The notes under the pieces are model-generated. The model was not told the origin of the DNA and did not search any database. It was given only the letters and a program-made list of their open reading frames with translations. Positions 1-51,895 of a DNA stretch of 51,895 bases are shown piece by piece. The stretch spans positions 1-51,895 of the forward strand of contig JBCCEW010000014.1 of NCBI GenBank assembly GCA_039030075.1, read 5' to 3'. Origin of the DNA: Myxococcota bacterium. GTDB lineage: Bacteria > Myxococcota_A > UBA9160 > SMWR01. The translations under genes were made by a program, and so were the position numbers. How positions within the stretch are numbered: the first letter of the stretch is position 1; every line of letters begins with the position of its first letter.

Positions 1-914
1 GGCTGCTCCTGGGCGACCCAGTGGGTTCCCGAATCGAGCTCGAGCAGTTCGCCAGCGTCGAGGAAGCCCAAGCTCAGCCGCGTCACCTCCTCCATGAAGT
101 AGACATCGTCGGGGGGAAGCACGATGAGAACTGGCAGGGTGATGCGGCCCGAGCCTTCGTAGGGCCATGCGCTGGCGCGCGGTGGGGCCGTCATCGAGTG
201 CGCCGCGCCGTCCCACGCGGAACGCAGCAGATCGAACTCCGTCTCCGAGAAGGTGCCCGGCGCGGACGTCGCGCGCAGATTGCTCGTCAGCAGCCACCAG
301 TTGGCGACGCGAGCCGAGTAGGCCGGGAGCCATGGGATCCGCATGAAGGTCCGGTGCCACGAGACCTCGTCGACCTCGCCCTCGAAGCGGCTGTAGGCGA
401 GCGGGTGTGGCACCGAGACGACGGCATAGCTGCGTACGCGATCCGGATGCTCGAGCACTACGCGCCAGCCCACGCCGCCGCCCACGTCCTGCGCCGCCAG
501 ATGAACACTCTCCAGGCCGAGCGCATCGATCAAGCCGATCACGTCGCCGACGCGACGATCGAGCCGATAGGCCTCGGCATCCGCGGGCTTGTCCGAGCGG
601 TTGTAGCCCCGTTGGTCCGGGACGATGACGCGAAAGCCCGCCTTCGCGAGGACGGCCATCGGCCCGCGCCAGGCGTACCAGAACTCCGGGAAGCCGTGCA
701 GCAGGACGACGGGAGGTCCTTCAGCGGGTCCGGCGAACACGACGTGGAGGCTGACGTCTCCGACGTCGACCTGCTGTCTCTCGAGCTCGATCCCGAGCTC
801 CGCGCGCGCCGCCTCGACCGCATCGCGCTCGGGCTGGTTCCCGGACACGTGGCCGAGAACGAGTACAGCCGCGAGAACGATGACCAGTACCGACGCGATT
901 CGCATCGTCGCCAT
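1..914 (-). CDS. alpha/beta hydrolase, epoxide-hydrolase-like (partial, 3' end outside window)
   Basis: The gene runs off the left edge; 304 codons are visible from the ATG at 914. The N-terminus (MATMRIASVLVIVLAAVLVL) is hydrophobic and looks like a signal peptide or membrane anchor. The oxyanion-hole motif HGFPEFWYAWR is followed by VPDQRGYNRSDKP, both typical of epoxide hydrolases and haloalkane dehalogenases. The nucleophile elbow reads AAQDVGGG, with Asp in place of the Ser of esterases, and a late GTHW supplies the probable catalytic His. The family opens epoxides or removes halogens through an Asp-ester intermediate; the substrate here is unknown. A second in-frame ATG lies at 905. No clear Shine-Dalgarno is seen. 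The family call is firm, the reaction is inferred. Confidence 0.85.
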   Translation of the reverse strand, partial: MATMRIASVLVIVLAAVLVLGHVSGNQPERDAVEAARAELGIELERQQVDVGDVSLHVVFAGPAEGPPVVLLHGFPEFWYAWRGPMAVLAKAGFRVIVPDQRGYNRSDKPADAEAYRLDRRVGDVIGLIDALGLESVHLAAQDVGGGVGWRVVLEHPDRVRSYAVVSVPHPLAYSRFEGEVDEVSWHRTFMRIPWLPAYSARVANWWLLTSNLRATSAPGTFSETEFDLLRSAWDGAAHSMTAPPRASAWPYEGSGRITLPVLIVLPPDDVYFMEEVTRLSLGFLDAGELLELDSGTHWVAQEQ

Positions 915-976
915 TCTGACAGAAGCCAGGCAGGGGTTGGGACGATGCCCACTTGGCCAATTGGCGAGATCACGAA

Positions 977-1053
977 TGGCGGGGCGGACGGGACTCGAAC
1001 CCGCAACTTCCGGCGTGACAGGCCGGTGCTCTAACCAATTGAACTACCGCCCC
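977..1053 (-). tRNA. tRNA-Asp (GTC anticodon)
   Basis: The minus strand folds into a full cloverleaf. The acceptor GGGGCGG pairs with CCGCCCC, the anticodon loop is CTGTCAC with GTC, the T-arm contains GGTTCGAGTCC, and G plus a genomically encoded CCA ends the gene at 977. It stands alone between the hydrolase and the SCP2 gene. Confidence 0.96.
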
Positions 1054-1220
1054 AGACCATCCTGTTCCCCGGGCCGGAATCCCAGCGCGGGCCCACGGAA
1101 GTAGCAAAAGACGGCCCCTCAAGACAGGGGCCCCGTGGAATTCCGGTTTCGGTACGGGCCTCTGGCGGCTTGAGCCCGCTGCCGGGCCGCCGCTCCGGCA
1201 GGTGCCGAGGGGCGACCCCG

Positions 1221-1874
1221 CTACCCGGGCAGGAAGCCCTGGACCCCCGAGACCTGCATCTGGGCCGCCTGGATCTGGAGCAGCAGGGTCATGTCGCCGA
1301 TCACCCGGATCCGGCCATCCATCCAGGCCTCCATGGGGTGAAGCTGCCCCGCGACGATCTGATCGAGGTCGAGGTCGGTCATGCGCACCGTGGCGGTCGG
1401 CTCGTCCTCGATGTCGCCGGCCCCGAGCTGGACGTCGACGTGCCACTCACCGAGACCATCGGCGATCGCCACGCGCACGCGGCCCCGGATCTCGGAAAGC
1501 GCCTCGAGCATCTTCCCGGCCGACGCGGCACCCAGCACCGAGAGCTTCTCGGCATCGGCCGAGCCCGGCTCGAAGAGCACCGAGATCGCCTTGCCCACGT
1601 GGCTGCCGCGGCCTTCCCAGAGCGCGTCACGCCAGTCACCGACGGCCAGGATGAGCGTGTGAGCGGCCTCGAGCCGGGACCCGGCGTCGACCGACGCCTT
1701 GCCCGCGTCGAGCCGGAGCCGCCATTCGCCACCGCCCTCCCCTTCGAGTCGCAGGCCCAGGAGGGCGTTCAGCCCCTCGGTGCCGGCAGGCGGAGGCAAC
1801 TCGGCGAAAGCCGGCGCCAGGTACTGCTCCAGGAACTCGGCGGGAGCGAGGGGTTTCGGCGGAAAGGTGGGCAT
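1221..1874 (-). CDS. SCP2 sterol-binding domain protein
   Basis: This 217-aa protein has no signal peptide, so it should be cytoplasmic. The C-terminal half (TVRMTDLDLDQIVAGQLHP, then AWMDGRIRVIGDM) matches the end of SCP2/sterol-carrier domains, where the 'G.i...Gd...' strand and helix line the lipid-binding tunnel. Such proteins bind acyl-CoAs or other lipids; no ligand can be named. It is divergent from hisI with about 100 bp between starts. A minus-strand TAGACT 27 nt upstream of the ATG and an AGGA before it may be the -10 box and ribosome site. The domain call is good; the cellular role is unknown. Confidence 0.75.
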   Translation of the reverse strand: MPTFPPKPLAPAEFLEQYLAPAFAELPPPAGTEGLNALLGLRLEGEGGGEWRLRLDAGKASVDAGSRLEAAHTLILAVGDWRDALWEGRGSHVGKAISVLFEPGSADAEKLSVLGAASAGKMLEALSEIRGRVRVAIADGLGEWHVDVQLGAGDIEDEPTATVRMTDLDLDQIVAGQLHPMEAWMDGRIRVIGDMTLLLQIQAAQMQVSGVQGFLPG

Positions 1875-1971
1875 GCGTCGGTTGGAATCCTGGCGGGCGC
1901 GAGTCTAACCGAGAGTGGCGCCCTCGCCGCCGAAGCGGATTATCCTCCCGCCGGAGCGAGAGGAGACCCGG

Positions 1972-2385
1972 ATGGCCGACGACAACGCACTGGAAGAAGG
2001 CACCCAGCTCACCCTCGAATGGGAGAAGCTCGCGAAAGTCGGCCAGGGCAGCCACCCCGTCGTGCCCGTGGTACTGCAGCACGCCGAGACCGGGGAGGTG
2101 CTCTATGTCGCCTACGCCAACCGGGAGGCCCTCGCCGAGACGCTCAAGAAGCGCGAGGCCGTGCTGTGGAGCACCTCGCGCAACGAGATCTGGCACAAGG
2201 GTGCCACCTCGGGCGATGTCCTCGATCTCGAGGAGGTGCGGGTCAACTGTGAGCAGAACTCGCTCCTCTACCGAGTGATCCCACGGACCGGCGGCGCCTG
2301 CCACACGAAGAACGCCGCGGGCCAGGCGCGCACCACCTGCTACTACCGGCGCGTGATGAACGAGGACGCGATCGAGTTTCTCTAG
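1972..2385 (+). CDS. hisI: phosphoribosyl-AMP cyclohydrolase
   Basis: HisI opens the adenine ring of phosphoribosyl-AMP, the third step of histidine biosynthesis, in the cytoplasm. The 137-aa protein has the usual length of a stand-alone HisI, without a HisE domain. Family signatures seen are the LWSTSRNEIWHKGATSGD segment and the late VNCEQNSLLYRV followed by GACHTKN, whose Cys and His residues bind zinc. The ATG at 1972 is chosen because GAGGAG lies 8-13 nt before it; a TATCCT at 1941-1946 could be its -10 box. No other his genes are in view. Its stop overlaps the convergent lnt stop: both use the same CTAG. Confidence 0.95.
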   Translation: MADDNALEEGTQLTLEWEKLAKVGQGSHPVVPVVLQHAETGEVLYVAYANREALAETLKKREAVLWSTSRNEIWHKGATSGDVLDLEEVRVNCEQNSLLYRVIPRTGGACHTKNAAGQARTTCYYRRVMNEDAIEFL

Positions 2386-3908
2386 GCGGCGCGCTGGCGG
2401 CGAGCCCACCCGAGGGCGATGCCGACCGCGACGAGCCCCAGCACGGGCGCATCGCCGAATCGCGCGTAGACGGTTTGCCCGTCGCGGGGCCACACGTCAC
2501 TCACGACGAGCGCCTCGCGGAGCACGCCGGTCTCTTGGATGACACGGCCTGCCGGGTCGACGATCGCGCTGATCCCACTGTTGGTCGCGCGTACGAGCCA
2601 GCGCCGATGTTCGATCGCGCGCAGTCGCGCCAGCCCCAGGTGGAAGTGGGGCTCGGCGGTATCACCGAACCAGGCATCGTTTGCGAGGGTCACCAGCAGG
2701 TGCGGGTCGGTGGCGTTCACGAGCCGGCGCACGAAGTCCGGGCGGATCGCCTCGTAGCAGAGCGGGACCGCGAACCGCAGGTCACCGAGCCGAAGCGCCG
2801 TGAGCGCATCCCCGGCCCGGAAGCGCTGGGCGTGGGGAAACCAGCCTTCGGGCCACGGAACCACCCCGCCCGCGAGCGCGCGCTCCGCCACCGGGATCAG
2901 CAGATGCTTGTCGTAGACGTCGCGGATCGTGCCGTCCGCCGGGACGAGAAAGGCCGAGTTCGCCGTGACCCGTCGGCCGTCGACCTCGAAGAGCGACGTT
3001 CCACCGAAGAGCAGCGGCACCTCCAGACCGTCGCGCAGGATCTGAGCGTCGAGAGGAAGCGGGCGCCGCAGGGCGTGGGGGTAGGCGGTCTCGGGCCAAA
3101 CCACGAGATCGACCGGTCCCACCGCAAGGACGGCGCGACTCAGCTCGACGTGGGCGCGATGCGCCCGAGCCCGCCGCGCGCGTTTCTCCCGCACGTCGAG
3201 ATTCGCCTGAACGATGCCCACCCGTAGCGGCTCACCGGAGCCGCCGGACGCCTCGACCCCGCCCATCCTCCAAGCGCCGTAGGCGGACATCAGGAGCAGG
3301 AGTGCGCCAAGCGCCGCCACGCCGCGCGCCCGGCTCCACCCGCGTTCTGGAATCCAGAATGACGCGATGGCGGCGTTCGCCGCGAGCACCCACACGCTGA
3401 GCAGCAGCGGCCCGCCCAGGTCGGCGCTCTGGGCCCACAGCGGAAACCCGATCAGCGCACTGCCCGCCTGGGTCCCGAAGAACTGGGGCACGGACCATTC
3501 GATCGCGACCCAGGGCAGTGCCGCCGCCCACGAGGCGACGCCTCTCTGACGCAGCACCGCGAAGAGCCCGGCGGCCAGCGCATACGAAGCGGCGAACCAC
3601 GCTCCGTTCGCGATCCACAGCGTCGCCCCCAGCGTGCGGTTGCCTTCGAGGAAGACTTCGAAGAGCTGCCCCAGCCAGGGCGTCCCGACGCCGTAGGCCG
3701 CGGCGCCGAAGGCGAAACCCAAGCCCACCGCGTCGCGCGTGCGCGCGCGCCGGAGCGCCCACCACAGGGGAACCCAGCAGACGAGAGCCAGGGGCCAGGC
3801 CCCGAGGCCCGGCTGAGAGGCCGCGAAGCCGGCACCCCCCGCGAGTGCGACCCCAATGCGGAGAGGGGTCCGCAGGGCGGTCAGGACTCGGGGTGCGCCG
3901 TCTGACAC
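2382..3908 (-). CDS. lnt: apolipoprotein N-acyltransferase
   Basis: Lnt adds the third acyl chain to the N-terminal Cys of lipoproteins in the inner membrane, so the cell should have an outer membrane with Lol-type sorting. The 508-aa product has six or more hydrophobic segments in residues 17-210, then a nitrilase domain. The catalytic triad is visible: Glu273 in VVWPETAYP, Lys334 in YDKHLLIPVAE and Cys384 in VPLCYEAI. The GTG at 3908 is the only reasonable start and overlaps the end of the ankyrin gene by 28 nt, so the two are probably co-transcribed. Several lipoproteins in this window are likely substrates. Confidence 0.93.
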   Translation of the reverse strand: MSDGAPRVLTALRTPLRIGVALAGGAGFAASQPGLGAWPLALVCWVPLWWALRRARTRDAVGLGFAFGAAAYGVGTPWLGQLFEVFLEGNRTLGATLWIANGAWFAASYALAAGLFAVLRQRGVASWAAALPWVAIEWSVPQFFGTQAGSALIGFPLWAQSADLGGPLLLSVWVLAANAAIASFWIPERGWSRARGVAALGALLLLMSAYGAWRMGGVEASGGSGEPLRVGIVQANLDVREKRARRARAHRAHVELSRAVLAVGPVDLVVWPETAYPHALRRPLPLDAQILRDGLEVPLLFGGTSLFEVDGRRVTANSAFLVPADGTIRDVYDKHLLIPVAERALAGGVVPWPEGWFPHAQRFRAGDALTALRLGDLRFAVPLCYEAIRPDFVRRLVNATDPHLLVTLANDAWFGDTAEPHFHLGLARLRAIEHRRWLVRATNSGISAIVDPAGRVIQETGVLREALVVSDVWPRDGQTVYARFGDAPVLGLVAVGIALGWARRQRAA

Positions 3909-4618
3909 GCGGGCGTCCCGAGCCTCGCTCGGTCGCGCGCGGAGCGTCCCTTCCGGTCGACCAGAGTGGGGTCCGCGCCCAGTTCGAGCAGCACCCGGGC
4001 TGCAGCATCCGCGTTCTTGATGCAGGCGCCGATCAGCGGTGTCTCGTCGTGTCGCCCGCGCACATCGAGGTTCGCTCCGCGCCCGTGGAGAAAGCGGATC
4101 ACCTCCGGGTGGTTCCACAACGCGGCGTAGTAGAGCGGCGTGCGCCCGAGGTCGTCGACACCGTCGACCTCCGCGCCGGCTTCGACGAGGTAGGTGACGA
4201 GATCCAGATCGCCGTGGCTCGCCGCGTAGGAGAGCGGCGTGCGCCCACTGACGTCGGCCTCGTCCACCCGGGCGCCGGCGCCCTGGAGCACCCGCGCGAG
4301 TTCGAGCGACTCGGCATCGCGCACGGCGAGCAGGAAGGCCGAGCGTTCGAGCTCGTCCTGGGTGTGGACGCTCACCCCGAGCTCCAAGGCGCGCTCCACA
4401 GTCGGACGATCGCCGGTACGTACCGCGTGCAAGAGCCGCTGCTCGCGCGTAAAGGGCTCGGGTTCCCGCACGTCGCCGATCCCCATCACGCGGTTCACGT
4501 TGCCGGGGCCCGGCACGGGAGCGTTCGGGTGCAGGTCTTCCTCGCTCCCCTGCCCCGCTCCGGGCAGGAGCAGGAGCGTGCCCCACACCACCCAACGCTT
4601 CGCGCTCGGCCTTCGCAT
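3881..4618 (-). CDS. exported ankyrin-repeat protein
   Basis: The 245-aa protein begins with basic residues and a hydrophobic stretch (RWVVWGTLLLLPGAGQG), a likely signal peptide ending near residue 25. About five ankyrin repeats follow, with clear RTPLSYAASHGDLDLV and RTPLYYAALWNHPEVI units; ankyrin repeats bind other proteins. The ATG at 4618 is preferred over the in-frame GTG at 4636. TAAGAT lies at 4629-4624 on the minus strand, five bases before the ATG, so the message may be leaderless; choosing GTG would place the -10 box inside the gene. It overlaps lnt by 28 nt. The partner and function are unknown. Confidence 0.83.
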   Translation of the reverse strand: MRRPSAKRWVVWGTLLLLPGAGQGSEEDLHPNAPVPGPGNVNRVMGIGDVREPEPFTREQRLLHAVRTGDRPTVERALELGVSVHTQDELERSAFLLAVRDAESLELARVLQGAGARVDEADVSGRTPLSYAASHGDLDLVTYLVEAGAEVDGVDDLGRTPLYYAALWNHPEVIRFLHGRGANLDVRGRHDETPLIGACIKNADAAARVLLELGADPTLVDRKGRSARDRARLGTPACQTAHPES

Positions 4619-4623
4619 TCCCG

Positions 4624-4629
4624 ATCTTA
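4624..4629 (-). promoter_or_regulatory. -10 box for a leaderless ankyrin mRNA
   Basis: TAAGAT on the minus strand ends five bases before the ATG at 4618. No purine-rich ribosome site fits between. Spacing matches other TANNNT-N5-7-start cases in this window. Confidence 0.5.
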
Positions 4630-4754
4630 TGCCCACTTCGCCTCCGAAGACCAGCCGAGGGCACCCGCGAGCAAGGCGGAGCGCCCCGAGCGAAGCGGAG
4701 CGCCGGCACTCGAGCCGACGCTCCGCAGACGCTCTGACGGAAGCGTTGCCTCGA

Positions 4755-6068
4755 CTATTCGCCGAGGATGGCGTCGTTGATCAACGGCGCCACGATCTGC
4801 ATGCCCGGGTCTTCGTTGTTGTAGTTGTTCTGGGGCTCGACCCACCGGATCACGGACCCGTTGTCCACCCAGGCGTCGAAGAACTTGTCGAAGCCGTACT
4901 GGGCGACGCCGCCCGGGCACTTCCAGCTCTGGCTCCAGGGCCACTGCCAGAACTCCCACCACTTCTTCTTGCGAATCGTCGGGCACGAGTGGCTCCCGAT
5001 GAACGTGATGATCGACGAGCAGTGGCTGTCGTTGATCGGCCGGTGCCACGGGATGTGGTAGCTGAAGTTCGGGTGATCGTTCATCTCGTCGATCAGGTTG
5101 TCCTGGTCTTCGCGCCACTTCGCCAGGATGGTCGCCTGGGTCTGGTTCGGGAAGAACCGCTCGTAGGAGAACCGCGAGAAGTTGAAGTCACTCGAGTAGC
5201 CCGTGTAGGCGAGCTGATCGTTCGGGAACTCGATGGCCACCATGTCCGTCGCGCTGCCGAAATCGTTCGTGTCGAAAGTCGCCGGCAGCTCGGCGAACAC
5301 CGTGTCCAGGTCCCACGCCACGGCGATCGTGTCGTGGAGCTGGCGCGAGTTGAAGCTGGCGTTCGGCGCGGGGAAGAGCGGCCCCGAGTCGTTCAGCATC
5401 AGCCCCTCGCTCGGATCGAGCGTGGTCCGTGCCTCGTAGTAGGCCGCGGCCGTGGCCACGCCGCCCGCGCTGAACCCGGATACCAGCAGCTTGTCGATGT
5501 TCGGGAATACGCCAGCCAGGTGATTCACCGCCGCCCGGGTGTTGTTGAAACCGACGTGGCGGAAGGTGATCGGCGGGTTCTGCCCCGACGGATCCACGTA
5601 GGTCTGGACGTTGTTGCCCACGTGCACGTCACCCGTGCAGTACGGCATGAACACGACGTCCCATCCCTGGGTCGCGATCGGATCGATCGAGCGGAACGGC
5701 AGTCCGGGATCGGCGCCGTTCACGATCGGCGACACGAAGCGTGGCGCGAACTGGGTGATGTAGTCGTCCGGGATCCCGTTCGGGTTGGCCGCGCCCAGGA
5801 TACCCAGCTCACCGCTGCAGGACGGGTAGTCCCAGCAGGCCCCGCCGCCCTCGAAGTACAGCAGGAGGTCGTCGGAGTTCGGGTTGTCGTACACGAAGAA
5901 CTTGTACTGCGAGCCGTCACTGCAGAACGTTCCCGGCAACTCGACCCGCTGCCACGGATAGTCGTTGCCGCCATTGACGACGTCCTCGATTCCGATGCCC
6001 TGAGCGGCACCGCCCAGGCACAACAGCCACGCCGTCAAAACGATCGATCGGAAACCGATGCTTCGCAT
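4755..6068 (-). CDS. secreted pectinacetylesterase/Notum-family hydrolase
   Basis: The 437-aa protein has a signal peptide (about residues 1-24, ending GGAAQG). It carries the three blocks of the pectinacetylesterase family: an oxyanion motif FEGGGACWD, then PYCTGDVHVGN, then the nucleophile motif SGFSAGGVAT. The expected Asp and His follow (NDSG, and NDSHCSS near residue 350). Family members remove acetyl or acyl esters from polysaccharides or lipidated proteins; the natural substrate here cannot be told. The start at 6068 is set by a strong GGAGGGGGAGAGC directly upstream; an in-frame start at 6182 would lack both signal peptide and ribosome site. Paired Cys residues suggest disulfides outside the cytoplasm. 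Confidence 0.82.
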   Translation of the reverse strand: MRSIGFRSIVLTAWLLCLGGAAQGIGIEDVVNGGNDYPWQRVELPGTFCSDGSQYKFFVYDNPNSDDLLLYFEGGGACWDYPSCSGELGILGAANPNGIPDDYITQFAPRFVSPIVNGADPGLPFRSIDPIATQGWDVVFMPYCTGDVHVGNNVQTYVDPSGQNPPITFRHVGFNNTRAAVNHLAGVFPNIDKLLVSGFSAGGVATAAAYYEARTTLDPSEGLMLNDSGPLFPAPNASFNSRQLHDTIAVAWDLDTVFAELPATFDTNDFGSATDMVAIEFPNDQLAYTGYSSDFNFSRFSYERFFPNQTQATILAKWREDQDNLIDEMNDHPNFSYHIPWHRPINDSHCSSIITFIGSHSCPTIRKKKWWEFWQWPWSQSWKCPGGVAQYGFDKFFDAWVDNGSVIRWVEPQNNYNNEDPGMQIVAPLINDAILGE

Positions 6069-6288
6069 GCTCTCCCCCTCCGCGCGATGCAAGCACATCG
6101 CGCGATTCGTTCCGTTGCGGTCCTCGTTGGGTCCGCGCAGGCTGGGGTTCGAGCGTTCCACCTCGGGCCAACCCCGGCGCACGCGAACGGCCTCACCCTA
6201 TCACCCAAAGCTGAACGTGATTCAGAAAACTGAGAGTCATCTTCCACGAAATCACGCCAGACGACCGATTTCGGTGACTCGTAGTCGC
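6069..6288. other. AT-richer intergenic region with inverted repeats
   Basis: This gap holds the presumed promoter of the pectinacetylesterase-like gene and the end of the gene to its right. It is less GC-rich than its surroundings. Short perfect inverted repeats are visible: CGTGATT at 6216 with AATCACG at 6250, and CGAAATC at 6247 with GATTTCG at 6267. They could be an operator or a weak terminator. No open reading frame here looks real. Confidence 0.4.
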
Positions 6289-7014
6289 TCAATCTGAATC
6301 GAGTTCTGGTTTTGACAGGGTGCGTGACTCTGCGAAGGCGGCTTCGTCCGCCAGCCACTGGTCGCGTAACGCGGCGTGTCGTTCGCGCCGTTCCAACGCT
6401 TCGGACAGGCGACGCGGCAGCTCTTCCAGACGCGCCAGATGCAGCGTGCGCGCGAGCTCCAACAGGCCCTTGTCGCGCGGTGGCAACACGTCGCCGTATC
6501 GCTCGAGGGCGAGATCGGTGAACGCAACGTAGTCGCTCGAGATCCGGTTGCGTTCGCCATAGAACGCGCGGACTTCGGATTCGCTCGCGGTGTTCGACAT
6601 CACCTTGCCGAGTTCTCGGTTCCAGCGCTCGCGCGTCGCTTCCCGCTCCGCCAGGACGCGCGCGTCATCGGTGGGAACCGCGAGCTCCCAGAACGCGTTG
6701 TCCGGGAGTTCCTGACGCAGATCCTCGAGGTCCACGCGAGCCCAGGCCCAGGCCGGATCGTCCGCCGGAAACCAGTCCGACCAGGCCGACGGCGCATCTT
6801 CGGGGGGAACCGGCAGCGGGTCCTCAGGAGTGCGCGCCTCGGCGGCGGCGACATCGGGGGCCGGCGCGGCGCTCTCGCGCGCAGCTGTGGGCTCCGGCCC
6901 AGGGCGGGGCGGATCGCTCCGGAAGAAGACGAACAGGCCAACGACCACGCCGAGGAGGCCCAAGCCCCAGATCCACGGGATGCCTCGACCTGCTGCGTCC
7001 TTCGGGTCCGACAC
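6289..7014 (-). CDS. membrane-anchored coiled-coil protein of unknown function
   Basis: I do not recognise this 241-aa protein. After a short basic N-terminus there is one membrane segment (IPWIWGLGLLGVVVGLFVFF, about residues 11-30), then a Pro/Ala-rich linker to about residue 80, then a helical, charged domain rich in Glu, Arg and Leu with likely coiled coil. The helical part should face the periplasm. The GTG at 7014 is favoured: TATGGT lies at 7026-7021 on the minus strand, six bases before it. An ATG at 7029 would overlap that box. The gene is divergent from the TetR regulator 62 bp away, which may control it. Confidence 0.7.
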   Translation of the reverse strand: MSDPKDAAGRGIPWIWGLGLLGVVVGLFVFFRSDPPRPGPEPTAARESAAPAPDVAAAEARTPEDPLPVPPEDAPSAWSDWFPADDPAWAWARVDLEDLRQELPDNAFWELAVPTDDARVLAEREATRERWNRELGKVMSNTASESEVRAFYGERNRISSDYVAFTDLALERYGDVLPPRDKGLLELARTLHLARLEELPRRLSEALERRERHAALRDQWLADEAAFAESRTLSKPELDSD

Positions 7015-7020
7015 GCGGCC

Positions 7021-7026
7021 ACCATA
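7021..7026 (-). promoter_or_regulatory. -10 box for a leaderless mRNA (unknown membrane protein)
   Basis: TATGGT on the minus strand, then exactly six bases (GGCCGC), then GTG at 7014. No Shine-Dalgarno is present. Confidence 0.5.
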
Positions 7027-7064
7027 CACGACACACGCCCCGCCGCGGCCCCGATCGTCCCGGC

Positions 7065-7070
7065 TACACT
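7065..7070 (+). promoter_or_regulatory. -10 box for a leaderless tetR-family mRNA
   Basis: TACACT, then six bases (TTCGAC), then the ATG at 7077. Transcription should begin at or next to the start codon. The 40 bp between this box and the divergent TATGGT box are the natural place for an operator. Confidence 0.55.
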
Positions 7071-7076
7071 TTCGAC

Positions 7077-7697
7077 ATGCCCTCTGCCCTCGCCCGCGAG
7101 CCCCGAGGCCGGCCCCGCCAAGCGCGTGCCCAGCAACGCATGGAGCGCATCCTCGATGCCGCGCGCGAGGAACTCGCGCTGCAGCCGCCCGAAGCGATCC
7201 GCGCCGACGCGATCGCCGAGCGAGCCGGCGTCCCGGTCGGATCGCTCTATCAGTACTTCGACGGCAAGAACGCCCTGCTGGCGGCGGTGGCCGAGATCAT
7301 CATGGCCGAAGCCGATGCGGCGCTGGCACAGGTGCTGTCCTCGTGCCTCGAGGTTCCCTGGCGCGATGCGGTCGACCGCATGCTCGACGCCACCTTCGAC
7401 CACTACCGCGACAGTCCACACTACCGCTCGCTCTTGCGTTCCCTGCGCAGTACGCCCGAGTTCAACGCGGTCGCCGAGGCGTCGAACCGACGCGTCGAAG
7501 AGCTTCTCGCCCTGCACCCCGGTTTCGCGCGCGCCGGCATCCCGCGCGACCAGGTGCGCGTGATCTGCCGCACCCTCGTCACTGCGAGTAACGCGCTGCA
7601 GGACCGTATGCTCTCCGAGCCCCGGGCCGAGTTCGAGATCTGGCGCGAAGAGGCCCGCCGGCTCGTGAAGGGCTACCTCTCGGTCTACCTCGGCTAG
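7077..7697 (+). CDS. TetR/AcrR-family transcriptional regulator
   Basis: The 206-aa protein has the N-terminal TetR helix-turn-helix: AQQRMERILDAAREELA, then IADAIAERAGVPVGSLYQYF-type residues at about 38-60. The variable C-terminal ligand domain spans about residues 75-200. It should be a cytoplasmic dimer that represses nearby genes until a small hydrophobic ligand binds; the ligand is unknown. The divergent membrane protein 62 bp away is a candidate target, as is the gene itself. The ATG has no ribosome site but sits six bases behind TACACT, so the mRNA is probably leaderless. Confidence 0.9.
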   Translation: MPSALAREPRGRPRQARAQQRMERILDAAREELALQPPEAIRADAIAERAGVPVGSLYQYFDGKNALLAAVAEIIMAEADAALAQVLSSCLEVPWRDAVDRMLDATFDHYRDSPHYRSLLRSLRSTPEFNAVAEASNRRVEELLALHPGFARAGIPRDQVRVICRTLVTASNALQDRMLSEPRAEFEIWREEARRLVKGYLSVYLG

Positions 7698-7823
7698 GCC
7701 CAGCACGCCTGGCGACCCTCCCGGAAGTCTCTACGGTTTTCGAGGCGAGAGACCGAAGCGAGTGGAACTCGAACCGCGCAACCGGTGACGCGCCGGACCC
7801 GCGGCCGGGCCGGAGAACCAGCG

Positions 7824-8327
7824 ATGGGCGAAGCATCCGACGACGCGAACTGGCGACGCTGTAGTTCCTGCAAGCAGCCGATCGGCTTCGACGCCACCTA
7901 CTGGACGTGCAGCGTCTCGACCTGCAACCGCAAGCGCACGGGGCTCGTCTTCTGCAAGGTGAGCTGCTGGGATGCCCACTTGCCGATCGCGCGACACCGC
8001 GAATCCTGGGCCGAGGAGCAAAAGGCCCCGAGCGCCGGGGAAGTCGCAGCGTCCCGGGACGACAGCGGCGCCAAGAAGACCGGCGGAAAACGCCGGCTCG
8101 TCCGACCTGCAACGACCGAAACCGCGAAGCCGGCCGCGAGCGACGAGGTGCTGGTCATCGCGAGCCGGCTGAAGGATTACGTGCGCGCCCAATCGGGCTA
8201 CAACACGTCCGATCGCGTCCTCGGGCCACTCTCGGATCTCGTGCGCCGCACTGTCGACGAGGCGATCCGCAACGCCCAACGAGAGGGACGCCGGACCGTC
8301 CTCGATCGCGACCTCCCGAACTCCTAG
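7824..8327 (+). CDS. zinc-finger / histone-fold fusion protein
   Basis: The 167-aa protein has two parts. Residues 13-58 carry Cys13, Cys16, Cys29, Cys34, Cys44, Cys48, His52 and His58, enough ligands for two zinc sites in a MYND/ZZ/HIT-like finger. Residues 60-105 are a basic, Ala/Lys-rich linker. Residues 109-167 read as a histone fold: helix 1 (VIASRLKDYVRAQ), a loop with GYNTSDR, the long helix 2 (VLGPLSDLVRRTVDEAIRNA), then GRRTVLDRDL, the 'R-T' and 'D.DL' pattern of archaeal and bacterial histones. Helix 3 is very short. It may bind DNA and pair through the histone fold. GGAG eight bases upstream supports the ATG at 7824. The fold is inferred by eye. Confidence 0.72.
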   Translation: MGEASDDANWRRCSSCKQPIGFDATYWTCSVSTCNRKRTGLVFCKVSCWDAHLPIARHRESWAEEQKAPSAGEVAASRDDSGAKKTGGKRRLVRPATTETAKPAASDEVLVIASRLKDYVRAQSGYNTSDRVLGPLSDLVRRTVDEAIRNAQREGRRTVLDRDLPNS

Positions 8328-8384
8328 CTTCGGCTTCGTCCCACCCGTAGAACCGTTTGGCCTGGGCGTCAACGCGAGAGAAGT

Positions 8385-8460
8385 TGGTAGGCGCGGACGG
8401 GATCGAACCGCCGACCCCCTCGGTGTAAACGAGGTGCTCTCCCAGCTGAGCTACGCGCCC
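8385..8460 (-). tRNA. tRNA-Val (TAC anticodon)
   Basis: The minus strand gives acceptor GGGCGCG pairing with CGCGCCT (one G-U), anticodon arm CCTCG-TTTACAC-CGAGG with TAC, and a T-arm with GGTTCGATCCC. A discriminator A and encoded CCA end the gene at 8385. Confidence 0.96.
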
Positions 8461-8496
8461 CAAAGTTCGACTTCGCTCGCCTGCGGCTCACGGCGC

Positions 8497-8514
8497 GCCC
8501 ACCGCGAGGTGGGC
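8497..8514. repeat. perfect 7-bp hairpin next to tRNA-Val
   Basis: GCCCACC-GCGA-GGTGGGC forms a perfect stem with a GCGA tetraloop, and GCGC flanks can extend it with a TT bulge. It lies just upstream of the minus-strand tRNA-Val. It could end rightward transcripts or be part of the tRNA promoter region; no T-run follows. Confidence 0.35.
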
Positions 8515-8637
8515 TTGCGCGGACCGTCTACGGAATCACGCAATCCCGGCCTGCCGTTCCGCCCGGCGCCTCCACCAGCGCCCGCTCGGGGCGGCGTCGC
8601 GCTGAACCGCTTCGACGATCGAGTCTCTCGATGTCAA

Positions 8638-8656
8638 CTCGGCCGGTGAGGCCGAG
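8638..8656 (-). terminator. hairpin downstream of lon
   Basis: CTCGGCC-(5 nt)-GGCCGAG forms a perfect 7-bp stem 18 bases past the lon stop. On the minus strand it is followed by TTGACATC rather than a full T-run, so it is a probable but weak intrinsic terminator. Confidence 0.5.
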
Positions 8657-8673
8657 GGCCCGGATCGGTTCTC

Positions 8674-11136
<2,463 letters not shown>

Positions 11137-11171
11137 GGTCCTCTCTTCATCCGGGGGGCCGGATCGGGCGC

Positions 11172-12415
<1,244 letters not shown>

Positions 12416-12419
<4 letters not shown>

Positions 12420-13063
12420 TCCTTGGCGCCTCCGCCCGATCCGTTGCCGTCTGCTGCTCCGCTGCCGTTCGTGGCCGTCACCTCGCGTTCCTTGACGACC
12501 TTGTCGATCAACCCGTAGGCGAGAGACTCCTCGCCCGACATATAGTAGTCGCGCTCCGTATCCGCGGCGATTTGCGCGACCGGCTTGCCGGTATGGGAAG
12601 CGAGGATCTCGTTCATCCGTTCGCGCAGCTTCAGGATCTCGCGCGCGTGGATGTCGATGTCCGTCGCCTGGCCCTGCACGCCGCCCATCGGCTGATGGAT
12701 CATCACCCGCGAGTTCGGCAGCGCCATGCGCTTCCCCGGTGCACCCGAGGCGAGCAGCCACGCGGCCATCGACGCCGCCTGACCGAGGCAGATCGTCGAG
12801 ACGGCGGGCCGCACGTAATTCATCGTGTCGTAGATCGCCAACCCGGCGGTCACCGAGCCGCCGGGGGAATTGATGTAGAGCGAGATGTCCTTCTCCGGGT
12901 CGTCGGCTTCCAGGAACAGCAGCTGGGCGATGACCAGGTTCGAGATGTCGTCGTCGATGGCCTGTCCGAGAAACACGATCCGGTCGCGCAGGAGGCGCGA
13001 GTAGATGTCGAACGAACGCTCACCTCGCGCGCTCTGCTCGATCACCATCGGAATCAACGCCAT
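12416..13063 (-). CDS. clpP: ATP-dependent Clp protease proteolytic subunit
   Basis: The 215-aa serine peptidase forms the ClpP barrel. The triad is Ser98 (GQAASMAAW), His123 (VMIHQPMGG) and Asp172 (TERDYYMS). INSPGGSV, the substrate-strand signature, is present. The last 20 residues are a Gly/Ser/Asn-rich tail ([20 protein letters not shown]) longer than in E. coli, maybe disordered. The ATG at 13063 starts the typical [10 protein letters not shown]; upstream purines AAGGGAGCGAAG serve as ribosome site. A 608-bp gene-free gap separates it from tig. Confidence 0.98.
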
Positions 13064-13671
13064 GCTCGTCTTCGCTCCCTTTCTACGCTGCGTTTGCTGG
13101 GTTGGATCTGCGCCTGCGCTCGAAGGCCACGGCGCTTGGTCAGGGGCTGCCCCCGGATTGCGGGTCGCGGCACGCTCACCAGGAGCGCCACTCCCCCCCG
13201 TGCATCGGTCCTCTAGCCTCTCGAAGGTACCCCGCGAGGAAGACCGGACCACCCGGCTTGCGCACCCCCCCGGGAGGGAAGCGCGCCCTGCTTCGCGAAG
13301 CGCTCGGCTCTCTACCTTAGTTGCCCGCCAGCCGGGTTTTCGTCCTCACTCGCTGCCGAAATCACGCGAACTCGGACCGAAACCGAGGTCTCGCTCCGGG
13401 TTTTCTGCGCTTCGCACGCAACGCGCCCGCAGCCGCGACCCAGGTCTGGGATCGTCTCCGCTCCGGGACGCCGCGCGCCCGTGGCCCCATGCTTCGCTCG
13501 ATTCGCTCGTCGCTCTGCTTTCACCACCGCACCGAGACGCCAGGGGGCTGATGACGCGCTGACTCGATGACGGTGCTGGCTGGGCCGGAGGAGGCCCGCG
13601 CCAGCTGGGATCCGCTCGAAAACCGGGGGAAGGGCCGTTTCGCGACGCGGTCGCGAGTGGCAGCCGATCTC
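13064..13671. other. 608-bp gene-free gap between tig and clpP
   Basis: No convincing gene is seen. Several frames are open but their codon use is unlike the neighbours and they have no ribosome site; the longest on the coding side (13312-13527) reads as an Arg/Ala-rich string. A perfect 12-bp palindrome GCTTCGCGAAGC lies at 13290-13301, and GCCGAAATCACGCG at 13355. The gap should include the clpP promoter and the tig terminator. Its length is unusual, because tig and clpP usually lie close together; it may hold a small RNA or a decayed element. Confidence 0.5.
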
Positions 13672-14982
13672 CTAAGTATCCGAGACTTCTTCGACTTTAG
13701 CCGTGGCGGCCAGGAAATCAAGCGCCAGGTCACGGCGCAGATCCTCGCGCACCGAGGCATCGAGGAAATCGGCGCCGAACTGCTCGGCCATCTGTTCAGG
13801 GGAGGCGCCCTGTGAGGCCGCAAGCTGCTCGATTTGCTCGGCCACGGCGGCGTCGTCCACACTGAGGTCCTGATCCTCGGCGACCGCGTCGAGGAGCCAC
13901 CGCTCGCGCACCTCGGTCTCGGCCGAAGGGCGCCATTCTTCACGCCAGCGGTCGATCTGGGCGCGCAGGGCCTCGTCGGGAACGCCCCCCTGCAGCTGCT
14001 GCACGGCCATGCGGAGCCGGCGGTCGAGCTGACCGTCGACGACGCCCGGGGGCACGTCGAAGCTGGCGCGCTCCACGAGCGACTCGACCACCGAGCGACG
14101 CAGTGCCTGGTTCGCCTGCTGATCCCGGCTCTCGGTGAGGTCCTGATGGATCTGGTCCCGCAGCGCGCCGAGCGTGTCGAACTCGCCCAGGTCCTTGGCG
14201 AACTCGTCGTCGAGAGCGGGCAGCTCCTTGCGCTTCACCGCCGCCACGTGCACCTGGAACTGGGCGTCCTTCCCCGCCAGCTCGGGCGCGCCGTACTCGT
14301 CGGGGAACTTCACGTTCACCTCGCGGTCGGCGCCGCTCACGGCTCCCACCAGCTGCTCTTCGAAGCCCGGGATGAAGCGGCCCGAACCGAGTTCGAGCTC
14401 GACGTCGCGTCCCGTGCCGCCTTCGAAGGCCTCGCCATCGATGCGTCCGACGAAGTCGACCGTCAGGAAGTGGCCGTTCTCGGCCTCGGTTCCCTCGGCC
14501 TCCTCGACCATCGCGGCGTTGCGTTCGCGGAGCTGCTCCAGCTCCTTCTCGACCTCGTCGTCGCCGACGAGAACGACCGGCCGCTTCCCCGGCAGCCCCT
14601 CGAGCTCGGGGAGTTCGATCGGCGGTCGGACCTCGACGAGCGCCACGTAGGTGAACGGCGCCCCCGACGTCGGCGGCTTCGCGTCCACGCTGGGCGTGGA
14701 CACGGGCTCCAGGCCGGCCTCGGTCAGGGCGTCCGAGAGGGTTTCGTTGACGAGCGTCCGCTCGATGTCCTCGCCGAGCGCGCCCTCGTACATCCGCTCG
14801 AGCACCTTGCGCGGCACCTTCCCGGGCCGGAAACCCTTCACGCGCGCGGTCTTCGAGAGATCCTTGTAGGCGCGATCGAAGGCCTTCCGCACACGCTGCT
14901 CGGGCACGGTCACCTCGAGTCGCTGGAGGGTCGGGCTCTCTTCGCTGGCGACGACGTCGATCTTCTTGGCTTGGGCGGTCAT
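13672..14982 (-). CDS. tig: trigger factor (ribosome-associated chaperone and prolyl isomerase)
   Basis: Trigger factor meets nascent chains at the ribosome exit. The 436-aa protein has the usual order: the ribosome-binding domain with the signature GFRPGKVP (residues about 50-57), an FKBP-type isomerase domain with TVDFVGRIDGEAFEGG and the GSGRFIPGFEEQL motif, and a helical C-terminal chaperone domain. The ATG at 14982 has GAGG just upstream. It leads the tig-clpP-clpX-lon proteostasis line on the minus strand, 150 bp behind tRNA-Leu, an arrangement seen in several delta-proteobacterial genomes. Confidence 0.97.
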   Translation of the reverse strand: MTAQAKKIDVVASEESPTLQRLEVTVPEQRVRKAFDRAYKDLSKTARVKGFRPGKVPRKVLERMYEGALGEDIERTLVNETLSDALTEAGLEPVSTPSVDAKPPTSGAPFTYVALVEVRPPIELPELEGLPGKRPVVLVGDDEVEKELEQLRERNAAMVEEAEGTEAENGHFLTVDFVGRIDGEAFEGGTGRDVELELGSGRFIPGFEEQLVGAVSGADREVNVKFPDEYGAPELAGKDAQFQVHVAAVKRKELPALDDEFAKDLGEFDTLGALRDQIHQDLTESRDQQANQALRRSVVESLVERASFDVPPGVVDGQLDRRLRMAVQQLQGGVPDEALRAQIDRWREEWRPSAETEVRERWLLDAVAEDQDLSVDDAAVAEQIEQLAASQGASPEQMAEQFGADFLDASVREDLRRDLALDFLAATAKVEEVSDT

Positions 14983-15132
14983 GCAATCGGCCTCGAACCG
15001 CGCGGGCGGTCGTTCGGGTGGATCTGGGAGAGTGCGCGGGGGGACTGGGACGGTGCGCGGGGGCAGTGGCGCCAGAGCGGGAGTGGGTCGGCGGCAGAAC
15101 CGGCGGCTCGCCCGTGCCCGACCCCGCTGCGG

Positions 15133-15216
15133 TGCCGGGGACAGGATTCGAACCTGCACGCCCTTTCGGACGGTGGCTTCTAAGGCCACCGCGTCTACCG
15201 ATTCCGCCACCCCGGC
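15133..15216 (-). tRNA. tRNA-Leu (TAG anticodon)
   Basis: An 84-nt class II tRNA on the minus strand: acceptor GCCGGGG with CCCCGGC, D-arm GGCGGAATCGGTAGACGC, anticodon arm GTGGC-CTTAGAA-GCCAC with TAG, a variable arm CGTCCGAAAGGGCG, and T-arm GGTTCGAATCC. The discriminator A is followed by CCG, so CCA is not encoded, unlike the other three tRNAs in this window. Confidence 0.96.
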
Positions 15217-15333
15217 GCGAAGTGCGAAGATGGCGCCCTGGGCGGGCCACGGCAAGCGGCTGGACCGTGCCAGAGCCGGCCCGGGCGGAACCGACGCGCG
15301 GCTCGCGCATCCCAGGAGCCGAGGAGAATCCCG

Positions 15334-16332
15334 ATGCACCCTGCCCGTCCGAGCCCCGGCTCGACCCTTTCCCGGCCCTGGCTCGCGCTCCTGGGCGCCG
15401 CGCTGGCCGGCCTGGCCGCCTCCAGCCTGCTCGGGGCGGCTCCCGCCGATGCCGGCGACGCCCCGCGTGAACTCGGGCGCGTCGACTGGAACCGCGACTT
15501 CGAAGCCGGGATCGCCCAGGCCCAGCAGACCGAACGCCCGGTCTTCCTGTTGTTCCAGGAAGTCCCAGGCTGCTCCACCTGCGTGAACTTCGGCGAGGGG
15601 GCCCTCTCCCACGCGCTGATGGTGGAGGCGATCGAAACGGCCTTCGTGCCGGTGGCCGTCTTCAACAACAAGGGAGGCGAGGACGCGGCCGTGCTGCGTC
15701 GCTACCGCGAGCCCTCCTGGAACAACCCGGTCGTGCGCTTCGTGGATGCGAGCGGAGCCGACCTGATCCCGCGGCGTGACGGCGTCTATCACACGAGCAA
15801 GCTCGCGCCCCGCATGCGCGCTGCACTGGCCGCGGCGAACCGTCCCGTGCCGGCCTACCTCGATTGGCTGATCGAGGAACACGAACTGGCTCCCACCGCA
15901 CAGGCGACCTTCGTGACCCACTGTTTCTGGGAAGGCGAAGTCTGCTTCGGCAGCGATCCGGCCGTGCGCAAGACGCGTGCGAGCTGGCACCAGGGACGGG
16001 AGGTCGTCGAGGTCTGGTTCGATCCCGCGCAGACGACGTACGAAGCGCTCGTCGAGCGGGCGAAGGCACGCGGTTGCGCCGACGCGGTCGTCAGCCTCGA
16101 CGCCAGCCAGGAGCGGATCGCGCGTGGCATCTTTGGCAACGACGTGCTGGCGGCGCGCGGGCGCCCGAGAAAGGCGCCCGAGAAGGACCAGAAGCGCCAC
16201 CTCCGCGCGTCGAAGCTGCGCGGGCTGGAACTCACCGCGTTGCAGGCGACCCGCGTCAACGCGGCGCTGGCCGACCGCCAGGACCCGAGGCCCTGGTTGT
16301 CCCCCCGCCAGCGCGCCCAGGTGGGGCTCTAG
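15334..16332 (+). CDS. exported thioredoxin-like protein with a C-terminal MsrA-like domain
   Basis: The 332-aa protein has an N-terminal signal or anchor (WLALLGAALAGLAASSLL, residues 17-34). Residues 50-160 look thioredoxin-like, with VFLLFQEVPGCSTCVNFGEG carrying a CxxC pair in a VPGCxxC setting that recalls the VPGUxxT (seleno)protein families; here the codon is TGC, a Cys. Residues 190-270 resemble MsrA: HCFWEGEVCFG at the position of the GCFWxxE active site, then EVVEVWFDPAQTTYEALV. It may be a periplasmic thiol or methionine-sulfoxide repair protein. GAGGAGAATCCCG supports the ATG. It ends 17 bp before the DUF3179 gene, so they form an operon. The reaction is inferred. Confidence 0.68.
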   Translation: MHPARPSPGSTLSRPWLALLGAALAGLAASSLLGAAPADAGDAPRELGRVDWNRDFEAGIAQAQQTERPVFLLFQEVPGCSTCVNFGEGALSHALMVEAIETAFVPVAVFNNKGGEDAAVLRRYREPSWNNPVVRFVDASGADLIPRRDGVYHTSKLAPRMRAALAAANRPVPAYLDWLIEEHELAPTAQATFVTHCFWEGEVCFGSDPAVRKTRASWHQGREVVEVWFDPAQTTYEALVERAKARGCADAVVSLDASQERIARGIFGNDVLAARGRPRKAPEKDQKRHLRASKLRGLELTALQATRVNAALADRQDPRPWLSPRQRAQVGL

Positions 16333-16349
16333 CGCACCCGGTGCGCGGC

Positions 16350-17759
16350 ATGCGCCGGGTTGCCGCGTTCGGTGCGATCTGCACCTTCGCGCTGGGTGTG
16401 GGCGCTGGGGTTCGCGCGAACGCGACGACCGCGCCGGAGCAAGCGGCCGAGACTCCGCTCTTCTTCACCCTGCTCAAACCCTCCCCCGGTCTCGCGTGGA
16501 AGACGCTCCGGGAGATCGATGCGGGTTGGCAGCCGCACTACCCGCCCATGCTGATCGAAGTCGCGCGCTTCAGCCCCCATCGCAAGCGGATCTTGAAGCT
16601 GCTGGAGCAGCGGGCCGACGCCGAGCGCGAGGACGGCGAAGACGCCGCGTTCGAGAACGCCGACGCCATCGCATTCGAGGACGCGGAAGACGCGTTTCGC
16701 TGGGTGTGGTCCCGGCCCGAGGCGCGGCACCCGGGCTATGCGGCGTTCAAGAGCGCCCTGTACACCGCGATCGATCCGCGCTTCGGCGGCTACTTCGACG
16801 ACGCGCACGAGACCGCGCGAATCCGTCTCGACGAGGTCCGTTGGGGCGGCGTCAAGCGGGATGGCATCGTGCCCCTGGTGAATCCACCGCTGCTCCGGGT
16901 GGAGCAGGCGGGCTACCTCGATGACGGCGACGTCGTCTTCGCGGCGGTGGTGGCCGGGGAAGCCCGCGCCTACCCGAAACGCGTGCTCGGCTGGCACGAG
17001 CTCGTGCGCGATCGCATCGGGGACGTCGACGTCACCGGCGTCTACTGCACGCTGTGCGGGAGCATGGTCCTCTACCGATCGCCGAGCGGCGAACCGCACC
17101 CCGAGCTGGGAACCAGCGGGTTTCTGTACCGCTCGAACAAGCTCATGGTGGATGCGGCGACGGACTCGCTCTGGTCGACCCTGCGCGGCGAACCGGTCAT
17201 CGGTCCGCTGGCTGGAAGCGGAGTTCGCCTCGAGCCCCTGCCCGTGGTGACGACGACCTGGGGCGCCTGGCACCGAGCGCACCCGGAGACCCGCGTCCTC
17301 TCCCATCGCACGCGGCAACGCCACGACTATTCGGAAGGCGCCGCCTACCGCGAGTACTTCGCGACCGACGAGCTGATGTTTGCGGTTCCCGCGTCAGACC
17401 CGCGCCTGGCGAACAAGGACGAAGTCCTGGCGCTTCGCTTCGGCACGGGGCCACCCACCGCGTTGGCCGTCGAGATGCTGCGGCAGCGGCCCGTCTACGC
17501 GGGCCAACACGGGGGCGTCGACTTCGTGGTGGTGACCGACGCAGCCGGTGCCCACCGCGTGTACGCCGCACCGCCTTCACCACTCACGAACCGCGACGGA
17601 GATGCGTGGCTCGGCGCCGACGGGCAGCGTTGGCAAGCGCACGAACATGCCCTCATCGGGAGTGAGGGCACGGAGCTCACGCGCCTGCCCGCGCACCGCG
17701 CCTTCTGGTTCGGCTGGCGCGCCGCCCACCCCGACACCCGACTGGTCAAAGCCCCCTGA
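16350..17759 (+). CDS. exported DUF3179-domain protein
   Basis: The 469-aa protein starts with a signal peptide (MRRVAAFGAICTFALGVGAG). The DUF3179 core lies in roughly residues 170-370: PLVNPPLL, then VTGVYCTLCGSMVLY with two Cys three apart, then GTSGFLYRSNKLMVD and SLWSTLRGEPVIGPL. The family is widespread, mostly extracytoplasmic, and has no settled function; the conserved Cys pair suggests metal or redox chemistry. Residues 370-465 add a C-terminal extension. It is read together with the thioredoxin/MsrA-like gene 17 bp upstream, which strengthens a redox link. Confidence 0.78.
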   Translation: MRRVAAFGAICTFALGVGAGVRANATTAPEQAAETPLFFTLLKPSPGLAWKTLREIDAGWQPHYPPMLIEVARFSPHRKRILKLLEQRADAEREDGEDAAFENADAIAFEDAEDAFRWVWSRPEARHPGYAAFKSALYTAIDPRFGGYFDDAHETARIRLDEVRWGGVKRDGIVPLVNPPLLRVEQAGYLDDGDVVFAAVVAGEARAYPKRVLGWHELVRDRIGDVDVTGVYCTLCGSMVLYRSPSGEPHPELGTSGFLYRSNKLMVDAATDSLWSTLRGEPVIGPLAGSGVRLEPLPVVTTTWGAWHRAHPETRVLSHRTRQRHDYSEGAAYREYFATDELMFAVPASDPRLANKDEVLALRFGTGPPTALAVEMLRQRPVYAGQHGGVDFVVVTDAAGAHRVYAAPPSPLTNRDGDAWLGADGQRWQAHEHALIGSEGTELTRLPAHRAFWFGWRAAHPDTRLVKAP

Positions 17760-17823
17760 CTCCCCGATTCCCGCGCCCATCGCGGCTTGCGCGCGCGGCT
17801 CCGAGCCCACAAGCTCCGCCGCC

Positions 17824-18843
17824 ATGGAAGCCGAGGTCCAGGGCGCCCCGCTGCACACGCGTTCGCTCGGCGTCGCGCTGCGCCGGGCCGAGGACGGTGA
17901 CGTCGACGCCTTCGCCACGATCTCCGACGTGCGCAAGCGCGGGCTCGTCGCGATGCCGGGCGAACTCCAGACCAGCGGCGTGATCCACGACATGCGCATC
18001 CACGCGAGGCTGGCCGAAACGCCGGCGATCGTGCGCGAGATGCGATCGGAGCAGCTGCGGGTCGTGTTCGAACCCGGCCCTGCCACCGGGGGCGAGTGCT
18101 GCCGAGACCCAGCGGACCGGATCGGAGCCCTCGCTGACACCCCGCTCGACGCGGCCCATCGCGCGCTCGGCGATGCGATCGGCGGCCCGCGCGGCTGCTC
18201 GCACGTGCTCACTCTGGGGCAGCTCCTGGTTTCCGGCGCGCAGCAGGCATTTCGCTTCCCCCAGGAGACCGAAGGGCGACGTTTCCAACCCGGCGACCGC
18301 TTCTTCGTGCGCAATCTGATGATCGATGGCTTCGTTCGCGACGGGCAGCTGCAGCTGACCCTTCTGCTCGACGACATCCACGCCGCGCCCACCGAAGACC
18401 GCGTGCTCACCAACCCCATGCAACGTCTGGGTCGCCGACACGAAGTTCGGGCGCGTGTCGAGATCGACGGGGAGCGCCTTCAGCTCACCGGAGTCGCCGC
18501 GGCGGAACGTGTGCACGAAGGTGGGAAGCCCGCGGGCCCCTGGCAGTCACGCGATGACGACCTCGCGTCTCTCGCCGGCGCACCGGCGCTCGGCGGCATG
18601 GCGGGCCGCCTCTTCAAGCTGCTCGGCGAGGGCACCGAAGACGCACCGCTGCTCGACACGTTGCTGAACCTCGCGCCGGCGGTCATCCAGGTGATGCCCG
18701 CCTGGATGTACGACCGGCAGGACCAGGCCCCGGACGCATCCCAGCGCGACGCCGAAGAAGCCGGCGCCCGCATGACGACGAACGCCATGACCGGCGCCTG
18801 CTACATGTGGCGCGCCGACGGGTTCCTCGGGCGCAAGGGCTAG
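17824..18843 (+). CDS. DUF2889-domain protein
   Basis: The 339-aa protein has no signal peptide. Its N-terminal 190 residues resemble DUF2889: LHTRSLGVALRRAEDG, then DMRIHARLAETPAIV, then GGPRGCSHVLTLGQLL with the conserved Cys-x-His. The family has no assigned reaction and is often found near lipid and xenobiotic metabolism genes in delta-proteobacteria. The C-terminal part (from about residue 190) is a separate, unrecognised domain ending in ACYMWRADGFLGRKG. The ATG at 17824 lacks a strong ribosome site. It converges with the next gene, five bases apart. Confidence 0.62.
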   Translation: MEAEVQGAPLHTRSLGVALRRAEDGDVDAFATISDVRKRGLVAMPGELQTSGVIHDMRIHARLAETPAIVREMRSEQLRVVFEPGPATGGECCRDPADRIGALADTPLDAAHRALGDAIGGPRGCSHVLTLGQLLVSGAQQAFRFPQETEGRRFQPGDRFFVRNLMIDGFVRDGQLQLTLLLDDIHAAPTEDRVLTNPMQRLGRRHEVRARVEIDGERLQLTGVAAAERVHEGGKPAGPWQSRDDDLASLAGAPALGGMAGRLFKLLGEGTEDAPLLDTLLNLAPAVIQVMPAWMYDRQDQAPDASQRDAEEAGARMTTNAMTGACYMWRADGFLGRKG

Positions 18844-18848
18844 CCGCT

Positions 18849-19979
18849 TCAGTTGCCAGGCTGCAGCGGTTGCACCTCGGCCCAGTCACCGTCGAGCGAG
18901 CTCGGGTCGAAGCTCGGGTCGCTCGACTGGTAGAAGTTGCCGAGCCCGTCCGTGAACGTGCGGTCGTAGTGGGCGTCGAGCTGCACCTGGCCGCCCGTGT
19001 CGGGGTCGTGGAAGGTGTCGGTGTCCCGGATGTGATCGACGAACTGGTCGTGGGCGCTGTAGTCCTGCCGTAGGTTCTGATTCATCCAGGCCTGGTGCTG
19101 CGCGTCGTTGGCGTTCGACTGGGCGCGCACGCCTGCCATGTAGTTGTCGAACTGGGCCTGATTGTTCGCCATGCGCTGCTGATGCGCGTTGAACCGGGCC
19201 TGGTTGTTCGCCATGCGCTGCTGGTGCTGTGCCCAGGAGTTCGCCATCGCCTGTTGCTGGAGGCGCTGTGCAGCGGCCTCGAAGGCTGGATTCATCTGCT
19301 GACTCGCGCTGATGCGCAGCGAGGTCGCCACCGCCTGCTCGAGCAGCGGCGGCGGGCTCACGACCACGCTGGCGGCGAGGACCCCCGCCTGCGGATTCTC
19401 GGGCAGCATCGAGTGGATCACGAACACGCGGCCCGCGTAGCGCGTTGGGCCGCGCATCGCGGTGAGATCGGTCTCCAGCGCCTGGGCGTTCTGTTCGCGC
19501 ATCGCCTTCTGCACGCTCGGCAGCTGGGCCAGGGCCGGGCTGGGACGCAGCGCACCGAGGGACACGGATTCCAGCGCCCCCTGCAACGAGGTCATCACGG
19601 TCTGGCGCCAGAGCGGCTCGAAGGCCGTGCCCGTGAAGTTCGTGTAGGACCCAGGTGCGGACGAGCGCCACAGCTCGCCCTGGGGTCCGATCACGTCGAG
19701 ATGAAAGCGGGCGACGCCCCCGGTGTTCGGATCGGTCGCGATGTCCTGCTGGGCGCGCCAGCCCGGGGGCAGTTGCATCCGCGCGCGCGGCATCTGCAGG
19801 CCGTGGTCGTAGAGGATCAGCTCGGTCGCGCTGCCGGCTCCGCGCGCTTGCGTGTCCGGGGCCACCGGAGCCGACACGTCGGAGAAGTCGGTGACTTCGG
19901 GCGTGTCATCGCCGCAACCCAGCCACGCCACCACCGCGAGACACGCGACCCCGACGCTTCGCCAACGCGTTCCTGCCAT
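18849..19979 (-). CDS. lipoprotein with tandem Gln/Asn-rich repeats
   Basis: The 376-aa protein has a lipoprotein signal peptide with lipobox VAWLGCGDD (Cys22), so it should be acylated by Lgt and Lnt. Residues about 30-215 are a soluble domain I do not recognise. Residues 230-285 are Gln/Asn/Ala-rich with two near-identical 14-residue units beginning HQQRMANNQA, preceded by a degenerate unit (MANSWAQ), probably an extended helix. The C-terminal stretch (YDRTFTDGLGNFYQSSDPSF) resembles the ends of other secreted proteins of this type. The ATG at 19979 is preferred over two preceding GTG codons. Function unknown. Confidence 0.72.
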   Translation of the reverse strand: MAGTRWRSVGVACLAVVAWLGCGDDTPEVTDFSDVSAPVAPDTQARGAGSATELILYDHGLQMPRARMQLPPGWRAQQDIATDPNTGGVARFHLDVIGPQGELWRSSAPGSYTNFTGTAFEPLWRQTVMTSLQGALESVSLGALRPSPALAQLPSVQKAMREQNAQALETDLTAMRGPTRYAGRVFVIHSMLPENPQAGVLAASVVVSPPPLLEQAVATSLRISASQQMNPAFEAAAQRLQQQAMANSWAQHQQRMANNQARFNAHQQRMANNQAQFDNYMAGVRAQSNANDAQHQAWMNQNLRQDYSAHDQFVDHIRDTDTFHDPDTGGQVQLDAHYDRTFTDGLGNFYQSSDPSFDPSSLDGDWAEVQPLQPGN

Positions 19980-20107
19980 CACCACGTCCGCACCTCCACT
20001 GATGGTTCCAGCCTACGCAAATTTTCGGGCGCTCGATACGAACGGGGCATGCCACCGCCGCTCTTTTGTGTCAGGTTGCGCCCGAGCGAGCCGGGATGGG
20101 GGACGCA

Positions 20108-20674
20108 ATGAAACGGTGTTTGGGAACGGTGGCACTGCGCATCGGTGCGGTTGCCTGGATCGCGCTTTGGACGGCCTGCGGATCCGAACGGCCCGCGGAA
20201 GCACCTGCCGCTTCCGAATGGCCGCCGCCGCCCGGGGCTGGCGCCTCGCCCCCGCCGGCCGCCGCGAGTCCGTCCGGGGACCCGGTGGGTGGCGACTGGC
20301 CGCCCCCTCCGGGTGCTGCGCCCACTGGGGGCCCGCCGCCGGCGGCGTCCGCTCCGGGCACGGCGGCAGCGCCGGGTGCGCCCCCGCCCGCAGCCACCGC
20401 ACCCGATCCCTTCAGTGGTCGCTTCGCCACGCAATACGACGGCGCCCTCTACACGCTGGAGCTGAAGCGCACGCCCAGCGGCTACAGCGGCGTGGTCGTG
20501 CTCGCTGGCGAGCGGTACCCGATCTCGGGAAACCAGCGCGGAGACCGATTGGTGGGCCGCTTCCGCGACCCGGACGGCAGCGAGTACGGATACGCAGGGC
20601 GCCGCGAAGGGCGTCGTTTCGTCTTCGAAACCGAGGACGGGGAAACCATCGTCTTCGAGCAGATCGGAGGCTGA
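20108..20674 (+). CDS. small Pro-rich lipoprotein
   Basis: The 188-aa product has a signal peptide with lipobox LWTACGSE (Cys24). Residues 35-100 are a Pro/Ala/Gly linker with repeated WPPPPGA blocks that could span the periplasm or cell wall. Residues 102-188 form a small beta-rich domain (FSGRFATQYDGALYTLELKR, then ISGNQRGDRLVGRFRDPDGS) like the short barrel modules seen in other lipoproteins. GGGGGA upstream supports the ATG at 20108. It is divergent from the repeat lipoprotein, and the two may share a control region at 19980-20107. No function can be given. Confidence 0.7.
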   Translation: MKRCLGTVALRIGAVAWIALWTACGSERPAEAPAASEWPPPPGAGASPPPAAASPSGDPVGGDWPPPPGAAPTGGPPPAASAPGTAAAPGAPPPAATAPDPFSGRFATQYDGALYTLELKRTPSGYSGVVVLAGERYPISGNQRGDRLVGRFRDPDGSEYGYAGRREGRRFVFETEDGETIVFEQIGG

Positions 20675-21006
20675 CGCAGCCCTCCCGTCCGGCGCCTCGA
20701 CCGAACCCGCGCCCCGATCCGCCCCGCCATTGCGCAGACAGAGGGCGACCGGCCAGATCGCGATCGACACTTTCCAGTGTGCGCCGGGGGCCGTGCTCGG
20801 TCTCTGCGTGAACCCCTGAGTCGTCCAGCCCTTCCGGATCGTCTAGCCAGCTGGACCTTCAGGAACACCGAATCGTCGGGAAGCGCGTTACCAGGCGGCA
20901 CACCCCCTACTTGAGTCCCGCAGGGTTCCGGGCGTAGGATGGTCGCGTCGAAGCACGCGGGAGGTCCCCGCGCGCCGCGACACCCTTTGGGAAGAGGGAC
21001 TGCTCA
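20675..21006. other. 332-bp intergenic region before the PEP-CTERM gene
   Basis: No gene is supported. It contains a small hairpin ACACT-TTCC-AGTGT near 20768. A possible promoter is TTGAGT at 20911-20916 and TAGGAT at 20935-20940 with an 18-bp spacer, facing the PEP-CTERM gene and leaving a leader of about 60 nt. Confidence 0.4.
20911..20940 (+). promoter_or_regulatory. possible sigma-70 promoter of the PEP-CTERM gene
   Basis: TTGAGT, 18 bp, TAGGAT: four of six and four of six matches to the -35 and -10 consensus, in the right orientation. Not tested. Confidence 0.35.
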
Positions 21007-21609
21007 ATGTCTGTCTTGCATCTGCGCGACCGGACCCGTTCCGGATCGCACTTTGCGCTGCTGTCGATGCTGCTTTGGTTAGGCATGGCAACCAGCGCCC
21101 AGGCCGCCCCCGTGGCGGCCTTCGACGTGTCGCTCACGGGAACGATTGCGGGGCTCGCCTCCGGAACCGTGACCGGGACGGGTGGAACCGCCGTCCTCGA
21201 CGACACCGGCACGCTCACGATGAACATCCAGATCGATTCGGTCACCGTGTTCAGTGACAACACGACGACCAGCTCGATCCTGCTCAGCGGCAGTCTCGCG
21301 GGAGACACGCTGACGGTCACGTCGGCCGACAACACGGTGTTGTCGTGCGTGAACAACTCGCCCATCGATGGGTGCTCGTTCATCAGCCCGACGTTCCCTG
21401 CGGCGCCGAACCCGTTCGAGACTTTCCCTGGAAGCATCGTGTTCGATCTCGTCCTGGGAAACGACACGACGTTCTCGACGACCGAAGTCGGGACGTCGGC
21501 GACCGTGGTCTACAACTGGACGCTCACCGCCGTGCCCGAGCCGGGCACCGCGCTGCTGCTGTCGCTCGGCCTGGGAGCGATGGCGGTGGCCCGGCGGAGA
21601 ACCGCCTAG
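21007..21609 (+). CDS. PEP-CTERM-sorted extracellular protein
   Basis: The 200-aa protein has a signal peptide (residues about 15-33, ending SAQAA) and a Thr/Ser/Gly-rich, beta-strand-rich middle with a Cys pair (VLSCVNNSPIDGCSF). The C-terminus is a textbook PEP-CTERM signal: VPEPGTALLLSLGLGAMAVARRR, that is VPEP, a hydrophobic helix and a basic tail (written in parts: VPEPG, then LLLSLGLGAMA, then RRR). An exosortase (EpsH/XrtA type) should exist elsewhere in the genome to process it; none is in this window. Such proteins are usually part of exopolysaccharide-associated surface material. GGGAAGAGGGA precedes the ATG. Confidence 0.85.
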   Translation: MSVLHLRDRTRSGSHFALLSMLLWLGMATSAQAAPVAAFDVSLTGTIAGLASGTVTGTGGTAVLDDTGTLTMNIQIDSVTVFSDNTTTSSILLSGSLAGDTLTVTSADNTVLSCVNNSPIDGCSFISPTFPAAPNPFETFPGSIVFDLVLGNDTTFSTTEVGTSATVVYNWTLTAVPEPGTALLLSLGLGAMAVARRRTA

Positions 21610-21763
21610 CCAGAGCGGATCCGTGGCGCCGGGGTGTGGTTCTCCCCGGCGTCCACGGAGCCGGGATGCCGCGCCGATTTTCGCGTCTCGACGAGCCGAC
21701 CTCCGGTCGGATCGCAGCGGGCGATGCGTAGCGCGTCGGATTCGATCCCGCGCCTGCCCGAGA

Positions 21764-23500
21764 TCACCGATCCGCGGAAACGCCGGCGCGCGCCCGCGAC
21801 GCGAACGTCGCCCCCGTGAGCAGCAGCAATCCGAGCAGCACCGGTGCCACGCTCGGACCGGTCCGCAGCGGGGGAATGCAGGCAAGTCCGACGGGACTGC
21901 CGCTCACCGCCTCCTGCAGTGGGTTCGACACCAGCGGACAGTTGTCGCAGGCGTCGCCGATGCCGTCCCCGTCGCCGTCCACCTGGTCGAGGCACGCCGC
22001 GTACGTGCGCGTCACCGTGCGACGCGGACCCGGTGGCGTGTTGGCGAGCACCACCGTGATCAGCTCCCCGTCTGGGCCGACCTCGACGTCCTCGATCCCG
22101 AAGACGCTCGTCACGCCGAGGGGCGCCTCGAAATCGTGGAACTCCCCCGTGTAGAAGGCGTAGTCGAGCAGGCCCGCGGCGGTGCGAAACATCACGCCGG
22201 TAGCCGTACCGGGGTCGTCCACCTCCGCCACGAACGCCACCTCACCGGAGTCATTGATAGAGATGTTTCTCAGCCTACCGAGCAGATCTCCCGCCGGTCG
22301 TCCGGGGGCCTGCGTCACGTTGCGCTCCGCGACGAGCGCGTACGTGCCACTCGCATCGACGGTCCACAGCTGATCGGCCAGTCCCGAATCGCTGACGAGG
22401 ACTACGACATCGCCAGAGGTCGGCGCAATCGCCACCTCCCGAATGTTCGAGTCCGCGAATGAGACGCCCGGCATCCCGGGAACCGGCGCTTCGGTCGCGG
22501 CGATGAGACGCGTAGCTCCCGCCGAATCGTAGACCCAGACGGCACGCGATCCGCTGGGGCTCAGCCCTCCTGAGATCCGAAACGTGCCGGCAGGGGAATC
22601 GAAGTCGGTCCAGGCGGCATTGAAGATCGAGCCCACTTCGGAGATCTGCGCGGTCTCTCCGGGCGTCCCGACGGGGGTCCGGCCGTCGAGGATCACGGTG
22701 TTGCCCCCGCTGGCAAGCACGGCCTCCCCAACTGTGGCGCCGCCCGAGTCGAGCAGCGTCGCGGTGAACACGGCACCGAGAGTCGGGTGCATGCGACCCA
22801 GCTTCAGGCTTCCGTAGAAGGTCCCCGGGAGCGCGGGAACCGGATCGCCCTCGCGCACGACGATCACGACACCCCCCGCGAGCGTGGTTTCGTAGAGAAC
22901 CTCGTCGTTCGCGTCGGTGATACCGGATACCCCGTGCAAGAGCTCCACTTCGAAGGCGGCACGGCCATCGGGCCCAGGGGGACCACCGATCCTCAAGAAG
23001 TCCACGAACTCGCTGCTTCCCAGGCTCGGCGCGAGAAATCCCTCGCGCGCGGCGATGAAGTACGCACCGCTGCCATCGGGTGCGATCACGATCTGGTCGT
23101 CGTACATCGTGGCCCCGGGAACTCCGGAGACGACCACGAACTGATTCGCGTCGTTGAGCGGCATCCCGGCATAGGGAACGGGCTGCCCTGGCAACCCGGG
23201 GATCGGGTCGCCCCGTCGCCACAGGAGCGTGCTCGGGTGCTCGACCATCGCGTCGCCGTTCTCCAACGGGATCACACCCGTTCCGCTCAACGCCGCCCGG
23301 ATTCGAATTTCCCCGGCCGGCCCTACCCGATCAATCGTGCTGGTTCCGAAGTTCACCAGGTCGATCCCCGGCAACGAAGGCGCCGGCTCCGGATCGAGCA
23401 TCAACCGCTCGATCGTCACCGGCTGAAAGGCCAGGACGGGAGTTGCGAAGAGCAGCGAGAACGCCAACGACCACGAAAACAAGAGAGAGGATGACTTCAT
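21764..23500 (-). CDS. secreted repetitive beta-rich protein with thrombospondin type-3-like motif
   Basis: The 578-aa protein has a signal peptide (LLFSWSLAFSLLFATPVLAF). The main part consists of beta-propeller-like repeats with recurring blocks such as GDPIPGLPG, GDPVPALPG and EAPVPGMPG, and DANDEVLY/NDSGEVAF turns, as in the 'choice-of-anchor' or DUF7453-type secreted proteins. Near the C-terminus DGDGDGIGDACDNCP is a calcium-binding thrombospondin type-3 repeat. The last 30 residues (a hydrophobic helix VLLGLLLLTGATFA plus Arg) look like a C-terminal sorting signal. The ATG at 23500 follows GGAGGG. It is likely a surface protein; its ligand is unknown. Confidence 0.72.
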   Translation of the reverse strand: MKSSSLLFSWSLAFSLLFATPVLAFQPVTIERLMLDPEPAPSLPGIDLVNFGTSTIDRVGPAGEIRIRAALSGTGVIPLENGDAMVEHPSTLLWRRGDPIPGLPGQPVPYAGMPLNDANQFVVVSGVPGATMYDDQIVIAPDGSGAYFIAAREGFLAPSLGSSEFVDFLRIGGPPGPDGRAAFEVELLHGVSGITDANDEVLYETTLAGGVVIVVREGDPVPALPGTFYGSLKLGRMHPTLGAVFTATLLDSGGATVGEAVLASGGNTVILDGRTPVGTPGETAQISEVGSIFNAAWTDFDSPAGTFRISGGLSPSGSRAVWVYDSAGATRLIAATEAPVPGMPGVSFADSNIREVAIAPTSGDVVVLVSDSGLADQLWTVDASGTYALVAERNVTQAPGRPAGDLLGRLRNISINDSGEVAFVAEVDDPGTATGVMFRTAAGLLDYAFYTGEFHDFEAPLGVTSVFGIEDVEVGPDGELITVVLANTPPGPRRTVTRTYAACLDQVDGDGDGIGDACDNCPLVSNPLQEAVSGSPVGLACIPPLRTGPSVAPVLLGLLLLTGATFASRARAGVSADR

Positions 23501-23689
23501 GAGGGTCCCTCCAACGTAGGGTCGAGCCATCTCGGCACGGGCGCGAACCGCGCCTGGCGCATCGTACCCCGCCGCGCGCGGAGGGGGTGCGACGAAACCT
23601 CGACGTCGCCGGGGGGCTTGGCCACCGAAGCTCCCGGCGGCGGCGTCACCCGGTCACGACGGCGCCTTCGCGTCGCCTCATGGTGCGGG

Positions 23690-23765
23690 TGGTGAGCGCG
23701 CGGGGGCTCGAACCCCGGACCTAGGGATTAAGAGTCCCTTGCTCTACCAACTGAGCTACGCGCCC
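23690..23765 (-). tRNA. tRNA-Lys (CTT anticodon)
   Basis: The minus strand folds as a tRNA with acceptor GGGCGCG/CGCGCTC, anticodon arm AGGGA-CTCTTAA-TCCCT giving CTT, and T-arm GGGTTCGAGCCC. Discriminator A and CCA are encoded (23693-23690). Confidence 0.96.
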
Positions 23766-23805
23766 GGGCCGACCTTAGGATCCGCAGCCAGGCGGTGCAA
23801 GGCCA

Positions 23806-26800
23806 TCAACGCGACTCGGGGCGCCCGTAACCACCGCCACCCGGCGTCTCGATGCGCAACACGTCGCCCGCCTCGAGGCGAAACGATGCGCGGTGACCCA
23901 CGCGCTCCGAACCACCACCGGCGCGCACCACCCCGTTCTCCCCGGCGGCACCCGGCGCCCCACCGGCCATCCCGTAGGGACGGGTCTCGCGACGCTGCGT
24001 CAGCAAAGAAACCTCCACCGGGGCGAGGAAGCAGAACGCGCGCACCAGCCCGTCGCCCCCGCGGTGCTCTCCCATGCCTCCCGACCCGGCGCGCAGGGAA
24101 AAGCGCTCCAGGCGAACCGGGTAGCGGACCTCGAGGATCTCGGGATCGGTGATGCGGGTGTTGGTCATGTGGGTGTGCACCCCGGACGCACCATCGAACG
24201 TCGCTCCCGCGCCCGAGCCGCCGCCGATCGTCTCGTAGTAGCTGAACTGGGCGTTGCCGAAGGTCACGTTGTTCATCGTGCCCTGGCTCGCCGCGACCCG
24301 ACCCAACGCACCGAGCAGCACGTCGACCACCCGCTGGGAGGTCTCGACGTTGCCCCCGACCACCGCAGCGCCGGCGGGCGGATCGAGGAGCGAGCCCGGC
24401 GGCACCACCACCTCGACCGGCGCCAGGCAGCCTCCGTTCAGTGGAATCCGCTCGGCCACGAGCGTCCGCAGCACGTAGAGCACCGCCGCCTGCACCACCG
24501 CAGGCGGGGCGTTCAGGTTGCCGGGAACCGCCGCTCCCGTCCCGGTGAAGGAGATGCGCATGCGATCTCCCGCGATCTCGAGCTCGGCCACGACCGGCGT
24601 GCCGTCGTCCAGGGAGTCGCGGAAACGGTGCACCCCGTCCGGGAGTGCGGCGATCTCGCGCGCCACCTTGCCGGCCGCGGCGTCCTGAAGCTGACCCAGG
24701 GTGATGGCGATCGGCGTCGCGCCCTGCTCCGCGACCCAGGCCTCGAGCAGGCGCTCGCCCGTGCGATTCGCGGCCACCATCGCGGATAGCTCCGCGATGT
24801 TCTGGTCCGGGTGCCTCGCCGGGTAGCGGCCGCGTGCGAGCGCCTCGCGCGCCCGCGCTTCCTGAAACACGCCGTCTTCCACGATCCGGAACGGCGTCAA
24901 GACGACGCCCTCCTCCTCGAGGGTCGTGGAATCCGAGGGCATCGACCCGGGCTGGCTGCCCCCGATGTCCGCGTGGTGGCCTCGGCTCGCAACGAAGAAG
25001 CGCGGCGCCTCACCCCCGGCGAACACCGGAGAGACGACGGTCACGTCCGGCAGGTGGGAGCCACCGGACCAGGGATCGTTCGTCACGACGACATCGCCTG
25101 CCGCGAGCTCCGGGAAACGCGCGCGCACGACGCGCACCGTCTCCGACATCGCGCCGAGATGCACCGGAATGTGGGGCGCGTTCGCGACCAGGCCGCCCTC
25201 GGCATCGAAGACGGCACACGAGTAGTCGAGGCGCTCTTTGATGTTCGTCGACACCGCGGTGTTGCGGAGCACGGCACCCATCTGTTCCGCGACCGACATA
25301 CAGCGGTTGCCGAACACTTCGAGCCGGACGGGGTCGACCTCGTCGAGCGCGGTCTCGACCCGCGCGATCGAGCCGGCTTCGTCGTGCAGGTGCAGCACGC
25401 CTTCGGCGTCGACACGGAGCCGGAACCCGGGATCGAGCACGACGCTTCCCGTCGCTTCGAGGACCAGCGCCGGCCCTTCGAGCGTGGCGCCCACCGCCAG
25501 GTCCTCGCGGGCGTATAGCGGCGCGCGCACGCGGCCCACCTCGGGAAACCAGACGTCCTCGTGACGCAGCGGAGCCGGTGCCGCCGGCGCGCCCTCGGGC
25601 GCCAGGGTCGGAGCGCTGGCGCCCGGAGCGAACACCCGCACCCGGAGCGTGACCACCTCGATCGCGAGCTCCGGCCGCACGTAGCCGAAGCGCGCCTGGT
25701 GCTCGCGGTGGAAGGCCGCGGTCCAATCGCCATCCTCGGGTGCCAGGACCGAGAGCGGCGTCTCGGTGCCGACATGGCGCAGGTCGAGCCGCCATTCGGC
25801 GCGCAGCGTTTCGGGCGCGCAGCCCTCCGCTTCGAGCGCCATCCGCCCCTCGTGCTCGAGGGTTTCGCGGGAGGCGAGCAGCTCGGCCGAGACCGACGCG
25901 CCGAGCGCGACGCCGCGCGCATCGCGCTGCCCGTCCCAGCTGACCTCGGCGAGACCGATCCCGTAGGCCGAGAGAATCCCGGCGAGCGGGTGCAGCAGGA
26001 TGTCACGCATGCCCAGCGAACGCGCGATCGCGCAGACGTGCTGTCCGCCGGCCCCACCGAACCCGACGAGGGCGCACGCCCGAGGATCGACTCCCCGATC
26101 GACCGAGACCTGGGCAATCGCCTCGGCCATGGCCGCGTTCGCGACCGCGACGAAGCCCGCGGCGGCGGCGTCCGGGCTGCGCCTCAAGCCGGCCGCTGCG
26201 AGCGTGTCACAGAGCGCTGCGAGGGCCCGATCGACCCGCGCGCGGTCGAGGGGGACCGGGAAGCGATCGGGCTGCAGGCGTCCCAGGGCGAGATTGAGGT
26301 CGGTGATCGCGAGTTCGTGCGCCTCGGGGTCGCCATAACAGAGCGGACCCGGCGAGGCGCCGGCGCTCTCGGGCCCGACGGTGAAGCGAAAGCCGTCGAA
26401 GCGGCACAGGGATCCACCCCCCGCGGCCACCGTGTGGATCCGCAGCATCGGTGCCTTCACCCGCACACCGCCGACCACGCTCTCGAAGTGACGCGGTAGG
26501 GAGCCCGGCGTCAGTAGCGAGACGTCGGTGGACGTCCCGCCCATGTCGAATCCGATCGCGCGCTGGAAGCCAGCAGCGGCCGCGACGGCAGTGGCGCCGA
26601 CCACTCCCCCCGCCGGCCCGGAAAGCAACGCGTTCGGCCCGCGGAACCGGGCGGCGTCGGTGAGCCCGCCGCTCGACTGCATGAACCGCAGCGGGGCCTC
26701 GGGCAGCGCGCGCGAGAGCTCAGCGGCATGCCCTTGCAAGAGCGGTGTCAGGTAGGCGTCGGCCGTGGTCGTCTCGGCGCGCGCGAGCAGGCCCACCTCG

Positions 26801-27366
26801 TGGGCGATCTGGTGGGACACCGAGACCTGCTGGAATCCGGCCTCGCGCGCGAGCTCGGCCACTTCGGCTTCGAGTGCCGGGTTCTGGGTGGCGTGGATCA
26901 GGGCGACCGCGGCCGCCTCGCTTCCCGCGCGACGTGCGGCGTTCAGCATCGCCGCGAGCGCGTCTCGATCCAGCGTCACCAGGGTGGCGCCGTCGGCCGC
27001 GTGGCGCGCCTCCACTTCGATCGCCGACTCGGGCAAAGGCACCGGCTTGCGGATGTCGAGATCGAAGAGCTCGGGCCGCTCCTGGGTACCGATCGCCAGC
27101 AGATCGCCGAAGCCCGCGTTGGTCACGAACACCGTGGGCACCCCGCTGCGCTCGAGCAGCGCGTTGGTGGCGACCGTGGTGCCGAGGGCGATGCGCAGGG
27201 AGGTGCCCCGAAGCGGCGCGCCCGCGCGCTCCAGGATGCGGCGGATGCCCTCCAGCGGCGCCTCGTCCGACGAGAGCAATTTCTCTGTATGAGCAGTGCC
27301 TTGTGGATCGATCGCGATGCAGTCGGTGAAGGTTCCGCCCCGGTCGATCCAGAACGACCAGCTCAC
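23806..27366 (-). CDS. 5-oxoprolinase / hydantoinase A-B fusion (ATP-hydrolysing)
   Basis: The 1186-aa polypeptide joins HyuA and HyuB halves, as in eukaryotic-type 5-oxoprolinases (about 1250 aa). Hyu[18 protein letters not shown] (residues 5-21) and the second phosphate-binding motif [14 protein letters not shown]. HyuB begins near residue 690 ([20 protein letters not shown]) and carries [14 protein letters not shown] and [20 protein letters not shown]. The enzyme opens a lactam (5-oxoproline to glutamate) or hydantoin with ATP hydrolysis in the cytoplasm; the true substrate is not certain. Its ATG overlaps the murJ stop by 4 nt (ATGA), so it is the last gene of the ligase-kamA-murJ operon. 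Confidence 0.9.
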
Positions 27367-28943
27367 CCGCGCCTCCGGCCCAGCCGGCGTCCGATCCCGG
27401 CGAGCGCTTCCCGCTGCGCGTCATCGCCGACCGCCCAGAGCGCCGGGAGCGCCACGGCGGCGAAGACCGCACCCCCGGCAGCGCCCTGCATCAGCGCGCC
27501 CAGGGTGCCCTCGCCGCCCAGCGGCGGAATCCAGGCCGTCACCGCACCGGCCAACGTGGCCACCCCGAGGGCTCGCGCCGCGCTGGCGAAGAAGGGACCG
27601 AGCGGCGGGCCGCCGTGCACGCGTCGCAAGAGACCCAGCATCGCGAGGGCGTTGGCGCTGATCCCGAGCACGCCGGCCCACGCGAGCCCCACCGCGCCGA
27701 AGCGCTGGCCCAGGCCGTAGTAGAGACCCGCCGCCGCCACCGCGATCGCCGTCCCGAGCCACATGGGGCGCCAGGTGTCGCCGCGGGCGTAGAAGCCGCG
27801 CACCCCGATCTGCTGGGCGATCCAGGCGGGCACGCCCAGGGCGAAGACCTGGAGGAGCAGGGTCACCCGCTTCGCCGCGGCCGCATCGAAGGCACCGCCC
27901 TCGTAGACGAAGGCGACGAGCGGCTCGGCGAGCGCGAAGGTGGCGGCACCGCCGAGGCACGCGAGGGTCACGCCGGCGCGCAGCGTGCCCAGCAAGAGCG
28001 CGTCGAGTTCGGTGTGCCGGCCTTCTGCGTGCAGTCGCGACAGCGCGGGCATCGCGGCGGTCGCGATCGCCTGCCCCACGACGGCCACGGGCAGGAGCAT
28101 CAAGCGCCGCGCCAGCGACAGCGCCGCCACGCTGCCGGTCACCAGCAGACCGCCGAACCACTTGTCGTACCACTCGTCGACGGTCAGCAGGGTCACGCCC
28201 AACATCAGCGGCAAGGCCATCTTTAGATAGCGATGCAGTGCGGGGTCACGCAGAGCGAAACGCAGTCCGAGTGAGAGCACCGGGACGCGCCGCGCCTCCC
28301 AGATCGCGAGCCCGAACGGGCCGAGGACGGCGCCGACGAGCGCCCCCCAGGCGAACCCCTCCGCACCGAACTGGGCGCCGAAGAAGACGCCGCCCACGAT
28401 GATCGCGGCGTTGTAGACGAGGGGCGCGAGCGACTGGGCGACGAAGCGATCGTGGGACATGAGCGCCCCTTTGATCACGCCGCCGGCGATGAAGAAGATC
28501 TGGGCGGGCAGCAGGATGCGCGTGAGCCGCACGGTGAGCGCGGTCTGCTCGGGCCCGAAGCGCGGAAACTGCAGGGCGACCAGCGCCTCCGCCGCGAGAA
28601 AGAGCACCACCGTGGCGAGCGTGGCGAGCCCCGCGGAGACCCCGAGCACGTTCGCGAAGAAGAGCTGAGCGACCGCCTGCCCCTCGCGTTCACGGAGCTG
28701 GGTGTAGAGTGGGATGAAGGCCAGCGAGAGGGCGCCGCCTGCCAGGAAGTAGTTCAGCAGGTCGGGGAGCATGAAGGCGGCGTAGTAGGCGTCGGCCTCG
28801 GCGCTGACGCCCAGCACCCGCGCGAGCACGGCCTCGCGCACGAACCCCAGCAATCGCGAGAGCGCGACGCTCGCCGAGAGCGCCAGCGCGATCCAACCGA
28901 TCCGCCGCGCCGTGCCGCCGCTCCCGTCCCCCGTTCCCGCCAT
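27363..28943 (-). CDS. murJ: lipid II flippase MurJ
   Basis: MurJ moves lipid II across the inner membrane for peptidoglycan synthesis. The 526-aa protein has about 14 membrane helices and MVF-family motifs: SRLLGFVREAVLARVLG near the N-terminus with the key Arg residues, ADAYYAAFMLPDLLNYFLAGG, and SLAFIPLY. The ATG at 28943 gives the normal length; a GTG at 28967 would add eight residues. A CATACT seven bases before the ATG could be an internal leaderless promoter, although kamA ends only 48 bp upstream. The overlapping oxoprolinase gene follows. Confidence 0.95.
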   Translation of the reverse strand: MAGTGDGSGGTARRIGWIALALSASVALSRLLGFVREAVLARVLGVSAEADAYYAAFMLPDLLNYFLAGGALSLAFIPLYTQLREREGQAVAQLFFANVLGVSAGLATLATVVLFLAAEALVALQFPRFGPEQTALTVRLTRILLPAQIFFIAGGVIKGALMSHDRFVAQSLAPLVYNAAIIVGGVFFGAQFGAEGFAWGALVGAVLGPFGLAIWEARRVPVLSLGLRFALRDPALHRYLKMALPLMLGVTLLTVDEWYDKWFGGLLVTGSVAALSLARRLMLLPVAVVGQAIATAAMPALSRLHAEGRHTELDALLLGTLRAGVTLACLGGAATFALAEPLVAFVYEGGAFDAAAAKRVTLLLQVFALGVPAWIAQQIGVRGFYARGDTWRPMWLGTAIAVAAAGLYYGLGQRFGAVGLAWAGVLGISANALAMLGLLRRVHGGPPLGPFFASAARALGVATLAGAVTAWIPPLGGEGTLGALMQGAAGGAVFAAVALPALWAVGDDAQREALAGIGRRLGRRRG

Positions 28944-28991
28944 CGCGCCGAGTATGGCCCAGGCCACGCGCCGGAGCGCGACGCGGCGCGC

Positions 28992-30080
28992 TCAGCGCGG
29001 ATTCGGCTCCCGCCACAGCCGTCCGTCGAAGCTCTCGACCACGACGTCGTCGCCCTCCCGGCCCTTCCAGTATGGGTGGGCCAGGGGGACCTTCCCATAC
29101 GGGGTGTCGAGGACGTACTGCGGGATCGCGAAGCCGCTGGTGCGGCCGCGAAGCTGACGGAAGAGCTCGATGCCCTCCTCGACCGGCACCCGGAAATGGG
29201 CGGTGCCCTCGAGGAGCTGGGCCTGGTAGCAGTAGTAGGGCCGCACGCGAAGCCGCACGAGGGACTCGCAAAGCGTCTTCATCGTGGCCGCGTCGTCGTT
29301 GATCCCGCGAAGCAGCACGCTCTGATTGCCCACCGGGATGCCCGCATCGACCAGGCGCGTCACCGCCTCTTCGGCTTCGGGCGTCAGCTCCTTTGGATGG
29401 TTGAAGTGGGTGTTCAACCAGAGCGGGTGAAACCCTCGCAACATCTCGCAAAGCTCGGGCGTCACGCGAAACGGGAGAGTGACCGGGAGGCGGGTGCCCA
29501 GGCGCACCACCTCGACGTGGGGGATCGCGCGCAGCGCCTCGAGCAACCAGGCCAAGCGGTCGTCCGAGAACACCAGCGGATCCCCCCCGGTGAGCAGCAC
29601 GTCGCGGATCTCGGGTGTGGCGCGAATCCAGTCGAGGCCCTCCTCGAGCTCCCGCTTCTTCATGCTCCAATCGGGCTCGCCCACCATGCGCTTGCGCAGG
29701 CAGAAGCGGCAGTAGAGCGCGCACTCGTTGTTCACGCAGAAGGCGATCCGATCGGGGTACACCCGGATCACGTTCTTCACCGGCGAGTGGGCGACTTCGT
29801 CCAGGGGGTCGGCGAGACCGGCCGAGTCGTCGAGCTCTGCGGTGTGCGGTACGACCTGACGCCGGATCGGGCAGTCCGGGTCGGCCGGATCCATGAGCCC
29901 GGCGTAGTACGGCGTGATCACGAAATGAAAGCGCGACGCCAGACGGACGATGCCCTCGCGCTCCTCGGGCGTCGGGTCCAGGAAGTCGGCGAGCGAGGTC
30001 GCGTCGCGGATGCGGTGCTGCATCTGCCAGGTCCAGTCGGACCAGCGCGGGTGGCTCGGGTGGGGCGTTTCGCCGGACAT
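28992..30080 (-). CDS. KamA-family radical SAM aminomutase with altered substrate pocket
   Basis: The 362-aa protein resembles lysine 2,3-aminomutase (LAM). The radical SAM cluster motif is Cys120, Cys124, Cys127 in NECALYCRFCLRK; Lys330 in DTPYGKVPL fits the PLP lysine; ITPYYAGLMD, WLNTHFNHP and GNQSVLLRGIND are shared. In clostridial LAM, Asp293 (in CDLS) and Asp330 hold the lysine epsilon-amine. Here the first position is Gln288 (YCYQAQLLEG) while the second Asp is kept (Asp325). The substrate may therefore not be lysine. Length lies between EpmB and clostridial LAM. The start is 7 bp after the ATP-grasp ligase stop, so both are one operon. Confidence 0.85.
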   Translation of the reverse strand: MSGETPHPSHPRWSDWTWQMQHRIRDATSLADFLDPTPEEREGIVRLASRFHFVITPYYAGLMDPADPDCPIRRQVVPHTAELDDSAGLADPLDEVAHSPVKNVIRVYPDRIAFCVNNECALYCRFCLRKRMVGEPDWSMKKRELEEGLDWIRATPEIRDVLLTGGDPLVFSDDRLAWLLEALRAIPHVEVVRLGTRLPVTLPFRVTPELCEMLRGFHPLWLNTHFNHPKELTPEAEEAVTRLVDAGIPVGNQSVLLRGINDDAATMKTLCESLVRLRVRPYYCYQAQLLEGTAHFRVPVEEGIELFRQLRGRTSGFAIPQYVLDTPYGKVPLAHPYWKGREGDDVVVESFDGRLWREPNPR

Positions 30081-30087
30081 GGTGCGC

Positions 30088-31095
30088 TCAGCTTCCCAGC
30101 CGGAGGCGCACGAGGGCTTCACCGAAGACATCGGCGAGGAGGTCGGCGGCAGGGCGCCCTTCGAGCTCTGCCAGGATCCCGAAGGACCCATCCGGGGCGA
30201 AGGTCGGCAGGGGGTTGATCTCCAGGAAGACAGGATCTCCTTGCGCATCGAGGCGGAAGTCCGCGCGCGCAAAGTCGAGACACTCGAGTGCATCGAAGGC
30301 CTGAACCGCGAGCCTGGCCAGCAGCGCCTCGAGATCGGCGTCGAGGCTTCCCGGGGTCACACCCTGCCAACCGGATCCGGGCGCCGGGTGACGCTCGACT
30401 GCGTGGAGGCCGATCCGCGTGGCGTCTTCGAGTGCCCGCTGCAGGACCGGGAGCGCCCGCGCCGGTCGGTGCCCCACCACCGTCACCGTGTACTCGGGCC
30501 CGGAAACGAAGCCTTCGACGAGCGCCGGCTGGGCGTAGTCGCGGGCGATCCGCGTCACCTGGTCGCGGAGCGCCGCGGCATCTTCCACGCGGGAGGCCGG
30601 ACCGATCCCCTTCGCCGTACCTTCCCACCGAGGCTTCACGAAGAGCGGGTAAACCGCTGAATTCGAAACGACTTCGACATCTGCTTCCGACACCACGCGC
30701 GGATCTGGCACCGGGACACCTGCCGCGGCGACGCGCGCATGGGTCCACGCCTTGTCGAGGCTCGTCGAGAGGGTCAGGCCATCGCTCCCGAGGAACGGAA
30801 TGCCGGCCATCTCGAGCAGGGTGGGCGCCCAGGCCTCGCGGTTGCGACTGCCGTAGCCCTCGGCGATCGACAGGGCGACGTCGACCGGCGGGGCTTCGCC
30901 CTTGCCGAGCGCGCCGAGGAGCGCGTGGGGGTTTCCGAGCCGGACGGGCTGATGGCCGAGTCGGGTGATCGCCTCTTCGAGCAAGGCCACGGTTTCTTCC
31001 GGCTCGTACTCCACGTCGGCGTCGGGAGGGCCCCCCGCGTGAGCGGGAAGCGTCCCGAGCAGGTCGAAGACGAGGCCGAAGCGCAGCGGTTCCAC
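30088..31095 (-). CDS. ATP-grasp ligase, D-alanine-D-alanine ligase-like
   Basis: The 335-aa protein has the Ddl plan: an N-terminal FGLVFDLLG strand, SIAEGYGSRNREA in place of the usual 'EG..GEDG' loop, an ATP-grasp domain with PLFVKPRWEGTAKGI (phosphate loop and Lys), ALVEGFVSGPEYTVTV, and the metal-binding VFLEINPLPTFAP. It ligates a carboxylate to an amine with ATP; divergence of the substrate loop argues against an ordinary D-Ala-D-Ala ligase. The GTG at 31095 is preferred: TATGCT ends seven bases upstream and no ribosome site exists; an in-frame ATG at 31107 lies inside that box. It leads the operon with kamA, murJ and oxoprolinase. Confidence 0.8.
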   Translation of the reverse strand: MEPLRFGLVFDLLGTLPAHAGGPPDADVEYEPEETVALLEEAITRLGHQPVRLGNPHALLGALGKGEAPPVDVALSIAEGYGSRNREAWAPTLLEMAGIPFLGSDGLTLSTSLDKAWTHARVAAAGVPVPDPRVVSEADVEVVSNSAVYPLFVKPRWEGTAKGIGPASRVEDAAALRDQVTRIARDYAQPALVEGFVSGPEYTVTVVGHRPARALPVLQRALEDATRIGLHAVERHPAPGSGWQGVTPGSLDADLEALLARLAVQAFDALECLDFARADFRLDAQGDPVFLEINPLPTFAPDGSFGILAELEGRPAADLLADVFGEALVRLRLGS

Positions 31096-31102
31096 GGACC
31101 GC

Positions 31103-31108
31103 AGCATA
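31103..31108 (-). promoter_or_regulatory. -10 box for a leaderless ligase-kamA-murJ operon
   Basis: TATGCT on the minus strand, seven bases (GCGGTCC), then GTG at 31095. The opposite-facing VanZ promoter is about 60 bp away. Confidence 0.5.
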
Positions 31109-31166
31109 GTCGGCCCGGAGGCGCGCGAGCAGCCGCGCGCGCTTCTCGCCACGCGGGCGGGGGCGC

Positions 31167-31172
31167 TACCGT
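31167..31172 (+). promoter_or_regulatory. -10 box for a leaderless VanZ-like mRNA
   Basis: TACCGT, six bases (CCGCGC), then GTG at 31179. No ribosome site is present upstream of the start. Confidence 0.5.
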
Positions 31173-31178
31173 CCGCGC

Positions 31179-31667
31179 GTGATGTCGCGGGCCCGCACGG
31201 ACGCCCTCCCCGCACGCACCTGGCTTGCCTGGGGCGGCTGGGCGCTGTGGACGGCGGTCGCCCTCGTACTCGGTGGCGACCGGTTCGACGCGGGCTCGAC
31301 GTCCCGCCTCCTCGTTGGCTTTGTCGAGTGGTGGTTCCCCGAAGCCGGCGCGGCCGAGATCGCTCGCTACGCCGGCATCGTCCGCAAGCTCGCCCACCCG
31401 GGCGTCTACGGCGTCCACGCCGCACTCGGCTTCTGGGCCCTCTTCGCGAGCCGCGTCCCGTCGGCGGGGCGCGCCGCATTGTGGGCGACCGGCGCGGCGC
31501 TCGGCGTCGCGATCCTCGACGAGACGCGTCAGGCGACCCTCGCGACTCGCACGGGCGCCGCGGGCGACGTGGTGCTCGACACGCTGGGCGCGGCGGCGGT
31601 GAGCTTCGCGCTCTGGCGCTGGCAGCGCGGCCACGGATACGCGCAAGAAAGGACGAGCCATGGCTGA
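31179..31667 (+). CDS. VanZ-like membrane protein
   Basis: The 162-aa protein has four hydrophobic segments and the VanZ-family signature: a conserved Asp after the first helix (GGDRF), KLAHPGVYGVHAALGFW in helix 2, and DETRQATLATRTGAAGDVVLDTLGA split across the loop before the last helix. VanZ-like proteins are linked to glycopeptide tolerance and other envelope traits, with unknown mechanism. The GTG at 31179 matches the leaderless -10 box; the adjacent ATG at 31182 is the alternative. It overlaps the AbgT gene by 8 nt. Confidence 0.82.
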   Translation: MMSRARTDALPARTWLAWGGWALWTAVALVLGGDRFDAGSTSRLLVGFVEWWFPEAGAAEIARYAGIVRKLAHPGVYGVHAALGFWALFASRVPSAGRAALWATGAALGVAILDETRQATLATRTGAAGDVVLDTLGAAAVSFALWRWQRGHGYAQERTSHG

Positions 31668-33312
31668 CGGACGGGACCGACGCGGCGGCCTCGAGGCTAT
31701 CGAGCGCATCGGGAATGCACTCCCCGATCCGGTCACCCTCTTTGCCGTAGGCGCACTGCTCGTCGCGCTGGGCGCCGAGTGGGCCGTCGCCAGCGACTGG
31801 GCGGTCACAAAGAACCTTACGCGCGACGTCACGGCACCACTCTTGACCGCCGACGGGTCTCCGGTCGTGGGTGCCGACGGCGAGGCCGTGCTGCAGGTCG
31901 TGCGAGACGCCGACGGTCGCCCCCAGCGAGAGGCGGTCGAGGTCGAGGTCCGCGCGCGCCGCCTGCTCGACGCCGAGGGCCTCTACTGGATCCTGGGCCA
32001 CCTGGTCTCGAACTTCACCGCGTTTCCCCCACTCGGGATCGTGCTCGTCGGCATGCTCGGCATCGGCCTCGCCGAACGCACCGGCTTCATCGGCGCCGCG
32101 CTGAAGGCCACCCTGATCGCCGTTCCCCGCGGCCTGCTGACGCCCGCCGTGTTCCTGGTCGGCGTCTTGTCGTCGCTGGGCCTCGACGCGGGCTACGTCG
32201 TGCTGCCGCCGGTCGCCGCCGCGCTGTTCCAGGCGGCGGGTCGGTCTCCCCTGGTCGGTATCGCGGCGGTGTTCGCCGGAGTCGCGGCGGGCTTCAGCGC
32301 GAACCTCGTCGTCACCAGCCTCGACCCGCTGCTCGCCGAGTTCAGCACGGTCAGCGCCGGCCTCCTCGACCCGACCTACGAAGTCGGCGCCCGCGCGAAC
32401 CTGTGGTTCATCCGGGCGTCGACCTTCCTGCTCACCGGCGTCGGCTGGGCGGTAACCGCCTTCTGGGTGGAGCCGCGCTTCGTCGACAAGCCCGCCGCCG
32501 AGGGCGGGCCCACTCCTCCGGAAGAGGCCGACCCGAACGCGGCCACCCTGATCCCCGACGAGACCCGCGGCCTGTGGATCGCGGGTGGCGTCACGCTGTT
32601 GGTGTTGATCGTGTTCGCCCTGGCGACCTGGATCCCGGGCGCCCCGCTCCATGGCATGGACGGCAAGTTCCCGCGCTGGGTGCGGGTGATCGTGCCCCTG
32701 CTCTTCCTGGGTTTCCTGATTCCCGGGCTCGTCTATGGGTTCGTCACCGGGCGCCTCTCGAACGATCGGGACGTCGCCACCGCCTTCGGCGAGATCATGG
32801 CGAGCATGGGGCCCTACATCGTGCTGGCCTTCTTTGCCGCCCAGTTCATCGCCTGGTTCGGCCACACGAACCTCGGCGAGATGCTCGCGATCACGGGCGG
32901 AAGAGCCCTCGCATCCGCCGGTCTGCCCGCGCCGCTGCTGATGGTCGGGTTCATCGGCGTCGTCGCGATCGGCAACCTGTTCATCGGCTCGATGTCAGCG
33001 AAGTACGCGTTCTTCGCCCCGGTCTTCGTTCCCATGTTCATGGCGGCGGGCATCAGCCCCGAGCTGACCCAGGCCGCGTATCGCGTGGGCGACTCGGTCA
33101 GCAACGTGGTGACACCGCTCAACCCCTACGTCGTGATCATCCTGACCTTCCTGCGGCGCTACGTCCCGAGCGCTGGGATCGGCACGCTGGTCGCCCTGAT
33201 GATCCCCTATGCCCTCGCGTTCGGCCTCGTATGGAGCGTCCTGCTCGCGGTGTGGGTCGCGCTCGGAATCCCGCTCGGTCCCGAGGGCCCTCTCGACTAC
33301 GTCGCGCCGTGA
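31660..33312 (+). CDS. AbgT-family transporter
   Basis: The 550-aa protein is an AbgT-family carrier of the inner membrane, a group including the E. coli p-aminobenzoyl-glutamate importer AbgT and the sulfonamide exporter MtrF. It has about 11-13 membrane helices; RIGNALPDPVTLFAVGALLV, PPLGIVLVGMLGIGLAERTGF and the C-terminal GDSVSNVVTPLNPYVVI are classic family blocks. The periplasmic loop between helix 1 and 2 (residues 50-100) is longer than helix-connecting loops elsewhere. The substrate is unknown. The ATG overlaps VanZ by 8 nt, and cstA follows after 73 bp. Confidence 0.92.
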   Translation: MADGRDRRGGLEAIERIGNALPDPVTLFAVGALLVALGAEWAVASDWAVTKNLTRDVTAPLLTADGSPVVGADGEAVLQVVRDADGRPQREAVEVEVRARRLLDAEGLYWILGHLVSNFTAFPPLGIVLVGMLGIGLAERTGFIGAALKATLIAVPRGLLTPAVFLVGVLSSLGLDAGYVVLPPVAAALFQAAGRSPLVGIAAVFAGVAAGFSANLVVTSLDPLLAEFSTVSAGLLDPTYEVGARANLWFIRASTFLLTGVGWAVTAFWVEPRFVDKPAAEGGPTPPEEADPNAATLIPDETRGLWIAGGVTLLVLIVFALATWIPGAPLHGMDGKFPRWVRVIVPLLFLGFLIPGLVYGFVTGRLSNDRDVATAFGEIMASMGPYIVLAFFAAQFIAWFGHTNLGEMLAITGGRALASAGLPAPLLMVGFIGVVAIGNLFIGSMSAKYAFFAPVFVPMFMAAGISPELTQAAYRVGDSVSNVVTPLNPYVVIILTFLRRYVPSAGIGTLVALMIPYALAFGLVWSVLLAVWVALGIPLGPEGPLDYVAP

Positions 33313-33385
33313 CCGCCCCGCGCAACCCACGCGTGATAGCTTGGCGCGGCGTCACGCCCTCGCGCCGACGTAAGGAGCCCATTGC

Positions 33386-35053
33386 ATGAACGCCGCCTGG
33401 TTGGCCCTGGCCACCGTCGCCGCCTTCGCCCTCGGCTATCGCTTCTACTCCCGGTTCCTCTCCGAACGCGTGTTCGGCTTGCGCGGCGACGAGCCGGTCC
33501 CGGCGATCGAGCACGAGGACGGCGTCGACTTCGTGCCGACCCGCAAGGACGTGCTCTGGGGCCACCACTTCACCTCGATCGCCGGCGCGGCCCCGATCGT
33601 GGGTCCGGCCATCGCCGTGATCTGGGGATGGCTGCCCGCGCTGGTCTGGGTGGTGGTGGGAACGATCTTCATGGGCGCCGTGCACGACTTCTCGGCCCTC
33701 GTGATCAGCCTCCGCCACCAGGGGAAATCGATCGGCGAGGTCGCGGGGAGCGTGATCGGCCCCCGCACCCGAACCCTCTTCCTGCTGATCATCTCGGTCC
33801 TGATCTGGATCGTGCTCGCGGTGTTCGCCTTCATCATCGGCACCCTGTTCCACGGCAACCCGGGCTCGATCTTCCCGATCTGGGTGCAGATCGTCGCCGC
33901 CCTGGCGCTCGGCTGGGGCGTCTATCGCGGCGGGTTCTCGCTCTTCGGGCCATCGCTGGTGGCCTACCTCGCCCTGCTCACGGCGATCTTCTACGGCAAT
34001 GCCTTCGCCGAGGCCTTCCCGGTGCTGGGTGAGATCTCGGTGGGAACCTGGGTGTGGATCCTGCTGATCTACTCCTTCATCGCCTCCGTGCTGCCCGTTT
34101 GGCTGCTCCTCCAACCGCGCGACTACCTGAACGCGCACCAGTTGATCACCGGGCTGTCGCTGCTCGTGCTCGGCTTGATCGTGCTGCGGCCCGAAGTCCA
34201 GGCACCGGTCATCAATCCGAACCCGGAAGGCGCGCCGCCGATGATCCCCTTCCTGTTCATCACCATTGCGTGCGGCGCCATCTCGGGCTTTCACGGCCTG
34301 GTGTCTTCGGGCACGACCTCGAAGCAGGTCGGCTGCATGACCGACGCACGACCGATCGGCTACGGCGGCATGCTCGGCGAGGGGTTGCTCGGCATGCTCG
34401 CCGTGCTCGCCGCCACGGCCGGATTCGCGAGCGGGGCCGAGTGGCATGGTCACTACGCGAGCTGGGGCGCGGCGAACGGGCTCTCGGCGAAGCTGGACGC
34501 GTTCGTGAGCGGCGGCGCGACCTTCGTGGCGAGTCTCGGCATCGCCCACGAGACGGCGAAGACCTTCATCGCGGTGATGGTGATCGCCTTCGCCGCGACC
34601 TCCCTCGACACCGGCGCCCGGATCCAGCGCCTGATCATCGCCGAGCTCGCAGAAACCCACGGCGTGCCAGCCCTCACGAACCGCTACGTCGCGGGAGCCG
34701 TCGGGATTGCCGCGGCGCTCGCGCTGGCGGTCACCCAGGCCGGCGGCCAGGGCGGCCTGATCCTGTGGCCGCTCTTCGGCACGACCAACCAGCTCGTCGC
34801 CGGGGTGACGCTCCTGATCGTGTCCGTGTGGCTGCGCCAGCAGGGACGTCCGGTCGTGTACACCCTGGCGCCGATGATCTTCGTCGGCATCGCCACCGTG
34901 TTCTCGATGTTCGGAGAGGTGCGGGGCTACTTCGACGACTTCGGTGAGCGCGGCCTGCTCGCGGTCCTGGGCACCACGATCCTGCTGCTCGATCTCTGGG
35001 TGATCTTCGAAGGCATGCGCGTGCTCGCGAGCACGCGCGCGCGGGAAGCCTGA
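33386..35053 (+). CDS. cstA: CstA-family carbon starvation/peptide or pyruvate transporter
   Basis: The 555-aa inner-membrane protein has the CstA start (LGYRFYSRFLSERVFGL, then VPTRKDVLWGHHFTSIAGAAPIVGPA) and many membrane helices. FHGLVSSGTTSKQ and DTGARIQR are further family blocks. CstA proteins import peptides or pyruvate and are usually induced when carbon runs out. At 555 residues it matches the shorter CstA class rather than the 700-residue E. coli form. AAGGAG lies before the ATG, and a TGATAGCTT near 33335 could be part of a promoter. It ends three bases before the SDR gene, so the two are co-transcribed. Confidence 0.93.
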   Translation: MNAAWLALATVAAFALGYRFYSRFLSERVFGLRGDEPVPAIEHEDGVDFVPTRKDVLWGHHFTSIAGAAPIVGPAIAVIWGWLPALVWVVVGTIFMGAVHDFSALVISLRHQGKSIGEVAGSVIGPRTRTLFLLIISVLIWIVLAVFAFIIGTLFHGNPGSIFPIWVQIVAALALGWGVYRGGFSLFGPSLVAYLALLTAIFYGNAFAEAFPVLGEISVGTWVWILLIYSFIASVLPVWLLLQPRDYLNAHQLITGLSLLVLGLIVLRPEVQAPVINPNPEGAPPMIPFLFITIACGAISGFHGLVSSGTTSKQVGCMTDARPIGYGGMLGEGLLGMLAVLAATAGFASGAEWHGHYASWGAANGLSAKLDAFVSGGATFVASLGIAHETAKTFIAVMVIAFAATSLDTGARIQRLIIAELAETHGVPALTNRYVAGAVGIAAALALAVTQAGGQGGLILWPLFGTTNQLVAGVTLLIVSVWLRQQGRPVVYTLAPMIFVGIATVFSMFGEVRGYFDDFGERGLLAVLGTTILLLDLWVIFEGMRVLASTRAREA

Positions 35054-35056
35054 GCG

Positions 35057-35908
35057 ATGGACGTCTCCCGACTCGAGGGACGCCACGTCGCCATCACCGG
35101 TGCCGGAAGTGGCATCGGTCGCGCCACCGCCCTCGCCTTCGCGCGCCGCGGCGGGTCGCTCGAGCTTTGCGATCTCTCACGCGATCGGCTCGAGGCCGTC
35201 GAACGAGACGCCCTGCGTCTCGGCGCCGGCGCGGTCCACACCGCCACAGTCGACGTGGCGAGCGCCGAGCAGATGGAGCGTTGGGCGGCGGACGTGCACG
35301 CCCGCGTCGGGGCGCTCGATGTGCTCGTCAACAACGCCGGCGTGGCGATTGGCGGTGGCTTTCTCGACACGTCCCTCGAAGACTGGGCGTGGATCCTGGG
35401 CATCAATACCCGGGGCGTCGTCCACGGCTGTCATTTCTTCCTGCCACCGATGGTGGCCGGCGGGCGCGGCGGACACGTCGTCAACGTCGCGTCGGCGGCG
35501 GGCCTCGCCGCGAGCGAAGTGCTCAGCGCCTACAGCACGACCAAATTCTCGGTGGTCGGCCTCTCCGAAGCGCTGCGCCTCGAACTCGAGCCCCATCGCA
35601 TCGGCGTCACCTGTGTCTGCCCCGGCTTCGTCAACACGCCGATCACCCGCGCCACGCGTCTGGTCGGCCCCATCGACTCCAAAGACGCCCGAGCCGAGAT
35701 CGTGCGCACCTACGAGAAGCGCAACTACGGCCCCGAGCGCGTGGCCGACGGCATCCTCCGCGCGATCGAAAAGGACAAGCCGCTCGCCGTGATCACCCCC
35801 GAGGCGTACGCGTTGTACTACTTGAAGCGCTTCGCCCCCGGGGTACTGCGCTGGGCCAGCCGTCGCCTTGGTGTCACGATGCGCGAGCGGCTGGGCCTGC
35901 CAGGCTGA
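35057..35908 (+). CDS. short-chain dehydrogenase/reductase
   Basis: The 283-aa classical SDR has TGAGSGIG for NAD(P) binding at residues 13-20, the NNAG motif, an active-site Ser in VNVASAAGL and the YSTTKFS catalytic Tyr/Lys. Acidic residues after strand 2 (LCDLSRD) favour NAD(H). The C-terminal 40 residues form an amphipathic or hydrophobic tail (YALYYLKRFAPGVLRW) seen in lipid-directed SDRs. Its substrate is probably a hydrophobic alcohol or ketone, not determined. It begins three bases after cstA and is followed by a terminator hairpin. Confidence 0.9.
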   Translation: MDVSRLEGRHVAITGAGSGIGRATALAFARRGGSLELCDLSRDRLEAVERDALRLGAGAVHTATVDVASAEQMERWAADVHARVGALDVLVNNAGVAIGGGFLDTSLEDWAWILGINTRGVVHGCHFFLPPMVAGGRGGHVVNVASAAGLAASEVLSAYSTTKFSVVGLSEALRLELEPHRIGVTCVCPGFVNTPITRATRLVGPIDSKDARAEIVRTYEKRNYGPERVADGILRAIEKDKPLAVITPEAYALYYLKRFAPGVLRWASRRLGVTMRERLGLPG

Positions 35909-35919
35909 GCGCCGAAACA

Positions 35920-35938
35920 CCGGGGAGAGTTGCCCCGG
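35920..35938 (+). terminator. hairpin after the cstA-SDR operon
   Basis: CCGGGG-(7 nt)-CCCCGG begins 12 bases after the SDR stop. A second weaker stem and TTCTTCTT follow. It is the likely end of the rightward operon. Confidence 0.55.
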
Positions 35939-36299
35939 ATGCCCGATTCTTCTTGGGCCTGCCGATTTCGAGGCGTACACTTCGAGTGACGGTTGCGCTC
36001 TACGGCGCGAGGAGACCGAGGTTTCGTTCCGCCGCCGAAATCACCCGGCCATAGGAATGCAACCGTCTCTCGGCGACGGCGGAAACGAACGGGACAGCGG
36101 GTCCGTTCCGCCCAGGAGCGGACACGAGGGTCGCCCGGCCAACGGCCGCCCAGGCCGCGAACCGCAGGACGACGCTCGGCGCGTCCCAGGCGCGAGTGTG
36201 CTTTCCGGACCCGGGAGCATCCAACACTCGGACGGAGTTCGAGGCGCGTCTGCGAGCGCAACGGCGCGGTCGCAGAACGGCACATCACCCCGCCAAGAC

Positions 36300-36334
36300 C
36301 CTCGGCGCTCTTGGCTCCAAGGCATACGCCGAGG
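36300..36334 (-). terminator. strong nested hairpin downstream of the histidine phosphatase gene
   Basis: CCTCGGCG and CGCCGAGG form an 8-bp outer stem enclosing CTTG-GCTC-CAAG. It lies 67 bases past the phosphatase stop. No T-run follows, so it is a probable rather than certain terminator. Confidence 0.4.
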
Positions 36335-36400
36335 ACACTCCGTCCACCACCCAGGTTCGCCCCGTCGGAGGCCCGGAAAGCCCTCGCCGCCCCGGCCGGC

Positions 36401-36949
36401 TCAGGCTCGAGACGCCCAGTCCGCGTCCAGCGCCCAGGTCGCGACTCCCGTGTTCTCCAGTTCGGTTCCGGGCAGGAGCGCACGAACGACACCCAGGTGC
36501 GTCACGACGATCAGGTCGGTGTCGGGGAACCGGGCGGCGTAGCCCGCGAACGTGGCGCGCACCCGGCGGCGAATGTCCGCCCGCGACTCGGCCCCTCCCG
36601 CCGCGACCTCGGGTTCCTCCGCCTCGAAACGCGCGAGCCGATCCGCATCGCGCGCCTCGATCTCGGATCGGGTACGGCCCGACCAGTCTCCGACGTCGAG
36701 TTCGCGGAGGCCCGGATCCAGCTCGGGAGCCAGCCGCAGGCGGCGCCCGATCGCACCCGCCGTCTCGACGGCGCGGGCCAGGTCGCTCGCCAGCAGGCGC
36801 GCGGCGGGCATGCCGGCCAGGTCCTGGGCGACGGCCTTCGCCTGGCGCCGCCCGGTCTCGGAGAGCGGAGGGTTGGCCTGCCCCTGCCAGCGTCCCAGGG
36901 CGTTCCAGGTCGATTCGGCATGGCGTACCAGGAGCAGCCGGGTCGTCAC
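36401..36949 (-). CDS. histidine phosphatase family protein (phosphoglycerate mutase-like)
   Basis: The 182-aa protein starts with VTTRLLLVRHAEST, the RHG/RHA catalytic motif with the phospho-accepting His, followed by NPPLSETGRRQA, ASDLARAVETA and the second His in DLIVVTHLGVVRALL. The group removes phosphate from sugars, cobalamin intermediates or other metabolites; the substrate cannot be told from sequence. The GTG at 36949 is fixed by TATGCT six bases upstream and the lack of any in-frame ATG or ribosome site. It is divergent from csoR-copA. Confidence 0.9.
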   Translation of the reverse strand: MTTRLLLVRHAESTWNALGRWQGQANPPLSETGRRQAKAVAQDLAGMPAARLLASDLARAVETAGAIGRRLRLAPELDPGLRELDVGDWSGRTRSEIEARDADRLARFEAEEPEVAAGGAESRADIRRRVRATFAGYAARFPDTDLIVVTHLGVVRALLPGTELENTGVATWALDADWASRA

Positions 36950-36955
36950 GCGGGC

Positions 36956-36961
36956 AGCATA
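36956..36961 (-). promoter_or_regulatory. -10 box for a leaderless histidine phosphatase mRNA
   Basis: TATGCT on the minus strand, six bases (GCCCGC), then GTG at 36949. The same hexamer precedes the ATP-grasp ligase. The CsoR palindrome begins nine bases further upstream and could affect both directions. Confidence 0.55.
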
Positions 36962-36969
36962 GCCTTCCG

Positions 36970-36988
36970 ACCCCACCCCGGGTGGGGT
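36970..36988. promoter_or_regulatory. probable CsoR operator, perfect 19-bp palindrome
   Basis: ACCCCACCC-C-GGGTGGGGT is a perfect 9-1-9 inverted repeat in the gap between the phosphatase and csoR. CsoR repressors bind GC-rich dyads of this kind, with C-runs and G-runs facing each other. TACCCT at 36988-36993, a possible -10 box for csoR-copA, abuts it, so a bound repressor would block RNA polymerase. Confidence 0.7.
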
Positions 36989-37042
36989 ACCCTCCCCTCG
37001 CGACTCGGCCCGTTGGATCGGCCACGCCACTCGGAGGTCCCG

Positions 37043-37342
37043 ATGAAGCCCGAGCACAAGCGCAGCGCCTCGAACCGGCTCAAGACCGTGCAGGGCCACG
37101 TCGCGGCCGTGCTCCAGATGGTCGAGGAAGAGCGCTACTGCCCCGAGATCATGAAGCAGGTCTCGGCGCTGCAGGGGTCCCTCGAGCGCCTGAACCGCGT
37201 GCTGCTCCAGAACCATCTGGAGACCTGCGTTCCCCGAGCGATCGCCGAGAAGCGCGGCGAACAGATCGTCGCCGAGCTCCTGGAGACGCTCCGGTACACC
37301 GCTGCGGTGACCGGCCCCGCCCCCGGATCCTCTGACGCATGA
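37043..37342 (+). CDS. csoR: copper-sensing repressor, CsoR family
   Basis: The 99-aa all-helical protein has the DUF156 fold and the Cu(I) ligands Cys33, His58 and Cys62, with the spacing C-x24-H-x3-C of mycobacterial CsoR (Cys36, His61, Cys65). FrmR and RcnR differ at these sites. Without copper it should sit on the palindrome at 36970-36988 and repress csoR-copA; Cu(I) releases it. GGAGG lies five bases before the ATG. Its stop overlaps the copA start by 4 nt (ATGA), so sensor and pump are made together. Confidence 0.93.
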   Translation: MKPEHKRSASNRLKTVQGHVAAVLQMVEEERYCPEIMKQVSALQGSLERLNRVLLQNHLETCVPRAIAEKRGEQIVAELLETLRYTAAVTGPAPGSSDA

Positions 37343-39507
37343 CCGCCCTCGCCGCCGAGCGCTACCGCGTCGAGGGGATGCGCTGCGCCGGCTGTGCGTC
37401 CCGCATCGAGGGGCTGCTGCGTGCCGTCCCCGGTGTCGACGCCGCCGAGGTGAGCTTCGCGGCCGGCTCCGCCCGCGTCGCCGGAGAGGCCGCGGACGAG
37501 GCGTTGGCCGCGGCGCTCGAGGACGCGGGCTACGCCCTGCACCCGGCGGACACGGCGCACCCCACCGACCTGCGAGCCGAAGCCGCGCGCGAAGGGCGAC
37601 GCGCCGCGTGGTCGGCAGCGCTCACGCTCCCGCTCTTCGCGCTCGCGATGGCGGCTCCCGACACCCCGGCCAATCGCGCCGCCCAGCTGGCACTCGCGCT
37701 GCCCGTCGTCTTCGGCTGTGGCGCGGTGTTTCACCGCGGGGCCTGGCGGCGCGCCCGACACGCCACCGCCGACATGGACACGCTGATCTCTCTCGGGACC
37801 CTCGCAGCACTGCTCGCGTCGGCCCTCGCCTGGCAACGCGGCGCACCGCTCTTCTTCGAAACCGCCGCCATGATCGTGACCTTCGTCTGCTTCGGGCGCT
37901 GGCTGGAATTGCGTGCCCGGGCTCGCGCCTCGGATGCGGTGAGCGGCCTCGCGGCGCTCCTCCCCGACCGTGCGCGGGTCTGGCGCGATGGAGACGAAGT
38001 CGAGGTGGCGCTCGACGCTCTCCGCGTGGGCGACGTGCTGGTGCTCCGACCGGGCGACCGGGTTCCGGCCGACGCCTGCGTCCTCGAGGGTCGGGGCAGC
38101 TTCGACGAGAGTCAGTTCACGGGCGAGGCAATCCCCGTCACCCGCGACGAAGGCGACCCACTGCGCGCGGGCACGCGCAACGCGGATGGGTTCCTGCGCG
38201 CCCGGTTGGAGTCGCTGGGCGAAGACACCCGGCTCGCGGCGGTCGCAAGGCTCGTCGAGGACACCCAAGCCAGCCGCGCACCGATCCAAGCCTGGGTGGA
38301 CCGGGTCGCCGCGATCTTCGTCCCGGGCGTACTCGCCGTCGCGGCGCTCACCTTCGCGGTCTGGGCGTGGCTCGGCGCGGAAGGTGCGGCTTTGTGGGGG
38401 CCCGCCATCGCGGTGCTGGTCGTCGCGTGCCCGTGCGCCTTGGGTCTCGCCACACCGACGGCGATCGCTGCAGGCAGTGGACGCGGCGCCGAGCTGGGCG
38501 TGCTGTTCCGAACGGCCGACGCCTTCGAGCGAGCCGGGCAGATCGACGCGATCGCCTTCGACAAGACCGGCACGCTCACCGAGGGTCGGCCCGAACTCCT
38601 CGGCATCTTCGGAACGCCGAAACCCGACGTACTCCTCGGCCAGGCCGCCGCCGTCGAAACCGGAAGCGAGCATCCATTGGGGCGCGCCCTCGTATCCGCC
38701 GCGCACGACCGCGGCCTCGCGCTCCCGACCGCGCGAAACTTCGAAGCGCGCGTCGGCGACGGTGCCGAGGCCGAGGTCGAGGACCGATCCATCCGCGTCG
38801 GGAGCCTCAGCTGGCTGGCCGCGAGCGGCGCTTCCCCGAACGCGGAGCAACAGGCCGCCGTAGACGCCGCGGATGCGGATGGCGACACCTGCATCGGTGT
38901 CGCCATCGACGGAGTGCTGGCCGGCGTGTTCGTGCTCCAGGACCCGTTGCGGTCTGGCGTTCGCGAGACGTTGGCGCGCCTGCGCGACGCGGGACACGCA
39001 CTGGCGCTCTGGTCGGGCGATCGGGAGGCGCCGGTGCGTCGGGTGGCCGACGCGCTCGGAATCACTCGGATCGGCTGGCGATTGTCCCCAGACGACAAGG
39101 CGGAGGACGTCGCGCGCTGGCAGGCGGAAGGCCGTCGCGTCGCCTTCGTGGGAGATGGCATCAACGATGCCGCCGCCCTCGCACGCGCCGACCTCGGTCT
39201 GGCGATCGGTACCGGTACCGATCTCGCCCGCGACAGCGGCGATGCGGTGCTCGTCTCGGGGGACCCGAGCCGGGTGGCCGTCACCTTGGAGCTGGCAGCT
39301 CGCACCCGACGGACGATTCGCCAGAATCTCGTCTGGGCCTTCGGCTACAACCTCGCCGCGCTTCCGATCGCGGCAGCCGGTGGCTTGTCGCCGATGTTGG
39401 CCGCTGCCGCGATGGCGGCGTCGAGTGTCTGCGTCGTCAGCAACAGTCTGCGCCTGCGGCGCACCCGACTCGCCGGCGCGCTCCCGCTGGAATCAGTCGC
39501 CCGCTAG
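37339..39507 (+). CDS. copA: copper-exporting P1B-type ATPase
   Basis: The 722-aa pump exports Cu(I) across the inner membrane. It has one N-terminal HMA domain (GMRCAGC, Cys16 and Cys19), the transmembrane CPC at 364-366, the phosphorylated Asp408 in DKTGTLT, the SEHPLG motif and the GDGINDAA hinge. YNLAALP and MAASSVCVVSNSLRL near the C-terminus match the other two Cu(I)-site signatures, so it belongs to the P1B-1 class. Control is by CsoR upstream. The stop shares its CTAG with the convergent nrsF stop. Confidence 0.96.
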   Translation: MTALAAERYRVEGMRCAGCASRIEGLLRAVPGVDAAEVSFAAGSARVAGEAADEALAAALEDAGYALHPADTAHPTDLRAEAAREGRRAAWSAALTLPLFALAMAAPDTPANRAAQLALALPVVFGCGAVFHRGAWRRARHATADMDTLISLGTLAALLASALAWQRGAPLFFETAAMIVTFVCFGRWLELRARARASDAVSGLAALLPDRARVWRDGDEVEVALDALRVGDVLVLRPGDRVPADACVLEGRGSFDESQFTGEAIPVTRDEGDPLRAGTRNADGFLRARLESLGEDTRLAAVARLVEDTQASRAPIQAWVDRVAAIFVPGVLAVAALTFAVWAWLGAEGAALWGPAIAVLVVACPCALGLATPTAIAAGSGRGAELGVLFRTADAFERAGQIDAIAFDKTGTLTEGRPELLGIFGTPKPDVLLGQAAAVETGSEHPLGRALVSAAHDRGLALPTARNFEARVGDGAEAEVEDRSIRVGSLSWLAASGASPNAEQQAAVDAADADGDTCIGVAIDGVLAGVFVLQDPLRSGVRETLARLRDAGHALALWSGDREAPVRRVADALGITRIGWRLSPDDKAEDVARWQAEGRRVAFVGDGINDAAALARADLGLAIGTGTDLARDSGDAVLVSGDPSRVAVTLELAARTRRTIRQNLVWAFGYNLAALPIAAAGGLSPMLAAAAMAASSVCVVSNSLRLRRTRLAGALPLESVAR

Positions 39508-40145
39508 GCGCTGCGCTGACGCAGCCAGAGCGCTGCGGGCGCCGCCAACAACAACGCGGCGAGCAAGGGGCCCGCCGAGTGGGCCGCGAACAGGTGGAGC
39601 CCCTCCGCCCACGGGCACATGGCCAGGGCCGCGAGAGCACCGAGGCCCAGAGCCGCCGAGACGCCCAGCCAGCTCGAGAGGCCCAGATTCGGAGCGAAGC
39701 CGCGGGCCAGGAAGCCGAGCAGAACGCCAACCGGCAGGAGCGACAGCAGCACGGAACGCGCGAGACAGGCCCCGTCCGTCGCGGCCGACAGATGACGCGG
39801 GTGTCCCCAACCCACTGACGCCCCGATGCCGAGGGCGATCAGTGAGCCAAGCAAACACACGGCGGTCCCGAAGCGCGCCAGGCGCTCGCGCCCGGGAACC
39901 GCGCTCGCGAGCCCGAGCAAACCACCGATCCCGACGGCACCCAGGGCCACGAAGATCCCGCCGTAGGAGGGCATCTCCCACGCGTGATGACTCGGCCAGG
40001 CCGTCCCGCCTAGCCACATCGAGCCCACGATCCCGAGGGCCCACAACCCGAGCGCCGCGGCCCAGAGGGCGCGCAAGCGCGGCAGCAGCTTCACCGGCTC
40101 GAGGTCGCGCGCGAGATCGCGTACCAGCTGTTCGTTCGACTTCAC
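39504..40145 (-). CDS. nrsF: NrsF-type (DUF1109) membrane anti-sigma factor
   Basis: The 213-aa inner-membrane protein has six hydrophobic segments and the NrsF start: MKSNEQLVRDLARDLEPVK with a charged cytoplasmic N-terminus. In Caulobacter and Bradyrhizobium-type systems NrsF/OsrA holds a SigF-like ECF sigma factor until metal or oxidant stress is sensed through periplasmic Cys residues; here CLLGS, DGACLARS and AMCPWAEGLHLF supply candidates. It begins at GTG (40145) overlapping the sigma stop by 4 nt, so both are translated together. Confidence 0.85.
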   Translation of the reverse strand: MKSNEQLVRDLARDLEPVKLLPRLRALWAAALGLWALGIVGSMWLGGTAWPSHHAWEMPSYGGIFVALGAVGIGGLLGLASAVPGRERLARFGTAVCLLGSLIALGIGASVGWGHPRHLSAATDGACLARSVLLSLLPVGVLLGFLARGFAPNLGLSSWLGVSAALGLGALAALAMCPWAEGLHLFAAHSAGPLLAALLLAAPAALWLRQRSA

Positions 40146-40702
40146 GACTCGCCCTCGAGCCAGACCCGCAGCGCGCGGTACCCACGATGGGCGCGCACCT
40201 TCAGCGCAGATTGGGAGATGCCGACTCTCTGCGCGGCCTCAGCGACGGAGAGCCCCTGGACGTGCAGTAGCTCGACCGCCTGACGCTGGCCGGGCGCGAG
40301 CGACGCAAGCGCCCCCGACAGCTCGGGAGACAGATCGTCTTCGAAGAACGCGCGCTCCGGCGGTGCCGCCGGCTCGGCCACCCCGTCCTCCTCGAGGGAG
40401 GACTCGTGTCGCGAGCGCCGACCGCGGGCCCGCGAGGCGTCGATGATGGCGTTGCGCGCGATCGCGTGCAGCCAGGGGCCGAATGGCCGGTCGGAGTGGT
40501 AGGTGTGGCGGGCGCGGTGGACAGAGAACAGCACGTTCTGCACAACATCCTCGAGGGCGTCTCGGTCGGCGACGCGACGTCCGACGAACCCCCGCAAGTG
40601 GGCCAGTAATTCGGCGAGGAGCTTCTCGTAGCTCGCGGCATCCCCGCCCTGGGCAGCCGTCATCCAGACCCGCCAGCGCTTCTCCCGCGCCTCGAAATCC
40701 AC
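40142..40702 (-). CDS. ECF RNA polymerase sigma factor (SigF/EcfF-like)
   Basis: The 186-aa protein has sigma region 2 (YEKLLAELLAHLRGFVGRRV, then DALEDVVQNVLFSVHRAR and PFGPWLHAIARNAIID) and region 4 (LAPGQRQAVELLHVQGLSVA, then AQRVGISQSALKVRAHRGYR). Pairing with NrsF places it in the SigF-like ECF group. The GTG start at 40702 has GGGGAG 11-16 nt upstream. A matching promoter (GTAACC-N16-CGTA) sits directly upstream, so it should activate its own operon. The promoter is duplicated in mirror image, firing toward a structured gene-less region. Confidence 0.93.
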   Translation of the reverse strand: MDFEAREKRWRVWMTAAQGGDAASYEKLLAELLAHLRGFVGRRVADRDALEDVVQNVLFSVHRARHTYHSDRPFGPWLHAIARNAIIDASRARGRRSRHESSLEEDGVAEPAAPPERAFFEDDLSPELSGALASLAPGQRQAVELLHVQGLSVAEAAQRVGISQSALKVRAHRGYRALRVWLEGES

Positions 40703-40720
40703 GCTCGCCCGTTCTCCCCT

Positions 40721-40746
40721 TACGTTGCGGCGAGGAACCCGGTTAC
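40721..40746 (-). promoter_or_regulatory. ECF-type promoter for the sigma-nrsF operon
   Basis: Minus strand: GTAACC (40746-40741), exactly 16 bp, CGTA (40724-40721). This fits the GTAACC-N16-CGWA form known for SigF/NrsF-controlled genes. Transcription should begin near 40714, leaving a short leader with GGGGAG. Confidence 0.7.
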
Positions 40747-40750
40747 CCGT

Positions 40751-40776
40751 GTAACCGCGCTCCGGGCGCCAGCGTA
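40751..40776 (+). promoter_or_regulatory. mirror-image ECF-type promoter firing rightward
   Basis: Plus strand: GTAACC (40751-40756), exactly 16 bp, CGTA (40773-40776). Together with the leftward promoter it makes the palindrome GGTTACCCGTGTAACC (40741-40756), with both -35 boxes back to back around 40748.5. It has no protein gene ahead of it. Confidence 0.65.
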
Positions 40777-40782
40777 CAACAC

Positions 40783-40990
40783 CACAGCCTCGGGAATTCC
40801 CTTGGCATCAAGCGTTGGATTCTGGAGCCACCGGTGCGATTCGCACGGGGTGCCGATACGAGGGCATCGACACCCGACCCGGACGCGGCCTGCGGCGCGA
40901 GTTCTCCCCTGCGACGCGGAATGCGGGCGGGTGTGCGACTCACGGGGCCCGGGTGGGCCCCACGCCGGTGGCTCCAGTTCTATCGCGCCC
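40783..40990 (+). ncRNA. candidate sigma-controlled structured small RNA
   Basis: The rightward promoter leads into about 200 bases without a credible gene. A perfect 13-bp helix closes the region: CTGGAGCCACCGG (40822-40834) with CCGGTGGCTCCAG (40965-40977). Inside are GTGCG-ATT-CGCAC (40834-40846), a 10-bp stem with one mismatch (40848-40857 with 40866-40875), and GGGGCCC-GGGT-GGGCCCC (40944-40961). The first inner hairpin shares one base with the closing helix. TTCTAT follows the closing helix. The ends are guesses. It could also be a double-ended terminator or a short mobile repeat; transcription is not shown. The downstream rdgB lies on the other strand, ending at 41000. Confidence 0.45.
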
Positions 40991-40999
40991 AGCCGGGGC

Positions 41000-41620
41000 C
41001 TAGCGCCCGAGCACGGCCCGTTCGATCGCGGGCTGGAGTGCGAGAAAGGCGCGACCCCGGTGGGAGATCGCGTTCTTGGCGGCCGCCGGGAGTTCGGCCA
41101 TGACCTTCCCCTGCTCGGTCGAGAAGAAGACCGGGTCGTAGCCGAAGCCACCGTGGCCCTGGGGCTTCTCGAGGATCGTTCCGGGACACTCGCCCCAGGC
41201 GGTCTCGACCACGCCGTCGGGAGTCGCCAACGCTGCAACGCACACGAAGCGGGCCTCGCGCGCGGCGCCCTCGGCGTCTCCGAGTTCGGCGAGCAGATAC
41301 GCGACCCGGCCAGCGTCATCGAGCCCGGCGCCGCCGTAGCGCGCCGAGAAAGGCCCCGGACCGCCGTCGAGGCCGGTGACTTCCAACCCGGAGTCGTCCG
41401 CCACGGCGGGCCGCCCCGCATCGCGGGCGACCGCCTTTGCCTTGGCGATCGCATTGGCCTCGTACTCGTCCCCTTCTTCTGGCAGGAGCACGTCGGGAAA
41501 CGCCTCGAGGGAGCGGAGCGATACCGGAAGGCTGCCGAGAATGGCGCGGATCTCGATGAGCTTCCCCGCGTTGCCGGTGGCGACGACGACCTCCGGATAG
41601 CGCCCGCCGGCCTCGCTCAC
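41000..41620 (-). CDS. rdgB: non-canonical purine NTP pyrophosphatase (dITP/XTP)
   Basis: The 206-aa HAM1-family protein cleans deaminated nucleotides (dITP, XTP) from the pool in the cytoplasm. Motifs: [14 protein letters not shown] at the N-terminus, [22 protein letters not shown] split over two blocks, and [10 protein letters not shown] with late SHRGRA. GTG at 41620 overlaps the rph stop by 4 nt (GTGA), the common rph-rdgB pair. Its stop is at 41000, facing the structured region driven by the ECF promoter, so an extended small RNA would be antisense to it. Confidence 0.95.
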
Positions 41621-42342
41621 CGCTTGGCTCCGGCGACGGCCTCGGCTTGCAACTGGCCGAGGGCCCGGGTGCCGTCGAGAGCGAGCTTCGTCAGTCCCGC
41701 GAGCTCGTCGGGCGAGAACGTCCCATCCTCACCCGTCCCCTGCACTTCGACGAACTGCCCCGCGCCGGTGGCCACCACGTTCATGTCGACGGCCGCCCGC
41801 GAGTCTTCGACGTAGGGAAGATCCAGCAGGAGCTCGCCACCGAGGATCCCGACCGACACGGCCGCGACGGAATCGCGCACCGGATTGCGCTCGAGTTCAC
41901 CGCGTGCGACCAGGCGCTCAGCGGCGATCGACAGCGCCACCGACGCGCCCGTGATCGAAGCGCAACGCGTACCGCCGTCCGCCTGCAGGACGTCGCAGTC
42001 GATCCAGAGGGTGCGCTCGCCCAGGGCTTCGAAGTCGAGAACGGCGCGCAGGCTGCGGCCGATCAGCCGTTGGATCTCCTGGGTGCGACCCGACTGCTTC
42101 CCTCGCGCCGCTTCGCGAGAGCCACGCGTGTCGGTCGAGCCCGGGAGCATCGAGTACTCGGCGGTACACCAACCGCGTCCCCGTCCTTGGAGGAAACGCG
42201 GCACGCCGTCCTCCTCGCAGACGGTGCAGAGCACCCAGGTTCGCCCCACCTGGCACAGCACCGACGCGAGGGGCTGCTCCGTGTAGTCCACTTCGAAGCG
42301 CACCGGACGCATCTCGTCCGGGCGACGACCGTCGCTCCTCAC
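41617..42342 (-). CDS. rph: ribonuclease PH
   Basis: RNase PH trims tRNA 3' ends by phosphorolysis. The 241-aa protein shows the family start ([20 protein letters not shown]), [17 protein letters not shown], the Arg-rich [16 protein letters not shown] and the phosphate-site [19 protein letters not shown] in parts. The GTG at 42342 has GGAGAGGAG upstream. A 12-bp palindrome ATCCCTAGGGAT overlaps the end of the upstream amidase gene at 42376-42387. Only tRNA-Leu of the four tRNAs here lacks an encoded CCA, so 3' processing by this enzyme is relevant for it. Confidence 0.96.
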
Positions 42343-42378
42343 CCGCTCTCCTCTCCGCGCGAATGCCGCGCGAGATCC

Positions 42379-43194
42379 CTAGGGATGCTCGGGCGCCGCC
42401 GCGCCGAGCCCGCGGCGCGCATCGTAGCGCTGGCCGAAGGCCACCACCGCCTTCTCCAGCGCAGCGACGATCCTCTCGCGTCCCTTCGGGCCCGAGATCA
42501 CGGCCTCGTCTCCCGGGTGGGTGACGAAACCGATCTCGACGAGGGCCGCCGGCATCTGCACCCCCGTGAGCACGACGAACAGCGCCTGTTTCACGCCGCG
42601 AGACTTGATCGGAAGCATCGCGAGTTCACCCTGCACGCTCTTCGCGAACACGCTCGACTCCTCGAGGTGCTCGGTGGAGATCATGTCGCCGAGCAGCGCA
42701 ATGAACGGGTCCGAGAGCGCGGCGATGGCTTCGCTCTCCCCCTCTCCGAAGGACGCGTTCTCGCGTGCGGCGACGCCTGCCGCGTCCGAGTCACTGGCCT
42801 CCAGCGCGAGGAAGTAGGTCTCGCTGCCGTGGATCCGGCGGTCGCGTGCCGCGTTCGCGTGAATCGACACGAACAGGTCCCCGCGCGCGTCGTTCGCGAT
42901 CGACGTGCGCGCCTCGAGAGGCACGAAGGTGTCGTCGTTGCGGGTGAGGACGACACGGAGGCCGCGCGCGCGCAGCCGCTTCGCCAATGCGAGCGTGACG
43001 TCGAGGGCGACGTTCTTTTCGAGGCGTCCGCTGGGCGCGACCGCGCCATCATCGGATCCGCCATGCCCCGCGTCGAGGATCACGGTGTCGAAGCGGTCGA
43101 CCTCGCTCTCGGCGAGCGCCATCACGGCAACGCTCGCGCCCAGCAGGACGACGAGCGCGCCCCACGTTGCGCGTTCTCTCCACGATCCCCGCAT
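42379..43194 (-). CDS. exported N-acetylmuramoyl-L-alanine amidase (Amidase_3)
   Basis: The 271-aa enzyme cuts the amide between MurNAc and the stem peptide in the periplasm. A signal or anchor (WGALVVLLGASVAVMALAES) precedes the catalytic domain: VILDAGHGGSDDGA with the zinc His, EKNVALDV with the zinc Glu, SIHANA with the second zinc His, and ALVEIGFVTHPGDE with the catalytic Glu near the C-terminus. No AMIN or LysM domain is present. The ATG at 43194 follows GGGGAGAATCG. It is upstream of rph by 36 bp and may be transcribed with it. Confidence 0.93.
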   Translation of the reverse strand: MRGSWRERATWGALVVLLGASVAVMALAESEVDRFDTVILDAGHGGSDDGAVAPSGRLEKNVALDVTLALAKRLRARGLRVVLTRNDDTFVPLEARTSIANDARGDLFVSIHANAARDRRIHGSETYFLALEASDSDAAGVAARENASFGEGESEAIAALSDPFIALLGDMISTEHLEESSVFAKSVQGELAMLPIKSRGVKQALFVVLTGVQMPAALVEIGFVTHPGDEAVISGPKGRERIVAALEKAVVAFGQRYDARRGLGAAAPEHP

Positions 43195-43311
43195 CGATTC
43201 TCCCCGCCGCCGTGCGCGTCGGGACCCTAACCCAGCCACGCTGCGCCCGGCTCTAGCGCGCCGTCGGGTCCGGTTGCGACGCCACAGCGAGTCGCTCACT
43301 CTGCATCGGCC

Positions 43312-43923
43312 ATGCGGCGCCTTCACGCGATGCTCTGCTGCCTGGCTCTTGCCGGGCCCGTCTCCGCCGAGCGCCTGGACTGCCCCGGGGGAACACAGCC
43401 CGAGGGCCAGGGCCCGCCCGACGGTCGACACCAGTGGTGTGTCGACGCGGAGAAACGCCAGCACGGCCCGAGCGTCGCCTGGGATGCACATGGGACGCGA
43501 CGCATCGAGGCACTCTTCGAACGCGGCAGCATGGAGGGGCCCTTCCGCGCCTGGCACGCGAACGGCAAGCTCGCCGAGGCTGGCGGATACCAGTCCGATC
43601 AGAAGCACGGCCGCTGGGAGGCCTGGTACGAAGACGGAGCGCGCTTGAGTGTGCGCGACTACCGCGAGGGGGCCCTCCACGGCGACGTGAAGGAGTGGTA
43701 CCCGAGCGGTCAACTCCGCTACTCCGAACACTACGCACGCGGCAAGCGCGACGGCGACGCGGTGGCGTATTGGGAGTCAGGGAAGAAGCAGTCCGAGGGG
43801 CGCTTCCGCGCCGGTGAATACGACGGCACCTGGACGGGCTGGTACGAGAACGGCGCGAAGCGCAAGGTCGCCGAGTTCGAGCGCGGCGAGAAGCTCTCGG
43901 AAGAGGTGTTCCCCGCGCCCTGA
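43312..43923 (+). CDS. exported MORN-repeat protein
   Basis: The 203-aa protein has a signal peptide (MRRLHAMLCCLALAGPVSAE) and about six MORN/YwqK-type repeats of 23-24 residues, each with the pattern G-x-x-x-x-W-y-x-n-G-x-x, for example GPFRAWHANGKLAEAG, GRWEAWYEDGARLSV, GDVKEWYPSGQLRYSE and GTWTGWYENGAKRKVA. The repeats form a long beta sheet that can bind lipids or proteins. A CysCys in the signal and CPGG/WCVD Cys residues suggest a disulfide. It converges with the exonuclease gene at 8 bp. Function unknown. Confidence 0.82.
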   Translation: MRRLHAMLCCLALAGPVSAERLDCPGGTQPEGQGPPDGRHQWCVDAEKRQHGPSVAWDAHGTRRIEALFERGSMEGPFRAWHANGKLAEAGGYQSDQKHGRWEAWYEDGARLSVRDYREGALHGDVKEWYPSGQLRYSEHYARGKRDGDAVAYWESGKKQSEGRFRAGEYDGTWTGWYENGAKRKVAEFERGEKLSEEVFPAP

Positions 43924-43931
43924 TGGCTGCG

Positions 43932-44774
43932 TCAGCGCCGCTTGCGACGGCGCCGGGTGGGCGCGTCCTGCAAGTCGAGGAGATCCCCTACGCTGCGGTG
44001 ACCGGCCTGCTCCGCCAACACGAGCAGCTCGACCCAGGCGCGCGCGGTTGCGTCGGCGTCGCCGAGCGCACGATGGCGCGCGCGATTCCGAATCCCGAAC
44101 TGGGCGCAAAGGTGGTCGAGGTTGTAACGGCCCAGCTTGGGCATCAGCCGCCGGGACATCCGCTGGGTACACAGCACCGCGACGCGCGGCGCGGCACCCC
44201 ACTGGGCCTCGAAGGCGCGCGACAAGAAGCCGTGGTCGAAGCGCGCGTTGTGGGCCACCCAGATCGCCCCCGGCGTCACGTCCAGCCAGCGGCGGAAGCG
44301 CTCGAGCGCACGGTGCAAGGGAGGCGCATCGAGCAGCATGTGATCTTCGATCCCCGTGAGCGACACGATCGCCGAGGACAGCGGCCCGGGTCCCGGCGGG
44401 CGGACGAGCGTCTCGAAGCGATCCTCGAGCCGTCCTGCGCGCACGCGCACCGCCCCGATCTCGATGATCGCGTCGTTCTGGCGGGACAGTCCCGTCGTCT
44501 CGAGATCGACGACCGCGAAGGCCGCGTCGGCGAGTGAGAGGCGCGCCGCGCGCGTCTCGGCGGGCAGTCGGAGTTCGGTGGGCTCGAGCGTTTCGGGAAG
44601 CGCGTTGGGCGCGCGTCCCAGCAGCCCGGCGACGAGCCGGCGCGCCAGCGGCAGCGGCGGTCGGGCGTCGAGCGCCAGCAGGCGCTGGGCCACCTCCCCC
44701 ACGGGCAGCGTTCGGCCCTTGGCCCGCAGCGCCACCAGCGATCGTTGAATGCCCTCCGGGAGGGCGCTCCCCAT
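43932..44774 (-). CDS. DnaQ-like DEDDh 3'-5' exonuclease
   Basis: The 280-aa protein has an N-terminal helical extension of about 80 residues, then an exonuclease domain with all five DEDDh residues: Asp90 and Glu92 (VVDLETTG), Asp180 (AHNARFD), His234 and Asp239 (RHRALGDADAT). It resembles the epsilon subunit of DNA polymerase III and the UvrC-linked or PolC-type stand-alone proofreaders, so it could aid replication fidelity or DNA repair. The C-terminus is a basic tail (PTRRRRKRR). No clear ribosome site precedes the ATG at 44774. Confidence 0.88.
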   Translation of the reverse strand: MGSALPEGIQRSLVALRAKGRTLPVGEVAQRLLALDARPPLPLARRLVAGLLGRAPNALPETLEPTELRLPAETRAARLSLADAAFAVVDLETTGLSRQNDAIIEIGAVRVRAGRLEDRFETLVRPPGPGPLSSAIVSLTGIEDHMLLDAPPLHRALERFRRWLDVTPGAIWVAHNARFDHGFLSRAFEAQWGAAPRVAVLCTQRMSRRLMPKLGRYNLDHLCAQFGIRNRARHRALGDADATARAWVELLVLAEQAGHRSVGDLLDLQDAPTRRRRKRR

Positions 44775-45023
44775 GCTCAAGACATCGCGTCCAGACGCAA
44801 CACATCGCGTCCCAGACCCCGCGGGCCCGCCAGCAAGGAATCCGGGCCATCGCGAAGCCGTTCGGAGCCGTGGCCGGCACAGTCTGCGCGCAGGGGAGGA
44901 GGCGCCGCCGGTCACCAGAGGGGACGGTTGCAGGCTATCACAGGCCTTCGGCCCGGCTGCGGCGAGGACTCCTCTTTCTCCACCGCTGACCGATGCACCC
45001 CTGGCCAAGCGCGGTGGGGTTCG

Positions 45024-45029
45024 TACGCT
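45024..45029 (+). promoter_or_regulatory. possible -10 box ahead of the VWA gene
   Basis: TACGCT, seven bases, then GTG at 45037, again the leaderless spacing. GTG at 45055 with GAGAGG upstream competes as start, so this site is less certain than the others. Confidence 0.35.
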
Positions 45030-45054
45030 CCCGGCCGTGGTGCGAGAGGTGGGC

Positions 45055-47124
45055 GTGAGCGGATTCGGTTGGCGCGTGTGCGTAGTGGCGCTGGGGCTCG
45101 CCCTGGCGGCGGGCAGCGCAGCGGCTGCGGAGGATCCGGCGATCGCGCGGCCGGGCATGCCGAAGATCGGCATTTCCGCGGCGGACGCGCGGGGTGTCGT
45201 CTTCTTTCTCGCCTCCGAGATCGAACCCGGCGTGGTGGCGGTCGGCACCGGCCACACCCTGCGCCTGGGAGATCTCGCGCGGGCCGGTCGGGTCGAGTTC
45301 GCCCTGCCCCGCAGCCTCTCGCGCGCGGGCAGCGCCGAAGCCTTCGCCGTGCCGCCCGGTCAGCCCTTCTCGCTGCCGGGTGCGAGCATGCGCGACGATT
45401 TCGTCGTCTTCCGCCTCACCGAGGCGCCGAAAGGCGTGCGCGCCCTCGAAGCCGATGGCGAGGCCACCTTGGCGGCCGGGACCCGCGTCCGCATCCTCGG
45501 CCCGCCGAAGCAGGGCCGACGCGACGAGCAAGAGGTCTACGGAACCGTGCTCTCGGCCGCGCCCGACCGGGTCGAGATCGACCTCGACCTCAGCCAACGG
45601 TTGTCGGGTTGGGGCGGCGCGCCCGTGCTGCTCAGCGAAGCCGGAACCGTCGTGGGGCTGGTGGAGGCCGCCGTTCCCGGATCGGGCAACACCCGCGTCC
45701 TTGCGGCGCCCATCGGCGGAGTGCTCGAGGCGCTCGCGGAACCACTCGAGGGCGGCGCCGGAAGCGCCTTCGCGGCCTTCGCTCCCGGCGACGCCAAGCC
45801 CCCGGAGCCCACGCCGACGCCGACCCCGGCGCGCAAAGACGGCAAGCGTGCGCTGCTGCGGCCGATGGACGGCGACTCGACCCACATCGACCTTCTGATC
45901 GAGTACCCCCCCTCGGGCTCGGAAGTCGAATCCACCGTGTGCGGCACCTTCGTAGCCGGTCGCGCCCTCGCGACCCAGGGCGAGCCCCGCAGCTTCGACG
46001 TGATCCTCGTGATCGATACCTCGGCATCGACGAGTGAAACGACCGGGACCGACGTCAACGGCAACGGCGTGATCGGACGCCCTCGGCTCGGTCGGATCGG
46101 CGCCATCTTCGGCTCGTCGGTCACCGACGAGGGCGACACGATCCTCGCCGCGGAAGTCGCCGCTGCCCGCCAGGTGCTCCGCGGGCTCGACCCTCGCAAC
46201 ACCCGCGTCGGGTTGGTCGGATTCGCCGGCGACGCGGGCAGCGCGGGCAACTACGCGCCGCGGCGCCCGGCCTACACCATCGAAGCGCTCACCCGCGACT
46301 ACGAGCGCATCGAGCGCGGCCTCGACGAAGTGCTCGCCACCGATCCCGAAGGCAGCACCCACATGAGCGCCGGCCTCGACCAGGCGACGATGGAGCTGAA
46401 GGGCCTGCGCGGCGCCTACTCCAAACCCGACCCCACCACCGAGAAGGTCGTCTTCTTCTTCACCGACGGGCAGCCCACCCTCCCCTACGGCCCCTCCGCC
46501 GAGTCGGACAACGTGCGCGCCGTGCTGCGCGCCGCGAACCGCGCGCGACGCGCACGGATCACCGTGCACAGCTTCGCCATCGGCCCCGAGGCCCTGGAAG
46601 GCCCGATTGCCACGGTCGAGATGGCGGCCCGCACCAATGGCTACTTCACGCCCGTGCGTGACCCGGGCGACCTCGTCGATGTCGTCGAGGAGGTCAGCTT
46701 CGCCGACATCCGCGACGTCCAGCTCAGCCACGCGAAGACCCGGGTCGAGGCGAATCCGTTCCGGGTGACCGCGGATGGATCCTGGGCCGGCTTCATCGCC
46801 CTCGAGCCCGGAAAGAACCCGCTCCGCGTCGAGGCCACCACCGTGGACGGGAAATCGGCCCGTGAGACGCTGGAGGTCGAGCTCGTGGAGGACGCCCGGA
46901 ACGCGCCGGAGCTGCCGAAAGCGCTGCTCGTGCAGCGCAACCGGCTTCTCGAGGACTGCCTGCTTCTCGCGAAACAGGAACGGCTCCAGCGCGAGAAGGA
47001 CCACCACGACGAGCTGCGCAAGCAGCTCCGCATCGAGATCGAGCGCGAGCGACGCGCCGCGCGCAAGCGGGCAGCGGAGCAGCGGAAGACCCTCGAGCTG
47101 GAAGGCGAGCTCGACGACGAGTGA
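45055..47124 (+). CDS. exported VWA-domain protein with an inactivated trypsin-like domain
   Basis: The 689-aa protein has a signal peptide (VCVVALGLALAAGSAAAAE). Residues 45-215 look like a trypsin-fold domain: TGHTLRL (His67), MRDDFVVFRL (Asp115) and GWGGAPVLL where the nucleophile Ser should be but Gly187 stands, so it is probably a non-catalytic scaffold. After a Pro/Thr linker, a VWA domain starts near residue 312 with the full MIDAS: DTSAS (321-325), the later Thr in GSTHMSAG and FTDGQP. The C-terminus (from 625) is a charged coiled coil. It may bind partners in a metal-dependent way. The GTG at 45055 follows GAGAGG; 45037 is an alternative leaderless start. Confidence 0.75.
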   Translation: MSGFGWRVCVVALGLALAAGSAAAAEDPAIARPGMPKIGISAADARGVVFFLASEIEPGVVAVGTGHTLRLGDLARAGRVEFALPRSLSRAGSAEAFAVPPGQPFSLPGASMRDDFVVFRLTEAPKGVRALEADGEATLAAGTRVRILGPPKQGRRDEQEVYGTVLSAAPDRVEIDLDLSQRLSGWGGAPVLLSEAGTVVGLVEAAVPGSGNTRVLAAPIGGVLEALAEPLEGGAGSAFAAFAPGDAKPPEPTPTPTPARKDGKRALLRPMDGDSTHIDLLIEYPPSGSEVESTVCGTFVAGRALATQGEPRSFDVILVIDTSASTSETTGTDVNGNGVIGRPRLGRIGAIFGSSVTDEGDTILAAEVAAARQVLRGLDPRNTRVGLVGFAGDAGSAGNYAPRRPAYTIEALTRDYERIERGLDEVLATDPEGSTHMSAGLDQATMELKGLRGAYSKPDPTTEKVVFFFTDGQPTLPYGPSAESDNVRAVLRAANRARRARITVHSFAIGPEALEGPIATVEMAARTNGYFTPVRDPGDLVDVVEEVSFADIRDVQLSHAKTRVEANPFRVTADGSWAGFIALEPGKNPLRVEATTVDGKSARETLEVELVEDARNAPELPKALLVQRNRLLEDCLLLAKQERLQREKDHHDELRKQLRIEIERERRAARKRAAEQRKTLELEGELDDE

Positions 47125-47136
47125 GGCGCCTGGGCG

Positions 47137-47922
47137 TCACACCTCGCCGGGCGCGTGCTCGGCGAACGGGTCGATCTCGAGATAGCGCGACAGGAAGTGT
47201 ACGCCCACATAGAAGGGCAGCGTGTCGAGCAGCGCGACCACGAGCTTGAAGACGTAGCCCGAGAAGATGAACACCCAGAGCTGGGGCCACAGCTCCGCCT
47301 CGGTGTCGACGGGCAGACCGTTCGCATAGAAGTGGGTGATCGTGATGACCGCGAAGCTGTCCACGAACTGACTCACGACCGTCGACCCGTTGTTCCGCAG
47401 CCAGAGATGGCGTCCCCGGGTGAGCCGCTTCCAGAAGTGGAACAGAAAGACATCGCAGAACTGGGCCGCCAGGTAGGCGATCATCGAGGCGAAGACGGCG
47501 CCCATCGTGAGCAGGCGAATCCGGTAGAAGGCGAAGTCGTAGGCGTCGGTGGGGGGCAGGCCCGTCGCGGGATCGATCTCGACCGCGGGGGGCAGCACGC
47601 CGCCCAGCCACAAGAACCCCACCACCCACAGGTTCAGCATCAGGCCGACCCACACCACGGCGCTGGCGCGGGCGCGCCCGTAGAGTTCACTGATGAAGTC
47701 GGTGCAGAGGAACGTGATTGGATACGGCAAGACCCCGATCGCGAGCGCCATCGGGATCTTCACACCGGCCACCTCGAACGAGAGGTCGAGGAAACGCGAT
47801 ACGCCCAGGATATTGAGCATGGTCATCGACCCGAGGAACAGGCCGGCCAGCACCAGGAAGACGCGCTCGCGTCGGGCGTGCAGCGCCGAGGCCTCGATCG
47901 GGTGGAGTTCGCGCTCGGCCAT
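47137..47922 (-). CDS. queuosine precursor transporter, YhhQ family
   Basis: The 261-aa inner-membrane protein has six to seven helices and YhhQ/VUT motifs: VLAGLFLGSMTMLNILGVSR at the start, PYPITFLCTDFISELYGR, and NNGSTVVSQFVDSFAVITI with the conserved Ser-Gln. The family imports 7-cyano-7-deazaguanine or related precursors for tRNA modification. The loop GLPPTDAYDF between helices 3 and 4 is longer than in E. coli. It converges with the VWA gene at 12 bp. The start at 47922 is the first in frame; the ribosome site is weak. Confidence 0.88.
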   Translation of the reverse strand: MAERELHPIEASALHARRERVFLVLAGLFLGSMTMLNILGVSRFLDLSFEVAGVKIPMALAIGVLPYPITFLCTDFISELYGRARASAVVWVGLMLNLWVVGFLWLGGVLPPAVEIDPATGLPPTDAYDFAFYRIRLLTMGAVFASMIAYLAAQFCDVFLFHFWKRLTRGRHLWLRNNGSTVVSQFVDSFAVITITHFYANGLPVDTEAELWPQLWVFIFSGYVFKLVVALLDTLPFYVGVHFLSRYLEIDPFAEHAPGEV

Positions 47923-48017
47923 CGCGACCCATCAGTAGCGCACCCGCACGCGGGGTCGACAATGCGCGGCCGCCAGTCCGGAAGATGCGGACGGCCCGTG
48001 TGGTGTCGGGGCGGCGA

Positions 48018-48713
48018 TCAGCGCTGGGCGGTGTGGAGGTCGGGGACGGTCTGCACCGTGTAGTCCCGGTCGACGCTGAACACCTTCAGCGGTACCCACC
48101 CCGGGACCTCCGACATGCGCGGCATGCCCGACGTCATGGCGCCGGTCGGATCGATCACCCAGGGATCGTCGGGATTCTCGAACCAGAGCGTGACCATGTG
48201 GTGCTGGCCGTCTTCGGGTCGCACCACGATCCCCCGGTAGACCTCGTCTTCGTCGAAGCCGAGCTCGCGCAGGAAGTGGAAGGTCAAGAGTTCGAGGCCG
48301 TCGCAGTCGTCGCCGTTCGAGCGGAAGGTCTCGGCCATCGTCGCCCAATGATCCACGGCCCCGTCCGGGACGTAGTGATCCTGGGCTTGGGACTGCACCC
48401 AGGCCGCCAGGTCTCGCGCGAGGGCGCGTCGGCGCTCGTTGCGGAAGGCCGTGTACTTGTCGCGGAGTTCACCGGCCTCGGCCGGGTCGACCCGCCGGTT
48501 GTCCCCGCGGCGGGGCGAGGAAGCGACGTCGCTCCGCTCGCGGTTCTGCCAGCCGCGGATCTTGCGACTCCAGGCATCGTCGCTGGCGGGGACGCCGAAG
48601 TAGGCGTAGTCGGCAGGCGGCAGCGGCGTGACGCAGCCCCCGGTAGAGAGCAGCGCGACGCTCAGACCGAGGGTCGCCCACCCCCGCAAGGCCTGGTGCC
48701 CACCCATTCCCAT
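48018..48713 (-). CDS. transglutaminase-like cysteine peptidase lipoprotein
   Basis: The 231-aa protein has a lipoprotein signal (LSVALLSTGGC, Cys27) and so is a likely Lgt/Lnt substrate. A bacterial transglutaminase-like cysteine peptidase (BTLCP) fold is suggested by GDDCDGLELLTFHF with the nucleophile Cys, QHHMVTLW with the His, and WVIDPTG with the Asp. Related periplasmic enzymes process adhesins such as LapA in LapG-type systems; no LapD or adhesin is nearby. The ATG at 48713 lies five bases behind TACGCT, in the leaderless pattern; ATG at 48707 is an alternative. Confidence 0.72.
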   Translation of the reverse strand: MGMGGHQALRGWATLGLSVALLSTGGCVTPLPPADYAYFGVPASDDAWSRKIRGWQNRERSDVASSPRRGDNRRVDPAEAGELRDKYTAFRNERRRALARDLAAWVQSQAQDHYVPDGAVDHWATMAETFRSNGDDCDGLELLTFHFLRELGFDEDEVYRGIVVRPEDGQHHMVTLWFENPDDPWVIDPTGAMTSGMPRMSEVPGWVPLKVFSVDRDYTVQTVPDLHTAQR

Positions 48714-48718
48714 GGCCA

Positions 48719-48724
48719 AGCGTA
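48719..48724 (-). promoter_or_regulatory. -10 box for a leaderless transglutaminase-like lipoprotein mRNA
   Basis: TACGCT on the minus strand, five bases (TGGCC), then ATG at 48713. A possible -35, TTTCCA, lies 16 bp upstream (48746-48741). Confidence 0.45.
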
Positions 48725-48827
48725 TCGGCCGAGGCAATCCTGGAAATTACATCCAAGTGCCCGGAATCAAAAAGAAAATCGCCTATTCGACGATTCGCGA
48801 GTGGGGTCGGGCCGGGACCGCCGAAGC

Positions 48828-48847
48828 TGCCGGCTCGGGAACCGGCA
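48828..48847 (-). terminator. hairpin between the small membrane gene and the transglutaminase-like gene
   Basis: TGCCGG-(8 nt)-CCGGCA forms a perfect 6-bp stem 33 bases past the stop of the 43-aa gene. A T-rich stretch (TTTTCTTTTTG) lies further downstream near 48765-48777, too far for a classic intrinsic terminator. Confidence 0.35.
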
Positions 48848-48879
48848 ACCGGGACGCAGCGCACCAGAAAACGCGCAGA

Positions 48880-49011
48880 TCAGGCCGGCGTGTTGCAGGT
48901 CCGGGCGAAGAAGAAGAGGATCCAGAGGAACAGAGGAATCACCGGGACTCCACCGACGATGTACAGGATCGACACGAGATCGACCTTGCCCGGCTGCTCT
49001 TCCTCTTCCAT
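48880..49011 (-). CDS. 43-aa single-pass membrane protein
   Basis: This short gene is easy to miss because larger frames overlap it. It encodes 43 residues: an acidic start (MEEEEQPGKVD), one strong membrane helix (LVSILYIVGGVPVIPLFLWI plus LFFF), and a short polar tail with one Cys (ARTCNTPA). GAGGGGC lies directly before the ATG at 49011, an ideal ribosome site, and AT use in the helix codons differs from random GC-rich frames. The charge pattern suggests an acidic N-terminus outside the helix; the topology is not certain. It may regulate or stabilise a membrane complex. No neighbour gives a function. Confidence 0.65.
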   Translation of the reverse strand: MEEEEQPGKVDLVSILYIVGGVPVIPLFLWILFFFARTCNTPA

Positions 49012-49114
49012 GCCCCTCACTCCCTATGGGCCCACCTGGGACCGGCTGGTCGCGCGAAACCGGCGCGAGCGGCGCGAAATCTAGCGGGAGTCGCGGTCGG
49101 CGTCGACACGCGGG

Positions 49115-50434
49115 ATGGACCGCTCCCGGCGTGCGAGGGCGGCCGGCGCGGGCGATGCTCCGCACGGGGTGACCACGAACCGAACGCTCCCGACCGGTGG
49201 ACCGTTCTCCGCGCCGAGCCTGCGACGCCAGCTCCAAGCGGTGGCGCTCGTCTATGTGATCGAGGGCTTCCCGATGGGCATCTACGCCCAGGTCTTCGGC
49301 TTCTACCTGCGCAGCCACGACGCCGCGCTCTCGACCCTCGGGATCCTGGGCGCGTTCTCGTTGGCCTGGTCGGTGAAGCCTCTCTGGTCACCGTGGGTCG
49401 AGCGGTACGGCACCCGCCACGATTGGATCCGGGGCGCCCTCCTGGCGATGGCGGTGGCCCTCGTCGGCGTCGCGCTGCTGCCGGCCACTCCGGTGGGAAT
49501 GCTCTTGTGGGGCGCCCTCGCCCTGTATTGCGTCGCGTCGGCAACCTCGGACATCGCCATCGACGCGTACACGATCGGGCTGATCGACCGTGGGCAGGAA
49601 GGGCCGGCGAATGCCGTGCGGATGGCGGCCTATCGAGTGGGAATGATCCTCGCCGGTGGCGGCATCCTGTTCCTGCCGCGCTGGATCGGCTGGTCGGGGG
49701 CGTTCCTGGCCGCCGCGGGACTGAGCGTGGTGTTCGCGCTGTCCTTGCGCTGGACGCCCCCGGTGCCCCTCCTTCCGCCCGAAGAGCGCCGGCCCGTCGA
49801 GGCCCTGGCGCGCTGGGCATCCCGGCCGGGTCTGCCGGCGGTCGTGCTCTTCGTGCTGCTGTTTCGCATCGGCGACAAGGCCATGGCCCCGATGGTCGCG
49901 CCGCTCTGGGTCGATCGGGGCTTCAGTCCCGAGGCCTACGCCACCTTCTCGAGTGCGCTCGGCGCGCTCGCCACGATCGCCGGCGCCGTCGTGGGAGGCG
50001 CATGGGTGTCGGCGCGCGGCCTCGTGTCCGCGCTGTGGTGGACCGGCGCCTTCGCGTTGCTATCGAACCTGGTCTACGCGGCGGCAGCCCTCCCCGATTC
50101 CGGCCCGTTCGCGATCTACACCGCCGGCGCCGTCGAGTCGTTCACGGGCGGCGCGGTAGGCGCCGCCTTCGTCGCCTACCTGATGCGGATCTGCGAGAAG
50201 GAGCACGCCGCAGTGCAGTACGCGGCGTTGACCGGCATCTACGCGCTGGCCGGTTCGATCCTCGCGGCGGCGTCGGGCTGGATCACCGAAGCCCTCGACT
50301 ACGCCGGCTACTTCGCGCTCACGGCGGCATTCGCAACGCCGGCGTTCTTGTTCCTGCCGGCCGCGATGCGCTGGCTCGTCTACGCCCCGCTGCCCGAGGC
50401 CGCGGCTCAGGATTCGGGCCCGGCGTCCTCGTGA
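49115..50434 (+). CDS. MFS transporter, AmpG-like
   Basis: The 439-aa protein has 12 membrane helices. The AmpG-like start is LVYVIEGFPMGIYAQVFGFY, then KPLWSPWVERYG as loop 2-3 motif, and DIAIDAYTIGLI in helix 4-5 with the conserved Asp pair. AmpG proteins take recycled muropeptides back into the cytoplasm; related ones carry other solutes, and the nearby amidase fits a cell-wall link only loosely. The start is uncertain: ATG at 49115 or GTG at 49169 (VTTNRTLPTGG), which would drop 18 Arg-rich residues. The 3' end overlaps the convergent gene by 28 nt. Confidence 0.82.
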   Translation: MDRSRRARAAGAGDAPHGVTTNRTLPTGGPFSAPSLRRQLQAVALVYVIEGFPMGIYAQVFGFYLRSHDAALSTLGILGAFSLAWSVKPLWSPWVERYGTRHDWIRGALLAMAVALVGVALLPATPVGMLLWGALALYCVASATSDIAIDAYTIGLIDRGQEGPANAVRMAAYRVGMILAGGGILFLPRWIGWSGAFLAAAGLSVVFALSLRWTPPVPLLPPEERRPVEALARWASRPGLPAVVLFVLLFRIGDKAMAPMVAPLWVDRGFSPEAYATFSSALGALATIAGAVVGGAWVSARGLVSALWWTGAFALLSNLVYAAAALPDSGPFAIYTAGAVESFTGGAVGAAFVAYLMRICEKEHAAVQYAALTGIYALAGSILAAASGWITEALDYAGYFALTAAFATPAFLFLPAAMRWLVYAPLPEAAAQDSGPASS

Positions 50435-50949
50435 ATCGGGCGGCGCCACTCGGCGGGGACCCCGGCGAGGCTGGCCTCGACCTCGAGCTCGCGCAATTGC
50501 TTCTCCTGGGCCTGCACCTGCTCGCGGCGCTCCCGGATCTCCTGGCGCAGCTTGTAGCTGAGCGGTGAGGCCTCCCCGCCCGCCCCGGGCTGTGCACCTG
50601 GAGCTGCGACCTGCCAGTTCTCGCTGCGCGCGGCCAGCCGCTCGAGCTGGGCCTGGGACTCGGCGAGCCGCGCCTTCGCGCTTTCGAGCTCGAGCCGGGC
50701 GTCCCGGAAGCGGCCCTCCCAGGTCTCCCGGTCCGGCGCCGCGACCGGACCGCCTCGGCTGGGTGCCGGCGTGCCGGCGCTCGGGAGCTTCAACAGCTTG
50801 TCGAGGCCCACCGGCCCCGGCGCACCCCCTGCCCCCTCGGCCGAGATCCCGCCCGCCGCGACCACGAGCCCGAGGCACAGGCCGACTGCGCGACGAGCGT
50901 GTCGCCGGGGTGTCCTGTCCCCTCGCGGACCGAAGCCGGTGCCAAGCAT
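50407..50949 (-). CDS. exported coiled-coil protein of unknown function
   Basis: The 180-aa protein has a twin-Arg/basic start (RRHARRAVGLCLGLVVAAGG) that reads as a signal peptide. A short conserved-looking helix GLDKLLKLPSAG follows, then a Pro/Ser linker. Residues 75-110 and 128-160 are strongly helical with heptad-like Leu/Glu/Arg (LELESAKARLAESQAQLERL; RERREQVQAQEKQLRELEVE), so a coiled coil. It may be a periplasmic spacer or adaptor, possibly linked to the type IV pilus gene on the other side of the intergenic gap, but that is only position. It overlaps the MFS gene end by 28 nt. Confidence 0.65.
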   Translation of the reverse strand: MLGTGFGPRGDRTPRRHARRAVGLCLGLVVAAGGISAEGAGGAPGPVGLDKLLKLPSAGTPAPSRGGPVAAPDRETWEGRFRDARLELESAKARLAESQAQLERLAARSENWQVAAPGAQPGAGGEASPLSYKLRQEIRERREQVQAQEKQLRELEVEASLAGVPAEWRRPIHEDAGPES

Positions 50950-51132
50950 CGCCGCATTCTAGCGAAGGGGCCGCACGGGAATGGAGCGCAAGCCGGCACA
51001 CCCGGCGCCTCCCCCAGGGGAATGCAGGGGAACACGGTCAAGGCGCCTCGCGATTCGCCGATAACCATGCGGACCCCTGACATGCGGAGGCCGGAGGGCC
51101 CCGCGTCATCCGCCTGGGAGGATGGGGAAGCG

Positions 51133-51895
51133 ATGGATCGGGAGAAGCTGTACCGCCTCCTGCGTCTGGGCCTCGAGAAGGGCGCCTCGGACATTCATTT
51201 CCAGGTCGGCTACCTGCCCCTCTATCGGTTCAACGGCGACCTCGTCGAGCTCCGCTACAAGGTGCTCACGGAAGCCGACACCGAAGCGATCGCGAAGCTC
51301 CTGATGGAGGACGACCCGCGTGTCGCCGAGATGGACTTCGACGAGATCGACCTCGCCTACGAACTGCCGAGCGAGGGTCGGTTCCGCGTGAACATCTCGC
51401 GCCAGCGACGCTGCTACAACGTCGTCCTGCGCGTGATCCCGCTCCAGATTCGCAGCTTCGAGGAGCTGAACCTTCCGAGCGTCATGCGCGATCTCGCCCA
51501 GAGTCGTCGCGGCTATGTCCTCGTCACCGGCGCCACCGGGATGGGCAAGTCCACGACCCTCGCGACGATGATCGAGGAAGTGAACAAGATCCGGAAGGCG
51601 AAGATCGTCACGATCGAAGACCCGATCGAGTTCGTCTTCACCCACGACAAGAGCATCATCACCCAACGCGAGGTCGGTACCGACACCCGCACGTTCCCGA
51701 GCGCCCTGCACTCGGCGCTCCGCCAGGACCCGGACGTGATCATGGTCGGCGAGATGCGCGACCTCGAAACCGTCGACACCTCGCTGAAGGCCGCCGAGAC
51801 CGGCCACATGGTCTTCTCGTCGATCCACACCGCCGACGCGGCGTCCACGATCAGCCGTCTCGTGTCCTTCTTCCCGCCCGAGGAGCAGCCGACGG
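51133..51895 (+). CDS. PilT/PilU-type twitching motility ATPase (partial, 3' end outside window)
   Basis: 254 codons are visible before the right edge. The protein is a type IV pilus retraction ATPase: an N-terminal KGASDIHFQVGYLPLYR, GRFRVNISRQR, Walker A GATGMGKST (residues near 138), the Asp box TIEDPIEF, Walker B DPDVIMVGEMRD and the His box AAETGHMVFSSIHT. It powers pilus disassembly at the inner membrane. The His-box tail reads SSIHTADAA rather than the GTLHTNSA typical of PilT, so it may be a PilU or PilT paralog. GGGAGGATGGGG precedes the ATG at 51133. Confidence 0.92.
   Translation, partial: MDREKLYRLLRLGLEKGASDIHFQVGYLPLYRFNGDLVELRYKVLTEADTEAIAKLLMEDDPRVAEMDFDEIDLAYELPSEGRFRVNISRQRRCYNVVLRVIPLQIRSFEELNLPSVMRDLAQSRRGYVLVTGATGMGKSTTLATMIEEVNKIRKAKIVTIEDPIEFVFTHDKSIITQREVGTDTRTFPSALHSALRQDPDVIMVGEMRDLETVDTSLKAAETGHMVFSSIHTADAASTISRLVSFFPPEEQPT

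Follow-up and report, generated by a model that had tools for sequence, protein, structure and literature searches.

The closest described relatives of the locus analysed here are regulatory systems built around extracytoplasmic function (ECF) sigma factors of class ECF16. In Caulobacter crescentus, the gene for sigma-F is followed by that for NrsF, a six-helix anti-sigma protein with two conserved cysteines, and GTAACC-N16 promoters, in the prototype form GTAACC-N16-CGAA, precede targets that include DUF2282/MNIO (bufferin-type) genes (PMC3511200). In Brucella melitensis, two ECF16 promoters facing away from each other lie between the sigma gene of the BcrS/AbcS system and the neighbouring bcrXQP operon; the motif was published as (T/C)GTAAC-N17-CGAA, and the bcrS and bcrX start sites were both mapped by 5′ RACE (PMC8315932). 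In Sinorhizobium meliloti, GTAAC...CGAA promoters serve the operon of RpoE7/EcfR7 and an adjoining DUF692/DUF2063 operon, and rpoE7/SMb20530 is likely a further divergent ECF16 promoter pair between a sigma gene and its target (PMC6180224). A survey of bufferin gene clusters also links sigma and NrsF genes to bufferin biosynthesis (PMC12452194).

The present locus shares the promoter motif with these systems, the sigma-then-anti-sigma order and probably the cysteine pair with Caulobacter, and the divergent arrangement with Brucella. It looks like an ECF16 system and, judged from its sequence, should work like one. The -10 box is CGTA here, whereas it is CGAA in Caulobacter, and in the order to which this bacterium belongs the divergent target is often a second ECF sigma gene, a type of target found neither for Caulobacter sigma-F nor for S. 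meliloti RpoE7. In Brucella the divergent operon is present and 38 bp separate the two sites; here only 4 bp lie between them, and there is no divergent gene.

The sigma operon and its divergent promoter pair

The window, by which we mean the whole 51,895-nucleotide stretch analysed, contains the following features around the promoter pair.

39504..40145, minus strand: putative NrsF-like anti-sigma membrane protein gene (NrsF PF06532, E 0.085, full length)
40142..40702, minus strand: ECF16 (SigF)-like sigma gene with a GTG start (Pfam Sigma70_r2 4.6e-13, Sigma70_r4_2 3.7e-12)
40721..40746, minus strand: predicted promoter of the sigma-NrsF operon (-35 GTAACC 40746-40741, N16, -10 CGTA 40724-40721; start predicted near 40714)
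40741..40756: palindrome GGTTAC-CCGT-GTAACC made by the pair of -35 boxes
40751..40776, plus strand: predicted divergent promoter, probably an orphaned ECF2 promoter (-35 GTAACC 40751-40756, N16, -10 CGTA 40773-40776; start predicted near 40783)

Matches of the sigma protein to NCBIfam sigma models all fall below the model cut-offs. The NrsF-like gene overlaps the sigma stop codon and encodes 213 residues; taken alone, its product matches PF06532 over the full length at a value weaker than the cut-off. When it is considered together with nine counterparts from relatives and paralogues, all ten proteins match this family at E values up to 1 (best 9e-17), and C127, C177 and two histidines are invariant in their alignment. 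The invariant cysteine pair agrees with C131 and C181 of Caulobacter NrsF, the residues that signal there (PMC3511200). A copper-type P-type ATPase gene (37339-39507, plus strand) is convergent with the NrsF-like gene; several relatives carry a phosphoglycerate-mutase-like gene at that position.

An earlier, sequence-only reading had described two perfectly symmetric, exact motifs of SigF/NrsF type. Inspection of the window confirms this geometry: GTAACC-N16-CGTA occurs without mismatch on both strands, as GTAACCGGGTTCCTCGCCGCAACGTA on the minus strand and GTAACCGCGCTCCGGGCGCCAGCGTA on the plus strand, with a 16-nt spacer each, a common centre at 40748.5 and only CCGT (4 bp) between the two -35 boxes. 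The assignment to the ECF16 type is supported by the homologues, by conservation of the motif and by the published Caulobacter and Brucella promoters (PMC3511200, PMC8315932). The leftward copy is kept upstream of orthologues and paralogues of the sigma gene, with CGTA in place of CGAA as its last box, and it stands before the sigma gene with at most one mismatch in most of the 30 related loci described below, which supports the proposal that the leftward site serves the sigma gene.

That the exact spacing on both sides is unlikely to arise by chance is borne out by shuffling and by the 4-bp placement of the sites. GTAACC-N15-17-CGWA is expected 0.09 times per shuffled window, and none of 100 shuffles held two or more matches. 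A search of the 5.76-Mb genome, of the kind that the sequence-only reading had proposed as a way to see the regulon, found GTAACC-N16-CGTA five times, compared with four occurrences of a reversed-pattern control (about 0.7 per Mb). The counts alone show no enrichment, and it is the placement of the copies that is telling. Two are the window pair; of the remaining three, two stand upstream of sigma paralogues and one upstream of a bufferin gene:

C12:96563: motif copy before a sigma paralogue (C12:95971-96474)
C26:26884: motif copy before a sigma paralogue (C26:27011-27523)
C5:137867: motif copy before a BufA2-type bufferin gene (BufA2 by NCBIfam model)

From the genome counts we estimate a probability of the order of 1e-4 or less that chance would place a second site, on the opposite strand, no more than 100 bp away from any one site. 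A motif no commoner than its reversed control would suit the idea that the rightward copy is fortuitous, but this copy lies 4 bp from the leftward one and in the slot of a promoter conserved in relatives, and we regard a chance match as very improbable.

Gene order to the right of the pair in related loci

To the right of the promoter pair, the window contains a short gap followed by two genes on the opposite strand.

40777..40999: gap of 223 bp beyond the rightward promoter; relatives carry ECF2 and/or a protein of about 100 residues here
41000..41620, minus strand: rdgB (Ham1-like NTP pyrophosphatase, Pfam Ham1p_like), convergent with the rightward promoter; a syntenic anchor and a neighbour in relatives
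41617..42342, minus strand: rph (ribonuclease PH, TIGR01966), a syntenic anchor

We compared 30 loci with related sigma genes, the window counted as one; these loci are related to one another and not independent. A separate contig scan for related loci yielded distant ones only, mostly alphaproteobacterial, which were left out of the comparison. The amidase-rph-rdgB flank is shared by the window and several relatives. In nine of the 30 loci, a second ECF sigma gene (ECF2; Pfam Sigma70_r2 and r4_2) is transcribed divergently from the first. All nine carry a motif facing ECF2, with at most one mismatch and a spacing of 16, compared with none of the six loci in which the protein of about 100 residues is the next divergent gene (Fisher test about 2e-4, relatedness of the loci ignored). 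The sequence-only reading had taken the rightward site as the mark of an unrecognised regulon member; in relatives the site precedes ECF2, a gene that this genome appears to have lost, and an orphaned promoter of a known kind is the better reading.

The spacing of the -35 boxes varies widely among these pairs. The 4-bp distance recurs in a single same-family relative (L015/G003), whose order is rph-rdgB-[ECF2]-sigma-NrsF and whose motif pair comprises the only exact motifs in that genome. In the other pairs at ECF2 loci the distances are 11, 12, 12, 52, 59 and 79 bp, and in the pair of G013, the genome with the closest sigma relative (67% identity), it is -5 bp. With a range of -5 to 79 bp, symmetry as a functional feature is not supported; the comparison shows that it is not required, although the family may have inherited it from its ancestor. 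The palindrome GGTTAC-N4-GTAACC does look like a single 16-bp operator, to which a dimeric regulator could bind, and might be that in place of two promoters. Against this, both CGTA boxes lie at exact spacing, and in relatives the half sites are 11-79 bp apart, each with its own -10 box, so that a single operator appears highly improbable. The same arrangement supports the view that both sites act as separate promoters in relatives.

Loss of the rightward copy with retention of the leftward one in close relatives had been named beforehand as evidence against a paired function. Exactly this pattern is seen in five same-family loci (L010-L014), but there the target gene is absent too. The sigma gene is missing from the one genome of the same genus.

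The protein of about 100 residues, with the motif RRxFDHLxxELS, is conserved; many relatives encode it in the interval from rdgB to the sigma locus (for example L074:6134-6457(-), L079:4707-5069(-), L082:5004-5285(-) and L142:5975-6262(+)), and downstream of ECF2 where both exist. It has no match in Pfam, NCBIfam or PADLOC.

An empty slot with a folded element

The absence of a protein gene to the right of the pair, as claimed earlier, was upheld: 40777-40999 contains no credible open reading frame, and beyond it comes rdgB, which is read on the opposite strand and has its stop at 41000. We found no trace of ECF2 or of the protein of about 100 residues in the 223-bp gap. A pseudogene of either was considered and rejected, as the search returned just short, composition-level matches, the top one on the wrong strand. 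The gap is also single-copy in the genome, which argues against a dispersed repeat or mobile element, and it has no significant DNA similarity to relatives. Both genes are absent from the assembly, which is 95% complete and includes the position they would occupy, with no gene in it. For ECF2, the best matches reach at most 37% by BLAST and 41% in the genome search, compared with 48-55% among orthologues. A relocated copy within the assembly was rejected, since only more distant ECF paralogues turned up, and one on the DNA missing from it seems improbable.

The gap does contain one conspicuous structure.

40822..40977, minus strand: lineage-specific element with a strong fold, its ends paired by a perfect inverted repeat of 13 bp; folds better as the leftward strand

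Relative to shuffled sequences, the element folds with a z of -7.2 on the minus and -5.5 on the plus strand. Other 165-nt windows have a mean z of -0.26 and a lowest value of -5.2, a comparison that flatters the element because its bounds were set by eye. The runner-up in the window scan is at 4621-4785 on the minus strand (z about -5.2). A 13-bp arm pair is expected 0.65 times per 52 kb and is not rare. The equivalent gap in another relative (G009, L073:2375-2425) holds a near-perfect long hairpin (GGGGGACGCT...AGCGTCCCCC) that shows no sequence relationship to the element described here.

The fate of the rightward promoter

We consider it most plausible, at a probability of about 0.62, that the two sites form a divergent ECF16-class promoter pair whose rightward member is an inherited ECF2 promoter, and that with ECF2 now gone it is most likely a relic without a dedicated product. 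The sigma factor would be released when stress acts on the NrsF-like protein with its cysteines; it would then transcribe its own sigma/anti-sigma operon from the leftward site and would probably also drive the distant BufA2 copper-bufferin operon on C5. Only about 69 bp lie between the predicted starts, which should leave no room for a polymerase at each, and the orphan promoter may therefore still compete with the live leftward one and damp autoregulation. In ancestors, the rightward site would have fired ECF2, a second sigma factor, giving a two-step cascade whose second step is lost here.

The site remains exact in this genome, though it is lost in relatives without ECF2, and this hints that it still has a function or that ECF2 disappeared very recently. 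That the gap keeps no trace of ECF2 is a further point against the relic reading. Retained function of any kind, whether through an RNA, antisense transcription or competition, is in our view the less likely alternative. Reuse of the divergent promoter after the loss of ECF2, as the source of a structured stress RNA or as a product-less competitor limiting sigma autoregulation, is doubtful. In the RNA version of this idea, stress would induce from the promoter a noncoding transcript roughly 200 nt long that starts near 40783, spans the folded element and constitutes a new regulon member. An intact site despite the loss of the ancestral gene, together with a plus-strand fold far beyond shuffles at a suitable distance from the promoter, would fit such an RNA. 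However, the opposite strand folds better, and once the closing helix is removed the plus strand becomes unremarkable (z -1.4) while the minus strand retains a z of -4.5. A terminator-like site for a rightward transcript was not found, Rfam gave no match to the element, and a covariance model, run against 80 genomes of the order, recovered no homologue besides the window copy in which covariation could show. Because the fold is better on the strand opposite to that read from the rightward promoter, the element, if it is an RNA, is more likely part of a leftward transcript running past the end of rdgB. We therefore judge a rightward noncoding RNA unlikely.

Alternatively, the rightward site could be kept because it acts without a dedicated product, either through the competition just described, which would limit autoregulation, or by giving an antisense RNA to rdgB-rph; rdgB is convergent with the rightward promoter. 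Relatives lacking ECF2 nevertheless manage without the rightward site, and a role of this kind seems to us quite unlikely.

If the rightward site is indeed an orphaned ECF2 promoter, the window offers a natural case of a promoter that outlived its target gene, making decay and new use of orphan promoters directly testable. Across relatives, an ECF16-type promoter before a second ECF sigma gene predicts a sigma cascade.

Bufferin genes behind the same motif

With this locus, ECF16-type autoregulation and the control of bufferin genes would reach into an order that has received little study. In the window's own genome, an MNIO (DUF692)-like frame follows the BufA2 gene behind the exact GTAACC-N16-CGTA motif (L086 near 4868-5300; C5:137867 onward), and this operon is a probable target of the window sigma factor or of a paralogue. 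In the bufferin survey, sigma and NrsF genes are reported in Buf1, not Buf2, clusters (PMC12452194), whereas the precursors here match an NCBIfam model named BufA2 under a separate naming scheme. YceI was not found as a bufferin neighbour in the text of that survey. In G013 (L072:1337-3975), the sigma-NrsF operon is divergent from a YceI-BufA2-MNIO operon, which has its own exact motif before YceI.
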